This document shows, one piece after another, positions 1 through 64,000 of a DNA stretch of 64,000 bases. The notes beneath the pieces are model-generated. The model was not told the origin of the DNA. It was given only the letters and a program-made list of their open reading frames with translations, and did not search any database. Numbering within the stretch: position 1 is the stretch's first letter; each line of letters starts with the position of its first letter. The DNA comes from Actinomyces oris. Lineage in GTDB: Bacteria; Actinomycetota; Actinomycetes; Actinomycetales; Actinomycetaceae. Made by a program: the position numbers and the translations under genes. Where the stretch lies: the NCBI RefSeq assembly GCF_006546825.1, contig NZ_VICC01000001.1, positions 1 through 64,000 on the forward strand. The letters are read 5' to 3'.

Positions 1-460
1 ATCCGCCGGGGCCGCCGGGGTTCATGAAGAGGGTGCCCTGGCGCACCGAGCCGGTGGCCAGGTGCTTCTTCATCGCGATCTCAATGGTCTGCCCGTCCGG
101 CTGGGAGTAGTCCAGTGGCACGGTGACCTTGGCGCACTGAAAACCGGTCTTCTCAGCCGACTTCTCCACCCCGGCAGTGGCCACACAGTCGTACCACTCG
201 ACCTCCTGACCATAGAAGGACTCCAGCCCCTGGGGAACCGACGCCTTGGAAGAGGCTGCCGGAGCCGGCCCCACGGCGGGCAGCGCAGCAGCGGGGACCA
301 CACCGGCCCCCACCCCCAGGCACACACCCGCCACCGCCGCCAGCACCCCGGCAGACACCCGACGGCGTCGAAGCCCTCCGGGGCGTCGCCTCGCCTCCGC
401 GAGCGCAGGCACGATCCGATTCCTTGGATGATGCTTCGTTCTCGTTTCCATACCCAGCAT
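1..460 (-). CDS. Secreted alpha/beta-hydrolase (tripeptidyl-peptidase-like), N-terminal part
   Basis: The gene enters from the left edge and only its first 153 residues are present. An Arg-rich N-terminus and a hydrophobic stretch (about residues 35-60, ending in AAALP) look like a long signal peptide. The mature part has FYGQEVEWYDC, the strand VTVPLDYSQPDG and the oxyanion-loop motif MNPGGPGG. That order is typical of secreted actinobacterial alpha/beta-hydrolases of the SlpD/tripeptidyl aminopeptidase group, which remove short peptides outside the cell. The nucleophile and the rest of the triad lie beyond the window. Two in-frame ATGs (460 and 451) are possible starts; neither has a clear ribosome binding site. 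The fold is fairly sure; the substrate is unknown. Confidence 0.75.
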   Translation of the reverse strand, partial: MLGMETRTKHHPRNRIVPALAEARRRPGGLRRRRVSAGVLAAVAGVCLGVGAGVVPAAALPAVGPAPAASSKASVPQGLESFYGQEVEWYDCVATAGVEKSAEKTGFQCAKVTVPLDYSQPDGQTIEIAMKKHLATGSVRQGTLFMNPGGPGG

Positions 461-493
461 GGTATGAACCGGTCGGTCGGCGTGTGATCCCTC

Positions 494-1078
494 TCAGGGA
501 CGAGATGGGCCGTTGACTTCTCCCCCGCGAGTCCCGTTGCCCTTCGGGTCCTCGGCGGGCACCAGCCCCCAGGAGGCGGCCCATGCCCAGAGCCGATCGA
601 GCTCCTCCTCCATGAGGTAGCGGGCCCTGGGCTCGGTGAGTGCTCGAGTACTCATTCCTCCCAGGACCACCGTGCCCGCCTCACCGCGCACCGTCGCCTG
701 CACGCTCGGACCTGCCTCGCGGACACGCAGAGCGGATCGGGGTTGCCGGGTGATGTCGAAGGCCTCCCGGGAGCCGGGCCAGGAGAGGTCATAGGAGCGC
801 ATCAGCGTCCTGCTGTGGATGCCACTCCGGTCGAAAACGGTCCGCGGCCGCAGGGTCAGATAGCCCATGAGGAGGCACAGTGCCGCCGCCGCGAAGCAGG
901 CGAGCATTCCCCGGTACTGCCCGGAGGCCATGATCGCCAGCCCGATGGCCAGACCCAGGAGGCCGACGGCGGTCAACCCCCAGGCGATGACTCGCTCCTG
1001 CAGGCTCGATCTGCGGATGATCGGCTCGAACCGAGCGGTGTGGCCGCCGTCCTCGCCCCCTGGCTGTATAACGGTCAT
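494..1078 (-). CDS. Membrane protein with PH-like domain, unknown function
   Basis: A 194-residue protein. Two adjacent membrane segments (about residues 33-52 and 60-78) are followed by a cytoplasmic part with the pattern RPRTVFDRSGIHSRTLMRSYDLSW, as seen in bacterial PH-like (YdbS-type) membrane proteins. The ATG at 1078 is chosen because GGAAGAG lies just upstream; an ATG six codons earlier lacks such a site. It stands alone between the hydrolase and holB, all on the minus strand. No enzyme motif is visible. The PH-like assignment rests on general pattern only. Confidence 0.6.
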   Translation of the reverse strand: MTVIQPGGEDGGHTARFEPIIRRSSLQERVIAWGLTAVGLLGLAIGLAIMASGQYRGMLACFAAAALCLLMGYLTLRPRTVFDRSGIHSRTLMRSYDLSWPGSREAFDITRQPRSALRVREAGPSVQATVRGEAGTVVLGGMSTRALTEPRARYLMEEELDRLWAWAASWGLVPAEDPKGNGTRGGEVNGPSRP

Positions 1079-1196
1079 GTCACGACTCTTCCACACCGGG
1101 CCGTGGCCGTCCTGGTTTTGACGGGCGCGTCGACAGTCGCTCGGGGGCTACGACGACGGCCTCATGCCCCACCCCAGGCCGGATGGGGCATGGCGC

Positions 1197-2450
1197 TCAG
1201 CTTCCTTCGGCCTGGGGTCGCAGCTGCACCATGAGGGCCTCGACGGCCAGCAGCGGAGCGGCGTTGGAGCGCAGGCGGCTGCGGCACTCCTCGATGGCGG
1301 CGATACGGGCCAGGGACTGCTCGGGGCTCGTCGTGCGGGCGGCCTGGTCGACGGCGTCGGACAGGTCGAGGTTGACGCGCTCGACATCGCTGCCCATCTG
1401 AGTGGTGAGCACGTCACGGTAGAAGGACAGCAGGTCAATCATGGCCCGGTCCAGCACGTCGGTACGGGCGCGCTTGGCGCGGCGCTTCTGGTCCTCCTCG
1501 AGCTGGCGGATCTGGGCGCGCAGGGCCGCCGGGATCTTCCCGTCGCTCTCCAGGCCGAGGGCGCGGGTGAGCTCGGCCTTCTCGCGGGCGTCGCGCTCGG
1601 CGGTGGCCTCCTTGGCCTCGGACTCGGCGGCCTCCACCAAGGAGGCGGCGGCCAGGACCGCGTCACCGACGCTGCGCAGGGAGACGGGGGCGAGCAGGAG
1701 GCGGCGGCGCCGGTCCCAGGCATCGGCGTCGGTGGCCAGGTGGCGGGCGAGCCCGATATGCGACTGGCTGGCCCGGGCGGCCCGGGCGGCCAGCTCGGGG
1801 TCGGCTCCGTCGCGGCGCACGAGGAGCTCGGCGACGGCGTCGGCCGGCGGGATCCGCAGCGTCACCAGGCGGCAGCGGGAGCGGATGGTGGGCAGGACGT
1901 CATCGGCGCTGGGGGTGCACAGCAGCCAGACGGTCTGGGGCGGGGGCTCCTCGATGGACTTGAGCAGGACGTTGGTGGTGCGCTCGGCCATGCGGTCGGC
2001 ATCCTCGACGAGGATGACGCGCCAGCGCCCGGTCCAGGGGCGGCGCTGGGCCTCACCGATGAGGGTCTTGACCTCCTCCATGGTGATGATGAGCTTCTCG
2101 GTGGCCAAGCGCACGACGTCGGGGTGGGAGCCGGCCATGACGTCACGGCAGGGCTTGCACTGCCCGCATCCAGGGACGGGGCCGGTGCACTGCAGGGCGG
2201 CGGCGAAGGCGCGGGCGGCGTTCGAGCGGCCCGATCCGGGTGGGCCGGTCACGAGCCAGGCGTGGGTCATGGCGAGCCCGGCCGCCGCAGCCGCCGCGGA
2301 ACCGGCTCCCCCGTCTGATCCTTCCTTGGGGGCGAGACCGGCGGCGGCCTGTGCCTCGCGCTGCTCAGCTGCTTCTCGGGCGGCCTGGGCTGCGGCGGTG
2401 AAGGCGGACACGGCATTCTCCTGGCCGACGACGTCCTCCCACACACTCAT
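1197..2450 (-). CDS. holB: DNA polymerase III delta' subunit
   Basis: This is the clamp-loader subunit that helps load the sliding clamp during replication (417 residues). The start MSVWEDVVGQENAV is the usual actinobacterial beginning. A phosphate-binding loop GPPGSGRS is present, with Arg where other AAA+ proteins have Lys, and a four-cysteine zinc module follows (CTGPVPGCGQCKPC). Sensor-1-like LLCTPSADDVLPTIRSRC is clear. The C-terminal half is long and rich in Ala/Glu, as in other actinobacteria. The ATG at 2450 overlaps the tmk stop codon by four bases, so tmk and holB are translationally coupled, a common actinobacterial arrangement. Confidence 0.93.
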   Translation of the reverse strand: MSVWEDVVGQENAVSAFTAAAQAAREAAEQREAQAAAGLAPKEGSDGGAGSAAAAAAGLAMTHAWLVTGPPGSGRSNAARAFAAALQCTGPVPGCGQCKPCRDVMAGSHPDVVRLATEKLIITMEEVKTLIGEAQRRPWTGRWRVILVEDADRMAERTTNVLLKSIEEPPPQTVWLLCTPSADDVLPTIRSRCRLVTLRIPPADAVAELLVRRDGADPELAARAARASQSHIGLARHLATDADAWDRRRRLLLAPVSLRSVGDAVLAAASLVEAAESEAKEATAERDAREKAELTRALGLESDGKIPAALRAQIRQLEEDQKRRAKRARTDVLDRAMIDLLSFYRDVLTTQMGSDVERVNLDLSDAVDQAARTTSPEQSLARIAAIEECRSRLRSNAAPLLAVEALMVQLRPQAEGS

Positions 2451-3235
2451 GAGCGCGTCTCCTCGCCCGACCCGGCGGCGCTGCGGCGGGCGGCGGCCTC
2501 CACGAAGGCCTCCAGGCCCAGGAGCACCCCCTGGTGGGCCCCGCCGTGGGCGAGGTGCACGCCGTGACGGCGCACGGCGGCGACAACGGCCTCGATGACG
2601 TCGTCGGCCACCTGGTCGACGGGCCGGTCGGCGTCGACGACGACGAAGCGCTTGGGCTCGGACTGGGCCAAGGTGAGGAACTGCTCGCGCAGGGCCACAC
2701 GGAAGGCGTCCCCCTCCTGCTCGAGGCGATCCTTGGCGCCGCGGCCGGTGGTGCGTCGCTCGGCCAGGTCGGGGTCGCCGTCGAGCAGAACGGTCAGGTT
2801 CGGCAGGAGGCCCTCGGTGGCCCACAGGGACAGGTCGCGGACCTCCTGAGGGCCGAGCGAGCGAGCCGCCCCCTGGTAGGCGACGGAGGAGTCGAGGTAG
2901 CGGTCGGCCAGGACGACGGCGCCGCGCTCGAGGGCGGGCCGCACGCGGGTGGCGATGTGGTGGGCGCGGTCGGCGGCGTACAGGAGGGCCTCGGCGCGCG
3001 GGGCGACGTGCCCGCCGTGCAGGAGGAGGCGGCGGATCTCGACGCCGAGCTCCGTGCCGCCCGGCTCACGGGTGAGGATGTGGTCCACGTCCGCTGCGGT
3101 CAGCAGGTCGGCGAGGATGCGGATCTGCGTCGTCTTGCCGACGCCGTCGCCTCCCTCGAAGGAGATGAACAGACCGGGGCCGGACGGGGGCGGGACGGGG
3201 GCGCCGGGAGCAGCGGGCGGGGCAGCGGTGGTCAC
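2447..3235 (-). CDS. tmk: Thymidylate kinase
   Basis: It phosphorylates dTMP to dTDP in the cytoplasm. The P-loop FEGGDGVGKTTQ (about residues 26-37), the DR-Y motif ADRYLDSSVAYQG and REPGGT are all intact. At 262 residues it is longer than the roughly 210 of most family members, because of a Pro/Ala-rich N-terminal extension of about 20 residues and a C-terminal tail after VVDADRPVDQVADDV. It overlaps holB by four bases. The 135 bases upstream hold no gene and separate it from the ABC permease cluster. Confidence 0.95.
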   Translation of the reverse strand: MTTAAPPAAPGAPVPPPSGPGLFISFEGGDGVGKTTQIRILADLLTAADVDHILTREPGGTELGVEIRRLLLHGGHVAPRAEALLYAADRAHHIATRVRPALERGAVVLADRYLDSSVAYQGAARSLGPQEVRDLSLWATEGLLPNLTVLLDGDPDLAERRTTGRGAKDRLEQEGDAFRVALREQFLTLAQSEPKRFVVVDADRPVDQVADDVIEAVVAAVRRHGVHLAHGGAHQGVLLGLEAFVEAAARRSAAGSGEETRS

Positions 3236-3370
3236 GAGCCCAGGGTAACGGCCCGTGGGGAAGGTCCCGGGAGCGCATCCCGGTCACCGTTGGGCGCACT
3301 GAACGAAGCCAGGCCCTCATCCGTGAAACGGCGTCCTCACCGACACCACTCGTATTCTCAGGCGATCCTC

Positions 3371-4174
3371 TCAGTGGTCCTGTGTGAGGTAGACACGGCA
3401 ACAGATCTGCCAGGAGGCGCCCAGTCCCACTGCGGAGAGCGCGGCGATGAGCCCAGACCCCCAGGCCAGCACCACCTGCCGGGGCATGGCCTCCTGCGCG
3501 ATCACCACCCCGATGACCGCGGGCAGAGTCACGATGACACAGACGGCAAGGCCCCACAGGTCGAGCACCGGCTGGGAGGAGGTTCCGCCGCGAGCCACGA
3601 GCAAGGGAGGCATCACCACGACAATCACCCCCAAGCCGATCAGAAACGTCAGATGCAGGCCCACGGCATCATCCGATGCCACACCTCCGAGCAGCACCGC
3701 TGCGGAGGTCCCGAGGAGCATGATCGCCCAGCCGACCACGAGCAGGAGGTAGCGGGCAGCCAGGACATCGAGACGGCTGACGGGCAGTGCCCCGTAGAGC
3801 TGGCGCATCTGGGTCTCACGGGAGGGCCGCCACAGATCCACGCCCACCACCAGCACAGCGCCCAGCAGGTAGTACACCAGGTTCTCCGGGGAGAAGATTC
3901 CCAACCAGCCCCTCAGCCCGGGCACGGCCGCCCCCAGGGCACCGAGCGCGCACGGCCCCAGCAGCGCCGCGGTGTCCCGTAGCCTCCAGGTGAAGAGCAG
4001 CTCCAGGCGCATGACGGCGCGCACCGTTTCCCACCGGCTCAGGGCACCCGGCCCCCGCACCGCCGCAGGCGCACTGGGAGCCTGAGTGCCGCAGGACTCG
4101 GCGGCAGCGGGCAGGGTGGCTGCGGCCCGCGCAGCAGACACGACGGACTCGGGCATGGGCACGGACTCGGGCAT
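3371..4174 (-). CDS. ABC-2-type permease, third of three paralogues
   Basis: A 267-residue integral membrane protein with about six hydrophobic segments after a 60-residue cytoplasmic N-terminus. It has the motif QLYGALPVSRLDVLAARY and ends in RVYLTQDH; related versions of both occur in the next two genes, so the three permeases are paralogues. It is the last gene of the regulator-ATPase-permease operon and is separated from the middle permease by 43 bases. The ATG at 4174 follows GAGGAGAC. The substrate cannot be told from the sequence; YtrA-type operons elsewhere respond to cell-envelope antibiotics. Confidence 0.72.
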   Translation of the reverse strand: MPESVPMPESVVSAARAAATLPAAAESCGTQAPSAPAAVRGPGALSRWETVRAVMRLELLFTWRLRDTAALLGPCALGALGAAVPGLRGWLGIFSPENLVYYLLGAVLVVGVDLWRPSRETQMRQLYGALPVSRLDVLAARYLLLVVGWAIMLLGTSAAVLLGGVASDDAVGLHLTFLIGLGVIVVVMPPLLVARGGTSSQPVLDLWGLAVCVIVTLPAVIGVVIAQEAMPRQVVLAWGSGLIAALSAVGLGASWQICCRVYLTQDH

Positions 4175-4217
4175 GATCTGTCTCCTCACTTCTTCTTGCT
4201 TCTTCCTCGGCCGGGCC

Positions 4218-4946
4218 TCAGTGGTCCTGGCGCCCGTACCAGCGGAGGGCCACCACCAGGGAGGCGCCCAGGAGGGCGGGGCAGGACAGGGCAGCCAGGA
4301 CGGCTGGCACCGGCTCGCGCAGTACCTCGGCCACGGGTCCTGCCAGCAGCGGGGTGCCGCCGTAGAGGGCCCCGGCTCCCGCCCCGAGGCACAGCCCCCA
4401 CATCCACAGGGCCCGCTCGGGGGCCAGGCACAGGAACAGGGGCAGCCCGAGGGCCGCGGACAGGCAGATGACGAACAGGCCGGCCATGAGACCACCCCAG
4501 TCACCGGTGAGAGCGGCCGCCGGTACGCGGACCAGGCCGGAGAGGAGCGCCAGGGCGACCCCCTCGGCCCAGCGGGCACCGACCAGCTCGCTGCGCCGCA
4601 GCGGCAGCGCCCCGTAGAGGCGCTCCAGGTGGTGAGCGGACTCGACAGCCCTCTGGGCGTACTGGGCGCACAGTCCCAGGGCGACCCCCGCCATCACCGT
4701 CGTCTGCAGACGGCCGGCCAGGACGTCCATGGCGATGAACAGCGCGAGCGACAGGGGCAGGAGGAGCAGTGGACCACGACGGCGCAGCACGATGAGGTCG
4801 AGTCGCAGCACCGCCTCCACCCTGGCGCGCGCCATCTCGCCGCTGCCGCTTCCGGGGTCGGACGGCCCAGTCGGCGCAGCCCCTCCGATACGCCACCCTC
4901 TCACCGACACCGCCCTCGTCGTCGTCCCCATCATCGTGGCGCTCAC
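4218..4946 (-). CDS. ABC-2-type permease, second of three paralogues
   Basis: A 242-residue permease. After a cytoplasmic N-terminus of about 60 residues come hydrophobic segments starting at GPLLLLPLSLALFIAMDVLAG. It carries ERLYGALPLRRSELVGARW and ends RWYGRQDH, parallel to its two neighbours. A GTG at 4946 overlaps the upstream gene's stop as GTGA, the coupling used throughout this operon, and is preferred over an internal ATG pair at 4934. It presumably forms the membrane pore with the sister permeases and the shared ATPase. Confidence 0.7.
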   Translation of the reverse strand: MSATMMGTTTRAVSVRGWRIGGAAPTGPSDPGSGSGEMARARVEAVLRLDLIVLRRRGPLLLLPLSLALFIAMDVLAGRLQTTVMAGVALGLCAQYAQRAVESAHHLERLYGALPLRRSELVGARWAEGVALALLSGLVRVPAAALTGDWGGLMAGLFVICLSAALGLPLFLCLAPERALWMWGLCLGAGAGALYGGTPLLAGPVAEVLREPVPAVLAALSCPALLGASLVVALRWYGRQDH

Positions 4947-5656
4947 TGGTCCTGCTTGAGGTAGAGGCGGTGGCTCAGCACCCACAGGCCGATGAGGGCG
5001 CAGGCCCCCAGGGCCAGAAGCAGGCCGCCTCCCGTCGTCGTCCCCGCAGCGAGATCCCGGATCGGCCCGAAGCTGGATACCAGCAGGCCCAGCGCCCCGA
5101 TGGCGAGGATCGCAACCGTCCAGACGAGCAGACCGAGCCCACGCCTGAAGTGCAGGAACACGGGAATTCCCACGGCCTGCCCCACGATGAGGACGAGAGG
5201 AAGGACGAGCAGCCGCCCCGGGTGTACGCCCAGGGGGAGGCCTATGGCCGCGTAGAGGGCCGAAGCGGTCAGAAGATGCAGCATCGCGAGCGCCCAGTAG
5301 GAGTTGACGACGTCGGACCGGGAGACGGGCAGGGAGGCCAGCAGACGGTTGATGTCGGAGTGCTCGGCCATCACTCCCGATAGACCCCCGGCCAGGGCGG
5401 TCCCCGCGAGGAACCCACTGACCGGGACGATACTGCCGGAGACGATGCCGGCGGCGCCGAGAATGAGGAGAAGGCCGAGGAGGGAGGGCAGAGGACCTCG
5501 CAGGCTCAGAAGGTGCAACCGCACCAGCGAGATCACCCGAGCGCCCCGTCCGGGCCCGCCCGCGGCACCCCTCATCGTCACACCGGCCGGCGCCTCGGCC
5601 ACTGCGACTGCCTCGGCGGGGTGCTCGCGCAGATCCGTGGTCATGAGGTCATTCAC
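4943..5656 (-). CDS. ABC-2-type permease, first of three paralogues
   Basis: A 237-residue membrane protein with about six hydrophobic segments from residue 45 on. It has NRLLASLPVSRSDVVNSYW and the ending RLYLKQDQ, both shared with the two following genes. A GTG start at 5656 overlaps the ATPase gene by eight bases and follows GGAGG. As the gene directly coupled to the ATPase, it is likely the main pore subunit. No substrate-binding protein is encoded nearby, which fits an exporter or antibiotic-response transporter. Confidence 0.72.
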   Translation of the reverse strand: MNDLMTTDLREHPAEAVAVAEAPAGVTMRGAAGGPGRGARVISLVRLHLLSLRGPLPSLLGLLLILGAAGIVSGSIVPVSGFLAGTALAGGLSGVMAEHSDINRLLASLPVSRSDVVNSYWALAMLHLLTASALYAAIGLPLGVHPGRLLVLPLVLIVGQAVGIPVFLHFRRGLGLLVWTVAILAIGALGLLVSSFGPIRDLAAGTTTGGGLLLALGACALIGLWVLSHRLYLKQDQ

Positions 5657-6476
5657 GGCCCGCCTCCTTGGCGATGTGCACGGCGAGGTCCTCGATGGTG
5701 GGGGCCTCGACGACGATGCGGTCCGTCAGCGCGTCTGCGGCGTCGGTCGGCATCATGGCCTCCCAGCCCAGCGACGTGCTGCGCAGCCCGAGGCTGGCCT
5801 GGCGCACGGCGTCGGTCAGGTGCTCGGGGATGCCGCGCACGAGTCGGAAGGAGTCGATGATCTCCTCAGCGGTGCCGTTGGCCACGACCCTGCCCCGACT
5901 GAGGATGACCAGGTAGTCGGCCAGCCGATCGAGGTCGGAGGTGATGTGGGTGGAGAACAGGATGGTGCGGCCCTCCTCCACCATGAACTGGGCGAGCATG
6001 TCCACCATCTCGCTGCGGGCCAAGGGGTCCAGCCCGCCGGTGGGCTCGTCGAGGATGAGCAGCTCGGGATCGTGGGCCAGGGCCACCGCCATCTGCAGGC
6101 GCATGCCCATGCCTCGACTGAGCTCCTTGACCTTCTTGGTGGGATTGAGGCCCGCAGCCTGGAGCTCGGCGTCGTAGCGCTCCTGGGACCAGGTGGGGAA
6201 GAAGCGCCCGATGCCGCGGCCCAGGTCCTTCAGGCGCCACTCGGGGTTGTAGGGCGGGGCGTCGAAGACGACGCCGATGCGCTCGTGTCCCACAGTGGTG
6301 GCCGAGCCGGAATCCGGGTGGATCATGCCCAGGGCGGCCTTGATGGTGGTGGTCTTCCCCGAGCCGTTGGCCCCGACGAAGCCCGTCACGTAGCCGGCGG
6401 GGACGGAGAAGGTGACGTCGTTGAGGCTGAAGTCCGGGTAGTGCTTGGTCAGGTGGGAGATCTCGACGGGGTTCAC
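5649..6476 (-). CDS. ABC transporter ATPase (YtrB-like)
   Basis: The 275-residue ATP-binding subunit for the three permeases downstream. Walker A is GANGSGKTT, the Q-loop region lies around VVFDAPPYNPEW, the signature is LSRGMGMR rather than LSGGQ, Walker B is LLILDEPTGGLD, and the switch His is in STHI. The altered signature is common in YtrB-like and EcsA-like importers and exporters. A GTG start overlaps the regulator's stop by four bases, so expression follows the GntR regulator. Confidence 0.88.
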   Translation of the reverse strand: MNPVEISHLTKHYPDFSLNDVTFSVPAGYVTGFVGANGSGKTTTIKAALGMIHPDSGSATTVGHERIGVVFDAPPYNPEWRLKDLGRGIGRFFPTWSQERYDAELQAAGLNPTKKVKELSRGMGMRLQMAVALAHDPELLILDEPTGGLDPLARSEMVDMLAQFMVEEGRTILFSTHITSDLDRLADYLVILSRGRVVANGTAEEIIDSFRLVRGIPEHLTDAVRQASLGLRSTSLGWEAMMPTDAADALTDRIVVEAPTIEDLAVHIAKEAGRE

Positions 6477-6883
6477 TGCTTCTCCTTGGAAGTGGCGGGG
6501 GTGGCGGAGGTGGCGATGATGGTCTGCAGCATGGTGTGGAGCTCCTCATCGCTGAGCTGGGCGAGGCGCGCACGCTCCACGGCACGGTCGAGGTGCTCCT
6601 CGACCTCCCGCAGCACCTGCTCGCGCACCAGCTCGGAGTCCCGGGGCAGGACGAAGTAGCCCTTGCCGGGAACATTGGCCAGGAAGCCTTCGGCGACGAG
6701 GTCGGAGTAGGCGCGGGTGGTGGTGATGACGCTGACGCGCAGGTCCCGGGCCAGAGCCCGGATCGAGGGCAGCATCTCGTCGGCCTCCACCTGGCCGGTC
6801 AGGATCGCGTCCCTGACCTGCTGGGCGATCTGCTCGTAGATGGGAACTCCTGCCGTGTTGGACAGGACGACCGAGAGCGGCAT
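6473..6883 (-). CDS. GntR-family transcriptional regulator, YtrA subfamily
   Basis: A 136-residue repressor. The N-terminal winged helix has the hallmark PIYEQIAQQVRDAILTGQ, then LPSIRALARDLRVSVITTTRAY and GKGYFVLPRD. The short C-terminal helical part (about 50 residues) places it in the YtrA subfamily, which usually controls an adjacent ABC transporter. It heads the five-gene operon. Upstream, AAGGAG precedes the ATG, and a palindrome overlaps the promoter, so self-repression that also controls the transporter is the likely scheme. Confidence 0.88.
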   Translation of the reverse strand: MPLSVVLSNTAGVPIYEQIAQQVRDAILTGQVEADEMLPSIRALARDLRVSVITTTRAYSDLVAEGFLANVPGKGYFVLPRDSELVREQVLREVEEHLDRAVERARLAQLSDEELHTMLQTIIATSATPATSKEKQ

Positions 6884-6896
6884 GGCAACTCCTTCT

Positions 6897-6937
6897 GTAC
6901 ATACACACTATAGACAGTATGTGCACGGGGGAGTCAA
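6897..6937 (-). promoter_or_regulatory. Promoter with overlapping palindromic operator of the YtrA-type operon
   Basis: Reading the minus strand, TTGACT (6932-6937) is followed after 19 bases by TATAGT (6907-6912), a plausible sigma-70-type promoter. GTACATAC (6897-6904) and GTATGTGC (6917-6924) form an inverted repeat matching at 7 of 8 positions, centred on the -10 hexamer. YtrA regulators bind such spaced inverted repeats. Bound repressor would block the promoter and so the whole operon. Confidence 0.6.
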
Positions 6938-7142
6938 GTGCTGGTCCACCGCATACGGCGTGGGACACCTGTGGCCGAGGCGCCTCGGAGCAGAGACGAC
7001 CCCGGCGACCAGGCCCAGGTGCAGGCCCAGTCGCCGGGATTCAGGAACGGGGCCGGTCACCTCACCCTTCAGACGTCGCCGCTGCACGCCGTCGACTGCC
7101 GCGATGGCAGCCGGGCGGGGGAAGGCGCGGCGAGGCGGGGCT

Positions 7143-7808
7143 TCAGCCCTCGCTTCCCTGCTGGCGGGTCTCAGTGTTGCGGCCGAAGTCCTCCACCTTC
7201 GGACTGTTGCCGGCCCAGACCACCTCCGCGTTGGTTCCCTTGATGACGACGCGGTCGACGTCCTTGACGTAGACGGTGACGTTGTTGCCGGAGATGGTCA
7301 GCAGGCCGACGTAGTCGGCGAAGACCTTCGTGTTGTTGGCGGTGACACTGAGACTGTTCACCTCCCCCTCGACACGGACGTCGTCGCCGGACTTGTTCAG
7401 GAGCATGGTCGGGCTCGCCGAGACGGTCTGCTCCACGAACTCCAGGTCGCTCAGCCAGTCACTGTCGGTGATGGTCGCCCGAGCGCCGGGGCGCTCACCA
7501 CTGGCAGGCTGAGCGCCGGCCTCGGGTGCGCTGGAGCCGACGGCGGCAGGCGAGGCCTGTTCCTGGGTACTGGGCGCAGCGGCCTGCGATCGGGGCGCCT
7601 GGGAGGCGGTCGTCGCAGTCGTTGACGGCGACGACGCTGCCGGCTGCTCCGACGGCGAGCCCTCCTGGCCCGCCGCTGCAGCGGTTCCCTGGTCGGTCGA
7701 GCCTCCACCCACTGAGATGGAGCAGGCGCTGATGCCGGTCAGGGACAGGGCCACGAGGATGACGGCGGCTGTGCGGCGAGGACGAAGGGGACGAGTGGTC
7801 GGGGACAT
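7143..7808 (-). CDS. Lipoprotein with DUF3060-like beta-repeat domain
   Basis: A 221-residue secreted lipoprotein. The signal peptide ends in the lipobox ISAC, followed by CSISVGGGS, nearly the same mature start as two other lipoproteins in this locus. A Ser/Thr/Ala/Gln-rich linker (about 80 residues) leads to a C-terminal domain with repeating strands such as LTISGNNVTVYVKDVDRVVIKG, typical of DUF3060. The ATG at 7808 follows GGAGAAG; an upstream start would add an unlikely extension. It is the last gene of the lipoprotein/two-component cluster. The molecular role is unknown; location on the outer face of the membrane is likely. Confidence 0.75.
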   Translation of the reverse strand: MSPTTRPLRPRRTAAVILVALSLTGISACSISVGGGSTDQGTAAAAGQEGSPSEQPAASSPSTTATTASQAPRSQAAAPSTQEQASPAAVGSSAPEAGAQPASGERPGARATITDSDWLSDLEFVEQTVSASPTMLLNKSGDDVRVEGEVNSLSVTANNTKVFADYVGLLTISGNNVTVYVKDVDRVVIKGTNAEVVWAGNSPKVEDFGRNTETRQQGSEG

Positions 7809-7888
7809 GATTCTTCTCCGGTATTCAGATGTGGTGAGGGCAGTCGGGTGGGCATCATGCACGTGCGGTCTGATGGCCGGGTGACGGT

Positions 7889-8884
7889 TCAGAAGGCCGG
7901 GACGAAGACCTCGACGCGGCGGTTGAGGCGGCGACCGGCGGGGTTGTCGGAGCCGTCGGGGTTCTCGTTGGGGGCCACCGGCTTGGTCTCGCCGTAGCCG
8001 ACGGCCTCCAGGTCGGCGGCCACGCCGTCGGACTTCAGGGCGCTCGAGACGGCCTGTGCCCGCTGCTCGGAGAGCTTCTGGTTGAAGGCGTCGTCGGAGA
8101 CGGAGTCGGTGTGGCCCTGGACCTGAACCTTGGGGGCCTTGGAGTCCTTGATGACGGTGGCCAGGTTGGTGAGCGTGGTCGAGGCCTCGCCGCGCAGCTC
8201 CGATGAGCCGAAGTCGAACAGGACGCTGTCCTCCAGGGTGATGACGGTGCCGCAGGACTGCACGGGCTTGGCGGCGTCGATGGAGGGGAAGGTGCCCACC
8301 TTGCCGGCCTTAGGAACGGGCTTGGCCGAAATCGTGGAGCCGTTGACGATGGCGGTGCCGTCACCGTTGTTGGTGATGGAGAGCTTGCCGTCAGAGTAGG
8401 TGCCCGAGCCGTCACCGTTGTTGGTGATGGAGACCCCGGAGCGGCTGTAGGTGCCCGAGCCCTTGCCGTCGAGGGTGATGGACTCCCCCGTGGTGGAATT
8501 GCTGTAGGTGCCTGATCCGTCACCGTTGACGGTGACCGAGAGGTAGTCGTCGCTGTAGGTGCCCGAGCCGTCACCGTTGACGGTGATGGAGACCTTCCCG
8601 TCGGAGTAGGTGCCCGAGCCGTCACCGTTGTTGGTGATGGAGACCTTGCCGTCGCTGTAGGTGCCCGAGCCGTCACCGTTGTTGGTGACCGAGGTGCTCC
8701 CCGAGCTCGTGGTCATCGAGCCATCACCGCCCAGGACCGTGGAGCCGGAGACGAGCGATCCGCTCGCGTCGCAGCGGGCGGGCCTGACCGTGATGCCGGG
8801 CTGGGAGGTGATGGAGCGCGTGAGATCCGGGGTGAAGGCGCCCGTGGACTGGGTGAGCAGGCTGAGATCGGGCAGGGAGATCAT
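7889..8884 (-). CDS. OmpA-domain protein with seven 17-residue repeats; signal peptide out of frame
   Basis: From the first in-frame ATG (8884) the protein has 331 residues: a leader-less N-terminus, seven repeats around NGDGSGTYSDGK (residues 65-182), a linker, and an OmpA-like peptidoglycan-binding domain with GHTDSVSDDAFNQKLSEQRA and NRRVEVFV. Upstream, the same frame stays open and encodes a perfect lipobox (LSGC) followed by CSLSVGGG, but no ATG, GTG or TTG occurs before a stop codon. The expected ATG (9141) is one base out of frame. So the intact gene almost surely encodes a lipoprotein that tethers to the cell wall, and this copy is either broken at the start or carries a sequencing error. 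Confidence 0.7.
   Translation of the reverse strand: MISLPDLSLLTQSTGAFTPDLTRSITSQPGITVRPARCDASGSLVSGSTVLGGDGSMTTSSGSTSVTNNGDGSGTYSDGKVSITNNGDGSGTYSDGKVSITVNGDGSGTYSDDYLSVTVNGDGSGTYSNSTTGESITLDGKGSGTYSRSGVSITNNGDGSGTYSDGKLSITNNGDGTAIVNGSTISAKPVPKAGKVGTFPSIDAAKPVQSCGTVITLEDSVLFDFGSSELRGEASTTLTNLATVIKDSKAPKVQVQGHTDSVSDDAFNQKLSEQRAQAVSSALKSDGVAADLEAVGYGETKPVAPNENPDGSDNPAGRRLNRRVEVFVPAF
8339..8692. repeat. In-gene tandem repeats, 51-bp unit
   Basis: Seven imperfect copies of a 51-bp unit encode NNGDGSGTYSDGKVSIT-type segments. Copies differ mainly at NN/VN and at the DGK/DDY/RSG positions, and one unit carries a three-residue insertion (NSTTGES). The regular spacing suggests a stacked beta structure and a potential for copy-number change by recombination. 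Confidence 0.85.
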
Positions 8885-9141
8885 GGGGATCGGGGGGATC
8901 TGTCCGGGCTCGTAGCCGGCGACGGCCTGGCCCGCAGAGGCGGCCGTTGCCGACGCCGGGGCGGAGGCGGAGCCCTGGGCGCTTCCCGCGGAGCCGGCGG
9001 AGTCCGAGCCGGCCTGACTGGCCTGGGTCTGCTGACCCTGAGCCTGCGAGGACGAGCCGCCTCCGACGGACAGGGAGCAGCCGCTCAGCGCGAGGGCGGC
9101 GATGAGGGCGAGGGAGGGCAGGGAGATGAGTGCTTTGTCAT
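8885..9141 (-). other. Displaced leader of the OmpA-domain lipoprotein (apparent frameshift)
   Basis: In the frame of the downstream gene this stretch encodes KALISLPSLALIAALALSGC and then a Ser/Gln/Ala-rich linker, which is a typical lipoprotein leader. The ATG at 9141 (ATGACAAAG) is in another frame that stops within 20 codons. Adding a single base next to 9133/9134 would join ATG-ACA-AAG to the leader and give an ordinary lipoprotein start. Confidence 0.65.
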
Positions 9142-9184
9142 GACCTGAACGTTACTGAATCGTTGTCGCCACCCGGTTCCCGCC

Positions 9185-9204
9185 CTGTCGCAGGACTGCG
9201 ACAG
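9185..9204. promoter_or_regulatory. Palindromic operator candidate upstream of the OmpA-domain lipoprotein
   Basis: A perfect 9+9 inverted repeat with a two-base centre, CTGTCGCAGGACTGCGACAG, 44-63 bases before the ATG at 9141. The two-base gap is too short for a hairpin loop, so a protein-binding site is more likely than a terminator. Its 18-bp core recurs at 11949-11966 with only the two centre bases changed. Confidence 0.6.
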
Positions 9205-9260
9205 GGGCGCGGCAGGGTGACGGAGGGTTCTTCAGCCCCGGCCGCCGGCGCGCCATGCGG

Positions 9261-10517
9261 TCACGGCGTATCCGGCGGCCCCGCGACGGGCAGGCTCAGC
9301 CACACCCGGGTCCCCACGCCCTCGCGGGAGGCCATGCGCACGCTGCCGCCGTGGCGGCGCACGATCGTGGAGACCAGCGCCAGCCCCAGTCCCGAGCCCG
9401 GCAGGCCCCGGGCGTTGCCGGCCCGGGCCAGCTCGCTCCACACGGCCGGCAGGTCGGCCTGCGGCACCCCGATCCCGGTGTCGGCCACCTCGATGGTGAC
9501 GGTTCCCGACTCCTCCCGACCGCGTACCTCCACGGTCCCGCCGGGCGAGGTGTACTTCGAGGCGTTGGAGATGACGTTGTAGACGGCCGAGTACAGCAGG
9601 TCGCCGTCGCCGCGCACATGCGACAGCGGCCACGGAACCTGCGGCAGATCCAGGCGGATTCTGGGCCCGCCACCACGCGCCGCTCCCTCTTCGCCGACCG
9701 CCTGGGCGGCGTCGTGGACGGTCTCGGCGATATCGACGTCCTCCAGTGAGAGCGCGGCCGTCTCCAGGTCGGCCAGCTTGCGCAGATCCGTCACCAAGCG
9801 CGCCATGCGGCGGGCCTGGGCATCGACGACGTCGACCCGGGCCTGCAGCTCGTGAGGCGGGGCCTGCGGCAGGTCGGCGACGGCGGCCCGCACCGCCGTC
9901 AGCGGGTTCTTCAGCTCGTGGTCCAGCCGGCGCAGGAACTGCTGGTGACGGGACCACGCCTCCTCCTGGGCCTGGCTTCGCCCCCGCTGCACCGCCAGGC
10001 GCAGCCTGCGGCGGATCACGGTCGCGGCCAGGGCGAGCAGCAGCACAACGATCCCGATCTCCGCCACCACCAGCGGCACTGCCGTCGAGATGACCACCGG
10101 AGCCAGCCCGAAGGTCGCATAGGAGACCGCCACTGCGACGGCCACGACCGCCACCGCCAGCACCCATCCGACCCAGCCGGCCCGCCGGGGCTTCTCCGCA
10201 GGGGGGTCCAGAGGTGCCGGGGCAGCTTCGGCGGCGGCCCCGGCCAAGGCCTCGACGCTCTGAGGCTCGGCCGTCGCCCGCTGCGGGTCGGCCTGCAGCG
10301 GATGGAGATCGGCCGACTGCGGACGGTTCCCCGGGTCACCCGCCATCGGGGGACTGGCCGGCTGCGCGGCCGGCACCCCGGGCCGGGTGACCGGTACCGT
10401 GCGCGGCCCACCCACGTCCACCGCCGGCTCCATGTAGCGGGTACGGCCGTCCTGCGCAGGCGCCGGACGCGGCGGGACCGAGGGCGGAAGCTGCGGCGGG
10501 ATCGATGAGCCGCTCAT
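9261..10517 (-). CDS. Sensor histidine kinase, partner of the response regulator at 10514-11242
   Basis: A 418-residue membrane kinase. A Pro-rich cytoplasmic N-terminus (residues 1-112) precedes two membrane segments (about 116-135 and 148-168) with only a short loop between them, so it has almost no extracellular sensor. The H-box FLRRLDHELKNPL puts the phosphorylated His near 200. The ATPase domain has NVISNASKYTSPGG, DTGIGVP and GSGLGLALV. It starts at an ATG overlapping the regulator's stop by four bases. Such kinases sense signals within the membrane or via partner proteins; the neighbouring lipoproteins are candidates. Confidence 0.9.
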   Translation of the reverse strand: MSGSSIPPQLPPSVPPRPAPAQDGRTRYMEPAVDVGGPRTVPVTRPGVPAAQPASPPMAGDPGNRPQSADLHPLQADPQRATAEPQSVEALAGAAAEAAPAPLDPPAEKPRRAGWVGWVLAVAVVAVAVAVSYATFGLAPVVISTAVPLVVAEIGIVVLLLALAATVIRRRLRLAVQRGRSQAQEEAWSRHQQFLRRLDHELKNPLTAVRAAVADLPQAPPHELQARVDVVDAQARRMARLVTDLRKLADLETAALSLEDVDIAETVHDAAQAVGEEGAARGGGPRIRLDLPQVPWPLSHVRGDGDLLYSAVYNVISNASKYTSPGGTVEVRGREESGTVTIEVADTGIGVPQADLPAVWSELARAGNARGLPGSGLGLALVSTIVRRHGGSVRMASREGVGTRVWLSLPVAGPPDTP

Positions 10518-11242
10518 ACCCGGACCTCGGCCCGGAATCGGTAGCCGACGGAGGGGACCGTCTCGATGTAGGTGGGGTTGGCGGCGTCGTCGCCCAGGGC
10601 CTGGCGGATCTCGCGGATGCGGTGGTCGACGGCGCGCGTAGAGGTGGCGAAGTCGATGCCCCACAGGGAGGCCAGCAGGGCGTCCCGGGTGTGGAGCTCA
10701 CCGGGATGGCTCATGAGGTAGTCCAGGAGCATCGTGGCCTTGGGAGTGAGCGTCACCTCGCGCCCCGACAGGGTCACCCGCCGCGAGGTCCGCTCCAGGA
10801 GCAGCTCACCGGCCACGAGCCGGGAGGCGGAGGTCAGCGGCTGCGCCATGCCACGGGTGCGGCGCAGCACCGCGCGGATCCGGGAGGCGAGCTCGGCGGG
10901 GTCGAAGGGCTTGGACAGGTAGTCGTCGGCACCGTCGTCGAGGGCTGAGACCCGCTCGTAGGAGGCATCCACCTGGGTCAGCAGGATGATGGGGGTCCAG
11001 GCCCCACCGGCCCTGACCCGCCGCACCAGCTCACGGCCGTCCATCCTGGGCATGAGGACGTCGGAGACGATGATGTCCACCTGGTAGGAGGCCAGGATGT
11101 CCATGGCCTCCGCCCCGTCCGAGGCGAGCAGGACCCGGTACCCGCCGCGCTCCAGGTAAGGACCCAGGGAGCGGCGGATGGGGGCCTCGTCGTCGACGAG
11201 CAGGACAGTGGCGGACGGAGCCGGTGCGGCAGGTTGGGTCAC
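10514..11242 (-). CDS. OmpR-family response regulator
   Basis: A 242-residue DNA-binding regulator. The receiver domain has VDDEAP, the phosphorylated Asp61 in VSDVLMPRMDG, and KPFDP. The C-terminal winged helix ends in IETVPSVGYRF. It is coupled to the kinase gene by a four-base overlap, and its start lies seven bases after the upstream lipoprotein gene, so lipoprotein, regulator and kinase probably share a transcript. Likely targets are the flanking lipoprotein genes. Confidence 0.93.
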   Translation of the reverse strand: MTQPAAPAPSATVLLVDDEAPIRRSLGPYLERGGYRVLLASDGAEAMDILASYQVDIIVSDVLMPRMDGRELVRRVRAGGAWTPIILLTQVDASYERVSALDDGADDYLSKPFDPAELASRIRAVLRRTRGMAQPLTSASRLVAGELLLERTSRRVTLSGREVTLTPKATMLLDYLMSHPGELHTRDALLASLWGIDFATSTRAVDHRIREIRQALGDDAANPTYIETVPSVGYRFRAEVRV

Positions 11243-11249
11243 GACAGGC

Positions 11250-11867
11250 TCACTGGGAGAGCTTCCCGGTGGTGTTGTTGGCGCCGCCGTCCTGGATCGT
11301 CGGGTCGTCGCCCAGCCAGTGGACGGTGACGTTCGAGCCCTGAATGGTGAGGTGGTCGATGTCGCGGGCGTAGACGGTGACGTTGGAGCCCTGAACGATG
11401 AGGTTGTCGACGTCCTCCGCGGCGATCTTGACGGCAGAGCCCTGGACGGTCAGCGTGTCGAGATCACCGACCAGGTTGAGGGCCGCCCCAGCTCCCTGGA
11501 CGGTGTACGCACCGGAGACCTCGGTGCGCTGACCCGTGCTCTGGATGTCCTTCCAGGTGGGGTCCGTGATGGGGGCGTCGTCGCCGTCCTTGTCGTCATC
11601 CTTGTCGCCGTCCTTGTTGCCGGGGGCGGCCGTGGTCTGGGCCGAGCCACCGGAGGAGGACTGGGAGTCGGCCGTGGCGGCCCCCTTGGCATCAGTCTTG
11701 GACGAGTCCTTGGAGTCGGCGCCCTGAGTGTCCTTCTGCTCGGACTGGGCGGCCGGCGAGCCGGAGTCCCCGGAGCCGGAGCCGTTGACGGACAAGGAGC
11801 AGGCGCCCAGGCTCAGGGACAGGGCCAGGGCGGCGGTGCCGGCGAGAACAATCTTGGGCAGACGCAT
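11250..11867 (-). CDS. Lipoprotein with DUF3060-like beta-repeat domain
   Basis: A 205-residue lipoprotein. The leader MRLPKIVLAGTAALALSLS ends in lipobox LGAC, giving CSLSVNGSGSG as mature start. A charged Ser/Asp/Lys linker with runs such as KDGDKDDDKDGDD spans residues 35-100. The C-terminal domain repeats about every 20 residues: DTLTVQGSAVKI, DNLIVQGSNVTV, DHLTIQGSNVTV. This ladder suggests a small beta-helix-like fold. It is the first gene of the cluster with the response regulator and kinase and is preceded by a palindromic operator candidate. Confidence 0.8.
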   Translation of the reverse strand: MRLPKIVLAGTAALALSLSLGACSLSVNGSGSGDSGSPAAQSEQKDTQGADSKDSSKTDAKGAATADSQSSSGGSAQTTAAPGNKDGDKDDDKDGDDAPITDPTWKDIQSTGQRTEVSGAYTVQGAGAALNLVGDLDTLTVQGSAVKIAAEDVDNLIVQGSNVTVYARDIDHLTIQGSNVTVHWLGDDPTIQDGGANNTTGKLSQ

Positions 11868-11948
11868 GATGAGGTCCTCTCAGGAATCATGTGGGGAGTT
11901 GTACAAGGAATACAATACCGGCCGATTGTCCCCTCCTCGTCGCAGTGC

Positions 11949-11966
11949 TGTCGCAGAACTGCGACA
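11949..11966. promoter_or_regulatory. Palindromic operator candidate upstream of the DUF3060-like lipoprotein
   Basis: TGTCGCAGAACTGCGACA is a perfect 8+8 inverted repeat with a two-base centre, 82-99 bases upstream of the ATG at 11867. A further half site (GTCGCAG) lies 11 bases away at about 11939-11945 in the same orientation as the left arm. The element matches the one at 9185-9204 except for the centre bases. Confidence 0.6.
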
Positions 11967-12008
11967 CGGGCCGCGATGATGCTCACGGGTCACTGGGCTT
12001 GCGCGGAC

Positions 12009-12145
12009 GGGGACATTCTGCGCCGTCGGGGACCCTTGCTGGCAACCGGGGGCATTCGACGCCGTCGGGGACAGGAATCCGGTCCCCGGACGCGCGGACT
12101 GTCCCCGTGCGGCGCAGTACGCACCCGTCCGCGTGGAATGTCCCC
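12009..12145. repeat. Intergenic GGGGAC/GTCCCC repeat, copy A
   Basis: About 137 bp between the lipoprotein gene and the topA stop codon. The ends are GGGGACATTC (12009-12018) and GGAATGTCCCC (12135-12145). Inside are further GGGGAC units on the left and GTCCCC units on the right, around a centre with GGAATCCGGTCCCC followed by GACGCGCG. The same pattern recurs at 47128-47283 and, inverted, at 58077-58237. It encodes no convincing protein. The rest of the 11868-12282 gap holds the operator above and no gene. Confidence 0.75.
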
Positions 12146-12282
12146 GGCCAAGGCTCACGACGGCGGCCAGCGGCAGTGACCGGCGACGGCGGCAGTGCCA
12201 GAGGCCGCGTCAACGCCGCAGGCCTGCACCAACGCTGCACGTCCGCACCAAGGCCGCAGGCCCGCAGCACCGCGGCGGCCCC

Positions 12283-15195
12283 TCAGCCCTCCTTCGAGGC
12301 CGCCGCCTTGCTCGTCGCCGTCTTGGCAGTGGTCTTCTTGGTGGTGGCGGCCTTCTTCGTGGTGGTCTTCTTCGTCGTGGCCTTCTTGGAGGTGGTCTTG
12401 CGGGTGGTGCGCTTCTTGGCCGGGCCCTTGGCGCGCTTGTCCGCCAGCAATTCGAAGGCCCGCTCGGCGCTGATGGTGGCCGGGTCCTCGCTGCGGGGCA
12501 CGGTGACGTTGGTCTGCCCGTCAGTGATGTAGGGGCCGAAGCGACCGTCCTTGATGACCACCGGCTTCTCAGTGGCCGGGTCCTGCCCCAGCTCGCGCAG
12601 CGGTCCGCGGGCGGCCGCCTGACCTCGACGCCGCTTGGGCTGGGCGAAGATCTCCAGGGCCTGCTCCAGGGTGACGGTGAAGATCTGCTCCTCGGTCTCC
12701 AGGGAGCGCGAGTCCGTGCCCTTCTTGAGGTAGGGACCGTAGCGGCCGTTCTGGGCGGTGATGTCCTCCCCCGACTCCGGGTCCTGCCCGACGACGCGCG
12801 GCAGGCTCAGCAGGTCCAGGGCCTGCTCCAGGGTCACGGTGGACAGGTCCATGGAACGCAGGAGGCTGGCGGTGCGGGGCTTGGGCTTGGCCGCCTTGGT
12901 GGTCTTCTTCGTCTTCGTCGATTTTGCCGTCTTCGCAGTCTTCGCCGCCTCCGCCTCGGCCGTCTCCTCCGGCTCGGGCAGGACCTCGGTGACGTAGGGG
13001 CCGTAGCGGCCGTCCTTGGCGATGATGACGTGCCCGCTGACCGGGTCGACGCCGAGCTCGCGGCCGTCGTCGGCGGCGCGGGTGAAGAGCTCGCGGGCCT
13101 TGTCCACGGTCAGCTCGTCGGGGGCGAGATCGGCCGGCACGTTGGCGCGCTTGCCCTCGGCGTCCTCCAGGTAGGGGCCGTAGCGCCCCACCCGCAGGGT
13201 GATGCCCTCGCCGATCTCGATGGAGTTGACGGCGCGGGCGTCGATCTCGCCGAGGTTGTCCACCAGCCCCTTGAGCCCTTGGGCGCGCAGCGCGGCGGCC
13301 ACGGTCTCGAGCTCGCCCGAGGCGGCCTGCTCGGCACCGGCGCCTCCCTGACCGTTGTAGAAGCGCCGCAGCCAGGCGACCCGGTCCTCCTCGCCGGCGG
13401 CGATCCGGTCCAGGTCGCGCTCCATGGAGGCGGTGAAGTCGTAGTCGACGAGCTCGGCGAAGTTCTCCTCCAGCAGCCGGGTGACGGCGAAGGCGAGCCA
13501 GGTGGGCACCAGGGCCTGGCCACGGTGGTCGACGTAGCCGCGGTCGGAGATGGTGGACATGGTGGCCGCGTACGTCGAGGGGCGGCCGATCTCGCGCTCC
13601 TCGAGGGCCTTGACCAGGGAGGCCTCGGTGTAGCGCGGCGGCGGCGTGGTCTCGTGGCCAGAGGCCTCGGCGTCCAGGGCGGCCAGCTCCTGGCCGGAGA
13701 TCATCGCGGGCAGGCGCACGTCCTTGGAGTCCTTGGCGGCGGCACCGGCGTCGTCCTGGTAGCGCTCGGCGTCGCGCCCCTCCTCGTAGGCGGCCAGGAA
13801 GCCGCGGAAGGTGATGACGGTGCCCGACGCCGTCAGGCCGGCCGTGGAGAAGGTGGGACCGGAGTCGCGCGACTCGCCGGCCACCGGCGTCAGCGGCACC
13901 TCGACGGTCACCGTGGCGGTCGAGCCGACGGCGTCGGCCATCTGGGAGGCCACGGTCCGCTTCCAGATGAGCTCGTAGAGGCGGAACTGGGCGCCGGTGA
14001 GCTCTCCGGAGACCTGGGCCGGGGTGCGGAAGTGGTCGCCGGCGGGGCGGATCGCCTCGTGGGCCTCCTGGGCGCCCTTGGACTTGGAGGCGTAGACGCG
14101 GGGGCGCTCGGGGACGTACTCGGCCCCGTAGAGCTCGGCCACCTGCGAGCGGGCCGCGGCCACGGCCTGACCGGACAGGACCGTGGAGTCGGTACGCATG
14201 TAGGTGATGAAGCCGTTCTCGTAGAGGCCCTGCGCCACGCGCATGGTCTCGCGCGGGTTCATGCGCAGCTTGCGGGAGGCCTCCTGCTGGAGGGTGGAGG
14301 TGGTGAAGGGGGCGGCCGGGCGGCGCTTGTAGGGCTTGTCCTCCACGCCGACCACCCGGGGCTCTCCCCGACCGATCGCCTCGGCCACGGCGGTGGCCCC
14401 CACCTGGTGGAGGTGGACGGCGGAGGCCTTGAGCGCGGCCGGGCGCAGCTGGCCGTCGTCGTTGAAATCGCGGCCGGTGGCCACGCGCCGCCCGTCGAGG
14501 GTGACGAGCCGGGCGGTGAAGGAGGCCTCCTGGCGGGCGGTGACGTCCACGGCGGACAGGACGGTGGAGAAAGTGGCCTCCACCCCCCAGTAGGAGGCGG
14601 AGCGGAAGGCCATGCGCTCACGCTCACGCTCGACGACGAGGCGGGTGGCCACTGACTGCACGCGCCCGGCGGACAGGCCGGCACGGACCTTGCGCCACAG
14701 GACCGGGCTGACCTCGTAGCCCACGAGGCGGTCCAGGATGCGGCGGGTCTCCTGGGCGTCGACGAGGTGGATGTCCAGCTCGCGGGTGTTGTCCAGGGCC
14801 CGGGTGACGGCCTCGCGGGTGATCTCGGTGAAGACCATGCGGCGCACCGGCACCTTGGGCTTGAGGACCTGCTGGAGGTGCCAAGCGATGGCCTCGCCCT
14901 CGCGGTCGTCGTCGGTGGCCAGGTAGAGCTCGTCGGCCTCCTTGAGTGCCTTCTTGAGCTGGGCGACCGTCTTCTTCTTGTCAGGGTTGACGACGTAGTA
15001 GGGCGTGAAGTCGTCCTCGACGTCGACCGCGAACTTCCCGTAGGGGCCCTTCTTCATGGTGGCGGGCAGCTCGGAGGGCTGCGGCAGGTCGCGAATGTGC
15101 CCCACGGAGGCCTCGACGTCGAACTCCGGACCCAGGTAGCCGGCGATGGAGCGCACCTTGTTGGGGGACTCCACGATGACGAGCTTGGTGGACAC
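12283..15195 (-). CDS. topA: DNA topoisomerase I
   Basis: The type IA topoisomerase that relaxes negative supercoils (970 residues). The Toprim domain begins KLVIVESPNK and has ATDDDREGEAIAWH; the active-site Tyr is in FITYMRTDSTVLSG; IGRPSTYA is intact. Instead of C-terminal zinc fingers it has repeated actinobacterial Topo-C modules marked by DGRYGPY, NGRYGPY, NGRYGPYLKKG and DGRFGPY, followed by a Lys/Thr-rich tail with runs of TTKK, as in mycobacterial and Streptomyces enzymes. The basic tail aids processivity in those relatives. Confidence 0.96.
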   Translation of the reverse strand: MSTKLVIVESPNKVRSIAGYLGPEFDVEASVGHIRDLPQPSELPATMKKGPYGKFAVDVEDDFTPYYVVNPDKKKTVAQLKKALKEADELYLATDDDREGEAIAWHLQQVLKPKVPVRRMVFTEITREAVTRALDNTRELDIHLVDAQETRRILDRLVGYEVSPVLWRKVRAGLSAGRVQSVATRLVVERERERMAFRSASYWGVEATFSTVLSAVDVTARQEASFTARLVTLDGRRVATGRDFNDDGQLRPAALKASAVHLHQVGATAVAEAIGRGEPRVVGVEDKPYKRRPAAPFTTSTLQQEASRKLRMNPRETMRVAQGLYENGFITYMRTDSTVLSGQAVAAARSQVAELYGAEYVPERPRVYASKSKGAQEAHEAIRPAGDHFRTPAQVSGELTGAQFRLYELIWKRTVASQMADAVGSTATVTVEVPLTPVAGESRDSGPTFSTAGLTASGTVITFRGFLAAYEEGRDAERYQDDAGAAAKDSKDVRLPAMISGQELAALDAEASGHETTPPPRYTEASLVKALEEREIGRPSTYAATMSTISDRGYVDHRGQALVPTWLAFAVTRLLEENFAELVDYDFTASMERDLDRIAAGEEDRVAWLRRFYNGQGGAGAEQAASGELETVAAALRAQGLKGLVDNLGEIDARAVNSIEIGEGITLRVGRYGPYLEDAEGKRANVPADLAPDELTVDKARELFTRAADDGRELGVDPVSGHVIIAKDGRYGPYVTEVLPEPEETAEAEAAKTAKTAKSTKTKKTTKAAKPKPRTASLLRSMDLSTVTLEQALDLLSLPRVVGQDPESGEDITAQNGRYGPYLKKGTDSRSLETEEQIFTVTLEQALEIFAQPKRRRGQAAARGPLRELGQDPATEKPVVIKDGRFGPYITDGQTNVTVPRSEDPATISAERAFELLADKRAKGPAKKRTTRKTTSKKATTKKTTTKKAATTKKTTAKTATSKAAASKEG

Positions 15196-15417
15196 GTAAA
15201 GCCTTCCTCACGGGTGGTGCGCGGCTGGCCGCGACTGGTGGGTCTGCGGGCGGTTGTCGCCGAGCCCCGACGTTCGCCACGGGATCGTGAGGATCCGGGC
15301 GATCCGGGGCCCCGACGAGGGGGACGGTGGGGAGTCGGCGCGTGCCGGCTCCCAGCCGACTGTAACGCACCACCCACCTTTTCCAACCAGGCAGTGCCCG
15401 GAAGAACGACTTTCGTC

Positions 15418-16752
15418 TCAGATGAGCTCGGCCAGGGCGCTGCGCACGGCCGCCAGGCGCTGAGCGGCGATGCGCTCGTCGTAGGGCAGGTGCAGCCCGC
15501 GGCACTCGGCGGCCAGCTCGGCCAGGGAGCGGACCTCGGGGAAGCCTCGGGAGGTGAGCTGGGCGACCTCGTCGATGATCGGCGAACCCGAGGAGCCGGC
15601 CCCGCCGCCACGCAGGTCCACCCACTGCCCCAGGCGCCGGGCCGCGCGGTCCAGGCTGGAGGTCACGGTGCGCAGGGCGTCGTTGAGCTGGGCGACCTGG
15701 GTGCTCACGGCCTGCAGCACGGGGCCCAGGCCGCGGAAGCCGGACTCCAGCGCCTCGCACAGGTCCGTCAGGGAGTGCACGGCGTCCACCTCAGTGCCAT
15801 CGAGGATGGACTGGGCGAAGCGCCCCACCATGAGGGTGATCAGGCGCATGAGGGCCACGGAGAAGCGCAGCTCGGTGACCGACTGGTGCAGGACCTTGAG
15901 CCGTGAGGGCAGCCCGTGCAGCTCGGCGCCCGCGACGCCGGTGAGCTCGGCGATGCGCTCACCGAGCATGAGCACCTTGGTCTGGGCGCTGTCGCCGACG
16001 TCGTGGGAGACCAGCTGGCCGATGCGCCCCACCCGCGCCTCCACCGCCCGGGCCGAGTCGTGGGTGGCCTCCATGGTGGTGATGAGCCGCAGGTACTCAT
16101 CGAGCTCGAAGACCAGGGCATCGGTGTCCTTCTCCATGGCGGCCACCGCGTTGAGGATCCGGGCCACGGCACCCAGGCCCTCGGGGGCGGCCGCCGGGAC
16201 GCGCACCCCGGCGGTGACCAGGGCGGCCACCTCACGCGGCAGGGTCGCCAAGGTCATGTCGTGCAGGGAGGGGAAGCCCAGGGCCGCCAGCTCCGCAGCC
16301 AGCTCACGGCCACCGAACTCACCGAGCTGGTGGCGTGAGGCGCCTCGGGCCTGAAGGTCGCGCTCCTTGGCGCGCACCCGGCGATAGGCCTCCTCGACCC
16401 GGTCTCTGGTGGCCCCGTCCATCGGCTTGATCCGCACCGACAGGTAGCCCTGACGCAGCGGCATGATGGTGGCGAAGACCCGATAGTCCAGGCCGTCCAC
16501 GGCACGGTTGGTGATGTAGCCGCAGGCCGGGCGCCGGGTCTGCAGATCGTCCCAGATGAGGCGGAACAGACCCGCCGGCATGTCCAGGTGACGAATGATG
16601 TTGTGCGGAGCCCCGATGAGACGCTCACGCGAGTAACGCGACAGCGTATCGAACGTCCGGTTCGTGTTCTGGATGACGCCTTTGAGATCCGTGGTGGAAA
16701 AGAAGATGTCCTGCGGATCGAACAAACGCTCGTAACCGACCTGCGACTCCAT
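15418..16752 (-). CDS. Aer-like PAS-domain protein, tandem paralogue 1
   Basis: A 444-residue soluble protein. The N-terminal PAS domain (about residues 10-120) closely follows the E. coli aerotaxis receptor Aer: DIFFSTTDLKGVIQNTNRTF, then GAPHNIIRHLDMPAGLFR and an aromatic-poor core up to SVRIKPMD. In Aer this PAS binds FAD. The rest (about 320 residues) is mostly helical with no membrane segment, HAMP or MCP signalling hairpin, kinase, cyclase or DNA-binding motif. It shares its layout with the neighbour at 16922-18274. A redox-sensing or scaffold role is an inference; the output is unknown. Confidence 0.75.
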   Translation of the reverse strand: MESQVGYERLFDPQDIFFSTTDLKGVIQNTNRTFDTLSRYSRERLIGAPHNIIRHLDMPAGLFRLIWDDLQTRRPACGYITNRAVDGLDYRVFATIMPLRQGYLSVRIKPMDGATRDRVEEAYRRVRAKERDLQARGASRHQLGEFGGRELAAELAALGFPSLHDMTLATLPREVAALVTAGVRVPAAAPEGLGAVARILNAVAAMEKDTDALVFELDEYLRLITTMEATHDSARAVEARVGRIGQLVSHDVGDSAQTKVLMLGERIAELTGVAGAELHGLPSRLKVLHQSVTELRFSVALMRLITLMVGRFAQSILDGTEVDAVHSLTDLCEALESGFRGLGPVLQAVSTQVAQLNDALRTVTSSLDRAARRLGQWVDLRGGGAGSSGSPIIDEVAQLTSRGFPEVRSLAELAAECRGLHLPYDERIAAQRLAAVRSALAELI

Positions 16753-16921
16753 GGTGCTTTCCTTCAGGGTGAATAATTCGCGGGAGCACCTCGCCAGAGG
16801 ACTATTCCTTCAGCTCCTCACACAGTGCCGGGAAGAAGGTAACGAAACGTACGTGCCCGCGGAAGACAATTTATGACATTGTCACCAATAAGGTGGGACC
16901 TATATTGTAGATTATCGACAA
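16753..16921 (-). promoter_or_regulatory. AT-rich spacer between the two PAS genes
   Basis: The spacer is clearly richer in A+T than its surroundings. GACAAT (16865-16870) and ATTGTC (16878-16883) form an inverted repeat with a seven-base gap; a second, weaker pair (ATTGT at 16904, ACAAT at 16918) follows. TACAAT on the minus strand (16904-16909) could be a -10 hexamer for the 15418-16752 gene, but no good -35 is seen. Confidence 0.35.
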
Positions 16922-18274
16922 TTACTCCCCCAGGTGGCTCAGAGTCTCACGAACCGTCGCCACTCGCTGACGGATGACGGGTTCGTCCAAGGTCACAACG
17001 ACACCGCGGGCCTTGGCGGCCAGCTCGGCCAACGAGGCCGTCTCCGGGAAGCCCTGCTCACCCACGGCGACGGCCTCACTCAGGGCCGCCTCGGCGTCGA
17101 CGCCCTCGACGAGCGCCTGGGCCCCCTCGTCCTGAAGAGCGCGGATCCAGCGCTGGAAGGGCCGCTTGACGCGGTCGAGGTTGCTGACCACGGAGCGAAG
17201 ATCGCCCTCCAGGCGCTCGGCCAGGTTCGCCGCCTCCTGGCAGGAGGGCACGAGCTCCTCCAGGTCGGAGAGCATCGCCTCGGCGAGGTCGCCGATGGCG
17301 TCGCCGGACTCCCCCTCCTGGCCGTCCAGGACGGCGGCGGCGAAGATGCCCGCCATGAGGGTGTGCAGACGCATCATCGAGCTGCGGAAGCGCACCTCGG
17401 AGGCCGCCTCGTAGAGCGCCACGAGGGAGGAGTTGAGCTGGCGCAGTACCTCAACGGCCTGAGCCCCACGCTCCTTGACTCGCTCGGAGACGGTGGGCAC
17501 GGAGGACTCGGCGTCGGGACTGGTCACCTCCCCCATGAGGGAGCCCACGCGGTCGGCCCGGTCAATGACCGAGCGCACCCCTCCGGCCCAGGAGCCCAGG
17601 CCGTTGATGAGCTCCTGGTACTCGCCGAGCTGGTAGATGAGCTCGTCGGTGTCCCGCTCGATGGCGGCGACGGCCTGCAGGACGGCGGACATGGGGTTGT
17701 CCGACTCGGCGCGCGGCGGCACCCGCACGCCCTCGACGACCAGCAGGGCCAGCTCGCGCGGCAGGGCGGCCCGGGCGAAGTTGTGCAGGTCGTGGTACTG
17801 AAGCTTTGCCAGCTCCTCGGTCAGCAGCGCCGCCCCGTGCTCGGCGACCTCCCGGCGCCCGTGGCCCTCCTCGGCGTAGGCACGCTCGGCGGCGCGCACG
17901 CGGGCGTAGATCTCCTTGACGGGCGTGAACATGGCGTGGTTGGTCGGGCGCACGCGCACGGACAGGTAGCCGTCGGCCAGCGGAGCGATCGTGGCGAAAA
18001 CCCAGTAGTCCCGTCCGTCCTGGGCCCGGTTGAGCACGTAGACGCAGGAGGAGCGTCCCTGCTCGAGCTCGTCCCACATGAGCTTGAAGGCACCGGCGGG
18101 CATGTCATCGTGCCGGATGATGTTGTGCGGAGAGCCGACGAGCTCCTCGGGGCTGTAACGGGACAGCGAATCAAAGACCCGGTTGGTCCTGCGAATGACA
18201 CCCTTGGTATCCGTCGTTGAGAAGAACAGGTCCTCGGCACCGAAGCGGCGCTCGTTGCCATCGACGTATTCCAT
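16922..18274 (-). CDS. Aer-like PAS-domain protein, tandem paralogue 2
   Basis: A 450-residue paralogue of the adjacent gene. The PAS domain has DLFFSTTDTKGVIRRTNRVF, GSPHNIIRHDDMPAGAFKLMW and DGRDYWVFATIAPLADGYLS, retaining more of the aromatic residues found in Aer than paralogue 1. The C-terminal 320 residues are helical, with SEVRFRSSMMRLHTLMAGIF matching TELRFSVALMRLITLMVGRF in the sister protein. No membrane segment or known output domain is visible. The neighbouring region contains no flagellar or chemotaxis gene. Confidence 0.75.
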   Translation of the reverse strand: MEYVDGNERRFGAEDLFFSTTDTKGVIRRTNRVFDSLSRYSPEELVGSPHNIIRHDDMPAGAFKLMWDELEQGRSSCVYVLNRAQDGRDYWVFATIAPLADGYLSVRVRPTNHAMFTPVKEIYARVRAAERAYAEEGHGRREVAEHGAALLTEELAKLQYHDLHNFARAALPRELALLVVEGVRVPPRAESDNPMSAVLQAVAAIERDTDELIYQLGEYQELINGLGSWAGGVRSVIDRADRVGSLMGEVTSPDAESSVPTVSERVKERGAQAVEVLRQLNSSLVALYEAASEVRFRSSMMRLHTLMAGIFAAAVLDGQEGESGDAIGDLAEAMLSDLEELVPSCQEAANLAERLEGDLRSVVSNLDRVKRPFQRWIRALQDEGAQALVEGVDAEAALSEAVAVGEQGFPETASLAELAAKARGVVVTLDEPVIRQRVATVRETLSHLGE

Positions 18275-18576
18275 GTCTCTCCTGCTGTTGCTGTCTGAGG
18301 GATGTATGAGGGAAATGAGGTCGACGCCGGTTCACCGACGGCGACACACTTGATGAGGGACGGCAGAGATACACTTGGCCGCTCTCTCGGGGGCTACGCT
18401 ATGAAGTAACGTTCCGGTGCACGCGAATGTGGAGATCAACAACCAAGACGCATACCCGCTTAAGCATGTCACAGCGTTCGAGCCGCCGCGTCTCCGTTCG
18501 GTCTCAGATCGGTAACACAGTCGAGACACAGGTTGCGCTGTGGTCGAGCACAGCGCCTTCCTGTTGAATAGATGAC
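18275..18576. other. Divergent promoter region, no gene seen
   Basis: About 300 bases separate the divergent PAS gene and response regulator. Both promoters should lie here. Short open frames exist but have no ribosome binding site or recognisable product. Confidence 0.4.
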
Positions 18577-19323
18577 GTGACTAACGCCCCCACCGAGAAC
18601 CTCACCCGTGCCGACGGCTCCCCCTTGCGCGTCCTGGTCGTCGACGACGAGCAGATGCTCGCCGACCTGCTCGCCTCCGCCCTGCGTTACGAGGGATGGG
18701 AGGTCACCACTGCCGGGACCGGGATCGCAGCCGTGCGCTCCGCCCAGGAGATCGACCCCGACGTCATCGTCCTGGACATCATGCTGCCCGACTTCGACGG
18801 CCTGGAGGTCATGCGCCGGGTGCGCGGCCACCGCCCGAACGTGCCGGTCCTGTTCCTGACGGCCAAGGACGCCGTCGAGGACCGCGTGGCCGGGCTGACC
18901 GCAGGCGGCGACGACTACGTCACCAAGCCTTTCTCCCTGGAGGAGGTCGTGGCCCGACTGCGCGCCCTGCTGCGCCGCTCGGGGGCCAGCGAGGAGAAAC
19001 CGGCCTCCATCCTGGAGGTCGGGGACCTGCGCATGGACGAGGACTCCCACGAGGTCTGGCGGGGCGAGGACGAGATCCAGCTGACCGCCACCGAGTTCGA
19101 GCTGCTGCGCTACCTCATGCGCAACCCCCGCCGGGTCCTGTCCAAGCCGCAGATCCTGGACCGGGTGTGGAACTACGACTTCGGCGGGCAGGCCAATATC
19201 GTCGAGCTCTACATCTCCTACCTGCGCCGCAAGATCGACAAGGGCCGCGAGCCCATGATCCACACGATGCGCGGCGTCGGATATGTCCTCAAGCCGGCCG
19301 CCGGCACCGATGAGCGCGGCTGA
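18577..19323 (+). CDS. OmpR-family response regulator
   Basis: A 248-residue regulator. Receiver motifs are VVDDEQ, phosphorylated Asp67 in VLDIMLPDFDG, LTAKD and KPFSLEE; the winged helix has LTATEFELLRYL and ends IHTMRGVGYVL. The GTG start at 18577 follows an intergenic region shared with the PAS gene. The kinase gene overlaps its end by 14 bases. It resembles the MprA/TrcR-type regulators of actinobacteria, but the specific orthologue cannot be named. Confidence 0.93.
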   Translation: MTNAPTENLTRADGSPLRVLVVDDEQMLADLLASALRYEGWEVTTAGTGIAAVRSAQEIDPDVIVLDIMLPDFDGLEVMRRVRGHRPNVPVLFLTAKDAVEDRVAGLTAGGDDYVTKPFSLEEVVARLRALLRRSGASEEKPASILEVGDLRMDEDSHEVWRGEDEIQLTATEFELLRYLMRNPRRVLSKPQILDRVWNYDFGGQANIVELYISYLRRKIDKGREPMIHTMRGVGYVLKPAAGTDERG

Positions 19324-21016
19324 GCGCCCGCCGATGTCCCAGCAGCCGGCACCGACCGGGCGGCGGATGAGCCTGCGCTCATGGCGGCCCGGCTCGCTGC
19401 TCACGCCTCCTCGCAGTCTGCGCACTCGGCTGGTGGTCGGGGTGCTCGGGCTGGTCCTGGTCATGGCGGCGGTCATGAGCGCCTTCTCCACCGTCAGCCT
19501 GCGCCACACGCTCATGGCACGCACGGACAGCCAGCTGATGGCGGCCGCCCAGCGCGCCGCCGACAAGCGCCACGACCTGACCCAGGAGGCCAAGAAGGCC
19601 TCCGATGAGGCAGCCCAGGAGGGCACGAAGAACCAGGGAGACCAGCCCGACGCGGCGGACGGAGGCCCCGGCAAGCACGGGGTCCCTCCCGGTCTGGATG
19701 CCGCCGGACAGTCGACCGGCACGCTCACGCTCATCACCACGCAGACGTCATCCTCCGACAGTGAGACCAGTGAGACCGCCGCCTACATCGACAAGAACGG
19801 CCACTACGCGTCCATCTCCAAGGAGGACTGCCGGCTGCTGCTGTCCCAGGCCACGGAGGACCACCCCGTCACCGTGGACCTGCACCACCTGGGCAGCTAC
19901 CGGGTGGTGGCCACCCGCGATGAGGCCTCGGGCAGCACGGTCATCACCGGGCTCTCCCTGGAGGGGGACAAGGGGCTCATCCGCACCCAGCTGCTCATCG
20001 AGCTGACGGTGGCCCTGCTGGGTGCCCTCGTGGTGGCCCTGGCCGGGCGGACCATGGTGCGCTCCTCGTTGGCGCCCCTGGAGCGGGTGGCCCGCACCGC
20101 GCAGCGCGTGGCCTCCCAGCCGCTGGAGCGCGGTGAGGTGAGCATCGAGGACCGCGTGGAGAAGGCGGACCTGGACTCCTCGGCCGAGGTCGGTCAGGTC
20201 GGCGGCGCCCTCAACACGCTACTGGGGCACGTGGAGTCCGCCCTGGGCGCGCGCCAGCGCTCGGAGACGCAGGTGCGCCAGTTCGTGGCCGACGCCTCCC
20301 ACGAGCTGCGCACGCCGCTGGCTTCGATCCGCGGCTACACCGAGCTCATCCGCCGGGAGGGGGCCGACGCCGACCTGCCGGAGGAGGCCACCTATGCCCT
20401 GGAGCGCGTGCACTCCGAGTCGGTGCGGATGACGGCGCTCGTCGAGGACCTGCTGCTGCTGGCCCGTCTGGACGCCGGGCGCGAGCTGCGCCGCGAGGAG
20501 GTGGACCTGGTTGGCCTCCTGGTGGACACGGTGGCCGATGCCCGCGCGGCCGGCCCCGACCACGACTGGCAGCTGGATCTGGCCGTCCTGGAGCCGCCGG
20601 CCGACGCCACGCCGGAGGAGGCCGAGGACTTCCTGCCCGAGCCTCCGCTGGTCATCGGTGACGAGGCCCGTCTGCGTCAGGTCGTCGTCAACCTCCTGGC
20701 CAACGCCCGGGTCCATACGCCGGCCGGTAGCCACGTGACCACGACGCTGGCCCGCGAGGGGGACACACTCATCGTGCGCATCCACGACGACGGCCCGGGG
20801 ATCGCCCCCGACGTGCGCGACCGGCTCTTCGAGCGCTTCGCCCGGGGGGACTCCTCGCGCGAGCGGCGCACCGGCTCCACGGGCCTGGGCATGTCGATCG
20901 CTCTGGCCATCGTCCAGTCCCACGGCGGGAGCATTGACGTCGACTCCTCCACCGCGCCCGAGGACCACGGGACCACCTTCAGCGTCAGGCTCCCGGCCGC
21001 CGCCGTCGAGGAGTAA
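19310..21016 (+). CDS. Sensor histidine kinase, partner of 18577-19323
   Basis: A classic two-membrane-pass kinase of 568 residues. TM1 is at about 41-62, then an extracellular sensor of roughly 170 residues with a low-complexity Lys/Asp/Gly segment, then a second membrane segment (LIELTVALLGALVVALAG) and a HAMP linker. HisKA is FVADASHELRTPLASIRGY; the ATPase domain has NLLANARVHTPAG, DDGPGI and STGLGMSIA. The ATG at 19310 lies inside the regulator's end; later ATGs (19334) are possible. The signal is unknown. Confidence 0.9.
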   Translation: MSAAERPPMSQQPAPTGRRMSLRSWRPGSLLTPPRSLRTRLVVGVLGLVLVMAAVMSAFSTVSLRHTLMARTDSQLMAAAQRAADKRHDLTQEAKKASDEAAQEGTKNQGDQPDAADGGPGKHGVPPGLDAAGQSTGTLTLITTQTSSSDSETSETAAYIDKNGHYASISKEDCRLLLSQATEDHPVTVDLHHLGSYRVVATRDEASGSTVITGLSLEGDKGLIRTQLLIELTVALLGALVVALAGRTMVRSSLAPLERVARTAQRVASQPLERGEVSIEDRVEKADLDSSAEVGQVGGALNTLLGHVESALGARQRSETQVRQFVADASHELRTPLASIRGYTELIRREGADADLPEEATYALERVHSESVRMTALVEDLLLLARLDAGRELRREEVDLVGLLVDTVADARAAGPDHDWQLDLAVLEPPADATPEEAEDFLPEPPLVIGDEARLRQVVVNLLANARVHTPAGSHVTTTLAREGDTLIVRIHDDGPGIAPDVRDRLFERFARGDSSRERRTGSTGLGMSIALAIVQSHGGSIDVDSSTAPEDHGTTFSVRLPAAAVEE

Positions 21017-21192
21017 CGGGCCGGACACTGCACGAGGGCGGGGCGCTATTCGCAGAGGGTTGTGCGTACTGCACGAAGGCCCCACCCACCCGAAGTGCAC
21101 CCAACCCTCCTCCAGTAGCACCCCACCCTCGTGGAGTGAGCGGCGATCCCCCCCCTCAGTGGGGCTCGTACCCGACGGCGCCGGGTAGGCCG

Positions 21193-22248
21193 TCAGTCGC
21201 GGTGGCGGGCCTCGTGCTTGCGGCGGGTGCGACCCCAGTCGGTCAGCGAGACGAGCGCGGACAGGGCCAGGCAGGTGACACCGACGACGGCCACCGACCC
21301 GGTGGCGTAGGCGCCGAAGAGCTGCCAGCGCGTCTCCGGGCCGTCCAGGTGCCACCACACCCAGGCGCCCAGGCTGAGCGCCCCCAGGGTGCACACGATG
21401 CCGGCGGTCGCCATGAGAATGTTGCCGAGGAGCTGGTGCCACAGGCGCGGCCCGGCGGCCGTCACCGGGATCGTCCCCACGGTGGTCAGCCCGGGCACCT
21501 CACCGGAGCTCTCCTCCCCGGTCCCCTCGCGCAGGGACCAGGGGGCGCGCCAGGCCCCGCCGGCCACGGCGAAGGCACCCCAGGCCACAGGCACGAAGAT
21601 CCCGGCCAGGACGTCGGAAGGGCGGTGCCACTGGCACACTAGGGTGGAGTAGCCCATGGCGATGGTGAACAGTCCCCCGGCCCAGGCCGACAGCGGCCGC
21701 CAGCGCCGCCCGGACAGCAGGATGAGGGCGACCGCGGCCGAGGCCGCCATGGTGGTGTGCCCCGAGGGCAGGGTGTTGGCGTTGTCCCAGCGCTCGGTGA
21801 TGTTGAAGTCGGGCCGCCACAGGAACTGGTACTTGAGGATCTGGGTGGTCAGGTTGGCCCCGACCACGGCGACGACGGCCCACACCGCGCGCCGGTGGCT
21901 GCGCCGCAGCAGACCGATAACGAGGATCGTCACCACCAGGACGACCGCGGCCGGCATGGACACCACCGACAGGAGCCTGCGGGCGTGGGCGCTCACGTAG
22001 TGCGAGCCGATCTCCGAGCCCTCCAGGGCCATGGCGTCGAGGGCCTGGCCGGTGTGGGTGAACACGAACAGCCCCCACAGGCCGAGCGTCGCCGCCAGGC
22101 AGGACAGGGCCAGCAGGCCCCCGCGCAGGCGCAGCTGCCCCAGGGAGCGGGAGGACTGCGACTGAAAGGAGGCCACCGGCCGATCGTAGGTTCTCGAACG
22201 CACCAACCAATAGGAAGTCAGCAGCGATTCCTGTGCGGGACTGCTCAC
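21193..22248 (-). CDS. PAP2-family membrane phosphatase, last gene of the fimbrial operon
   Basis: A 351-residue membrane phosphatase. The three catalytic motifs are intact: KYQFLWRP, LPSGHT and WHRPSD with the preceding Ser (STLVCQWHRPSD). Six or more hydrophobic segments surround them. Such enzymes remove phosphate from lipid phosphates, including undecaprenyl diphosphate. Its GTG start overlaps the sortase stop by four bases, so it is probably expressed with fimQ-fimP-sortase. Lipid-carrier recycling to support cell-wall anchoring or fimbrial glycosylation is an attractive but unproven link. The 176 bases to the convergent kinase gene hold only imperfect direct repeats. Confidence 0.85.
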   Translation of the reverse strand: MSSPAQESLLTSYWLVRSRTYDRPVASFQSQSSRSLGQLRLRGGLLALSCLAATLGLWGLFVFTHTGQALDAMALEGSEIGSHYVSAHARRLLSVVSMPAAVVLVVTILVIGLLRRSHRRAVWAVVAVVGANLTTQILKYQFLWRPDFNITERWDNANTLPSGHTTMAASAAVALILLSGRRWRPLSAWAGGLFTIAMGYSTLVCQWHRPSDVLAGIFVPVAWGAFAVAGGAWRAPWSLREGTGEESSGEVPGLTTVGTIPVTAAGPRLWHQLLGNILMATAGIVCTLGALSLGAWVWWHLDGPETRWQLFGAYATGSVAVVGVTCLALSALVSLTDWGRTRRKHEARHRD

Positions 22249-23645
22249 GACTCACGTGCCTTCAGGTCGCTGAAGGGGTCCTCCCCCTGGCCGCCTGCCG
22301 CCGGGGTGATCGGCCCGTAGGGGGAGGCCGTCCTGGGGGCCGACTGCTCGACGGGAGCGGCCTGCGGGTCCTGGGAGACGTCACTTCCGGCACTCTGCCC
22401 CGCCGCACCTGATGGGCTGATGACCTCGAGCTCGCTGGTGTCATCGGTGAACTGCGCATCGGCCACGGCTGCCCCGGCGGCCCCGGCGGAGCCGACGACG
22501 TCCTGCAGGGGGCGTCCGGGCCAGCGCTCGCGCGCGCCGTCGTCGGGTAAGTCATCACCGCGGCCCTCACTGAGGGCATCACTGCGAACGTCACCGCGAC
22601 CTGCCTCGCGGGCGGCTGAGCCCTTGACGGCTCGCCCAGCGGCACCCCGGGAGCGGCGACGGCGCGTCCACCACAGGCGCACGAGGATTCCGACGACGAC
22701 GGCCAGGATGATGACGACGGCCACGATGATGGCCTTCATCCAGGTCTGCATGGGGGCGGGCAGGGCCTTGGCCTCCTCGGCCGCGGCGGCCGTGGGGTCC
22801 ATGGGGACGCGCTCGCCGGTGACCAGGAGGCGGTGGGAGTTGACGCCGTAGGGCGTGCAGGTGATGAGGGTGACCAGGTCGCGTCCGGGGACCTTGCGCA
22901 GGGAGTCGGTCTCCTCGGGCTTGACGACGGTGATGTCGTTGACCTCGTACTTGAGGGTCTGCCCCAAGGAGGAGACGTAGAAGACGTCGCCCTTCTTGAG
23001 CTGGTTGAGGTTGTCGAACATGGTCGCGGTGGACAGCCCGGTGTGACCGGTGAGGACCGAGTGGGTGGAGGGGCCGCCGATCGGCAGGCTCGTGCCGAAC
23101 AGGTGCCCGACTCCCTCCGTCAGGGTGCGGCTGTCGGTGCCGTGGTAGATGGGCAGGCTCACGTGGATGGAGGGGATGACGATCCGGGCCATGACCGGGT
23201 CGATGTCCATCTCGTGGAGGTAGGCCTGGTACTGGGGGGTGTCGGGGCGCTGCGACTCGAGCCAGGGGTCGAGGATCGGCGCGCTCTCCAGGTTGTTGTT
23301 GTAGGTCTCGGCGGAGGCGCGCTCCTTGGCGATGGTCTCCGGGCCGGCCGAGTTCACCGTGGCGGTGTACATCTTGGCCAGGCGCTGCTGCTCGTCGTTG
23401 TTGTGCTGGGTCGCCATGACCGGGTACAGGAGGACGGCGACGCCGACGAGGACCAGGACCAGCGGCAGCCAGGTCAGGAAGCGCTCACGCAGGACCTTGC
23501 GGCGGGCCGCCTTCTTCGGGTCGGTCTCCGGCGAGGCGGGGCCGTCGGGGCCGGGCTGCGTGTCCGCGCCGTCGGGCTCCCCCTGGGCCTGGCTCATGCG
23601 GGACTGGGAGATGCGGTCACGAAGTGATGGGAGTAGCGCTGTCAC
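22245..23645 (-). CDS. srtC1: Class C (pilin-polymerising) sortase of type 1 fimbriae
   Basis: A 466-residue membrane sortase that joins FimP subunits. An N-terminal membrane segment (WLPLVLVLVGVAVLLYPV) precedes the lid with the DPW motif (ILDPWLES) seen in class C sortases. Catalytic residues are His in LTGHTGL, Cys in LITCTPYG and Arg in SHRLLVTGER. A second membrane segment and a long charged, disordered cytoplasmic tail of about 130 residues follow. A GTG at 23645 with AGGAAGG upstream is taken as start; ATG 23597 is the alternative. Order fimQ-fimP-sortase matches the A. oris type 1 locus. Confidence 0.93.
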   Translation of the reverse strand: MTALLPSLRDRISQSRMSQAQGEPDGADTQPGPDGPASPETDPKKAARRKVLRERFLTWLPLVLVLVGVAVLLYPVMATQHNNDEQQRLAKMYTATVNSAGPETIAKERASAETYNNNLESAPILDPWLESQRPDTPQYQAYLHEMDIDPVMARIVIPSIHVSLPIYHGTDSRTLTEGVGHLFGTSLPIGGPSTHSVLTGHTGLSTATMFDNLNQLKKGDVFYVSSLGQTLKYEVNDITVVKPEETDSLRKVPGRDLVTLITCTPYGVNSHRLLVTGERVPMDPTAAAAEEAKALPAPMQTWMKAIIVAVVIILAVVVGILVRLWWTRRRRSRGAAGRAVKGSAAREAGRGDVRSDALSEGRGDDLPDDGARERWPGRPLQDVVGSAGAAGAAVADAQFTDDTSELEVISPSGAAGQSAGSDVSQDPQAAPVEQSAPRTASPYGPITPAAGGQGEDPFSDLKARES

Positions 23646-23751
23646 GGAGAACCGTGCCTTCCTGCGTCGGGTTGTCTGCGGAGCTCGCTGCGAGAGATGG
23701 GTGGGGATCGGTTGTGGCTTTAACGATTGGCAGGGAGGATCCCTGCGACGC

Positions 23752-23791
23752 CCTTGTGGGGGAGACGGGTTCTCCCGCCTCCCCCACAAGG
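23752..23791 (-). terminator. Strong hairpin between fimP and the sortase gene
   Basis: CCTTGTGGGGGAG (23752-23764) pairs perfectly with CTCCCCCACAAGG (23779-23791); inside, CGGG and CCCG pair around TTCT, giving about 17 pairs with one mismatch. It lies 71-110 bases after the fimP stop and over 100 bases before the sortase start. It has no clear U-tract. It probably ends or slows most transcripts after fimP, keeping sortase levels below pilin levels, or protects the fimP mRNA 3' end. Confidence 0.75.
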
Positions 23792-23861
23792 AAGCAGTCA
23801 GCGTGATGACGGCCGGCTGGGGCCGGTCACCTCAGTGGCTGCCAGTGGCTGCCAGGGGCTG

Positions 23862-25463
23862 TCAGTGCTTGGCAACGTGACGGCGCTTGTTGGCGTAGGC
23901 GACCACCGCACCACCGGCCACCAGCAGGGCGCCGGCGACGGTCAGGAAGATGACGCCGTTGGCACCGGTCAGCGGCAGGCGGAAGCCGGCGTTCTTCGGG
24001 ACGTCGGTGACGGTCACCTCGGTCGCGGCCTTCTTCTCGGCCTTCTCAGCCAGGACCCGGAAGGGGAGCGGGTCGGCCTGGAGGTTGTAGCCCTCGGGGG
24101 CCTTGGTCTCCACGAGGCAGTAGTAGTCCTCGTCGGTCAGCTGGTCCTTCTTCGCGCCGTTGACGTAGTCGTTGGCGCGCAGGTAGTTGATCTCCACGGT
24201 GCCCTGGCCGGCGGTGGTGAAGGTCTTCTCCCCACCGATGGTCAGCGGGTCGACGGTCTGGGTGCTGGGGTCGGAGTCACGCAGCGTGGCACCGCTGGCG
24301 GTCTTGGTGCACTCGTAGACCTGGAACTGGGCGCCGTTGTACTTGGTCTTGTCGGCCAGGTCGTCCGTACCGGTCTTGGTGAGAACCACCTTGCCGTACT
24401 TGGAAAGCACGGGGGTGGTGGGGATGCCGGGGATGTCCGTGGTGGTGCCGGGGTTGTTCGGGTCCCAGGTGAAGTTGGGGCTGTCGTTGGGGATGAGGCC
24501 CGCGGTGTTGGACAGGTCGCCCTCGAGGTTGACGGCGGCGTCGAACTTTGCGGTCAGGGTCACCTCGATCTTGGTGTCACCGTTGCCGTTGTAGCGCGCC
24601 TCGGAGGCCTTGCGGCGGCCCTCCTCGGTGAGCTGGATGGTGGCCCAGTTGTGGTCCTTGCCCTCGGCGGTGATGAGGTTGTAGTCGGTGCCGTTCGCCA
24701 GGGTCGTCTCGTTCTGCCCGACGATCTTGACGACCGGAGTCAGGGCGTCCTTGTTGATGCGCTTGTCAAGGCGGTCAACGACCTCGTAGCGCTTGATGCG
24801 TGCACCGCCGGGGTAGTCCACCTTCGGGATGGAGGTGGTGATGGTGTAGGTGATGTCGCGCCCGGAGCCGGGGGCCGGCTTGTCCGTCACCTGCTTGTCC
24901 ACACCGGAGAGGGTGTTCTTGGGGTAGACGTGGACGTTGTAGTTCCACTTGGCGGTGTCCTGCGGGTTGGTCATCGGCAGGGTGACGACGAAGTCCTCGG
25001 CCGGGATGACCTTGTCGGGGGTGCGCGTCTCACTGACGAGGTAGGCACCGACCTCGGTCTGGGCGTCGGTGAAGGAGGCCAGACCGTTGGCACCGGTGGT
25101 GATCTTCTGGACGGTGTTGCTCTTGAGGGCACCGGCCTTGACCACGTCACCCTTGAGGTCCGCGAGGGTCTTCCAGCCGTCGTAGGTCGTCAGGTCCACG
25201 TTCAGCTTGGTGATGGTGAACTCGACGTCGGAGACAGGCTTGCACTCGGCCTGGGGGTCCTCGTTGCCGGTCCCCTCCTTGACGCCGTTGGTGTCGGTCT
25301 GCTCGCACTTGTGGACGGTCAGCGTGGTGGCTGCGTCGGGGTCGATGGTGGAGCCGTTCGGGTCAGCGGGTGCCGCCGCGCCGGTCGGGGCGACGAGCGC
25401 GCCGGCGGCGAGCGTCATCGCAGCGGCGAGGCCGAGGCCCCGGCGCGTGTTGAGGGAGTGCAT
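23862..25463 (-). CDS. fimP: Type 1 fimbrial shaft pilin
   Basis: The 533-residue major pilin of type 1 fimbriae, which mediate binding to salivary proline-rich proteins. A signal peptide (residues 1-30, ending GAAA) precedes the mature protein. The pilin motif NYNVHVYPKN places the linking Lys at 182; the E-box is YYCLVETKAPEGYN; the sorting signal LPLTG is at 496-500, followed by a hydrophobic segment and KRRHVAKH. CnaB-like folds span the middle and C-terminus. Length and motif order match FimP of A. oris. It lies between fimQ and the sortase gene. Confidence 0.93.
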   Translation of the reverse strand: MHSLNTRRGLGLAAAMTLAAGALVAPTGAAAPADPNGSTIDPDAATTLTVHKCEQTDTNGVKEGTGNEDPQAECKPVSDVEFTITKLNVDLTTYDGWKTLADLKGDVVKAGALKSNTVQKITTGANGLASFTDAQTEVGAYLVSETRTPDKVIPAEDFVVTLPMTNPQDTAKWNYNVHVYPKNTLSGVDKQVTDKPAPGSGRDITYTITTSIPKVDYPGGARIKRYEVVDRLDKRINKDALTPVVKIVGQNETTLANGTDYNLITAEGKDHNWATIQLTEEGRRKASEARYNGNGDTKIEVTLTAKFDAAVNLEGDLSNTAGLIPNDSPNFTWDPNNPGTTTDIPGIPTTPVLSKYGKVVLTKTGTDDLADKTKYNGAQFQVYECTKTASGATLRDSDPSTQTVDPLTIGGEKTFTTAGQGTVEINYLRANDYVNGAKKDQLTDEDYYCLVETKAPEGYNLQADPLPFRVLAEKAEKKAATEVTVTDVPKNAGFRLPLTGANGVIFLTVAGALLVAGGAVVAYANKRRHVAKH

Positions 25464-25552
25464 TGCTGTTCTCTCCTGTGTTGTTGGGATGAATGAGGGA
25501 TAGAAGGGGTGACCCGCGCGCGACGGAGCGGAGTCGTGGGTTCTTCTCGCGA

Positions 25553-28500
25553 TCAGGCTGAGCGCCCGAACGAGGAAGTCTTTCGTTGACGCAGTGCCAG
25601 CAGGCCGGCGCCGGTGATGGCCGCGATTCCGACGGCGATGTTCATGCCGATTCCGCGTCCACCGGACAGTGGCAGGGTGCCGATCTGGAGATCTCGGACG
25701 GTGATCGTGTCGTCGGACTTGCTGGCCCCGCTGCGCGAGACCGTCAGGGCCGAGCCGCCGGGAGTGGCGGTGATGAGCTCGATGCCCGTGTCGGTCACCT
25801 TGAAGCGGGCCGGCTTGGCCATGAGCTGGTGCCCGGCGGGAGCCTTGGTCTCCACCAGCCAGTACTCGCGGTTGATGGCCAGTCCCGTGGTGGTGAAGGT
25901 TCCGGTTCCCTTGCCGCCGGTGAAGGTGACGCCGTCGGTCAGGGGCTTGGCACCCGGGGTGGAGGGGTCCATCGGGTAGAGGTCGAAGGCCGCGTCATCC
26001 AGGGGGCCCTGGCTGCCGGTCTTGACGATCGACAGGATGCGCTTGCCGGCATTGGGCGAGACGTTGGCGCAGGCCACGTCGTGGTCGGGCCGGGTGTCGG
26101 AGTCCTTGCCGGCCTGAGGAACGACCTTGTTGTAGAGGCCGTGGCCGGGAACGAGGCGCCCCTTGTCCGTGGTGCAGGACAGCAGCTCATCGCGGTATCC
26201 GGTGACCGACGGGTCGATCTTCACTGTGAAGGTGACGGTGTAGCGGATCGTCAGGCCCGAGTAGAGGGTCTCGTTGTCGGACAGGCGGTAGGAGCCGTCG
26301 GCCTGGGCGTTGACCGTCCGGGTCGGTCCCATCTCGCGCTGCACCTTGACCAGGGTCGGGTTGAGCCCGGGGGCGAAGGAGGGCTTGTCGTTGATCGGTC
26401 CGGTGGACACCGACAGCGATCCCTCGTTGACCACGCTCACGGTGTAGACGACGTCGAAGGTCGAGCCGTTGCCCGGCTGGGTGGTGACCTCCTTGGAGAA
26501 CTTCAGCTTGCCGTCGGTGGACAGGCAGCCGTGGTTGTTCCCCTCGCCGTCGGTGTCGCCTTCCATGGCGATGGTGTTGACCAGGCCGGAGGGCTTGCCG
26601 TCGGCGCGCTGGTGACCGCACTGGAAGTCGGACTCGTTGTAGCCCGGGGTGTTCTCGCGAACGGTGAAGGTCATCTGCATCGTGAAGGTACGGCTGCCAC
26701 CGTCGGCCCCGGCCCGGGGAGCGGCGGCGAGGCTCTCGCCGGTACCGCCCTTGATGAGGGTGATCGAGCCGTTGAGGGTTCCGTTGGCAGGGTTGATGGC
26801 GGGCAGGGTGACGCCCTGGGCGTCGACTCCCTTCTCCAGGACCTTGATCCGGCTCAGGCGGGTGCCGGTGGGCATCTGCGGGGTGTCGGTGAGGTCGGCG
26901 GCCACCGGGCTGGCGACCAGCGAGGTGTTGGTGACCGTCACCGTGTAGCTGGAGGTGAAGGTGCCATCGCCGTTGCGGACCACGTCGAGCGGGGTCTTGG
27001 AGGCCTTGAACTGGGGGTTGGCGGGCAGGGTGCCGCAGGCCGCGGCCTCCTTGGGCTGCCCGTCGCCCTTCGTGGTCACCGAGGCCTTGTTGTAGATGGC
27101 CTTGCCCTGACCGACGGCGCCCGGGGTGCAGGTTCCCTGGATGCCGGGCAGTCCGGCGTCGGGTCCGGAGACGTTGAGCACCACCGTGTAGGTGTGCTTC
27201 TGGCCTGCGGGCAGGGAGATGCCGGTCTTGACGTAGGGCACTCCGGCCTGAGGCGTCTCGGTGCCGTTGATGGCGCTACCGGAGATGCTGACCTTGTGGA
27301 CGGTGACCCCGGTGGGGACCTGCCAGGCGTCGTTGAGGTCGTAGGTGAGGCCCGCCTTGGCGGAGGGGTTGGTCACCGTGATGGTGTAGGTCTGGTCGAA
27401 GGTGGTGCGACCGTTGACCTTCTCGGTGCTCTTGGTGACCTTGCTGAAGGTCTTGTCGATACCGGCGTGCGGGACGACGGAGTTGACGACCTTGATCCGC
27501 ACGGCTCCCTGCGTGGAGTCGGGCACGGTGAAGGTGACACCGCCGGCGTTGCCGTTGGTCGGGGCCACGGCGGTGGAGGCGAGCTCCCTCTCCTGGTTGC
27601 CGGGGTTGGTGACCACCTTGAAGGCGGCCGGGTCCTTCCAGCTGACGCTTCCGCCGGCGGGGGTTCCGGGCTGCTTGAGTCCCCTGGCGTCACGAGCATC
27701 CTCGGTGACGGTGCAGGTGGCGCCCACGCGCTGGGCGGGCAGGTTCGCGGCATTGCCCTGGGCGTCCACCGTGATCTTGCCAGTGGAGGTGCCCTTGCCG
27801 TCGGGGCCCGGGGTGCAGGTGTAGCTCAGGGAGTAGGAGCCAGCCGTGGCGGCGTCGGAGGCGCCCTCAACGCTCTTGACCGCGCTGACGGGGGTCTGCT
27901 GGGGCTTCTGGTGCACGACGCAGGTGACGTTCTTACCCTCGCCCAGCACGAACTTGTTGTCCGCGCTGACGGGCACGTTGCTGCCGTCGTCGTTGGTGCA
28001 GACCCAGGGGCCGTTCTGAGAGTAGCCCTCGGGGCCGTTGCCCGCGGACAGGCCGTAGGTGCCGCCGGCGGTGTAGACCTTGCTGACAGCCGACGAGCCG
28101 CTGGCACCGGTGATGGTCTTCTGCCCGAAGAGCCCATCGGTGGCGGGCTTGGCGGTCAAGGTCCACTGCTCGGGCCTGGCGCTGCCGCCGTCGACGATGT
28201 TGACGAGGGTGACGCGCCCGCGGCCGACGACGTACTCGTTGTGCCAGACGCACTTGACGGCGACCTCGTCCTGGCGCTCGGCCAGCTGGGTCTCATCGAG
28301 GCGGATGGTGCGCTGCTCGAGGTTCACGGAGTCGGACTTGTCCAGGCGGGTGGTTCCGTCACGGCGCAGCAGCGGGGCGCTGCCGTTCCCCACCGTGCAG
28401 CTGACGTCGCGCAGGAACCAGCCGGTGGTCCACACATCTCCGGTTGTCCGGTCGACGGCGGCCTGCGGGGTGGTGCCGGCCTCCTGCACCGTGGCGGCGT

Positions 28501-29794
28501 CGTTGGGGGCCAGCAGGGTGTAGTCCTTGGGGTCGACGTCCTCAGCGTTCCAGGTGGGGGTCAGGGACTTGGGGGTCCCCCAGTTCTTGGCGCCGAAGGT
28601 TCCTTCCGGTGAGGCGTTGACGTAGTTGAAGGTGGGGATCGTCAACGATCCCTGAACCGATGAGTCCGCCTTGACGTCCTTGGCGAAGGTCACCGGACGC
28701 TCCTGCTCGATGGAGCCGTAGAGGCAGCCGTAGGAGACGGCTCGCTCACGGGTGACGAAGCGCTCCTCCAGCTCGGAGGTCTCTGCCTTCTCCAGGTCAG
28801 GTCGGCACTCCTGGTTGTTTCCGTTGTTGACGAATCCCCACAGCTTGAGCTTGTACTTGATACCGGTGTTGGGGTCCGTCCAGGAGGTGTCGGAGCGGTC
28901 GGACATGATGTCGAGGATGTCGTCGGCGCAGCTGTGTCCGATCTTGTCGGTGAAGTCCTGGGTCATGGAGCCGTTGAACCGGACCAGGGAGCCGTTCTTG
29001 TACATGTAGGTGTAGGTGGACCCGTCGTAACGGCCAACCCTCCCGTTCCGGTCGTAGGCGTACTGCGTCCTGACCGCCTGATTCTCAGTGCCGTAGTCAC
29101 CGATGATGAGCTTGCCGTTCGAGTCGAGCTTCCCGGTGCAGACGTTCGTGGTGTCGAACTCACTCCACGGGAAGTCGGCCTGAATCGTCTGGGCGGTGTT
29201 GATGTTGAAGCTGCCGTAGTAGGTGGTGCCCTTCCCCTGGGAGGGGTTGGTCGTGGAGTAGTTGTCGGAGTAGATCGGGCTGTTGACGTGGCGCATCCGT
29301 CCCACGAGGAAGACGTTTCCGGCCTTGACGCTCGTGGTGTTGGAGGGCTGGAAACCCAGCGAGGTCTGCACATCCCCCGGCTCACCTTGGTAGGAGGTGG
29401 GGCAGGGGCCTTCATCAGTCTGGCGCCCATAACCGACCGCCGCGTACTGATTGGAGCTGCCGCGAACATAGTCAGTCCAGTAGGCGTTGGCTCCCGGCGA
29501 GTAGCGAGTGCAGGCACGCAAGTAGGCCCACTGCCACGGGTAGTAGTTCTGGCCGACTCCGTTCACCGTGTCGTACACGGGATTAACAGTGTCAATGGTG
29601 CGCACATAGGAGATCTGCACCGAGGTGTCCCCCAGGGGAATGGTGAGGTCACTGGTGGAGGCGTCCGCGGGAGGCGCCGTCCACGGGAGCGACACCATGG
29701 TCACCAGGACGACCGCAAGAGAACCGACCACTGCAAAGAATCTGCGCAGTAGTCCTTCACGCCCGCACTGCGGGCGACGTGATGACTGGGACAT
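25553..29794 (-). CDS. fimQ: Type 1 fimbrial tip protein (adhesin)
   Basis: A 1413-residue surface protein, the first gene of the fimbrial operon. After a signal peptide (about residues 1-45, ending PADA) comes a large N-terminal domain with LGFQPSNTTSVKAGNVFLVGRMRHVNSPI, typical of choice-of-anchor-K surface domains, then several Ig-like repeats with paired cysteines and a C-terminal SpaA-like domain (SIVKTGSQGPLDDAAFDLY ... WLVETKAPAGHQ). The sorting signal is LPLSG (1374-1378), followed by a membrane segment and RQRK. In A. oris FimQ caps the FimP shaft. A long gene-free region upstream should carry the operon promoter. Confidence 0.9.
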   Translation of the reverse strand: MSQSSRRPQCGREGLLRRFFAVVGSLAVVLVTMVSLPWTAPPADASTSDLTIPLGDTSVQISYVRTIDTVNPVYDTVNGVGQNYYPWQWAYLRACTRYSPGANAYWTDYVRGSSNQYAAVGYGRQTDEGPCPTSYQGEPGDVQTSLGFQPSNTTSVKAGNVFLVGRMRHVNSPIYSDNYSTTNPSQGKGTTYYGSFNINTAQTIQADFPWSEFDTTNVCTGKLDSNGKLIIGDYGTENQAVRTQYAYDRNGRVGRYDGSTYTYMYKNGSLVRFNGSMTQDFTDKIGHSCADDILDIMSDRSDTSWTDPNTGIKYKLKLWGFVNNGNNQECRPDLEKAETSELEERFVTRERAVSYGCLYGSIEQERPVTFAKDVKADSSVQGSLTIPTFNYVNASPEGTFGAKNWGTPKSLTPTWNAEDVDPKDYTLLAPNDAATVQEAGTTPQAAVDRTTGDVWTTGWFLRDVSCTVGNGSAPLLRRDGTTRLDKSDSVNLEQRTIRLDETQLAERQDEVAVKCVWHNEYVVGRGRVTLVNIVDGGSARPEQWTLTAKPATDGLFGQKTITGASGSSAVSKVYTAGGTYGLSAGNGPEGYSQNGPWVCTNDDGSNVPVSADNKFVLGEGKNVTCVVHQKPQQTPVSAVKSVEGASDAATAGSYSLSYTCTPGPDGKGTSTGKITVDAQGNAANLPAQRVGATCTVTEDARDARGLKQPGTPAGGSVSWKDPAAFKVVTNPGNQERELASTAVAPTNGNAGGVTFTVPDSTQGAVRIKVVNSVVPHAGIDKTFSKVTKSTEKVNGRTTFDQTYTITVTNPSAKAGLTYDLNDAWQVPTGVTVHKVSISGSAINGTETPQAGVPYVKTGISLPAGQKHTYTVVLNVSGPDAGLPGIQGTCTPGAVGQGKAIYNKASVTTKGDGQPKEAAACGTLPANPQFKASKTPLDVVRNGDGTFTSSYTVTVTNTSLVASPVAADLTDTPQMPTGTRLSRIKVLEKGVDAQGVTLPAINPANGTLNGSITLIKGGTGESLAAAPRAGADGGSRTFTMQMTFTVRENTPGYNESDFQCGHQRADGKPSGLVNTIAMEGDTDGEGNNHGCLSTDGKLKFSKEVTTQPGNGSTFDVVYTVSVVNEGSLSVSTGPINDKPSFAPGLNPTLVKVQREMGPTRTVNAQADGSYRLSDNETLYSGLTIRYTVTFTVKIDPSVTGYRDELLSCTTDKGRLVPGHGLYNKVVPQAGKDSDTRPDHDVACANVSPNAGKRILSIVKTGSQGPLDDAAFDLYPMDPSTPGAKPLTDGVTFTGGKGTGTFTTTGLAINREYWLVETKAPAGHQLMAKPARFKVTDTGIELITATPGGSALTVSRSGASKSDDTITVRDLQIGTLPLSGGRGIGMNIAVGIAAITGAGLLALRQRKTSSFGRSA

Positions 29795-30117
29795 GCCGAT
29801 GGATTCCGATCATGAGGGATGGGTGCGCGGGGAGCGCACGACAAATGTGACTGCCGAGGAATGTAGGTCATCCGACCTCTTCCTCAACACCTCAGAATCG
29901 GCTCACGGGGCAACGATCGCGCATCATTGCACGCCGCAGACACTTTCCCTTGGAATGTCGCCGCACAGGAAGGGTTTCAGTTGTATCTCATTGATGACGA
30001 GGACGTCACGACAATAGAGGAAAGACAACAACAAACCCGCGACTATCTCAGAAAGGAATCATACCCACCGGACGTTCGCCGTCATTTGTTTCCCTCAAAT
30101 CCCCATTCTGTCTGTCG
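29795..30117. promoter_or_regulatory. Upstream region of the fimbrial operon, no gene seen
   Basis: About 320 bases, noticeably richer in A+T than the surrounding genes, between the end of the methyltransferase gene and fimQ on the same strand. The fim operon promoter should be here. I could not settle on a -35/-10 pair and see no extended palindrome. Confidence 0.4.
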
Positions 30118-31782
30118 TCACTTTCCTGGACGCAGGAATCCTGTGGTCAGGAGATGACGGGTCGCCTCAACCATCTCCGCGCGCAGCGCGAGAGCGTCGG
30201 CCGCATTCAGCTCACTGAGGGCGGCGACCGCGGAGGCGACCTGCCCGACGCTCAGCTCGCCGTCGGCCACCCCGGCCAGGGCGGCCACCGCCGTGGAGGC
30301 CTGCAGAGTGCGCCCCAGCCCTCCGCCCTGACGTAGCAGGATGACCGTGGGCTCGGCGGCACCCGGAATGAGGTGACGCTCCTCAGTGACATCGGGGGCC
30401 AGGAGCGGGCAGAGGTCGGCGACGGCGTCGTCGTCGAGGCCGGCGAGGCGCTCGCGCACCTCCAGCACCTCAGCGATGTGCGGCCCCAGGACCCCCTGTC
30501 CGGAGGTGGCCACCTCCTCCAGGAGGCGCCAGGGCTCGCGGGGGCGGCGGGGACGGTGGACGATGAGGTAGCCGAAGCCGACGCCCCGCACGTCGCGGGC
30601 CTCGAAGTCGTCGATCCACGCCTCCAGGGCGGCGTCGAAGGCCTCCGGGTCGCGCTCGGGGGTCAGGCCACCGTCGCGCAGCCACATGGTGGCGTACTCC
30701 ACCGGGTCCTGGAGCTCGCGCTCAAGGATCCAGGCGTCAAGTTCCTCGGGGAGCCAGGCGGCCACGGCGTCGCGCCACGAGCCGGCGCCACGGTGCTCCC
30801 AGTTGCCGAGCATGACGGCGGTGGCGCCGGGCTCGAGGTGCTCGGCGAGCCCGGCGACGAGCGCCGGCAGGATGGGGCCGCCGGCGTCGCGGTACTCCAT
30901 GAGGGGCAGGCCGGCCTCGCGTACCGCCGGCGGGGTGAGGACGAAGGGCGGGTTGGAGGCGATGAGGTCGAAGCGGCGACCGACCACCGGCTCCAGGAGG
31001 GAGCCGCGCAGGAGCTCCAGGCTGCCGGAGCCCGAAGCGGGGCCGGGCTTGACGTCGGCCTCGGAGGCAGCACTAGGGGCGGAGCCGGTGACGCTCACGC
31101 CGGCCAGGGCCGCGTTGAAGGCGGTGAAAGCGAGGGCGCGCGCGGAGATGTCGGTGGCCACCACGTGCTCGGCGTGACGCAACAGGTAGAGGGTCTGGAT
31201 GCCGCAGCCGCAACCCAGGTCCAGGGCGGTGCGCACGGGCGTGCGTGGGGTCAGGCCCGCCAAGGTGAGGCCGGCGCCGCCGACGCCCAGGACGTGATCG
31301 GGGGCCAGGGCCCGGCCGGTGACGAGCTCGCCCAGGTCGGAGGCCACCCACCAGCGGACCTCACCGGCGTCGTCGACGGCCTCGTGGGGGCGCAGGTCGA
31401 CCAGGGCACGGACGTATCCGGCCCCGTCGGGCTCGCCGACCAGGCCGACGGCGGCGGCGCCCGCCGCCGTTGTGCGGGGCAGGGCGGCGTCGAGGGCGGT
31501 GGCGGGGACCGGCTCACCGAGCATGAACAGGGCGGTCAGGACGGCCACGGGTGAAGGGACGGCCCCGGCGGCCAGGGCGGCGCGCACGGCTCGCAGGGCG
31601 GGCAGGCGGATCTCGCGGCGCAGGGCGGCGTCGGCGACCTCGCCCAGGAGGGCGGCCACCGCCTCCACTCCCCAGCCGGAGTCGGCCAGGTCCGCCCGCA
31701 GGCTCGCCGCCTGCTCGGGCGTGGCCGCCGGGGGCGGGAAGGAGGAGGACTCTGAGGCGGACCGGGCGCTCGCGGGGCTCAT
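30118..31782 (-). CDS. N5-glutamine-methyltransferase-like SAM-dependent methyltransferase
   Basis: A 554-residue protein. A helical N-terminal region (about residues 1-165) precedes a Rossmann methyltransferase domain: ALDLGCGCGIQTLYLLRHA for SAM binding and FDLIASNPPFVL, whose NPPF motif marks enzymes that methylate an amide or exocyclic amino group (HemK/PrmC and RsmC groups). A further C-terminal domain of about 170 residues follows, as in long actinobacterial homologues. The substrate is not known. ATG 31782 is taken as start; a GTG nine codons upstream is possible. It stands alone between the fim operon and the LLM oxidoreductase. Confidence 0.8.
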   Translation of the reverse strand: MSPASARSASESSSFPPPAATPEQAASLRADLADSGWGVEAVAALLGEVADAALRREIRLPALRAVRAALAAGAVPSPVAVLTALFMLGEPVPATALDAALPRTTAAGAAAVGLVGEPDGAGYVRALVDLRPHEAVDDAGEVRWWVASDLGELVTGRALAPDHVLGVGGAGLTLAGLTPRTPVRTALDLGCGCGIQTLYLLRHAEHVVATDISARALAFTAFNAALAGVSVTGSAPSAASEADVKPGPASGSGSLELLRGSLLEPVVGRRFDLIASNPPFVLTPPAVREAGLPLMEYRDAGGPILPALVAGLAEHLEPGATAVMLGNWEHRGAGSWRDAVAAWLPEELDAWILERELQDPVEYATMWLRDGGLTPERDPEAFDAALEAWIDDFEARDVRGVGFGYLIVHRPRRPREPWRLLEEVATSGQGVLGPHIAEVLEVRERLAGLDDDAVADLCPLLAPDVTEERHLIPGAAEPTVILLRQGGGLGRTLQASTAVAALAGVADGELSVGQVASAVAALSELNAADALALRAEMVEATRHLLTTGFLRPGK

Positions 31783-31868
31783 GGAACCGACCGTAACGCG
31801 GGGCGCCACTCATCTTTGGCGCCCCGCCGCGCGGGAGGGCGCCGGGGTGCCCAGGGCTCCCCGCCGGC

Positions 31869-32879
31869 TCACAGGAGGCGGGCGGCGAGCTCGGCGTACT
31901 GGCGGGTCTTGACCTCGACGTCGTCGATGTAGCTGATGAGCATGACCTCCTCGGTGCCGTGGTTCTCGGCGAAGGAGGACAGGGCCTGGGCGACCTCGTC
32001 GTAGGTGCCCACGATGATGGCGGTGTCGCGCTCGAGGTAGCGCTCGACCTCGGCGCGGTAGGCGGCATCGAGAGTGGCCGGGTCACGGAAGCGCATGGGG
32101 CGGCCGGTGCGCAGGCTGAAGCGGGCGTCGGCGGCCACGAGGGCCTGCTCACGGGCCTCCTCGCGGGTGGCGGCGGCGCTGACGCACAGGGCGGAGAGGG
32201 TCTGGCCCCCGTGGATGGCGCCGCGGCCGGACCCCTCGGGGAGGTGGGCGCGGTAGTGGTTCATGATCTCGACCTGCTGGCGGCCGGTGAAGAACTGGGC
32301 GTAGGCGTAGTTGAGGTCGTGGACGCCGGCCCAGGCGGCCGACTGGCCCGAGGAGCCCAGGAGCCAGACCTCCGGCATCTGGGCCGGGAGGGGGTGGACC
32401 TCGACGGAGGCGTAGGGGTGGGTGGCGGGAAGCTCGTCGCGCAGGAGGGCGACCGTCTCCTCGATGAGGGTGTTGATGGCGTCGGGGTCGATGACGCGGC
32501 CCTGGTTGAGAGCTGCGGCCGCGCGCATGTCCCCGCCGGGGGCGCGGCCCAGGCCCATGTCGACGCGACCGGGGTGGAGGGCGGCCAAGGTGGCGAAGCG
32601 CTCGGCCATCTGGAGCGAGCCGTAGTGCATGGCCATGACGCCGCCCGAGCCCACCCGGATACGGTTGGTGGCGTCCAGGATGTGCATCATGAGCAGGTCG
32701 GGCGCTGAGGACAGGAAGGAGCCGGTGCTGTGGTGCTCGGCCAGCCAGAGGCGGTGGTAGCCGGACTCCTCCAGGCCGCGTCCCAGGTGGACGAGGTCCT
32801 CCAGGGTGCGGCGAACGTCCCCGCCCTCGAAGAGAGGGACCTGCTCGAGGACGCTGATCCGGCTGAGACGAGGACTCAT
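31869..32879 (-). CDS. LLM-class flavin-dependent oxidoreductase
   Basis: A 336-residue luciferase-like flavoenzyme. It starts MSPRLSRISVLEQVPLFEGG, and has LWLAEHHSTGSFLSSAPDLL, RIRVGSGGVMAMHY and VDMGLGRAPGG, the usual marks of the subfamily that includes alkanal monooxygenase-like proteins (MsnO8). CAGGAG lies before the ATG at 32879. It is divergent from ahpC; the shared spacer has a palindrome, so a role in redox or reactive-carbonyl chemistry is possible. The substrate is unknown. Confidence 0.87.
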   Translation of the reverse strand: MSPRLSRISVLEQVPLFEGGDVRRTLEDLVHLGRGLEESGYHRLWLAEHHSTGSFLSSAPDLLMMHILDATNRIRVGSGGVMAMHYGSLQMAERFATLAALHPGRVDMGLGRAPGGDMRAAAALNQGRVIDPDAINTLIEETVALLRDELPATHPYASVEVHPLPAQMPEVWLLGSSGQSAAWAGVHDLNYAYAQFFTGRQQVEIMNHYRAHLPEGSGRGAIHGGQTLSALCVSAAATREEAREQALVAADARFSLRTGRPMRFRDPATLDAAYRAEVERYLERDTAIIVGTYDEVAQALSSFAENHGTEEVMLISYIDDVEVKTRQYAELAARLL

Positions 32880-33035
32880 GGCTTCTCCTGACCTGGTTGC
32901 GCGGGCGTGCGGCGACAGTGTGACAACACCGCCGGGCGGCGATTCATTCCGACGGGGAGCACTGTCTGGTGGAGGCACTCAGCCGCCGGGCTCCGACAGC
33001 CGGGATCGGACGGCGTCACCACAGCGTCACCAGAT

Positions 33036-33047
33036 AAGGTATACCTT
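33036..33047. promoter_or_regulatory. Perfect palindrome between the LLM oxidoreductase and ahpC
   Basis: AAGGTATACCTT is a perfect 12-bp palindrome in an AT-rich patch (33032-33058), about 157 bases before ahpC and about 156 before the divergent oxidoreductase. Its place suggests an operator for a peroxide or metal regulator (OxyR, Fur or DtxR families), none of which is encoded in this window. The remaining 324-bp gap has no gene. Confidence 0.45.
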
Positions 33048-33203
33048 CTTAAAAATAGGACACGGCTTAGTTGCACCTATGACCCTGTCCCCTTACGGTT
33101 GGACCGACGGAGGCGCCCCGCACCGGCCCCACCCGGGGCCGGCACGGGCCGGCGCAGACCCGCACCAACTCGCACCGCGATTCGCATCTTTCAGGAGGCA
33201 CCC

Positions 33204-33782
33204 ATGGCCGTTCTCACCATCGGAGACCAGTTCCCCGCCTACGAGCTCACCGCCGTCGTTCCCGGCAACCTCAAGGAGGTTGAGGCCAGCAAGCCCGAGG
33301 ACTACTTCACCACCGTCTCCTCGCAGGTCCCCGCCGGCACCTGGCGCGTCGTCTTCTTCTGGCCCAAGGACTTCACCTTCGTGTGCCCCACCGAGATCGC
33401 CGCCTTCGGCGACCTCTACCAGGACTTCAAGGACCGCGACTGCGAGGTCGTGGGTGTCTCCGTGGACAACGAGTACACCCACTACGCCTGGCGCCGCAGC
33501 CACGACAAGCTCCAGGACCTGCCCTTCCCCATGGCCAGCGACCTCAACCGCGAGCTCACCGAGGCCCTGGGCATCAAGCGCGCCACCGGTGAGGCCGACC
33601 GCGCCACCTTCATCATCGACCCCCACAACGTCATCCAGTCGGTCTCCGTGACCGCCGACTCCGTGGGCCGCAACACCGAGGAGATCCTGCGCCAGCTCGA
33701 CGCCCTCCAGTCCGACGAGCTGTGCGCCTGCAACTGGCAGGCCGGCGCCGCCACCATCGACGCCCTGGGCCAGATGGGCTGA
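33204..33782 (+). CDS. ahpC: Peroxiredoxin AhpC
   Basis: A 192-residue two-cysteine peroxiredoxin that reduces peroxides. The peroxidatic Cys61 sits in FTFVCPTEI, and two C-terminal cysteines occur in ELCACNW, the arrangement of mycobacterial AhpC, which is reduced by AhpD rather than AhpF. AGGAGG lies six bases before the ATG. ahpD follows after 56 bases, so the pair works together. The AT-rich palindrome upstream suggests regulation by oxidative stress. Confidence 0.96.
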
Positions 33783-33838
33783 CGGGCCCCGCCCCAGCCC
33801 CTGACCTCGCCATCTCCACGACGACGAAACGAGAACAC

Positions 33839-34369
33839 ATGAGCATCGACAACCTGCGCTCCGCCCTGCCCGAGTGGGCCAAGGACCTCTCCCTGAACCT
33901 GTCCACCCTGTCCCGCTCCTCCTCGCTGACCGAGCAGCAGCAGTGGGGCACCTTCGTGGCCGCGGCCGCCGCGACCCGCAACGAGTCCGTCCTGGTCCAG
34001 GTCATGGAGGACGCCCGCACCCACCTGTCCGAGGAGGCCATCAGCGCCGCCCTGGGCGCCGCCTCCATCATGGCGATGAACAACGTCGCCTACCGCACGC
34101 GCCACTTCCTGGGCTCGGCCTACGAGAACGAGCGCATGGGCCTGCGCATGAACATCATCAGCACCTCCGGCGGTGTGGACAAGGTCGACTTCGAGCTGTG
34201 GAGCCTGGCCGTGTCCACCATCAACGGCTGCGAGAAGTGCGTGACCGCCCACGAGGCCACGGTGCGCGGCGAGGGCCTGAGCACCGAGCAGGTCTGGGAG
34301 GCCGTGCGCATCGCCGCCACCCTGACCGGCGTGGCCCAGGCGGTCGGCGTCGTCGAGACCCTCGACTGA
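33839..34369 (+). CDS. ahpD: Alkyl hydroperoxide reductase AhpD
   Basis: A 176-residue helical protein of the AhpD/CMD family that passes electrons to AhpC. The CxxC active site is CEKC (Cys131 and Cys134) with His138 in CVTAHE, matching the proton-relay layout of M. tuberculosis AhpD. In mycobacteria its electrons come from the lipoamide/dihydrolipoamide dehydrogenase system. A strong terminator hairpin lies just after the gene. Confidence 0.95.
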
Positions 34370-34387
34370 CCCGATCACCACGATCAC

Positions 34388-34433
34388 GACGGCGGCCGCC
34401 GGCTCCCTCTCTGGGGGACCGGCGGCCGCCGTC
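34388..34433 (+). terminator. Intrinsic-type terminator of ahpC-ahpD
   Basis: A 15-bp perfect inverted repeat, GACGGCGGCCGCCGG at 34388-34402 and its complement at 34419-34433, with a 16-base loop, followed by TTCTCT. It lies 18 bases after the ahpD stop. Since the next gene is convergent, it may act in both directions. Confidence 0.8.
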
Positions 34434-34462
34434 TTCTCTACGTATCGACGCCTCCGCGCCGC

Positions 34463-34975
34463 TCAGCTGCGGGGGTCGGCGTCGATGGCGCCCTGGGTGT
34501 CGTCGAAGATCAGGTTGGAGATCTCCACCTGGACCGTCTCGACGTGGGGGACGTCGTGCAGGAGGAGCGGGTCATCGGCGGAGGTCTGCAGGGCCAGCGT
34601 GCCGCAGCCGAAGAAACGGTCGGAGACGTCCTTGTCCATCTGGATGTCGGAGATCCGGGTCAGGGGCAGGTCGTGGCCGACGCGGCTGACGATGCCGGAG
34701 CGGGTGATGATGCGCTTGGTGGTGATGGTGTACGTGCGCATGTACCACTGCAGCCACGGCAGGAGCAGCAGGGGGACGCTCACGACGAGGATCACCACCC
34801 AGATCGCCACGATGCCCCAGGGCTGCCAGCTGGTGGGGGCCATGACCGAGGCGACGACGCCGACCACGAGCAGGAGGATCTCGACGACGAACCGCCACAG
34901 GAGGACCTTGATGTGGGTGTGCATGTGCCGCACCACGACCTCGTCGCGGCTCAGCAGCTTCTTCGACAGTGCCAT
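34463..34975 (-). CDS. Membrane protein with bacterial PH domain
   Basis: A 170-residue protein. A short N-terminus (MALSKKLLSRDEVVVRHMHTH) leads to two membrane segments (about 25-45 and 53-75), then the bPH2 signature YTITTKRIITRSGIVSRVGHDLPLTRISDIQ. It is very similar in kind to the mycobacterial YdbT-like PH proteins found near lipid or biotin genes. ATG 34975 follows GGGGG. It lies after the Tad-like genes on the same strand, separated by 83 bases. Function unknown. Confidence 0.8.
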   Translation of the reverse strand: MALSKKLLSRDEVVVRHMHTHIKVLLWRFVVEILLLVVGVVASVMAPTSWQPWGIVAIWVVILVVSVPLLLLPWLQWYMRTYTITTKRIITRSGIVSRVGHDLPLTRISDIQMDKDVSDRFFGCGTLALQTSADDPLLLHDVPHVETVQVEISNLIFDDTQGAIDADPRS

Positions 34976-35058
34976 GCCCCCATCGTGCCAGGCCGCCGGG
35001 GGTTCGCGCACCCACGAGGGCAGGAGTACCCGCTTGAGCATGCCTCGGGCGGGCGTCG

Positions 35059-36384
35059 TCACCCACTGAGCATGCTCATACCGACCGAGGCGACGACTGG
35101 CGCGATCCCCAGGATGACGAAGGCTGGCAGGTGGCAGGCGCCCAGCGGCAGGACCAGGCGCACCGCCAGGCGCTCGGCGGCCTCCTCGTCACGGGCGTGC
35201 CGCCCCGCGCGCAGGCTCGCCGCCGTCGCCGCCAGGAGGGCGGCCGGTGAGGCCCCGTCCTCCCAGCCGGGGCGCAGGCAGGACTCCAGGCGGGAGCGCC
35301 GTGCCCTCCACTGCTCGTCCTCGGGCGCCTGCCAGGCCTCCTCCCACGGGGCGCCCAGCAGCAGGGCCCGCCCCACGACGCCGGCCCCCTCCTCCTCCAG
35401 GGCCGCACCTAAGGCAGTGAGCACCCCGGGCACCGAGGCCCCGGCGCTCAGGGCCGCGGCGGCCAGATCCAGGACCAGGGCCTCATCGACGACATCGCCC
35501 TCCTCGGTCGCGGCCCGTATGAGCCGCCTGGTCACCAGGTGCCCCACGACCATGAGCCCGATGCCCAGCGCCCCCACGGCGCTACCGACGCCGCCGTCGA
35601 GCAGCAGGGAGGCAGGGTCGGCGCCCACGAGCACCCCCAGCCCCAGTCCGACCACGGGCAGGCAGGCCAGGAGACGGGCGGTGCTGCGGGGGCCGGCCAG
35701 GGCGGCCCGGCGGGAGGCCTCGGCGCGACCGGACTCAGCGACCCCGCCGGCCACGGTCTGGAGGATGTCGGCCAGCGGCGCCCCCAGGGCGGTCGACAGG
35801 CGGCAGGAGGCGACAGCGCCCGGCACCCCGGCGGCGGTGGCCCGCCTCTGCCGGGCCCGCCGGCCGCGCGGGGGCGGGTGCCAGCGCAGGCGCCCCTTGC
35901 TCCATCGGGGCAGCCACGAGTCGTGCTGAAGGTCCGCGAGCGCGCGCAGCACGGGCGGGACGCCGTCCTCGTCGGGCTCGGCGCCCTCGGTGAGGCCGGC
36001 ACGCCCGCAGGCGCGCGTCCAGGCCCGCTGCGGGGTCGCGCCGGCGCGCAGGAGGCTGGCGACCTCGGTGAGCAGCAGCCCGAGGTCCGGTTCTGGTGCC
36101 CCGGTGCGTCGGGAGTGCAGCGCGTCGAGCGCCGCCTGCCGCATCGTCGGGCGTGCCTGGGCCGCGGGGGTGCCCGTGGTCCAGCCGCGGGGCAGGTCGC
36201 GGCGGGCCGGCAGCAGGAGCACGGCGGCGGCCAGGGCGACCAGGACCGCCGCGATCCAGGCGCCCGGCACCGGGCCTCCCGCCGTCCCACCCACCAGCCC
36301 GGCCAGGCGGGCTGCCGGGGGTGGGATCGCGGCCGTGCCCGTCACGCCAACCAAGTCCACTCCACTGGTCGCGTCAGTCATCAC
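35059..36384 (-). CDS. Fused TadB/TadC-like inner-membrane protein
   Basis: A 441-residue protein that appears to combine the two GspF-type platform proteins of Tad pilus systems. The N-terminal part has a membrane segment (WIAAVLVALAAAVLLLPARR) and TEVASLLRAGATPQRAW, typical of TadB; two more segments lie at about 245-300; the C-terminal part has AAALSAGASVPGVLTALG, ARDEEAAERLAVRLVLPLG and a final segment, typical of TadC. Normal TadB and TadC are about 300 residues each, so the pair is reduced as well as fused. Its ATG overlaps the tadA stop by four bases. Confidence 0.75.
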   Translation of the reverse strand: MMTDATSGVDLVGVTGTAAIPPPAARLAGLVGGTAGGPVPGAWIAAVLVALAAAVLLLPARRDLPRGWTTGTPAAQARPTMRQAALDALHSRRTGAPEPDLGLLLTEVASLLRAGATPQRAWTRACGRAGLTEGAEPDEDGVPPVLRALADLQHDSWLPRWSKGRLRWHPPPRGRRARQRRATAAGVPGAVASCRLSTALGAPLADILQTVAGGVAESGRAEASRRAALAGPRSTARLLACLPVVGLGLGVLVGADPASLLLDGGVGSAVGALGIGLMVVGHLVTRRLIRAATEEGDVVDEALVLDLAAAALSAGASVPGVLTALGAALEEEGAGVVGRALLLGAPWEEAWQAPEDEQWRARRSRLESCLRPGWEDGASPAALLAATAASLRAGRHARDEEAAERLAVRLVLPLGACHLPAFVILGIAPVVASVGMSMLSG

Positions 36385-37634
36385 GGCCTCCTCTCCCCCG
36401 CCCCGGGCAGTGCGTCAAGGCCGGTGCGGGCGAAGGCCTGCGGGCCGATCCGCTCCCGCAACGCAGATACGGCCGGGCCGGGCCTGAGGCGGCCGTCGCC
36501 CGTCACGTGCAGGGCCTCCTCGCAGATGAGGACCGCTCCGGCCGGGCTCGCCTCACGCCGCAGCACGCCGATGGAGCCGACATAGCGGCGCGCCCCGGTG
36601 GTGCCGGCCTGCCGGCGCAGGTGGACGACGGCGTCGAGGGCGCTGGCCGCCTGGGCGGCGACAGCCGCCTCGTCGAGTCCCGCGAGGGCCCCCAGGGCGG
36701 TCAGGCGGGCAGGGACGTCGGCGGGCGAGTTGGCGTGGAGGGTGGCCCAGCCGCCCTCGTGGCCGGTGTTGAGAGCGGTGAGGACATCGCGCACCTCGGG
36801 GCCGCGGCACTCTCCCAGCACGATCCGATCGGGCCGCATGCGCAGGGCGGTACGCACCAGGGAGGTCATGGCGACCGCCCCGACGCCCTGGACGTTGGCG
36901 CCGCGCTCCTGAAGGTGGACGACGTGGGGGTGGAGGGGGCGCAGCTCACTGGCCTCCTCGATACACACGATGCGCTCGGTGGCCGGGACGAGTGAGAGCA
37001 GGGCGGCCAGGAGGGTGGTCTTGCCGGTACCGGTGGCGCCGGTGACCAGGCAGCTGGCGCGGCCGGCCACCAGGGCGGCCAGGACCTCGTCCAGGCCGGG
37101 GGCGATCGTGCCGGCGGCGGTGAGCTCGTCCAAGGTGAAGCCGCGGCGGCGCTTGGTGCGCAGACTGATGAGAGTGCCATCGGCGCTCAGGGGCGGCAGC
37201 ACCGCGTTGAGTCGGGTGCCGTCGGGCAGGGTGGCGTCGACGACGGGGCAGGCGTCGTCGAGGCGCTTATGCGCGGAGGCGGCCATGCGCACGGCCAGGG
37301 CCCGCACCTCGGGCTCATCCATGGCGGCTGCGGGGACCGGTTCGAGGCCGCGCCCCCGGTCGATCCAGGTGCGCCCGTCGCTGACGAGGACGTCGGTGAC
37401 GCCCTCGGTCTCGATGAGGGGCTGGAGGATCGGCCCGGCGCCGTCGACGTCGGCGCGCACCCTCTGGCCCAGGCGCGCCATCCCCACCTGTCCGGTGGCG
37501 GGGGCGGCGGCATCGTTGAGGGCCTCCTCCAGACCCACGCCGCGAGCCAGGGCGCTGCGGACACGGGCGAGCTCGGGGCCGTCTGCCCCACCCCCGCCGG
37601 AGGCACCTGGCTGACCGGGACTTACCGGGACCAT
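36381..37634 (-). CDS. tadA: Tad secretion ATPase TadA (CpaF-like)
   Basis: A 417-residue hexameric ATPase that powers Tad pilus assembly. Walker A is GATGTGKTTL, the Asp box is IVCIEEASELRP, Walker B is RPDRIVLGECRGPE, and the His box is GHEGGWATLHANSPAD. The N-terminal CpaF domain has VTDVLVSDGRTWIDRG. It overlaps tadZ by 13 bases and the fused tadB/tadC by four. All motifs needed for ATPase activity are present although no pilin gene is nearby. Confidence 0.92.
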   Translation of the reverse strand: MVPVSPGQPGASGGGGADGPELARVRSALARGVGLEEALNDAAAPATGQVGMARLGQRVRADVDGAGPILQPLIETEGVTDVLVSDGRTWIDRGRGLEPVPAAAMDEPEVRALAVRMAASAHKRLDDACPVVDATLPDGTRLNAVLPPLSADGTLISLRTKRRRGFTLDELTAAGTIAPGLDEVLAALVAGRASCLVTGATGTGKTTLLAALLSLVPATERIVCIEEASELRPLHPHVVHLQERGANVQGVGAVAMTSLVRTALRMRPDRIVLGECRGPEVRDVLTALNTGHEGGWATLHANSPADVPARLTALGALAGLDEAAVAAQAASALDAVVHLRRQAGTTGARRYVGSIGVLRREASPAGAVLICEEALHVTGDGRLRPGPAVSALRERIGPQAFARTGLDALPGAGERRP

Positions 37635-38848
37635 GACTGCCTCCTGGACTGATCGCCTGACTGATTCACTGACTGGCTCGTTGGCCGGCTCGCCGACTGA
37701 TTCGCCAACTGGTTCGTTGTGCGGGTCTCCGACGCTGCGGCGTCGGCGAGCCGGGGCAGCAGCTCGCGGGCCAGGGCGCTCGCGGCGCGCCGGAGGGCCG
37801 AGCGGGACCGCACCGGGTCCTCCCCGAGGGCCAGCCGCTTGGCCAGGACCCGGTCGGTGGGCACCTGCCCCAGGACCGGGCAGCCGGTGATGAGCTCGAG
37901 GTCCTCGGCGAGGACGTCCTCACCCACCTGGCGCGCCACGAGCCAGACCGGCACCCCAGCAGCGGCGTCGGCGGCCGCGGCGGCTTCAGCATCGGCGGCC
38001 ACGACAGCGGCGGGCGCCGTGCCCCGCAGTCGCGAGGCGATGCTCTCGGCGGCGACGGCCGAGCGCAGGTCGAGCCCGGTGACGATAAGGACCCCGGCGC
38101 CCGGCGGCGGGGACGCCCCGCGGGGCAGGTCCACCAGCACGACGTCGTGCTCGGCCCGCATGGCCTCCAGGACCGCCGCCGCGCACGGCAGGGGGCCTCC
38201 GCGCACATCCCCGGTGAGGACCGGCATGGCGTGCCACACGGGCAGTGCCCCGACGAGGTGGCCGGGCCGGAAGGCCGACTCCTCTGCCGGCAGGTCCGCC
38301 CAGCGCAGCCCGGTCAGGACGCTCTGCCCGCACAGGAGGTCCAGGCCGCCGGTGGGGTCGAGGTCCATCATCGCCACCCGTCTGCCCGCGCGGCCCAGCG
38401 CCCACGCCAGGTGCAGCAACAGGACGCTGGCCCCCTGGCCCCCGCGGGCGCCGGTGACGGCCAGGACCTGGGCAGGGCGCCCCGAGCGCGCCGCCCCCGG
38501 GATCCTTCCCCTCTCCCCCGGCTGTGCCTCAGCACCGGACTGCGCAGGCTCACCGGCGGAGGGCCTCAGGGGAGGGAAGGAGACGTCTCGGCCGTCCCAC
38601 ACCGGCCTGCGCCCCGTCGCCGGTCTGACCCGCGCCACCTGCCTCGCCCTGGCTCCTTCCGTGGCCTCCGACGTCGGGTCCTTCTCCTCCGGCTCTGGAG
38701 CCGCCGCGCCCCCGGACGCCGCCACTGCCGGGATGGTCAGCGTCTCCTCCGGCTGCGCCGATGTCCCAGGCAGCTGTGGCTGCCCCGGCTGCCATGCGCC
38801 GTCCCCTGCGGGAACGGGCGTCTGCCTCACAGGCATCTCCACCGGCAT
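37622..38848 (-). CDS. TadZ/CpaE-like localisation ATPase (septum-site-determining Ssd family)
   Basis: A 408-residue MinD-like protein. A disordered Pro/Glu-rich N-terminus (about 130 residues) precedes the P-loop-like VTGARGGQGASVLLLHLAWALG, MMDLDPTGGLDLLCG and a switch region VLVDLPRGA. The first Lys of the deviant Walker motif is replaced (GARGGQGAS), as in actinobacterial Ssd/TadZ. It places the Tad machine in the cell. The last 30 residues are a Gln/Ser/Asn-rich tail (NQLANQSAS ... NQSGDQS) from repetitive DNA at 37640-37720. GGAG lies before the ATG; it is divergent from a HAD gene, as in mycobacteria. Confidence 0.83.
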   Translation of the reverse strand: MPVEMPVRQTPVPAGDGAWQPGQPQLPGTSAQPEETLTIPAVAASGGAAAPEPEEKDPTSEATEGARARQVARVRPATGRRPVWDGRDVSFPPLRPSAGEPAQSGAEAQPGERGRIPGAARSGRPAQVLAVTGARGGQGASVLLLHLAWALGRAGRRVAMMDLDPTGGLDLLCGQSVLTGLRWADLPAEESAFRPGHLVGALPVWHAMPVLTGDVRGGPLPCAAAVLEAMRAEHDVVLVDLPRGASPPPGAGVLIVTGLDLRSAVAAESIASRLRGTAPAAVVAADAEAAAAADAAAGVPVWLVARQVGEDVLAEDLELITGCPVLGQVPTDRVLAKRLALGEDPVRSRSALRRAASALARELLPRLADAAASETRTTNQLANQSASRPTSQSVNQSGDQSRRQSWSR

Positions 38849-39200
38849 CGCCCTCTCCTTTCGGCTCCCTCACTGTCTCCCCGGTCCTGCCCACGGCCGG
38901 CCGTTGCCACAGCCGCCTCCCGGCTCCCCGGCCGGTAGCCCGCACGAGCGGTACGGCGGTACTGCGGCGCCGCCGGCGGCTCTCCACCAGGGTGCGGGCC
39001 CGTCCGCGGCTGCGCCCAGCGACGTCGTCGGCCCTGTGGAGACGAGGCGCAGAAACGCACCTGTGGCCCCGCGCCCACCGCGTCCCACCGCGCCTCACCG
39101 TGGCCCGGGGCCGCCCAGCGCGGCAGCCTCGGCGACGACGCAGGCAACCGAGGGGCTCACACGCCTGACACCGGAGCTCCCCTCGTGATGAGATGGGTCC
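38849..39200. other. Divergent promoter region, no gene seen
   Basis: About 350 very GC-rich bases between divergent tadZ and the HAD gene. Short open frames on both strands lack ribosome binding sites and meaningful composition. Promoters for both genes are expected here but no consensus hexamers stand out. Confidence 0.4.
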
Positions 39201-40130
39201 ATGAGCGCGCAGGACCGCGCAAGCGCCCCCTCCCGACTGCCGGCGACGTCACCAGTGACGGCACCGACCGCCCCACCGGCTGCGCCGGAGCTCCCGCCTG
39301 CCGGGCCGGCCCCCACCGGGCACCGTGCGGCGGCCTACTTCGACCTGGACAAGACGATCCTGGCGACGTCGTCGACCTGGGCGCTGGGGACCCCGATGCG
39401 GCGCAGCGGTCTCATCTCCTCCCGCGCCCTGGCCTACGGGCTTATCGCCCAGATCCCCTACCTCCTGGTGGGCGCCGGCACCCAGCGCTCCAGCAGCCTC
39501 ATGGAGCATCTGGCCCTCATGTCGGCCGGCATCAGCCGCCGGGACCTGGTGGAGGTCGTCGAGGGCGCCCTGACCACGGCGATCGAGCCGGCCGTCTACG
39601 CCGAGGCCCTCGACCTCATTGAGGGCCACCGCCGGGCCGGGCACGATGTCGTGGTGGTCTCGGCCTCCATCTCCGAGATGGTCGCCCCCATCGCCCGCCT
39701 CGTCGGGGCCGACCGGGCTGTGGCCACCCACATGGAGGTCGGTGAGGACGGTCTGTTCACCGGGCGCATCTCCCGCTCCATGCTGCACTCGGAGAAGGTG
39801 GTGGCGCTGCACGAGGACGCCGCCGCCCACGGTATCGATCCGGCCCGGTGCTGGGCCTACTCCGACTCCATCTCCGATGAGCCGATGCTCAGCGCCGTCG
39901 GCCATCCGGTCGCCGTCAACCCCGACCGGGACCTGCGGCGCCTGGCGCAGGAGCGGGACTGGCCGGTGCGCGACTTCGCCCGCCCGGTGCGGCTACGGCC
40001 GCGCTGGGAGCCACCGAGCCTGTCGACCCGGGCCTCGGTCATCGCCCACGTGGCCGGCGTGCTGGCTGTCGGGGGCACCGCTGCCTGGCTCATGGCCCGA
40101 CGCCGCCCGCGCGGCGCCCGCGGCCTTTGA
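39201..40130 (+). CDS. HAD-IB family phosphatase (SerB-like)
   Basis: A 309-residue protein. A Pro/Ala-rich N-terminus of about 40 residues precedes the HAD motif I YFDLDKT (the nucleophile Asp and the acid Asp), motif II VVVSAS, and motifs III/IV in SEKVVAL ... YSDSISDEPML. A C-terminal membrane segment (VIAHVAGVLAVGGTAAWLM) followed by RRRPRGARG anchors it. The family includes phosphoserine phosphatases, but the substrate is not settled; the mycobacterial counterpart sits beside Ssd in the same way. Confidence 0.85.
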   Translation: MSAQDRASAPSRLPATSPVTAPTAPPAAPELPPAGPAPTGHRAAAYFDLDKTILATSSTWALGTPMRRSGLISSRALAYGLIAQIPYLLVGAGTQRSSSLMEHLALMSAGISRRDLVEVVEGALTTAIEPAVYAEALDLIEGHRRAGHDVVVVSASISEMVAPIARLVGADRAVATHMEVGEDGLFTGRISRSMLHSEKVVALHEDAAAHGIDPARCWAYSDSISDEPMLSAVGHPVAVNPDRDLRRLAQERDWPVRDFARPVRLRPRWEPPSLSTRASVIAHVAGVLAVGGTAAWLMARRRPRGARGL

Positions 40131-40184
40131 GTCCTCCGGCCGGGCTCAAGCAGGGGTGAGCTTGGCTCACCTGGGCGGCCCGAC

Positions 40185-41231
40185 TCACCCGGCCCGCCAG
40201 GTGCCGGCCTGCACCGCCCGGCACAGGCGCTGGGCCTCCTGAACGCCCGCGAGCACCGCCTCGGCCTGCCACACCACCCAGGCCACCACCCCGTCCATGG
40301 TGCCCGAAGCGTAGGCCCCGGCGGCCTCGGCGTAGGCCGCCGGCACCCGACCGGGGTAGAGGTCGGTGACGGCCGTACCGGTCGGCTCAAGCCCATCACG
40401 TACCAGGAGGTGACGCACCAACAACCGCCCCACCGCGGCGTTCCCGGCGGCGAAGGGGCGGGCGGCCAGCATCTCGGCGTGCACGATGGCCGCCCGCACC
40501 AGCGCCGGCGCCTGCGGCGCCTCGATGAGATCGACCAGCCCCGCCAGCCTCGCCGCCAGCTCCTCGCCCTGCGGCGCGCCCCCCGGACCGCCCTCCCGGG
40601 CGGGCGCCTGCCCGGCGCGCGGCACACCGACCTCCCCCAGGCCCACCCGGCCGCCGGCCGCCAGGGGGCCGACGATGTCGCGGTGCAGCGCCGCCAGCAG
40701 CGAGCGCGCCGGGGGCACCACCGGCCGTCCCCGGCCCACCAGGTCCGGCATCCAGCCGACCAGGCGGGTCCCGGCGCGCCACAGCCCGGCCACGGCGTCC
40801 AGGCCCGCGTCTCCGGTGACGGCCTGGGTGAGGGAGCCGGCGACCACCTGCTCGCGCAGGACCTCGGCGGAGACCACCGCGCCCTCGACGCCGCCCGAGG
40901 CGATGGCGCCCCGGATCGCGGCCTCGGCGCGGGCCTCGCGCCACCGGCGTCGCAGGGCCTCGTTCCAGCGCAGCTCGGAGCAGGCCTCACGCACCGCGGC
41001 CTCGGCGGCGCGCACTCGCTCATCGGCGGCCACGGCCCTGAGCGCCTCCAGCGCCGGATCCTCGGGCGAGGGGGCGCCGTCGGTGGCCGCCCCGGCCCGC
41101 GCACCTGCGCCGACCCCACCAATATTCAACCCGTCGGTCGGCATGCCGGCTCGACCCGTCACGCCCCGCGCCACGGGCCTCCTGGGTCCCCTGGGTCCCC
41201 TGGGCTCCGACGAACCGATCCCCACAGACAT
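40185..41231 (-). CDS. Fic-fold protein with degenerate active site
   Basis: About 348 residues. The C-terminal half has the Fic-domain layout, but the HPFxxGNGRxxR motif reads ARPFAAGNAAVGR: the catalytic His is Ala and the second Gly/Arg are altered. An upstream SGGVEG fits the (S/T)xxxE(G/N) inhibitory helix of regulated Fic proteins and is preserved. Family members transfer AMP to proteins; this one probably cannot by the usual chemistry. Start codon is uncertain (ATG 41267, 41231 or 41144). It ends close to the convergent HAD gene, a grouping kept in other actinobacteria. Confidence 0.65.
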   Translation of the reverse strand: MSVGIGSSEPRGPRGPRRPVARGVTGRAGMPTDGLNIGGVGAGARAGAATDGAPSPEDPALEALRAVAADERVRAAEAAVREACSELRWNEALRRRWREARAEAAIRGAIASGGVEGAVVSAEVLREQVVAGSLTQAVTGDAGLDAVAGLWRAGTRLVGWMPDLVGRGRPVVPPARSLLAALHRDIVGPLAAGGRVGLGEVGVPRAGQAPAREGGPGGAPQGEELAARLAGLVDLIEAPQAPALVRAAIVHAEMLAARPFAAGNAAVGRLLVRHLLVRDGLEPTGTAVTDLYPGRVPAAYAEAAGAYASGTMDGVVAWVVWQAEAVLAGVQEAQRLCRAVQAGTWRAG

Positions 41232-41355
41232 TCGCACCACGCCCCCACTGTGGCACACCACGGTCATCGCCGGCCACAGACGCCCTCAGGCGCCCCCTGG
41301 CCCCGTATCCCGAGGAAACCAGCACGAGGCGAGCGCACCCCCTAGACTCGATCAG

Positions 41356-42294
41356 GTGAGTGACTCCCCCTCCCATGACGCACCGGGCTCCGGCCCGCCG
41401 CCCGCGACCCCTGGCGCATCGGGTCGGCCACCACGCAGTCGCCGCCCCGACTACGTGCTCACCGCCGTCGTCGGAGTCCTCTTCTCCCTGGGTGCCTCCG
41501 CCCTGCTGGGCCTGGCCGCCGACCAGACCTCGATCCTGCGCACCGGCCTGCTGCTCGGCGCCCTCCTCATGCTGTCCGCCGCCGCCGCCGTGCTGTTCGC
41601 CAGCCGCTCCTCGCTGGGCGCGCTCGTCACCGGACTGACCGCACTGACCGCCCAGTCGATGGTCTTCCTGGCCCCCATTCACGCGGCCTCCTTGACTGAG
41701 CCCTGGCTGCAGCGGCTCGTCAGCACCGGTTTCATGCTCACCCTGGCGGGCCTGTGGCTGGGTGGCTCCTGGGGGATGCGCCAGGCCCGCCGCGCCGGCC
41801 AGGCCCAGGGGCACGCCGCCTTCCGCCTCACCGAGGCCGACCGGACCGTGGGCTCCACTCCGACGCCGCCGCCCTCGCGCCGCCGCGACCACCTCCTGTC
41901 CCTGCCCTGGGTCATCACCGGGCTGGCACTGGCGGCCTTTCTGCTGCCCCGTACCTACCTGCGGGCAGTCGCCCCCGGTGTCCAGACCGGGCCGCTGCTG
42001 ATCGCAGCCGTCCTCGTCTCCCTCCTGGCCCTGGCCGCGGCCGGCGCCTCGACGGCCCGCTCCACCCTCGGCGCGCGCGTCATCGGCCCGGTTCTCGTGC
42101 TTGCGGCGGTGCCCACGCTCAGTAACGGTATGATCCCTGGCGGCCACCTGGTCTCCAGGCTCCTGCCGCACGGCCCGAACGCCGTCGTGCTCACTGCCAT
42201 CGGCATCGAGCTCATGGCGATCGGCTGGGGAGCACATGTGGCTCGCCGGCAGGGCCGTGCCAACGCGCTGGCCAGGCTGCGTTCCGGCGTCTGA
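41356..42294 (+). CDS. Polytopic membrane protein with SRSSLGA motif, unknown function
   Basis: A 312-residue membrane protein with about seven to eight hydrophobic segments after a Pro/Ser-rich N-terminus of 35 residues. The second segment pair contains AAAVLFASRSSLGALVTGL; a near-identical stretch occurs in the next gene, and a weaker version (GASTARSTLGARVIG) recurs later in this protein, suggesting internal duplication. A GTG start at 41356 (CAGGTGAGT) fits the open frame. No transporter or enzyme family is recognised. Confidence 0.7.
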   Translation: MSDSPSHDAPGSGPPPATPGASGRPPRSRRPDYVLTAVVGVLFSLGASALLGLAADQTSILRTGLLLGALLMLSAAAAVLFASRSSLGALVTGLTALTAQSMVFLAPIHAASLTEPWLQRLVSTGFMLTLAGLWLGGSWGMRQARRAGQAQGHAAFRLTEADRTVGSTPTPPPSRRRDHLLSLPWVITGLALAAFLLPRTYLRAVAPGVQTGPLLIAAVLVSLLALAAAGASTARSTLGARVIGPVLVLAAVPTLSNGMIPGGHLVSRLLPHGPNAVVLTAIGIELMAIGWGAHVARRQGRANALARLRSGV

Positions 42295-42383
42295 GGGGCC
42301 CATGCCCGAATTCGTGTCCTGGAGATGACCGGCCCCATCCGGCATCCCCCTCCTACTACCGTGTGCATGCGTAAGGAGACCTC

Positions 42384-45221
42384 GTGAGCACCGACAACAC
42401 AGACCGCACCGCGCCGCAGGCGCCCCTCACCTCCGACGACGCCGCCCCGTCCTCCCCAACGACGTCGACGCCCACCGCGCGGACACAGGCCACGGACCAG
42501 CGTTCAGGAGAGGCGACGGCCAACCCGACCGATCAGCCCGCCGCCTCGCCCTCCCTCGCGAGCTTCATCGGCAAGGCCAACCGGGTCTCCCAGTCCTCCT
42601 CCCCCGCGCCTCAGGCAACGGCCGCCCAGGCCAGCGCGGCCGCTGCGGCCGGTGCCGGCGCCGCCACCGACGACGCCGATACGGTCGATGCGGCCGATAC
42701 GGTCGATGACGCAGCCCACGACGGGGCCGGCGAGAAGGGGGCCAAGGCCACTGACGACGGGGGCGACACCCTCAACCTCCGCGAGCAGGCATCCTTCCCC
42801 GCGGCCGGGAACCAGGCCGCCGCGGCCGCTGAGTCCGCTGAGACCACCAAGACCACTGCCGCGGGCGCTCAGGCAGCTCCAACGCCATCCAGGACCGTGA
42901 CGCGCAGCAACGAGGCCGTCGCACCGGCGGTCAGGACCGCTGAGGCCGCCGGGATGCCGCCGTCGATTCCGCCGTCGTCGGAGCCCGGCGAGGTGGGCGA
43001 CGAGGTGGGCAACGAACAGACACCGGTCGCCGTCGAGGCCACGACGACCACGGCTCCTGAGCCCGCCGCAGTCCTCACCGGTTCCACGGTCTCCGCCGGC
43101 TCGGCTGTTACTGCCCCGGAGGCGTCGTCGCCCGCCCCGGTGGACGATGTGGATGACGAGGCCGAGGCGCCGGCCCCGACGGTCAGCGCCGAGCCCCTCA
43201 GCCGGCCGGCCGACCGACCGACGACAGCAGCCGCCACCGCGCCTGCAACCACAGAGGCCGCGGTCGCGCAGGGACCCGCCTCCGTGACCGAGACCGCCGA
43301 GACCGCCACAGTGTCGGAGGGCCGCATCGAGGTTGAGGACTTCGAGGCGTTCGACGACGTCGAGGACATCGAGGACCCAGCCGAGGGCGACGACCTCGAC
43401 GGCCAGGACGCGGACGACGACCGCACCCCCGAGACTCCGGCGATCCCCACCCCCGTGACCGGCTCCCCGGCCGTGAGGGCCGTACCCGTCTCGGTGGCCA
43501 CCGGTGCGGCCCGATCCTCGAATGGGATCGCGGAGGCCACCCCGCCGACCCCCTCCACCGCAACCGGCACCGCGGATGCCGCCGTCAGCCTGGACGACAC
43601 TGACAACACCGACGTCGACGACATCGATGACTTCGACGGCGAGCACGACGAGGAAACCGACAAGGCCGGCGAGACCGAGCAGGCATCCGGTGCCGACGAG
43701 GACTCCAAGGACAGTGCCGAGAAGCTTGCTGAGAACGTTGCCGAGGAGGCTGCGCAGCCGGCCGCCGCCTCGGAGCCCGCCTCGGATCCCTTCCCGACAG
43801 CCCCCACCGCGCAGCCCTGGAGGCCGGTCCCGCCGACCTCCGGCTCCCAGACGCCCACCGACACGACCGCAGCAGCCGACGCAGCCGCCGTCGAGGACGT
43901 CGATAACACTGATGACGGCTTCGCGCCCATCGAGGCCCCCGCCGTCTCGGCGGCCTTCGCGGCTCCCGCCGCGCCGTCGGCGACCGTGACGACACCGGCC
44001 GCCCCGTCAGCGGACTCGCCGGAGCCCGCCTCATCGAGCCGGCCCGGGGCCGAGCCGCAGGAGCCGGCGTCAGCGCCGTCAGCGACCTCGGCGCCATCGG
44101 TGCTCGCATCGACGTCACCGGCCGAGCCGGAGGCGGCAGCGCCGGTGAACGCCGCGGCGGACAACCGCCCCTCGGCCCCGTCCTGGCCGGCGACCCCCGC
44201 GGCTCAACTGGCCCGGACGGGCTCTGCCGCCAGCGCCCCCTCGGCGCGTTCCACCGGGTCGGCGCCCTCCGCTCGCCCCGCCTTCTCCTCCGGTACCCCG
44301 GCCCCCACCGCCTCGACGGAAGGGATGGGCGCGGGGCTGGGAGCAGCCCCCCGGGCCGCCGCCTCCCCGTACATCGAGCACTCCAGTGACCGCCCTGAGG
44401 TGCCTGCCAGCGCACCGGCCCCTACCCCGGTGCAGGCGGCGCCGCAGCCCGAACGAGCCCCCTCTACCCAGCCTGCCCCCGCCGCCACGAGCCCCCGGGA
44501 CTACCGCCCGACCCCGGCAGCCTCGCCGTCGGCCCCCTCCCCGCAGCAGACGCCCGACTGGTTCGCAGCCGCCCCCACCGGGCGGGGCCTGTCCGCGAGC
44601 GCCGACGCCGGTCAGAGTGACGACCCGGAGGAGCGCGGCCGTTCGCGTGCCCGGCAGGCTGCCATGGCCATGACCGGTGCCGAGGAGGAGGACGACGCGA
44701 TCCTCCTCAAGGGCGCCAGCGCACTGAACGCCCCGAGCTCGCGAGTCGAGACCCACTGGGCCGGGGTGCTCGTCGCCATCGTCCTGTTCCCTCTGGCCTG
44801 GTTCCTCGTGCACGACGGTGCCGCCACCCTGACCGGCGGCAACCCCTCGGCCTGGCCCTCGGCCGCCTCCCCGATGGGCGCGCTGGAGATCCTGGGCGGG
44901 ACCGCGGCCTGCGCCGCCGCCCTGTTCATGATCTCGCGCTCCTCGCTGGGGGCCTTCGTCGTCGGCGCCCTCAGCACAGTCATCGGCCTGCCCTTCATCC
45001 TCATGCCGGGGGTCACCAAGTCGATCCTGGGGCCCACGGTCAATCGGCTTCAGGCCCACTCCGACCTGGGCAAGGCCCTGTCCACCTACGTCATGGACGA
45101 CGGCCTCTCGGGCCGCTTCATCCTGATGGGCGTGCTCACGATCATGGTCGCCGTCGTCGGCCACGTGGCTCGCCGGTCCGGGCAGCGCACGCAGGACGAG
45201 GGCCGCGGCCCGCGTGACTGA
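42384..45221 (+). CDS. Large disordered protein with C-terminal membrane module
   Basis: A 945-residue protein. Residues 1 to about 780 are low-complexity, rich in Ala, Pro, Thr, Ser, Asp and Glu, with acidic patches such as DDVEDIEDPAEGDDLDGQ. About 150 C-terminal residues form four membrane segments, including ALFMISRSSLGAFVVGAL, homologous to the SRSSLGA module of the preceding gene. GGAG lies before the ATG at 42384. It overlaps azlC by eight bases. A long cytoplasmic or wall-spanning tether is conceivable; no family is recognised. Confidence 0.72.
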   Translation: MSTDNTDRTAPQAPLTSDDAAPSSPTTSTPTARTQATDQRSGEATANPTDQPAASPSLASFIGKANRVSQSSSPAPQATAAQASAAAAAGAGAATDDADTVDAADTVDDAAHDGAGEKGAKATDDGGDTLNLREQASFPAAGNQAAAAAESAETTKTTAAGAQAAPTPSRTVTRSNEAVAPAVRTAEAAGMPPSIPPSSEPGEVGDEVGNEQTPVAVEATTTTAPEPAAVLTGSTVSAGSAVTAPEASSPAPVDDVDDEAEAPAPTVSAEPLSRPADRPTTAAATAPATTEAAVAQGPASVTETAETATVSEGRIEVEDFEAFDDVEDIEDPAEGDDLDGQDADDDRTPETPAIPTPVTGSPAVRAVPVSVATGAARSSNGIAEATPPTPSTATGTADAAVSLDDTDNTDVDDIDDFDGEHDEETDKAGETEQASGADEDSKDSAEKLAENVAEEAAQPAAASEPASDPFPTAPTAQPWRPVPPTSGSQTPTDTTAAADAAAVEDVDNTDDGFAPIEAPAVSAAFAAPAAPSATVTTPAAPSADSPEPASSSRPGAEPQEPASAPSATSAPSVLASTSPAEPEAAAPVNAAADNRPSAPSWPATPAAQLARTGSAASAPSARSTGSAPSARPAFSSGTPAPTASTEGMGAGLGAAPRAAASPYIEHSSDRPEVPASAPAPTPVQAAPQPERAPSTQPAPAATSPRDYRPTPAASPSAPSPQQTPDWFAAAPTGRGLSASADAGQSDDPEERGRSRARQAAMAMTGAEEEDDAILLKGASALNAPSSRVETHWAGVLVAIVLFPLAWFLVHDGAATLTGGNPSAWPSAASPMGALEILGGTAACAAALFMISRSSLGAFVVGALSTVIGLPFILMPGVTKSILGPTVNRLQAHSDLGKALSTYVMDDGLSGRFILMGVLTIMVAVVGHVARRSGQRTQDEGRGPRD

Positions 45222-46005
45222 TCCCGACACCACCCCGACGCCTTCCGGGGCCGAAGAGGCAGGAGCGCCGTCGGCTCGGCGGATGCAGACCCTCGCCGAT
45301 GCGGCCCGGGACGCAGTGCCCATCGTCGTCGGATACGTGACGCTGGGGCTGGCGGCCGGGATGCTGCTGGTCGCCGAGGGCCTGGCCTGGTGGTGGGCGC
45401 CGGTGTGGAGCCTGGTCATCTACTCCGGGACCATGCAGATGCTGCTGGTGCCGCTGGCCGGTGGTGGCGAGCCGCTGGCGGCCATCGCCCTGTCCACCGG
45501 TTTCGTCTCGGGCCGGCACGTCTTCTACGGGCTGGGCTTCCCCCTGGAGCGGGTGCGTGGCAGGGCGCTCACGCGCCTCTACGCCGTCCACGCGATCACC
45601 GACGAGGTCTACGCGCTGCTGGCGGCACGCGACCGGCGGGCCATGAGTGGGCGCTACCTGGTGGGCGTGGAGGCGATCAGCCACGCCTCCTGGGTGTCGG
45701 GCACGACCGTCGGGGCACTGGCCGGCACGGCGCTGGCCTCCGTGGTGGGTGAGCGCATCGAGCTGCTCGGCTTCGTGCTCACGTCCCTGTTCGTGGTCCT
45801 GGCCATTGAGAACTGGCGCAATCACCCCGATATCGGGGTGCTGTGCGTGGGGCTGGTGGCCGGCGGGATCGGCCTGGCCATCGGTGGTTCGGCGGCACTG
45901 CTGACCGCGCTGGTGATCCTCGCCGTCGGCCTGGTGGGGCTGTACGCCTGGCGCGGCCGCCGCCCCGGGGCAAGCGCGCCGGAGCCCGGGCGGAGGGACA
46001 GCTGA
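45214..46005 (+). CDS. azlC: AzlC-family branched-chain amino acid exporter, large subunit
   Basis: A 263-residue membrane protein. It has the AzlC features: an early segment after ARDAVPIVVGYVTLGLAAG, SLVIYSGTMQMLLVPL, and STGFVSGRHVFYGLGF. With the small subunit it exports branched-chain amino acids or their analogues. The GTG start at 45214 overlaps the preceding gene by eight bases, and azlD begins on the last base of its stop codon. Confidence 0.9.
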   Translation: MTDPDTTPTPSGAEEAGAPSARRMQTLADAARDAVPIVVGYVTLGLAAGMLLVAEGLAWWWAPVWSLVIYSGTMQMLLVPLAGGGEPLAAIALSTGFVSGRHVFYGLGFPLERVRGRALTRLYAVHAITDEVYALLAARDRRAMSGRYLVGVEAISHASWVSGTTVGALAGTALASVVGERIELLGFVLTSLFVVLAIENWRNHPDIGVLCVGLVAGGIGLAIGGSAALLTALVILAVGLVGLYAWRGRRPGASAPEPGRRDS

Positions 46006-46328
46006 TGCTCACCAACTCGCAGATCGCAGTCGCCGTCGTGGTCGTCGCCGTCATGACCTTCGTGTGCCGGATCGTGCCTTTCGTGCTGCTGCGCGGGCGT
46101 CAGGACAGCGCGGTGCTGGCCTTCCTGTCCCGGGCGATGCCGCTGGGGGTCATGATCGTCCTGGTGGCCTACACGCTGGGCGGGGTGGGTCTGTCGCCGT
46201 CGACCTGGCTGCCGGCCGCCGCCGGGATCGGGGCGACGGCGGGCCTGCACCTGTGGCGGCGCTCCATCGGGCTGTCACTCATCGGCGGCACCGGCGTGTA
46301 CGTCACCCTCAGCCTCCTGCTGGGCTGA
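46005..46328 (+). CDS. azlD: AzlD-family transporter small subunit
   Basis: A 107-residue membrane protein with about four hydrophobic segments: it begins MLTNSQIAVAVVVVAVMTFVCRIVPFVLL and has FLSRAMPLGVMIVLVAYTLG, both usual for AzlD. The ATG overlaps the azlC stop by one base, and AGGG lies upstream. Its 3' end overlaps the convergent gene at 46309-47103 by 20 bases. Confidence 0.9.
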   Translation: MLTNSQIAVAVVVVAVMTFVCRIVPFVLLRGRQDSAVLAFLSRAMPLGVMIVLVAYTLGGVGLSPSTWLPAAAGIGATAGLHLWRRSIGLSLIGGTGVYVTLSLLLG

Positions 46329-47103
46329 CCCGCCGCGGCCGGTGGCCGACCATGTAGAAGACGATGAGGGCCACGTAGGTGACCACGCTCAGCCAGGCGC
46401 TGACCATCCCCAGCAGCGCGGCCAGTGAGTAGAGCCATGGCCCCATCGCGAAGCGCCGGGTCATGGAGCGCACCTCCGCCTCGGAGACCCCTGCTCGCAG
46501 GCGGCCGCGATCCCGGATGGAGGCCCGCCACAGGGCGTTGAAGAACAACCCACCGACCACCATGACCATCCCGTAGAAGACGGCGCCCGTGCGCTCGTCG
46601 TGGCCGGACTCCAGGGACCGGGTGAGGACCGAGGTGGCGAAGGGCAGGAAGGCGACGTCGAGCAGGAGGAAGAGGTTGCAGATGAGCATCCACTGGTCGA
46701 CGCTGCGCACCCGCACGAAGATGGCGTGATGGTTGAGCCAGACCTGTCCCACCAGGAGGAAGCTGAGGACGAAGCCCAGGTAGCTGGGCCACAGGGAGGT
46801 CAGGGAGTGCAGGAGGCTCCCGCCGCCGTCGGGCAGCTTGATCTCCAGGCTCAGCAGGGTGATCGCGATGGCGATGACCCCGTCGCTGAAGGCCTCCAGG
46901 CGTCCGGGTGAGACGGGCGCCGTTTCCTCCTCCCCTTGTGCGCCGCCGGCCGCAGCGGCCGCCCCCTCCTTGGGTGCCGGGTCAGTAACCGGGTCTGTGG
47001 CCCCGACATCCGCATGTGCACACCCGCAGGAGTCAGTGCGGGCACCCTCGGCGAGGTCATCGGCAGAACCATCAGCCGAGTCATGGTGGCTCTGGGCAGT
47101 CAT
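46309..47103 (-). CDS. TMEM175-like (DUF1211) membrane channel protein
   Basis: A 264-residue protein. After a charged N-terminus of about 65 residues, RLEAFSDGVIAIAITLLSLEI matches the FSDGV-x-AIA motif that lines the pore of bacterial TMEM175 potassium channels; six hydrophobic segments follow, with WLNHHAIF in the expected place. Bacterial forms assemble as tetramers. ATG 47103 follows GGAGAAGG. The gene's end overlaps azlD in the opposite direction, so mutual interference in transcription is possible. Confidence 0.88.
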   Translation of the reverse strand: MTAQSHHDSADGSADDLAEGARTDSCGCAHADVGATDPVTDPAPKEGAAAAAGGAQGEEETAPVSPGRLEAFSDGVIAIAITLLSLEIKLPDGGGSLLHSLTSLWPSYLGFVLSFLLVGQVWLNHHAIFVRVRSVDQWMLICNLFLLLDVAFLPFATSVLTRSLESGHDERTGAVFYGMVMVVGGLFFNALWRASIRDRGRLRAGVSEAEVRSMTRRFAMGPWLYSLAALLGMVSAWLSVVTYVALIVFYMVGHRPRRVSPAGG

Positions 47104-47127
47104 GCCTTCTCCTTCCCTCCGCGGACA

Positions 47128-47283
47128 GGGACATTCTGCGCCGACGGGGACACACCTGCACCCGCGGGGACATTCCAGTACCACCGGGGACTATCGACGC
47201 CGCCGGGGACCGAATTCCAGTCCCCCAACGCGCGTCTTGTCCCCGGCCGGGACGACACGCACCCAGCCGCGCAGAATGTCCCC
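47128..47283. repeat. Intergenic GGGGAC/GTCCCC repeat, copy B
   Basis: About 156 bp just upstream of the TMEM175-like gene. The ends form a perfect 14-bp inverted repeat, GGGACATTCTGCGC (47128-47141) with GCGCAGAATGTCCC (47269-47282). The left half has further GGGGAC units, the right half GTCCCC units; the centre reads GAATTCCAGTCCCC then ACGCGCG. Orientation is the same as copy A at 12009-12145. Confidence 0.78.
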
Positions 47284-47373
47284 GGCGGGCGCCCCTGAGG
47301 CGGTGCAGGACGACGTGGGCGGTGCCGGGCGGCCCCGTCGCCGGTACGGGGCGCCGACCAGTAGGCTGCGGGC

Positions 47374-48282
47374 GTGCCTGTTGACGTCAATCGCCCCGGC
47401 CCCTGGACCCACCGCAACCTCACCGCCCGCGGCACTCGTTTCCATGTCGCGCTGGCGGGCCCCGAGGCCCCGGCCGGAGCCGGCCCCCTCACCCTCCTGG
47501 TGCACGGCTTCCCCGAGTGCTGGTGGACCTGGCGTCACGTCATCCCCGCCCTGGCACAGGCCGGGCACCGCGTGGCGGCCCTCGACCTGCGTGGCTTCGG
47601 CGGCTCGGACCGGCCGCCGTCGGGCTACGACCTGGTGACGCTCGCCCAGGACCTGGCCGCCGTGGTCCGCTCCCTGGGGCACGAGCGCGCCGTGGTCGTC
47701 GGCGCGGGGCTCGGCGGTCAAATCGCCTGGGCGCTGCCGCACCTGGCCCCGGACCTGACGACGGCGATCGTCCCGGTCGGCGCCCCCCACCCGCTCGCGC
47801 TGCGCTCGCTGCGGACCCGGGCCCTGTCCGGGCCGGCGCTGCAGTACGCGAGCCTGCGGATCCCGGGCCTGGCCGAGCGCCGCCTGCGCAGCCGCAGCGC
47901 CCTGGAGGGCCTGCTGCGTTCCTGGGCCGGGCCGCACACGCGCGAGGCACTGGCCGAGGAGGCCCCCTACTACGCCGAGCTCCTGTCCCGACCCGGCGCC
48001 GCCCGCAGCGCCCTGGAGCCGCTGCGCAACCTCGTGCTGTCCCGGGCGGAGACGGCGGCCCTGGACAAGCCGGTGGCGGTGCCCGTCCTGTCGGTGCAGG
48101 GCGAGCTCGACCCGGTCCAGCCCGCCCAGGCCTACGCGCGCGACACCCACCACGTGGCCGGCAACCTGCGTCAGGTAACAGTCCACCGCTCCGGCCACTT
48201 CCCCCAGGAGGAGACCTCTGCGGGGTTCGTCCGGGCCCTGCTGCCCTTCCTGGCCGACGTCGCCCCGCCCGCCTCCGCCTGA
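47374..48282 (+). CDS. Alpha/beta-hydrolase fold protein lacking the nucleophile
   Basis: A 302-residue epoxide-hydrolase-like protein. The oxyanion motif HGFPECWWTWR, LRGFGGSDRP, a late acid region QGELDPVQP and the catalytic-type His in HRSGHFPQEE are present. The nucleophile elbow, normally GHDWGG or GHSMGG, reads GAGLGG, so neither Asp, Ser nor Cys is available. A GTG start at 47374 is used. It may be a binding protein or use another mechanism; sequence error is a remote alternative. Confidence 0.8.
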   Translation: MPVDVNRPGPWTHRNLTARGTRFHVALAGPEAPAGAGPLTLLVHGFPECWWTWRHVIPALAQAGHRVAALDLRGFGGSDRPPSGYDLVTLAQDLAAVVRSLGHERAVVVGAGLGGQIAWALPHLAPDLTTAIVPVGAPHPLALRSLRTRALSGPALQYASLRIPGLAERRLRSRSALEGLLRSWAGPHTREALAEEAPYYAELLSRPGAARSALEPLRNLVLSRAETAALDKPVAVPVLSVQGELDPVQPAQAYARDTHHVAGNLRQVTVHRSGHFPQEETSAGFVRALLPFLADVAPPASA

Positions 48283-48395
48283 GGCCGCAAGCCGGGCACT
48301 TATCGCGCAGCCCCGTTGTTCTTCGGTAGGTCTGCACATGAAGTGCCCGGCTCGGCGGGTGCAGCACGGTCAACCCGGCGCCGGCTCACACCGTC

Positions 48396-49784
48396 TCACA
48401 CCGGCTGGCGCAGGTTGTCCATGAGGGAGCGCCGGTCGAGCTGGGCGGGCAGCCAGGTGGTCGCCACCGCGAGCGCCAGCGAGATCCCGCTGACGAGGGC
48501 CAGCAGCCCCACCGGAACCGAGGCGACCAGGACCGCCATCCCGCCCCCGGAGTACAGCGCGGCGTAGACGGCGCTGAAGGCGGTGGCCGCCAGCCCGAAG
48601 AGGATGCCGGTGACGGCGTAGATGACACCCTCCAGCGCCGTGGAGGCCAGAACCGTGCGGGTGCGCGCCCCGATAACCCCCAGCAGCGCCCCCTCCTGGC
48701 GTCGGGCCCGCCCCACCATGGCGATATTGGCGATCCCGCCGACGCCGGAAATGAAGAAGGTTGGAACCCCGACGGAGAGGAACCCGCTGACCGAGCCCTC
48801 CGCACCGGTCGCCTGGCCGGCCCCGACGGCGGCGTAGACGGTGCCGGTCAGGGCCACGGCGATGGCGAAGGGGACGATCGTCGTCATCGACAGGGAGGCG
48901 CGGTGGCGGGCGTTGGCGCGGGCGGCGAACCAGGCGGGGCTGCGGCCCGGGATGAGGGCGGTCCACCAGGTCAGCAGTGGCCGCAGCGTCCAGTTGGGCA
49001 CGCTCAGGGCAGCGATCGCGGCGAGGAGCCCCATGGAGGCGCCGGCCATCGCGCGATCCCCCGGGTCATTGAGGTTCATACCGGACGTGGCCATCTCCGC
49101 CCTCTCCGCGTCACTCATGGGTAGAGAGCTCTCGAAGGGGGTCATGACCAGCCCCAGGAGCATGATGCCGACGACCACCCACTGCCACCACCGGGTCCGG
49201 GTCTGCGGAGCCGTGGCCTCCCGCAGCGCCTGCATCTCGGGGACCGACGCCGCCCGCCGGGCCGGCCCCATCGCGCCCAGGACGCAGAACAGCATCGTCA
49301 CGGCGATGGTCAACGGCACCCCGAAGCCCGGCATGATGATGGGCAGATTCTGAGGAAACACGTCGAACTCCCGCCAGGTGAGCAGGTAGACGCGGACCAG
49401 CGGCAGGCTGACCACCGCCCCCATGACGCCTCCGAGCAGCCCGATCACCCCGACCTGCGCCAGGATGATGCGGCGGATGCGGCTACCGGGGATGCCCAGG
49501 ACCTTCCACAGCGCGTGGGAGCGCTGCTGGGCCGAGACGGTCAGGCCCAGCGTCGTGGACAGGATGACGGCGGTGGCCAGCCCCGCGTAGGAGACAAGGC
49601 TGGAGCCGATGATGTGGGCGGCGTTGATGAGCTCGGCCGAGCCCTGGGCCTGGGCCCAGCTCAGAGCGCTGTACCAGGCGGTGATGATGACGCCGATGAT
49701 GGCGCCGCCGACCGTGGCGACGAGCAGCGACCACAGCCACTGGCGGGCGTGGTGGCGCAGGTCGTTCCAGATGAGTGTGACCAT
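48396..49784 (-). CDS. FtsX-type ABC transporter permease
   Basis: A 462-residue permease. An N-terminal membrane segment is followed by a periplasm-side loop, then FtsX-like blocks with GIPGSRIRRIILAQVGVIGLLGGVMG and, later, GARTRTVLASTALEGVIYAVTG. It has about eight membrane segments and ends SLMDNLRQPV. Together with the adjacent ATPase it forms a MacB/LolD-type transporter, often used for lipoprotein or peptide antibiotic handling. ATG 49784 follows AGAGGATC. Confidence 0.85.
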   Translation of the reverse strand: MVTLIWNDLRHHARQWLWSLLVATVGGAIIGVIITAWYSALSWAQAQGSAELINAAHIIGSSLVSYAGLATAVILSTTLGLTVSAQQRSHALWKVLGIPGSRIRRIILAQVGVIGLLGGVMGAVVSLPLVRVYLLTWREFDVFPQNLPIIMPGFGVPLTIAVTMLFCVLGAMGPARRAASVPEMQALREATAPQTRTRWWQWVVVGIMLLGLVMTPFESSLPMSDAERAEMATSGMNLNDPGDRAMAGASMGLLAAIAALSVPNWTLRPLLTWWTALIPGRSPAWFAARANARHRASLSMTTIVPFAIAVALTGTVYAAVGAGQATGAEGSVSGFLSVGVPTFFISGVGGIANIAMVGRARRQEGALLGVIGARTRTVLASTALEGVIYAVTGILFGLAATAFSAVYAALYSGGGMAVLVASVPVGLLALVSGISLALAVATTWLPAQLDRRSLMDNLRQPV

Positions 49785-49818
49785 GATCCTCTCCGATCCT
49801 CTCCTGCTCCTGTCCCGG

Positions 49819-50658
49819 TCAGGCGGCGCGCGCGGCTCGCGCCGAGTGGACGAGCTCGGCGATCTGGCGGGCGTCACGGCAGTCGGTCCACTGCACCAGG
49901 TGCCCCTGACTCATGACGGCGACCGCGTCAGCTCTGGCGGCGGCCTCGACGTCGTGGGTCACCATGACCACGGTGGTGCCCTGCTCGGTGAGCCGGCGCA
50001 GCCAGTCCAGGACGAGGGCGGCGGAGTCCAGATCGAGGGCGCCGGTGGGCTCGTCGGCGAAGACGATCCGGGGGCGGCTGGCCATGACGCGGGCGATGGC
50101 CACGCGCTGGCGCTCCCCTCCGGAGAGCTGGTGGGGCTTGAGGCCGGCGCGGTGAGCGAGCCCGACGGCGTCAAGGGCCTCCCGGGTCTGGGCGCCGTTC
50201 AGGGGACGCCCGGCCAGCCGCGAGGGCATGGAGACGTTGTCGGCGGCGCTCAGGGAGGCGATGAGGTTGTACTCCTGGAAGACGAAGCCGACGTGGCGGG
50301 CGCGGAACCGGGCCCGCTCGGCGGCCCGCATCCCGGAGGTGAGGGCGCCGAGCATGGTCACCTGTCCGCTGGTGGGCTCATCGAGGCCGGCCATGCAGTG
50401 CAGCAGCGTGGACTTGCCCGACCCGGAGGCCCCGACGACGGCGGTGAAGCTGCCCTCGGGCAGGTCGGCGTCGACATGGTCCAGGGCGGTGACGCGGGCG
50501 TCCTGGCGTCCGGGGACCTCGTAGACGCGGGTTAGGCCGCGCAGCCGGATGGCGACCGGCGACGTCGGGCCCGGCCCGGCAGGCGGAGTGGCGGACGGCA
50601 GGGATGAGGCGGGGGCGGCGGTCGGGTCGGAGGGGGCCAGGGGCGAGTGAGCCGTCAT
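49819..50658 (-). CDS. ABC transporter ATPase (LolD/MacB-type)
   Basis: A 279-residue ATPase for the FtsX-type permease 34 bases downstream. After a Pro/Ala-rich N-terminus, Walker A is GASGSGKSTL, the Q-loop FVFQEYNLIASLSAADNV, the signature LSGGERQRVAIAR, Walker B IVFADEPTGALD, and the switch His in VTHD. ATG 50658 with GGAGTC upstream is preferred to an earlier ATG at 50694. The 206 bases up to nth hold no gene. Confidence 0.92.
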   Translation of the reverse strand: MTAHSPLAPSDPTAAPASSLPSATPPAGPGPTSPVAIRLRGLTRVYEVPGRQDARVTALDHVDADLPEGSFTAVVGASGSGKSTLLHCMAGLDEPTSGQVTMLGALTSGMRAAERARFRARHVGFVFQEYNLIASLSAADNVSMPSRLAGRPLNGAQTREALDAVGLAHRAGLKPHQLSGGERQRVAIARVMASRPRIVFADEPTGALDLDSAALVLDWLRRLTEQGTTVVMVTHDVEAAARADAVAVMSQGHLVQWTDCRDARQIAELVHSARAARAA

Positions 50659-50864
50659 GACTCCAGCCTGACGGCGCCGGCCCTCCCAGCCCATCCGGCC
50701 ATCTGGCGAATCGAAGGTGGGGCTAGCCCGACACCGGTCCCGGACACCTCCACCTGACGTCCCCGAGAAGCGCATTCTTCGCGTATCCCTGCAGAAACGG
50801 TAGGACGACGCAGCGTCCGCCCGGCTCGGCGTCAGCTCGGCGCAGGCCTACACGGGCTCGGCCC

Positions 50865-51590
50865 TCAGACCCCCACCTGCGGGCACAGCCCGGCCTCGAG
50901 CAGCGTGCACTGGCCGCAGCGGGGCGAGCGGGCCGAGCACACCTGGCGCCCGTGCTCGATGAGCCGGTGGCAGCCGTCGGTCCAGCGCCACGGCTCCCAC
51001 AGGGCCGCGATGTCCTTCTCCACGCGCAGCGGGTCCTTCGACGTCGTCCACCCCAGGCGGCGCGAGAGCCTGCCCACGTGGGTGTCCACGGTGATGGCGG
51101 GCCGGCCGAAGGCGTTGCCGAGCACGACATTGGCGGTCTTGCGCCCCACTCCCGGCAGGGCCACGAGCTCCTCGCGGCTGCGCGGGACCCGCCCCTCGAA
51201 GCGCTCGGTGAGTGCCTGACCGATGCCGAGCAGGTGGCCGGCCTTGGCGCGCTGGAAGCCGAGCGGCCGCAGGATCGCCTCGAGGTCCTCGCGCCGGGCG
51301 GCTCCCAGGGCGGCGGGGTCGGGGTAGTGCTCGAAGAGCTCGGGGGTGACGGTGTTGACGCGCGCGTCGGTGGTCTGGGCCGACAGGACGGTGGCCACGA
51401 GCAACTGGAAGGGGCCGTCGTGGTCCAGGGCGCAGGCGGCGTCGGGGTAGAGGGTCATGAGCTCGTCGTCGACGGCGCCCGCACGCCGGGCCGTCTCGGT
51501 CGTCAGCGCCGTCTCGGCAACCTCGGGGGCAGCCCCGGCCGCCCCCGCCACCTCGGCCTCAGCAGTCTCGCTACTCACTGCCCTGCGCAC
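50865..51590 (-). CDS. nth: Endonuclease III (DNA glycosylase/AP lyase)
   Basis: A 241-residue base-excision repair enzyme. The helix-hairpin-helix LPGVGRKTANVVLGNAF carries the catalytic Lys, and TVDTHVGRLSRRLGW the catalytic Asp. The iron-sulfur cysteines are in CSARSPRCGQCTLLEAGLC; the last spacing is seven residues instead of the usual five of E. coli Nth. A GTG at 51590 has GAGAGGA before it and is taken as start. It is divergent from the Crp gene. Confidence 0.92.
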   Translation of the reverse strand: MRRAVSSETAEAEVAGAAGAAPEVAETALTTETARRAGAVDDELMTLYPDAACALDHDGPFQLLVATVLSAQTTDARVNTVTPELFEHYPDPAALGAARREDLEAILRPLGFQRAKAGHLLGIGQALTERFEGRVPRSREELVALPGVGRKTANVVLGNAFGRPAITVDTHVGRLSRRLGWTTSKDPLRVEKDIAALWEPWRWTDGCHRLIEHGRQVCSARSPRCGQCTLLEAGLCPQVGV

Positions 51591-51801
51591 TGTGTCCTCT
51601 CTCCGCGATCTCATCGGCGGCACCACCAACACCACCCGCGCCCCAGCACCACCCGCGCCGGAGGGTTCCTCCTGCGAGCCCCGGTCCGCCTCTGAGCGGG
51701 TCGTCCTCCGCAAACCGCCATTGCAGTCGATCCCGCCGCCTGCCCGCAACCTCACGGATGGGACCGTGTCGCACGACGCACCCGATGTTGCTCACTTCCC
51801 T

Positions 51802-51829
51802 TTGACCTGCAACACACGGGGGCTACAAT
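51802..51829 (+). promoter_or_regulatory. Promoter of the Crp-family regulator gene
   Basis: TTGACC (51802-51807) and TACAAT (51824-51829) with a 16-base spacer form one of the best sigma-70-type promoters in the window. It lies about 95 bases before the GTG start. Just downstream, TGCCAC and GTGGCA (51841-51864) bracket GGTCACA, which might be a self-regulatory site. The rest of the 51591-51925 gap has no gene. Confidence 0.65.
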
Positions 51830-51925
51830 GCTCGACGGCGTGCCACAGGTCACAAGCCGTGGCAGGATAGACCCGAGGGCTCCCGCATGCGGGATGCCAG
51901 CCCCCTAACCACCAGGAGGATCTCC

Positions 51926-52603
51926 GTGGAAGACAGCATTATCTCCAGGATCCCGCTCTTCGAGGGCCTGAGCCCGGAGGAGCAGGAGGAACTGCGCGCC
52001 ATGATGACGCAGACGACTCTGCGCCGTGGCGAGACCCTCTTCAACGAGGGCGACTCAGGCGACCGCCTCTACATTCTCCTCTCCGGGAAGGTGAAGCTCG
52101 GCCACGCCAGCGCCGACGGCCGAGAGAACCTGCTCGCGGTGCTCGGCCCCGGCGAGATCGTCGGCGAGCTGACCCTGTTCGACCCGGGCCCGCGCTCCAC
52201 CACCGCCACCGCCGTGGCCCCCACCGAGCTCCTGACGCTGGACCACAACCAGCTCATGACCTTCGTGGAGTCCCACCCGCAGCTGGCCAAGGACATGCTG
52301 CGCGCCCTGGCCCAGCGCCTGCGCCGCACGAACACCGCGCTGGCGGACCTCGTCTTCTCCGACGTGCCCGGCCGCGTGGCCAAGGCCCTGCTGGACCTGG
52401 CCGACCGCTTCGGCTCACCCACCGACGACGGCGTCCACGTCCCCCACGACCTCACCCAGGAGGAGCTCGCCCAGCTGGTGGGCGCCTCGCGCGAGACGGT
52501 CAACAAGTCGCTGGCCGAGTTCGTCTCCCGCGGCTGGATCCGCCTGGAGGGCCGGGCCGTCACGCTGCTCGACGTCGACCGCCTGCGCCGTCGCGCCCGC
52601 TGA
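51926..52603 (+). CDS. Crp/Fnr-family regulator (GlxR-like)
   Basis: A 225-residue cyclic-nucleotide-binding regulator. The sensor domain has LYILLSGKVKLGH and the phosphate-binding cassette GEIVGELTLFDPGPRSTTATA, which suggests cAMP binding. The C-terminal winged helix has LTQEELAQLVGASRETVNKSLAEF. These are close to GlxR of corynebacteria and Crp of mycobacteria, global regulators of carbon use. The GTG start at 51926 follows AGGAGGA. A clear promoter precedes it and a strong hairpin follows it. Confidence 0.93.
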   Translation: MEDSIISRIPLFEGLSPEEQEELRAMMTQTTLRRGETLFNEGDSGDRLYILLSGKVKLGHASADGRENLLAVLGPGEIVGELTLFDPGPRSTTATAVAPTELLTLDHNQLMTFVESHPQLAKDMLRALAQRLRRTNTALADLVFSDVPGRVAKALLDLADRFGSPTDDGVHVPHDLTQEELAQLVGASRETVNKSLAEFVSRGWIRLEGRAVTLLDVDRLRRRAR

Positions 52604-52683
52604 GGTCCCGTCTCGGGTCGCGAGCCCTCAGCGCAGCGCACCGGAGAAGCCGCCGGGCGCTGACACCCACATCAACCGCAGAG

Positions 52684-52733
52684 ACGACGCCGCGCCTGCA
52701 GCCGGAAGGTACCGACCGCAGGCGCGGCGTCGT
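52684..52733. terminator. Bidirectional terminator hairpin between crp and the DUF4177 gene
   Basis: ACGACGCCGCGCCTGC (52684-52699) and its exact complement (52718-52733) form a 16-bp GC-rich stem with an 18-base loop. The two genes are convergent, so the hairpin probably ends transcription from both sides. No U-tract is obvious on either side. Confidence 0.8.
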
Positions 52734-52759
52734 GCGTGCCGGCCTCGCCGGGCGGCCCG

Positions 52760-52951
52760 TCAGGACCGGGGGCGCTTGAGGTAGGCGATGAGGTTGTCCG
52801 TGCCGGAGGGGCCGGGCACGACCTGGATGAGCTCCCAGCCGTCAGCACCCCACTGGTCGAGGATCTGCTTGGTGGCATGGGTGATGAGGGGGACGGTGAC
52901 GTACTCCCAGGTGGTGGGCGCAGCGGATACGGGCTCAGAAGATGCAGTCAT
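52760..52951 (-). CDS. Small DUF4177-type protein
   Basis: A 63-residue protein with the compact DUF4177 pattern: WEYVTVPLITHATKQILDQWGADGWELIQVVPGPSGTDNLIAYLKRP, where the central Gly-Trp-Glu-Leu is the hallmark. Such proteins are single small domains of unknown function. A homologous small gene next to whiB and crp is common in actinobacteria. Confidence 0.85.
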   Translation of the reverse strand: MTASSEPVSAAPTTWEYVTVPLITHATKQILDQWGADGWELIQVVPGPSGTDNLIAYLKRPRS

Positions 52952-53008
52952 GGGTCTCAGCCTAGAGCCCGCCGCCAGGCGCCGGAAGCCGGCAACGCGG
53001 GACGGCCC

Positions 53009-53344
53009 TCAGGAGGCGCAGCGCACCCGGGCCAGGATGCGAGGGGCACGGCGGGCGTGGATCTCGGCGACGAGCTCGTCATCCTCGCGCTCGAGCCACA
53101 GGCCCCAGTCGTCCACCTCGGGGAAGCGCCGCAGCAGCGCCCGCCTCTCCCGCTCGGTCAGCCCGCCCCAGACGCCGAAGCTGGACTCGGAGTTGAGCGC
53201 CTCGGCCAGGCACTCCATACGAACCGGACATGCGAAGCACAGCGATCTTGCGTCGCGCTGCTCAGCGCCCTTGCCGAAGAGCTGGTCAGGCTCGACGGCG
53301 GCGCAGGCCGCTTGGGCCGCCCAGGTCTGATCGTCTTGAATCAT
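53009..53344 (-). CDS. WhiB-family iron-sulfur regulator
   Basis: A 111-residue regulator. Four cysteines at 14, 36, 39 and 45 (C-x21-C-x2-C-x5-C) bind a 4Fe-4S cluster; GVWGGLTERERRALLRR (from about 57) is the family's beta-turn and sigma-factor contact. The C-terminus is basic (HARRAPRILARVR), as needed for DNA contact. ATG 53344 follows GGGAG. Which WhiB class it belongs to cannot be decided; position beside a class A PBP is like WhiB genes in mycobacteria near ponA2. Confidence 0.92.
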   Translation of the reverse strand: MIQDDQTWAAQAACAAVEPDQLFGKGAEQRDARSLCFACPVRMECLAEALNSESSFGVWGGLTERERRALLRRFPEVDDWGLWLEREDDELVAEIHARRAPRILARVRCAS

Positions 53345-53860
53345 GCTCACTCCCGATCCATTCAACGGCCGACGCCGTTGTCGGTCACGTCACAGCCGTT
53401 ACCGTATGGCAATCGAGCGTCTCTCTCCAAATCCTCCCCCCGAGACCTGGCCAATCCGATGCCCGCAGATCCCCGACAGCGCAGCGAGGATCAGCTCTCA
53501 CAAGGAGAGTTCTCTGATAGCGAGCCAATTGTCGGACGTCGAACCCGTCGCACCCCAAGCCTTTCCTACGGCCGGGGATTCCGGTTCTCACGGACGACAG
53601 GCCGCGCTCGAGCCGCGACTCGCCTCAAGGGGTCGTGACATTGCCGTGACTCTCACCTGAATATTTCTTAAGAACTACCTGAGCGCCAGAACCGTCTCGC
53701 CATGTGGTCGGTCCGCCCCGCCGCCGGGTGCCCGCCACGCCGTCGAATCACCCCGCAGTCCCTCAGGCGGAAGGCGCCGAGCCGGCCTCCAAGGGTCTTC
53801 CCAGCCCGAAGAGGGTCTACGCCACTGCATCCTTCAAGCGATTCCACGTAGGCTGGCGCC
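53345..53860. other. Divergent promoter region between whiB and the PBP gene
   Basis: About 515 bases without a convincing gene. It should hold the promoters of both flanking genes. An AT-rich patch (about 53660-53680, AATATTTCTTAAGAA) stands out. No repeat or RNA structure was recognised; several open frames on both strands lack ribosome binding sites. Confidence 0.4.
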
Positions 53861-55936
53861 ATGGCGAAATCCTCTGCGCGCGGGCGCTCACTGACACCAC
53901 CCCAGGTCGTCTCGATGCTCGTGGTCTTCCTGACTCTCTCGTGCGTCGGCGGCGTCCTGTCAGCGGGCTTCGCTGCCCCCTTCGTGGGCGCCACGGCAGC
54001 GCTGACCAAGGCTTCCGCCGAGCTCTTTGAGGAGCTCCCCAGCGACTTCAACGTCCAGCCGCCCAGCCAGATCTCCACCCTCCTGGCGGCCGACGGCACT
54101 GAGATCACCAAGTTCTACGCGGAGAACCGCATCGTGGTGCCTCTGAACTCGATCTCGGTCAACATGCAGAACGCCATCGTCGCCGTCGAGGACCAGCGCT
54201 TCTACCAGCACCAGGGCGTCGACCCCACCGGCATGGTGCGGGCCCTGGTGTCCAACAACGCCGGCGGCTCGCGTCAGGGCGCCTCCACGCTGACCCAGCA
54301 GTACGTGCGCAACACCCTCATCGAGACCGGTCTGAAGAACGACGACCACAAGCTCATCCGGGACGCCACCGAGAGCACCGTGGCCCGCAAACTGCGGGAG
54401 ATGAAGTTCGCCCTCAGCCTGGAGCAGAAGTACTCCAAGCAGCAGATCCTCGAGGGCTACCTCAACATCGCCGCCTTCAGTCCCTCCACCTACGGGGTCG
54501 AGGCCTCCTCGCTGCACTACTTCAATAAGCACGCCAAGGATCTGACGGTGGCCGAGGCCGCCCTGCTGGCCGGAACCACCAACGCACCCAGCGCCTACGA
54601 CCCCAAGTCCCAGCCGGAACTGGCCAAGAACCGTAGGGACTGGGTGCTGGCCAAGATGCTGGAAGAGAAGTTCATTACCAAGCAGCAGTACAACGAGGCC
54701 GTCAACTCCGAGATCAAGCTCGATATTCAGGACTCGCCCGCGGGCTGTGGGGCTGCGGGCAGCTACGCCTACTTCTGCACCTATGTGGTCAATGAGATCC
54801 TCGGCTCGGAGAACTTCGGACCTAATGTCGCCGCCCGCCGTCAGCTCCTGACGCGCGGTGGCCTGAAGATCACCACCACCTTGAACCTCGAGCGTCAGAG
54901 TGCCGCCGACTCCGTCATTCAGGCCAGAACTCCGATCGGGGGCTCCGACGGAGCCAACTCCACCATCGTCTCGATCGAGCCCGGCACAGGACGAATCCAG
55001 GCGCTGGCTCAGAACACCAATTACGAGGACTCCCAGCTCGTCTTCGCTGCGGACGCCAAGCACGGTGGAATCGAGCTCCCCGACGGAAACGTCGGCTTCC
55101 AGCCGGGGTCGACCTTCAAGGCAATCATCCTGGCCGAATGGCTCAAAACCGGCCACACGCCCTACCAGATGCTGAACGCGTCCGCGCCGAAGAACTACGG
55201 GCCCAATACGTTCACAGTTTCCTGCGATCCCGACCGTGCGGCCGGTCCCTGGCTCGTCAACAACGTCGCCGGAACCAACGCCGGCATGATGACCGTCAGA
55301 GAAGCCACGAAGCAGTCCATCAACACGGGCTTCACCGAGATGCTCAGGGACCTCGATGTCTGTGAGGTCACGAAGCTCGCCGCCTCCATGGGCATCACCA
55401 AGGCGGACGGGAGCCAGCTGGATCCTGATCCCTCCATCGCCCTGGGAAGCACACCCGTCCCACCGCTCAGCATGGCCAACGCCTACGCAACCTTCGCCTC
55501 CGGCGGCAAGTACTGCAAGCCCATCGCCATCGACCAGATCCTGGACGCCAGCGGCACCTCGATGGCCGTACCCAGCGCTGACTGCACCCAAGCCATGGAC
55601 CAGGGTGCCGCGGACGAGACCGCAAAAACGCTCCGCGCCACATCCGAACCAGGAGGTACCGCTAAGGACGCCGTCTTCGGTCGACCGATCGCGGGCAAGA
55701 CCGGAACCACGGATGAGGCTGAGAACACCTGGTTCGTGGGATTCACCCCGCAGCTGTCCACCGCGGTCTGGATCGGTGACGCCACGGAGAGCGGCAGGAG
55801 CCTTGTCGGCAGGACGATCGGAGGGGTGTACTTCCCGAAGATTTACGGTAGCGACCTGGCCGTGCCGATGTGGCGCGACTACATGTCCCAGGCCGTGGCG
55901 AACGATCCTGCCCTGCCCATTCCCTCCCACGGGTGA
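53861..55936 (+). CDS. Class A penicillin-binding protein (PonA2-like)
   Basis: A 691-residue bifunctional cell-wall synthase. An N-terminal membrane anchor (about 17-45) precedes the glycosyltransferase domain with the catalytic Glu in VEDQRFYQHQGVD and RQGASTLTQQYVRN. The transpeptidase domain has PGSTFK (Ser nucleophile and Lys), SINTG (SxN) and GKTGTTDE (KTG). It polymerises and cross-links peptidoglycan outside the membrane. A metallophosphoesterase gene follows after 51 bases, as in the mycobacterial ponA2 locus; unlike ponA2, no C-terminal PASTA domain is seen. Confidence 0.94.
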   Translation: MAKSSARGRSLTPPQVVSMLVVFLTLSCVGGVLSAGFAAPFVGATAALTKASAELFEELPSDFNVQPPSQISTLLAADGTEITKFYAENRIVVPLNSISVNMQNAIVAVEDQRFYQHQGVDPTGMVRALVSNNAGGSRQGASTLTQQYVRNTLIETGLKNDDHKLIRDATESTVARKLREMKFALSLEQKYSKQQILEGYLNIAAFSPSTYGVEASSLHYFNKHAKDLTVAEAALLAGTTNAPSAYDPKSQPELAKNRRDWVLAKMLEEKFITKQQYNEAVNSEIKLDIQDSPAGCGAAGSYAYFCTYVVNEILGSENFGPNVAARRQLLTRGGLKITTTLNLERQSAADSVIQARTPIGGSDGANSTIVSIEPGTGRIQALAQNTNYEDSQLVFAADAKHGGIELPDGNVGFQPGSTFKAIILAEWLKTGHTPYQMLNASAPKNYGPNTFTVSCDPDRAAGPWLVNNVAGTNAGMMTVREATKQSINTGFTEMLRDLDVCEVTKLAASMGITKADGSQLDPDPSIALGSTPVPPLSMANAYATFASGGKYCKPIAIDQILDASGTSMAVPSADCTQAMDQGAADETAKTLRATSEPGGTAKDAVFGRPIAGKTGTTDEAENTWFVGFTPQLSTAVWIGDATESGRSLVGRTIGGVYFPKIYGSDLAVPMWRDYMSQAVANDPALPIPSHG

Positions 55937-55987
55937 GCGACTCTCCCCGCGAGAACGACAACTGCACAGAACAGGACCCGACTCCCC

Positions 55988-56974
55988 ATGACGCCCTGCC
56001 CTGCCGGCCGCGCCGCCCTGTCCGTCATCGGCACCACCGCTGCCCTGGGAGCGGCCACGCTGGCCTACAGCCTCATTGAGGCCAGGTGCCCCGTGCTGCG
56101 GCGCATCGACGTGCCGGTGCTCGCCGCCGACGAGGAGCCCCTCACGGTGCTGCACCTGGCCGACCTTCACCTGACGGGCCGCACCGAGGCGCGCGTCGCC
56201 TGGGTGCGGCAGCTGGCGCAGCTGCAGCCCGACGTCGTCGTCAACACCGGCGACAACCTCTCCCTGGCATCCGGGCTGGAGCCGCTACGGCGGGCACTCG
56301 AACCGCTGACGGGCCTGCCCGGGGCCTTCGTCATGGGCGACCATGACTACCGCTCCACCGTCTTCCGCCTGCCGACGCGCTACCTGCACCGGGACCCGCG
56401 CAAGGCTTCTAGCCGCGTGCGCGACGAGGACATCGAGGCCCTGCCCTGGGAGGAGGTCCGTGACCTGCAGGCCGCCGGCGGCTGGGTGGACCTGACCAAC
56501 CGGCGCGGCTCGCTGACCGTGCGCGGGCGGCGCATCGAGCTGGTCGGCGTCGACGACCCGCACGCCAACCGCGATGTCCTGCCCGTCCCCGAGGCCGCCG
56601 ACTCGGCGGAGTCGGCCACCTCCCTGCCGGCGATCCGCGACCACGAGGGCCGGGCTCTGCGGCTGGGGCTCACGCACGCCCCCTACCGGCGGGTCCTGGA
56701 AGCCATGTCGGCCGACGACGTCGACCTGGTCCTGGCCGGGCACACCCACGGCGGGCAGCTGTGCGTGCCCGGTGTGGGGGCGCTGGTGACCAACTGCGAC
56801 CTCGACCCGGGGCGCGCCTCGGGGCTGTCGCAGTGGCCAGGCCGGCTCGGGGACCCGCGGGCCGCCGACCACATGTACCTGCACGTCTCCGCCGGACTCG
56901 GCACGAGCCCCTACACGCCCGTGCGCCTGGCCTGCCGGCCCGAGGCCACGCTGCTGCGCCTGCTGCCGGCCTGA
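55988..56974 (+). CDS. Membrane-anchored metallophosphoesterase (calcineurin-like)
   Basis: A 328-residue phosphoesterase. An N-terminal hydrophobic segment (about 10-30) precedes the metal-binding motifs ADLHLTG, NTGDNLS, MGDHDY (Asp instead of the usual Asn), LTHAPYR and AGHTHGGQL. The family includes YkuE-like enzymes. It follows the class A PBP gene in probable operon, an arrangement conserved in actinobacteria. The substrate is not known. Confidence 0.9.
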   Translation: MTPCPAGRAALSVIGTTAALGAATLAYSLIEARCPVLRRIDVPVLAADEEPLTVLHLADLHLTGRTEARVAWVRQLAQLQPDVVVNTGDNLSLASGLEPLRRALEPLTGLPGAFVMGDHDYRSTVFRLPTRYLHRDPRKASSRVRDEDIEALPWEEVRDLQAAGGWVDLTNRRGSLTVRGRRIELVGVDDPHANRDVLPVPEAADSAESATSLPAIRDHEGRALRLGLTHAPYRRVLEAMSADDVDLVLAGHTHGGQLCVPGVGALVTNCDLDPGRASGLSQWPGRLGDPRAADHMYLHVSAGLGTSPYTPVRLACRPEATLLRLLPA

Positions 56975-57006
56975 GACGGCACACCCCGCCAACACTCCCC
57001 CCGCCA

Positions 57007-57072
57007 ACACTTCGACAGAATCTTCAGAATCGACGCGGCTCCGGGTCGTTTCTGAAGATTCTGTCGAAGTGT
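57007..57072. repeat. Long perfect inverted repeat (23-bp arms)
   Basis: The arms 57007-57029 and 57050-57072 are exact complements (ACACTTCGACAG at the outer left end, CTGTCGAAGTGT at the outer right end), with a 20-base centre in which CGAC and GTCG can also pair. The arms are AT-richer than their surroundings. It lies between the convergent phosphoesterase and SDR genes and could be a terminator, but the stem is far longer than needed and no U-tract is present; a mobile-element remnant is an alternative. Confidence 0.8.
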
Positions 57073-57148
57073 GTGGGGGTCCGCAGGGTGCGCGCAGTGG
57101 GACGGGGCAGGCAGAGCGCACAGGTACGCCGGCGCCCGAGCGCGGCAG

Positions 57149-58045
57149 TCAGCGGCGCCAGCGGGCGAAGCCGCCCTCGGAGTTGATGACCTGCCCGGTG
57201 ATCCAGCGGGCCTCGTCGGTGAGCAGCCAGGTGATAAGGCGGGCGGCGTCGTCGGGCTCGCCCCAGCGCCCCTGGGGGAACATGACGGCAGTCGCCTCGC
57301 AGTCCTCCTCGGTGACGTAGCCGGTGTCGACGGGGCCGGGGTTGACCGTGTTGACGGTGATGCCGACGTCGATGAGCTCCTCGGAGATCGTCGGGGTGAG
57401 GCCGGCGATGGCGGCCTTGGCGGCGGCGTAGGAGATCTCCCCGGGCAGGGGGCCCAAGCCCTGGCCCGAGGTGAGGAAGACGATCGACCCACGGCGGCGC
57501 GCGGAGCCGGACGGGGCGGGCGAGGCGAAGCCCTCCTGAGCGGCGAAGGCCTGCGCCAGGAGGATGGAGGCGCGGGCGTCGACGGCCCAGTGAGCGTCCA
57601 GGACGGCCTCGGTCATCTCGCTGGGCGACCCGTCGGGGCTGCTCATGGCCTGGTTGCACACGAGGGCGTCGAGGTGGCCGGCAGCGGCCGCGGCCTGCTC
57701 GACGACGCGGGCCGGCTCCCCGGGGGCGGCCAGGTCGGCGGGGATGTCGATGAGCCGGGCGGGGCCGACCAGGTGGGTGCGGATGGAGTCCATGACGGCG
57801 TCGATGTTGTCGGCTCCCCAGGGCTGGGAGGTGTCGTGCGGGCGGTAGTGGTGGGCGACGATGCTCGCCCCGTAGTCGGCGGCGCGGCAGGCGATGGCGT
57901 GGCCGATGCCGATGCGGCGGCTGACTCCCGTCACCAGAACGATGCGCCCCGCCAGGGGCAGCGGGTCGCGGCCGGCGGCGGCGCTGGGACCAGTGGGGCC
58001 GCCCGGAGCGGTGGAGGGGTGTCCGTGGTGAGCGTCGGTGGTCAT
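57149..58045 (-). CDS. Short-chain dehydrogenase/reductase
   Basis: A 298-residue SDR enzyme. A Pro/Gly-rich N-terminus of about 30 residues precedes the cofactor motif LVTGVSRRIGIGHA. The catalytic residues are Ser in VFLTSG and Tyr/Lys in ISYAAAK. ITVNTVNPGPVDTGYV and the ITGQVINSEGG ending are typical of classical SDRs of the FabG group. ATG 58045 is used; in-frame codons upstream run into the intergenic repeat. Substrate unknown. Confidence 0.88.
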   Translation of the reverse strand: MTTDAHHGHPSTAPGGPTGPSAAAGRDPLPLAGRIVLVTGVSRRIGIGHAIACRAADYGASIVAHHYRPHDTSQPWGADNIDAVMDSIRTHLVGPARLIDIPADLAAPGEPARVVEQAAAAAGHLDALVCNQAMSSPDGSPSEMTEAVLDAHWAVDARASILLAQAFAAQEGFASPAPSGSARRRGSIVFLTSGQGLGPLPGEISYAAAKAAIAGLTPTISEELIDVGITVNTVNPGPVDTGYVTEEDCEATAVMFPQGRWGEPDDAARLITWLLTDEARWITGQVINSEGGFARWRR

Positions 58046-58076
58046 AGGGCCAAGCGTAGAGAGGTCTGCCACATGT

Positions 58077-58237
58077 ACGGGGACTTTTTCTTCCGGCCGG
58101 GGACATTCCACGCGGGCGGGTGCCTTCACCTCCGAGCGGGGACAGTCCGCGCGTATAGGGACGGGATTCCAGTCCCCCGACGCGCGAGATGCCCCCGGCC
58201 GCGATGGAATGTCCCCGACGGCGTCGAAAGTCCCCGT
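58077..58237. repeat. Intergenic GGGGAC/GTCCCC repeat, copy C (inverted orientation)
   Basis: About 161 bp upstream of the SDR gene. Nested inverted repeats: outer ACGGGGACTTT (58077-58087) with AAAGTCCCCGT (58227-58237), inner GGGGACATTCCA (58099-58110) with TGGAATGTCCCC (58205-58216). The left half matches the reverse complement of copy A, including GACAGTCCGCGCGT. The rest of the spacer to the macrodomain gene is plain. Confidence 0.75.
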
Positions 58238-58285
58238 CGGTTTGAAGGACCGGGGAAGCGGGAAGACGCAGGCGGGTCGGCCGTC

Positions 58286-58834
58286 TCAGTCCTCGACACG
58301 CGCGAGCTCGCGGGCGAAGGCCTCGTAGTTGACTGGCGAGGACAGGACGAAGCGGATGAGCTCCAGGCGGCCGACGGCGTCGGGATCGGTTCGGGAGAGC
58401 TGTTCGACGGCGCGGGCCCGGGCCACGGCGATCTCAGCGACCCTGGCGACCGGCCATCCGTAGACACCAGCGGAGACGGCCGGCAGGGCGATGCTGGTGC
58501 AGCCGAGCTGGATGGCGAGCTCCAGGGAGCTGTCGAAGCAGGCGCGCAGGAGGGCGGGGTCGTCCTCGCCGGCGTGGCGGTTGGGGCCCACGGTGTGGAT
58601 GACCCAGGCGGCGGGCAGGTCGAAGCCGGGTGTGGCCACGGCGCGGCCGACCGGCAGTCCGTCGGGCAGCTCGGTGTCGCGCACCTTCTGGCAGGCGTCG
58701 AGCAGGCGGGGGCCGGCTGCGCGGTGGATGGCGCCGTCAACTCCTCCTCCGCCCAGGAGGGTGCTGTTGGCGGCGTTGACGATGGCATCGACCTTCTCGG
58801 TGGTGATGTCGCCGACGACGGCCTCAATGCGCAT
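58286..58834 (-). CDS. Macrodomain protein (O-acetyl-ADP-ribose deacetylase-like)
   Basis: A 182-residue single macrodomain. The ADP-ribose site is formed by GDITTEKVDAIVNAANSTLLGGGGVDGAIH (NAAN with GGGGVDGAIH) and ALPAVSAGVYGWP. These residues match YmdB/MacroD-type enzymes that hydrolyse O-acetyl-ADP-ribose or ADP-ribosylated Asp/Glu. CAAGGAG precedes the ATG. It is divergent from tRNA-Pro, and the spacer (58835-59125) has no gene. Confidence 0.93.
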   Translation of the reverse strand: MRIEAVVGDITTEKVDAIVNAANSTLLGGGGVDGAIHRAAGPRLLDACQKVRDTELPDGLPVGRAVATPGFDLPAAWVIHTVGPNRHAGEDDPALLRACFDSSLELAIQLGCTSIALPAVSAGVYGWPVARVAEIAVARARAVEQLSRTDPDAVGRLELIRFVLSSPVNYEAFARELARVED

Positions 58835-59125
58835 GGGAGCTCCTTGTCTGCGGCGGGTGCTTGGAGGGTGATCTCAGGCTGCTCGGTCCTTCACCTTCTC
58901 GGCACCTTCTCGGGCGAGAGGGGCCCGCGGGCGACGGGATCCGGGGCGCTCAGAACGCTCCCGAAGCGCGGACCAGCAGGTGGACTGGTCGTGAGCAGCC
59001 TGGCACGGTGGGCGACCCGGGCCAACCGGGTTCCCACGGGGAGCGAACACCGACGTGACGGAGGACTCAGCCAATCCGATTTCCTCCCCGCGGTGGGGGG
59101 AGGCTATGCTGTCGCCTGCTGCACA

Positions 59126-59202
<77 letters not shown>

Positions 59203-59214
59203 AGGAGGAAACCC

Positions 59215-59427
59215 ATGAGCTTGCTCATGAGGTTTCCGACGCGTAGGGGTCGAAAGGCCGAAGGCCTAAGCACCCCGACGACGAGGACGTCCGCGAGCTT
59301 GCTCGTGAGACGCCCGAGGAGGAAGGGGTCGACAGGCCGAAGGCCTGAGCACCCCGACGACGAGGACGTCCGCGAGCTTGCTCGTGAGACGCCCGAGGAG
59401 GAAGGGGTCGACAGGCCGAAGGCCTGA
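59215..59427 (+). CDS. Possible small basic/acidic protein encoded by the tRNA-linked repeats
   Basis: An open frame of 70 residues. AAGGAGG (59202-59208) begins on the last base of the tRNA CCA and lies six bases before the ATG, an unusually good ribosome binding site. Since 79 is not a multiple of three, successive repeats are read in different frames: the first part is Arg-rich ([20 protein letters not shown]), the last 22 residues acidic ([17 protein letters not shown]). No homologue is recognised. It may not be translated, because the start codon sits in a stem. Confidence 0.3.
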
Positions 59428-59441
59428 GCACCCCGACGATG

Positions 59442-59473
59442 AGAAGGCCTGCGAGTTCGCTCGCGGGCCTTCT
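59442..59473 (+). terminator. Terminator-like hairpin with UUCG loop closing the tRNA-Pro repeat array
   Basis: AGAAGGCC (59442-59449) pairs with GGCCTTCT (59466-59473) and GCGAG with CTCGC around a TTCG tetraloop, with one wobble pair: 14 pairs without a bulge. UUCG is an exceptionally stable loop. It lies in the truncated fourth unit, where the sequence departs from the others. No U-tract follows. Confidence 0.7.
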
Positions 59474-59642
59474 GCCGTCCCGGGGCCGGCCCTTGCCCGA
59501 CCATCGAACCTGCCCCACATCCCCCACATTGCGGGCGTTCGCTCACGCGGCCCCTCGCTTTGCGGTCACGCCCGCACTGGACAAGGCCGCCGGCCACACG
59601 GCCTACTCTGAGGCGGGGACACCACCGGGAAGGAGGCCACAC

Positions 59643-60104
59643 ATGCCGGATCCCAGCACCGAGCTCGAGGAGCTGCGTCGCAGGGTCGAGGAGCAGTCCC
59701 ACCGAATCGATGAGCTCCAGGACGCCCTCCACACACTGTCGATCGCGGTCCAGTACCGGCAGGAGGAGCCCTACCTGGCCTTCCTGGCGGAGCACGGCAT
59801 CGCCGGCCGACGGCGGATCGCCCTGATGACGGCTATCGCCGGAGTGCTATCACGGGCGCAGGGCGAGGTGCTTCCCGTCGGCCCTGGTGCTCGCGACGAG
59901 CTTCTGCCGGACTACCCCGCCCTGGCCAAGGCCTACCTGCCCGAACCGATCGACGACGACGAGGCCATCCGCATCGTCGGAGAGGTCCTGGGAAGTGAAC
60001 GCCTCGGCGCCCAGGCACTCGAGGCCCACCGCGCCCGCGGCCTGGGTCGCGAGGGCCACCAGGCGCTCACCGGGCGTTCAGACACCCAAGGCCACCACAC
60101 GTAG
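59643..60104 (+). CDS. Unknown small protein with N-terminal coiled coil
   Basis: A 153-residue cytoplasmic protein not recognised. Residues 5-40 (ELEELRRRVEEQSHRIDELQ) form a coiled coil with clear heptads; the middle is helical (GRRRIALMTAIAGVLSRAQG); the C-terminus is acidic then basic. GAAGGAGG precedes the ATG at 59643. Codon use is like that of its neighbours, so it is probably real. No operon partner is obvious; the next gene is 149 bases away. Confidence 0.75.
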   Translation: MPDPSTELEELRRRVEEQSHRIDELQDALHTLSIAVQYRQEEPYLAFLAEHGIAGRRRIALMTAIAGVLSRAQGEVLPVGPGARDELLPDYPALAKAYLPEPIDDDEAIRIVGEVLGSERLGAQALEAHRARGLGREGHQALTGRSDTQGHHT

Positions 60105-60253
60105 CCACGTTGCTCCAGACACCCGGGGCGCTCGACGTCGACACACTCACGCCGCCCACCCTCTCGCCGCCCACAGCCGGGACATATGCCGCCCACAGCC
60201 GCACCGGCTAGGCTGACTCCCGGATATTCACCCCGGGGAAAGGACGAGCGAGC

Positions 60254-61891
60254 GTGACCGAGCCTCCATGCGACTCCGCCGCCCCCGCTGCCCCCGCCGC
60301 CGCCTCCCCTTCCCCCCGAGCCCCCCGGCGCCTGAAGTACGTCGAGGCCGTCCTGTGCATCGGCTTCGCCCTGGCCTTCCTCGTGTGGACCTACTTGAGC
60401 GCCCCGGGACCGCTCGCCCCCGGCGCCACGCACCGCTCCCCCGCCATCGACGCCCTCCTGCCGACCCCCGACGCCCAGCTGCGGTCGGCCGCCGGCCAGC
60501 TCGCCGAGGCCTTCGCGACCCTCACCCACCCCTTCCTCATCCTCGGGCTCATCGTGGCCGGGGTCGCCTACGCCTACACGGCCCGCATGCGCCGCCTGAG
60601 CGTCTCGCTGGCCATCGCCGCCGCCGGCATCCCCACGCAGTACCTCATTGCCCTGTACCTGGCCCGCCCCGCCCCGGGCTCCACCTTCTCCGACTCCATC
60701 GCCGCCTTCGAGTACTCCTACCCCAACGCGCACATCACGGCGATGACCCTGGCCTCCTGGGTCCTGGTGACCCTCGCGCGCGCCCACCACCGCAGCACCA
60801 TGGTCGCCGCCGGCACCGTCCTGGGCTACGCGGCCGTCGCCGTGACCGCCGTCAGCCAGTGGTACATGGGCCTGGCTGCGCTCAGCGACCTCGTCGGCGG
60901 CTTCCTCCTGGGTGCCGCCTTCGCGAACCTGGCCCTGCGGGTCGGCGGCATCGACGCGATCCTCACCAGCTGGGTCAATCGTCGCCTGTCGCGCGCCAGC
61001 AGCGAGAAGCGTGCCGCCGTCATCTACAACCCCACCAAGTTCGACGACCTCTCGCTCCTGCGCCGTCGGGTCGCCGCCGAGGTGCGCGCCGCCGGCTGGC
61101 TGCCCACCGTCTGGCTGGAGACCACCCCCGATGACCCCGGCCGCTCCATGGCCCGTCGCGCCCTGGAGGCCGGCGTCGACCTGGTCATGGTGGCCGGCGG
61201 CGACGGCACCGTGCGCGCCGTCTCCTCCGAGCTGGCCGGCACCGAGATGCCGATGGCTCTCATCCCCGCCGGCACCGGCAACCTGCTGGCCCGTAACCTG
61301 TCCGTCCCCTTGGACACCGACGCCGCGATCCGCCTGGCCCTGCACGGCCGCCTCCAGGCCATCGACATGGTCACCTGCGCCTTCGACGACGGCCAGGAGC
61401 GCTTCGTCGTCATGGCCGGTATGGGCCTGGACGCCCAGATCATGGAGTCCACCGACCTGGGCCTGAAGAAGGTCATCCGCTCGGGCGCCTACGCGGTGGC
61501 CGCCGTCCAGAACGCGGTCCCCGACCCCTTCACCGCCACCATCACCCTCGACGACGCTCCCCCGGTGCGCCGCCAGATGGTCATGGCCCTCATGGGCAAC
61601 GTCGGCACCATCACCGGCGGCATGACGCTCTTCCCGCGGGCCACCCCCTCCGACGGCCTGGTCGACCTGCTCCTGGCCAGCCCCGGCAAGGTCGTGGACT
61701 GGGCCCGCCTGGGGGCGCAGATCCTCACCGGCCAGGAGATGGAGGGCTTCACCCTCACCCGCGCCCGGAAGGTTCTCATCGAGGCCGACCGTCCCGTCCC
61801 CTTCGAGCTCGACGGCGACACGGTCGGCTCCACCCGCACCCTGTGCGCCGAGGTCGAGGACGGCGCCCTGCACGTCGTCGTCCCTCAGTAA
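60254..61891 (+). CDS. Membrane PAP2-fold domain fused to a diacylglycerol/lipid kinase
   Basis: A 545-residue fusion. Residues 30-235 form a PAP2-like membrane domain, but the catalytic motifs are altered: KxxxxxxRP has Leu for Lys (LIALYLARP), PSGH reads PNAH, and the third motif is SQWYMGLAALSD without Arg or His. Residues from about 258 are a lipid kinase domain: YNPTKF, VAGGDGTVRAV, IPAGTGNLLARNL and GNVGTITGGMTL. The kinase should be active and membrane-bound; the PAP2 part is probably a binding or anchoring module. A GTG start is used. Confidence 0.88.
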   Translation: MTEPPCDSAAPAAPAAASPSPRAPRRLKYVEAVLCIGFALAFLVWTYLSAPGPLAPGATHRSPAIDALLPTPDAQLRSAAGQLAEAFATLTHPFLILGLIVAGVAYAYTARMRRLSVSLAIAAAGIPTQYLIALYLARPAPGSTFSDSIAAFEYSYPNAHITAMTLASWVLVTLARAHHRSTMVAAGTVLGYAAVAVTAVSQWYMGLAALSDLVGGFLLGAAFANLALRVGGIDAILTSWVNRRLSRASSEKRAAVIYNPTKFDDLSLLRRRVAAEVRAAGWLPTVWLETTPDDPGRSMARRALEAGVDLVMVAGGDGTVRAVSSELAGTEMPMALIPAGTGNLLARNLSVPLDTDAAIRLALHGRLQAIDMVTCAFDDGQERFVVMAGMGLDAQIMESTDLGLKKVIRSGAYAVAAVQNAVPDPFTATITLDDAPPVRRQMVMALMGNVGTITGGMTLFPRATPSDGLVDLLLASPGKVVDWARLGAQILTGQEMEGFTLTRARKVLIEADRPVPFELDGDTVGSTRTLCAEVEDGALHVVVPQ

Positions 61892-62082
61892 GTCGCCCCG
61901 AGAGCACCCCCGGCCCTCGCGAACCGGGCCGGCCACGTGAGCATCGTGACGCATCCGTGACCGGCCCCGCTGCCCTAGACTGACGCCCAGTTGTTCCCCG
62001 TATGGGTGACTACAGCCCCCATCCGGGCACCCGCGCCCCGATCACATCGTCGGCGCGCCCCTCTTCAGCCAGCAGGAGTTCC

Positions 62083-63393
62083 ATGCGTTCTCGTCTTACG
62101 GTCGCCCTCGGCCGCACAGCGCGCCTGGCCGCCCGCGTGCGCGGCGGCGGCAGCGGCGGCACCGCCTTCCCCGGCCTGGTCATGGAGCGCACCGACCCCG
62201 GTTTCCTGGAGCGCACCCTCGGCCGCCTGCCCCGCGGCGTCATCGTGGTCTCGGGCACCAACGGCAAGACCACGACCACCAAGATGGTCGTCCAGCTCCT
62301 GCGCGAGCAGGGCCTGAAGGTCTTCACCAACCGGACCGGCTCGAACTTCGTGCGCGGCGTGCTCGCCTCCCTGCTCACCGAGGTCGACGCCGCCGGCAAC
62401 CTGGACGCCGACATCGCCGTCCTCGAGCTCGACGAGGCCCACGCCGTGCACTTCGTGGCCCGGGTCCGCCCGCGCGCCTGCCTCCTGCTCAACGTCATGC
62501 GCGACCAGCTCGACCGCTTCGGCGAGATCGACTACACCGCCTCCCTGCTGCACTCGATCGCCCAGGCCACCAGCGACGTCGTCGTCCTCAACGGCGACGA
62601 TCCGCGCCTGGCCGCCCCCGCCTTCCTGGAAGGTGTCAGCGCCCGCGTCGTCTCCTTCGGTGCCGGGGAGGACCTGCGCTCCCTGTTCCTGTCCGACGAC
62701 GACCTGCGCACCGGCCTGGTCAGCCCCCGTCAGGCCGGCCAGGCCCCCGGACCGCGAGTCACCCTGGAGGCCATTGACGGCCAGCGCGCCACCGTGCGCG
62801 TGGACGGGGTCTCCCACGAGGTCAGCTTCGCCATCCCCGGCGTCCACAATCTGCTCAACGCCTGCGCCGCCCTCGGGGTGGTGCTGGAGGTGCTGGGCGA
62901 GGACGCCGACCTGCCCGGACTGCTGACCACCCTGGGCACTGTGCAGGCCGCCTTCGGCCGCGGCGAGGTCCTGACCCTGGACGGCCGCCCCGTCCAGCTG
63001 TCCCTGGTCAAGAACCCGGCCGGCTTCCGTATGGGACTGCTCTCGGCGGCCTCACAGGCGCAGGACGGCGAGGTCGTGGTCGTGGCCATCAACGACGAGT
63101 ACGCCGACGGCCGGGACATGTCCTGGCTGTGGGACGTGGACTTCTCGGCCCTGCGCGCCGGCGGGGTCGCCGTCGTCACCGGGGTGCGGGCCTGGGACAT
63201 GGCCCTGCGGCTGCACTACGACGAGGTCGAGGTCGCCGAGGTCGAGCCCGACCTGCGCCGGGCCGTGGCCCTCATGCGCCGGGTGGCCGCCGACACCGAC
63301 CGCCCCATGCGGATCTTCACCACCTATACCGCAATGCTGGCCCTGCGCTCGATCCTGGGCGAGATGACGGACGTTGAGGAGGTCATGTCATGA
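62083..63393 (+). CDS. murT: Lipid II isoglutaminyl synthase subunit MurT
   Basis: A 436-residue Mur-ligase-like enzyme that, with GatD, amidates the D-glutamate of lipid II. ATP binding is by VSGTNGKTTTTKM; DEAHAVHF and NVMRDQLDRFGE are conserved; the C-terminal DUF1727 domain has LVKNPAGFRMGL and INDEYADGRDMSWLWD. The four-cysteine zinc ribbon found in S. aureus MurT is absent. The ATG at 62083 follows AGGAG. gatD overlaps its stop by four bases, so the complex subunits are made together. Confidence 0.95.
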   Translation: MRSRLTVALGRTARLAARVRGGGSGGTAFPGLVMERTDPGFLERTLGRLPRGVIVVSGTNGKTTTTKMVVQLLREQGLKVFTNRTGSNFVRGVLASLLTEVDAAGNLDADIAVLELDEAHAVHFVARVRPRACLLLNVMRDQLDRFGEIDYTASLLHSIAQATSDVVVLNGDDPRLAAPAFLEGVSARVVSFGAGEDLRSLFLSDDDLRTGLVSPRQAGQAPGPRVTLEAIDGQRATVRVDGVSHEVSFAIPGVHNLLNACAALGVVLEVLGEDADLPGLLTTLGTVQAAFGRGEVLTLDGRPVQLSLVKNPAGFRMGLLSAASQAQDGEVVVVAINDEYADGRDMSWLWDVDFSALRAGGVAVVTGVRAWDMALRLHYDEVEVAEVEPDLRRAVALMRRVAADTDRPMRIFTTYTAMLALRSILGEMTDVEEVMS

Positions 63394-64000
63394 CCGCGCG
63401 CTACGAGCACACCACTGACGGCCCCGCCCGCGGGCACCTGCGCCTGCTCCAGCTCTACCCGCGGGACATGAACATCTACGGCGACTGGGGCAACACGCTC
63501 GTGCTGGCGCGGCGCGCCCAGTGGCAGGGCTACGACGTTGAGCTGCTCTCCTACGACCCGGGCGACGAGCTGCCCGGCGACATCGACATCCTCGTGGGCG
63601 GCGGCGGCCAGGACTCCGGTCAGGACCGCATCAAGGAGGACCTGGTCAAGGTCGGCCCCACCCTCAAGGCGTGGGCGGCCGACGGCGTCCCGATGCTGGC
63701 GATCTGCGGCCTCTACCAGCTCTTCGGGCACGGCTTCACCACCGCCAAGGGCCAGGAGATCCCCGGTATCAGCCTCATGGACGCCCACACGGTGGCCGGA
63801 GACACCCGCCTCATCGGCAACATCACCCTGGACACCGAGGACTTCGGCGCGGTGGTCGGCTACGAGAACCACTCCGGCCTGACCACCCTGGGGTCGGGCG
63901 CCCGCCCCTTCGGCACCGTGAAGATGGGCGACGGCAACAACGGCAAGGACTCCACCGAGGGCGGGCGCGTCCACCACGTCATCGGCACCTACCTGCACGG
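63390..64000 (+). CDS. gatD: Lipid II isoglutaminyl synthase glutaminase subunit GatD (partial)
   Basis: The first 203 residues of the glutaminase; the gene runs off the right edge. It has LYPRDMNIYGDWGN, GGGGQDSGQD and the nucleophile Cys in AICGLYQLFG; the region GYENHSG and a His near TYLHG are as expected for the cobyric-acid-synthase-like amidotransferase fold. It hydrolyses glutamine and passes ammonia to MurT. GAGGAGG precedes the ATG, which overlaps murT as ATGA. Confidence 0.96.
   Translation, partial: MTARYEHTTDGPARGHLRLLQLYPRDMNIYGDWGNTLVLARRAQWQGYDVELLSYDPGDELPGDIDILVGGGGQDSGQDRIKEDLVKVGPTLKAWAADGVPMLAICGLYQLFGHGFTTAKGQEIPGISLMDAHTVAGDTRLIGNITLDTEDFGAVVGYENHSGLTTLGSGARPFGTVKMGDGNNGKDSTEGGRVHHVIGTYLH

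Follow-up and report, generated by a model that had tools for sequence, protein, structure and literature searches.

In the window analysed here (the whole stretch of 64,000 nucleotides of Actinomyces oris DNA), the gene encoding tRNA-Pro(CGG) is followed by tandem repeats that carry copies of the tRNA 3′ end. Is this array more than a local curiosity, what might it do, and how far does it resemble the rtT repeats of Escherichia coli to which the earlier note had likened it? The array is real, structured and kept in part of the genus and of the family.

A tandem array of structured units follows tRNA-Pro(CGG)

The locus consists of tRNA-Pro(CGG), three 79-bp units spanning 59199-59435 and a terminal hairpin. 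Its features are as follows, R1 being the covariance model of the unit.

59126..59202, + strand: tRNA-Pro(CGG), the host gene, with CCA encoded at 59200-59202 (ARAGORN; Rfam RF00005, 66.7 bits)
59199..59277, + strand: unit 1, 79 bp, beginning at discriminator base A73 (unit parse; R1, 60.5 bits)
59207..59237, + strand: hairpin 1 of unit 1, with helices of 7 and 6 bp on either side of a bulged A, and a CUUG loop (sequence; consensus structure)
59246..59276, + strand: hairpin 2 of unit 1, in which x′ GGGGT (59246-59250) pairs with ACCCC (sequence; consensus structure)
59271..59277, + strand: X of unit 1, the copy CACCCCG of the tRNA 3′ acceptor strand (sequence)
59278..59356, + strand: unit 2, 79 bp, with hairpin 1 at 59285-59315 (one A.C mismatch), hairpin 2 at 59325-59355 and X at 59350-59356 (unit parse; R1, 76.3 bits)
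59357..59435, + strand: unit 3, a copy of unit 2, with hairpin 1 at 59364-59394, hairpin 2 at 59404-59434 and X at 59429-59435 (unit parse; R1, 76.3 bits)
59436..59477, + strand: terminal partial unit with a hairpin-1-like hairpin at 59443-59472, UUCG loop, no bulged A (sequence; R1, 30.9 bits)

The earlier note had placed CACCCCGAC at four positions exactly 79 bases apart, and this element was indeed recovered at 59192 (inside the tRNA), 59271, 59350 and 59429 with that spacing. Its description of the array also held in the other respects: two units are identical (units 2 and 3 in the unit parse), the sequence and the consensus structure bear out two hairpins per unit, and a UUCG-loop hairpin closes the array at 59443-59472. 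Tandem Repeats Finder reported 59245-59443 with a period of 79, 97% matches and a score of 377, the highest of its 29 rows in the window; other tandem repeats lie at 8357-8729 and 37634-37733, with periods of 51 and 36. The folding energy computed for the RNA from 59200 to 59490 was -171.8 kcal/mol compared to -123.2 ± 5.6 kcal/mol for 200 shuffles (z -8.7), a value to be read with the fact that tandem copies can also pair with one another.

When the 3.17-Mb genome was searched with R1, the array alone stood above background, with four matches (76.3, 76.3, 60.5 and 30.9 bits). No further array copy was found in this genome, the 11 other matches at E <= 10 reaching at most 22.6 bits; the five of these that were inspected had no array structure, and the 22.6-bit match lies in apparent coding sequence. 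In Rfam scans of the window, as in those of 12 related loci, tRNA was the sole family at gathering score. At E <= 10, nine further matches were listed in the array region, all far under their gathering scores, and two such matches at one other locus (L220). Our literature search, which says little on RtT, brought up no account of repeats downstream of tRNA genes in Actinomyces or of the pairing rule described below, and the portions of PMC7160235 and PMC8040213 at hand contain nothing on such arrays.

Units share one plan and covary as RNA hairpins

All units follow the plan X - hairpin 1 - x′ - hairpin 2 - X, where X repeats the final stretch of the gene upstream and x′ is complementary to X. 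In the consensus unit with X = CACCCCG, X is followed by ACGACGA, hairpin 1, GAGGAGGAA, x′ (GGGGT), the inner hairpin 2 and X; its hairpin 1 has the helix lengths, bulged A and loop listed above for unit 1.

Covariation was assessed on an alignment (A2) of 20 of the 33 distinct tRNA-linked units; the 13 omitted units, among them both distinct units of the window, have a different hairpin-2 loop or length and were misaligned. From the underlying set one false unit (L014_u2) had been taken out, and two cut-off units had been put in by hand. In the 20 aligned units, 95.9% of the cells were paired and 33 double-side changes were counted compared to 10.1 in shuffles, and none of 500 shuffles matched both values. 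Shifting the structures by 1 to 3 columns lowered pairing to 28-47%.

Hairpin 1 combines compensatory changes with conserved tandem G.A mismatches, and reads as a structure of the sense strand. The flanking tandem steps, of the sheared type, are A.G in 20, G.A in 19, A.G in 20 and G.A in 19 of the 20 rows, and the pair held between them varies (C-G in 14 rows, U-A in three, and G-C, U-G and C.A in one each). Since the opposite strand would carry T.C mismatches, and since G.U cells outnumber A.C cells in this hairpin by 16 to 2 (10 of the 16 falling in a single column pair), the fold is assigned to the sense strand. Hairpin 2, formed by x′ and the next X, is weaker: 88.9% of the cells of its outer stem are paired with zero double changes, and over the whole hairpin A.C cells exceed G.U cells by 8 to 3.

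The closing stem follows the host gene

Judged from the sequences compared, X and x′ are shown to change together between hosts, namely tRNA-Pro(CGG/TGG), tRNA-Pro(GGG), tRNA-Ser and the protein genes ettA, arcA and glgB. Behind tRNA-Pro(GGG) (three genomes, G095-G097) the stem is GGGC/GCCC, and behind tRNA-Ser(UGA) (G116) it is GGAAAGGT/ACCTTCC with a bulge. When the x′ stretches of seven hosts were reassigned to the X stretches in all ways, the true assignment had the lowest summed duplex energy of 5040 (mean -12.9 compared to -8.1 for the others), although the stretches were chosen by eye and the window proline and serine rows were not won by their own x′.

The protein genes extend this rule. 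Actinomyces ettA, arcA and glgB, each identified on one example by NCBIfam on C-terminal fragments, are followed, in arrays or singly, by units that agree with the tRNA-linked ones in approximate length and in the design of hairpin 1, and whose seed is the gene end, which encodes TRD and the stop (L157-L174, L176 and L192-L197). In alignment A4, which used 20 of the 23 distinct protein-gene units, 98.9% of the cells were paired, 33 cells carried double changes compared to 10.0 in shuffles, and the G.A steps were present in 18-20 of the 20 rows. One X/x′ column pair alone reads A-U in nine rows, G-C in nine, G-U in one and another combination in one. In the window genome itself, ettA is not followed by an array. 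Because arrays also stand behind protein genes, mimicry of a tRNA is not the general point of the design.

Distribution in Actinomyces

The earlier note had suggested looking for the array behind tRNA-Pro(CGG) in other Actinomyces genomes, where copies were found in 26 of the 49. Sixteen loci had no units (one of them, in G009, holding a unit remnant), one genome (G060) had a displaced unit without its tRNA, and six were not read at this place. The 26 arrays count one to three units each, three of them being degenerate (G027, G028 and G032). A tally of 36 of the 49 genomes at E <= 0.1 was set aside, as it includes weak matches elsewhere. As the array is absent from 16 of the 42 loci read, it must be dispensable. 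Behind tRNA-Pro(TGG), units occur in seven genomes, in one of them degenerate (L043-L046, L065, L085 and L087).

Three pairs of filled and empty sites were compared (L023/L026, L017/L029 and L015/L025). Where the array-less relative has a terminator directly adjoining the tRNA, the filled site has the units between the two. In the tRNA-linked cases read, units stand directly 3′ of the gene and on its strand, a placement for which the searches partly select. The CCA of tRNA-Pro(CGG) is encoded in three of the 26 array-bearing loci, the window tRNA being one of the three, compared to eight of the 16 array-less loci (Fisher p 0.011, kinship not removed).

Across the searches as a whole, some occurrences depart from this arrangement. 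Units without a full tRNA were seen at four loci (L053, L099, L111 and L224), some beside a stray tRNA 3′ piece, like the far end of an integrated element. A. timonensis (G067) has five dispersed copies (L187-L191) in inverted arms of 25-35 bp that differ by place. Three matches of one genome (g49; L105-L107) are not tRNA-linked and were unconvincing, and weak matches in G021 and G059 were located in unrelated sequence.

Distribution beyond Actinomyces

Counting Actinomyces, seven genera of the family have tRNA-linked units, behind proline or serine tRNAs in the six further ones; among these genera are Arcanobacterium, Varibaculum, Mobiluncus (M. porci), Trueperella and Ancrocorticia. R1 matched 44 of 213 genomes of the family at E <= 0.01. 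A scan for the repeated tRNA-Pro end matched 32 of the 213 (the reversed pattern none), one match (G214) being a chance one, judged from the matched stretch. In the order set, R1 matched seven of 396 genomes at E <= 0.001, two of them outside the family and both read, and the pattern matched 13 of 396, its five matches outside the family being put down to chance on the matched stretch alone.

In other actinobacterial families, units are sporadic. The pattern with x′ gave 57 matches in a named species collection, classed as 34 actinobacterial arrays, five Lachnospiraceae palindromes, 13 duplicated tRNAs and five chance matches; 46 of the 57 were read, the remaining 11 being Actinomyces contigs that presumably hold loci already read, and many of the 34 arrays are family-scan genomes again. 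The 34 also include Demequina, Cellulomonas sp. 73-92, Tessaracoccus caeni, and records of Promicromonosporaceae, Propionibacteriaceae, Ruaniaceae and Bifidobacteriaceae. The scans for X...x′...X covered tRNA-Pro ends and relatives of the unit model. The Lachnospiraceae palindromes (L225, L232, L233, L243 and L262; e.g. TCGGGGTGA..TCACCCCGA) lie after a hairpin behind tRNA-Pro or a stray end.

A possible role as a processed trailer, and the alternatives

In the reading that we prefer, to which we would give an even chance, the tRNA-Pro(CGG) transcript would continue through the array as an RtT-like 3′ trailer, from which small RNAs would then be cut. RNA polymerase would read through the units to the hairpin at the array end, and the usual enzymes would cut the tRNA at its 3′ end, RNase Z doing so where CCA is not encoded. 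Each x′-X hairpin would present a tRNA-like 3′ end and could be cut likewise, yielding stable RNAs of unit length, as reported for RtT; the copy number would then set the dose of the unit RNAs. The rarity of encoded CCA in array-bearing loci fits the RNase Z route. Cutting by RNase Z would be less natural at the window locus, since its tRNA encodes CCA. Also in favour of the trailer are the placement of the units directly 3′ of the gene, the filled and empty sites, the covariation with its tandem G.A steps, the best-scoring X/x′ assignment and the x′/X stem that closes E. coli RtT as well. Against it speak the dispensability of the array, the weaker hairpin 2, the lack of a T run at the window's terminal hairpin, the position of the T-run hairpin ahead of the RtT unit at E. 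coli lysQ and lysV, and the arrays behind protein genes.

In an unlikely alternative, the array would be a switch of tRNA maturation. The x′ of unit 1 would have two possible partners. Pairing with the tRNA 3′ strand would merge with hairpin 1 into a single long hairpin and conceal the 3′ end, and pairing with the downstream X would leave the tRNA free; engagement of the gene 3′ end, by the folded tRNA or, for ettA, arcA and glgB, by the terminating ribosome, would set the register, which would be relayed down the array. In 16 of the 21 loci folded with RNAfold, the predicted partner of the unit-1 x′ was the tRNA 3′ strand (P > 0.6). The mean acceptor-stem probability over the 21 array loci is 0.16 if the tRNA is followed by its natural 82 nt and 0.39 if these are shuffled; for 20 other loci, including four with degenerate units, the values are 0.41 and 0.33. 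The G.A steps extend the helix up to the gene end, and in the arrays behind protein genes this register shows covariation of X and x′. However, RNAfold is a poor judge here, as the tRNA alone reaches an acceptor probability of only 0.37 in most loci; six array-less loci are predicted to be equally disrupted (0.03 or less), and co-transcriptional folding favours the tRNA.

A small non-autonomous mobile element, folding as single-stranded DNA and guided by x′ to X at gene 3′ ends, with tandem copies arising by repeated insertion, would account for the patchy presence with exact empty sites, for the several hosts with matched X/x′, for the dispersed A. timonensis copies with locus-specific inverted arms and for the order of unit types, which differs between close relatives. 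We nevertheless hold it to be distinctly unlikely. The Y1 transposase (PF01797), the sole recombinase searched for, was found in none of the 49 Actinomyces genomes, the same search being positive in five of 14 control genomes; the window genome has no second copy elsewhere, and terminator-like last units suit an RNA better. Repeated integration at the tRNA, which the earlier note had also offered, is likewise not favoured, because the directly repeated sequence measures no more than about 8 bp and RNA-type structure is conserved in the units, although some units are separated from their tRNA in a way that would suit a split by an integrated element.

Less probable still is a set of tandem terminators or insulators that would halt read-through from a strong tRNA promoter. 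The array does lie between tRNA and terminator, its last hairpin is terminator-like in several species, and T runs are present at the array ends of several relatives. In the window, a terminator scan of 58900-59700 found no terminator with a T run, and the last hairpin has none. Against this reading, inner units retain the bulged A and have purines at the would-be T-run site, and hairpin 2 and x′ would be superfluous for termination. Neutral tandem duplication, with template switching and not selection keeping the stems perfect, would suit the unit copies within single genomes, which are often nearly identical, but we find it very hard to credit, since tandem G.A, the bulged A and G.U would be corrected away and yet persist across species and hosts. 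A peptide gene like E. coli tpr, namely the 70-aa ORF at 59215-59427 (+) with a good ribosome site (AAGGAGGA before the ATG) and a basic N-terminus, can practically be discounted: many units contain stops in the translated frame, 35 units measure 77-81 so that the frame shifts between copies, and the window frame is not kept in other units as a tpr-like basic peptide would have it; coding was thus rejected, even if variability peaks at codon position 3 (entropies of 0.27, 0.40 and 0.53 for the three positions over 17 distinct 78-mers).

Comparison with E. coli RtT and other known systems

The processed trailer takes its model from E. coli, where RtT is described, in the part of PMC4986893 available to us, as liberated from the tRNA operon transcript. 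What the earlier note had offered by way of interpretation stands in part: repeated integration is not favoured, and the parallel with rtT reaches further than was claimed, as both arrays carry X and a complementary x′ in each unit and the E. coli x′ varies with the host tRNA. Like RtT, the window array lies directly downstream of a tRNA on the same strand, in tandem copies that hold the tRNA 3′ end, and its units are closed by x′ with the copy of the tRNA end (GGGGT/ACCCC in the window; 88.9% of cells paired in relatives).

Behind tyrV of E. coli K-12 stand 178-bp repeats, every one of which carries the tRNA end AATCCTTCCCCCACCACCA and, 100 nt ahead of it, GGGGAAGGAT, the exact complement of ATCCTTCCCC; the Rfam RtT consensus is closed by the same x′/X stem. 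RtT also stands behind lysT, lysW, lysY, lysZ, lysQ and lysV. In lysT, lysW, lysY and lysZ, x′ is CGTGAAGGAT or CGTGTAGGAT, with one mismatch to ATCCTGCACG, and the argV, argZ and argQ trailers have GGGAGGAT (exact), GGGATGAT and GGAAGGAT (one mismatch each) facing ATCCTCCC. Co-change of X and x′ is thus shown, as far as sequence goes, for E. coli tRNA-Tyr, -Lys and -Arg as well, with another core. The argQ, argZ and argV spacers (L278) have the RtT layout (X, x′ and a GCAACGGCCCGAAGGGCGA core) and are unlisted by the Rfam RtT model at threshold. No such layout was seen behind glnX, proM and valW, and behind metT the next tRNA begins after 9 bases. In lysQ and lysV a T-run hairpin precedes the RtT unit and does not follow it, which argues against one shared place in the transcript.

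By contrast, the cores of the two systems differ, RtT units measure 178 bp compared to 79 bp, X is 18-19 nt long in RtT compared to about 8 nt of acceptor strand in Actinomyces, and the Actinomyces design, unlike RtT, also stands behind protein genes. The window array is not a member of the Rfam RtT family: RtT gave no match in the Rfam scans of the window, and RF00391 (gathering score 45 bits) none in the window genome at E <= 10, one control genome exceeding the cut-off. The array is RtT-like in layout and may work alike. In design, its closest known counterpart is E. coli RtT, the array obeying a wider host rule.

Three other systems are more distant. REP/BIME elements are short repeated hairpins between genes, tandem or dispersed, and to that extent resemble the array; unlike REP with RAYT, the array keeps to one strand, to a fixed place behind the gene and to a host-matched stem. 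The Actinomyces-1 RNA, of which Rfam 15 presumably contains a model, was absent among the Rfam matches at E <= 10 in the window array region. In the portion of PMC8191799 at hand, this RNA, which has a k-turn motif, resembles the array as a structured RNA with tandem G:A pairs; in the array, by contrast, the loops that hold the G.A steps are symmetric and lack the three-base bulge that marks a k-turn. The 3′ETS-leuZ is, according to the K-12 annotation, also a spacer RNA directly 3′ of a tRNA, but has no annotated repeat.

Taken together, these comparisons open the long-standing E. coli rtT puzzle to a comparative approach, since the X...x′...X layout is common to both systems despite different cores, hosts and phyla. 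Tentatively, and with more doubt than confidence, we propose that RtT and the actinobacterial arrays exemplify a single general design, as yet without a name, that tracks gene ends, in which x′ would pair with the real gene 3′ end or a downstream copy, sense whether this end is engaged (by a folded tRNA, or by a ribosome at the stop codon) and relay this state down the array; the palindromes behind tRNA-Pro in Lachnospiraceae may represent an independent third instance. The shared layout, seen behind protein genes as well, suggests that pairing with the gene end, and not any particular sequence, is the point of these arrays.
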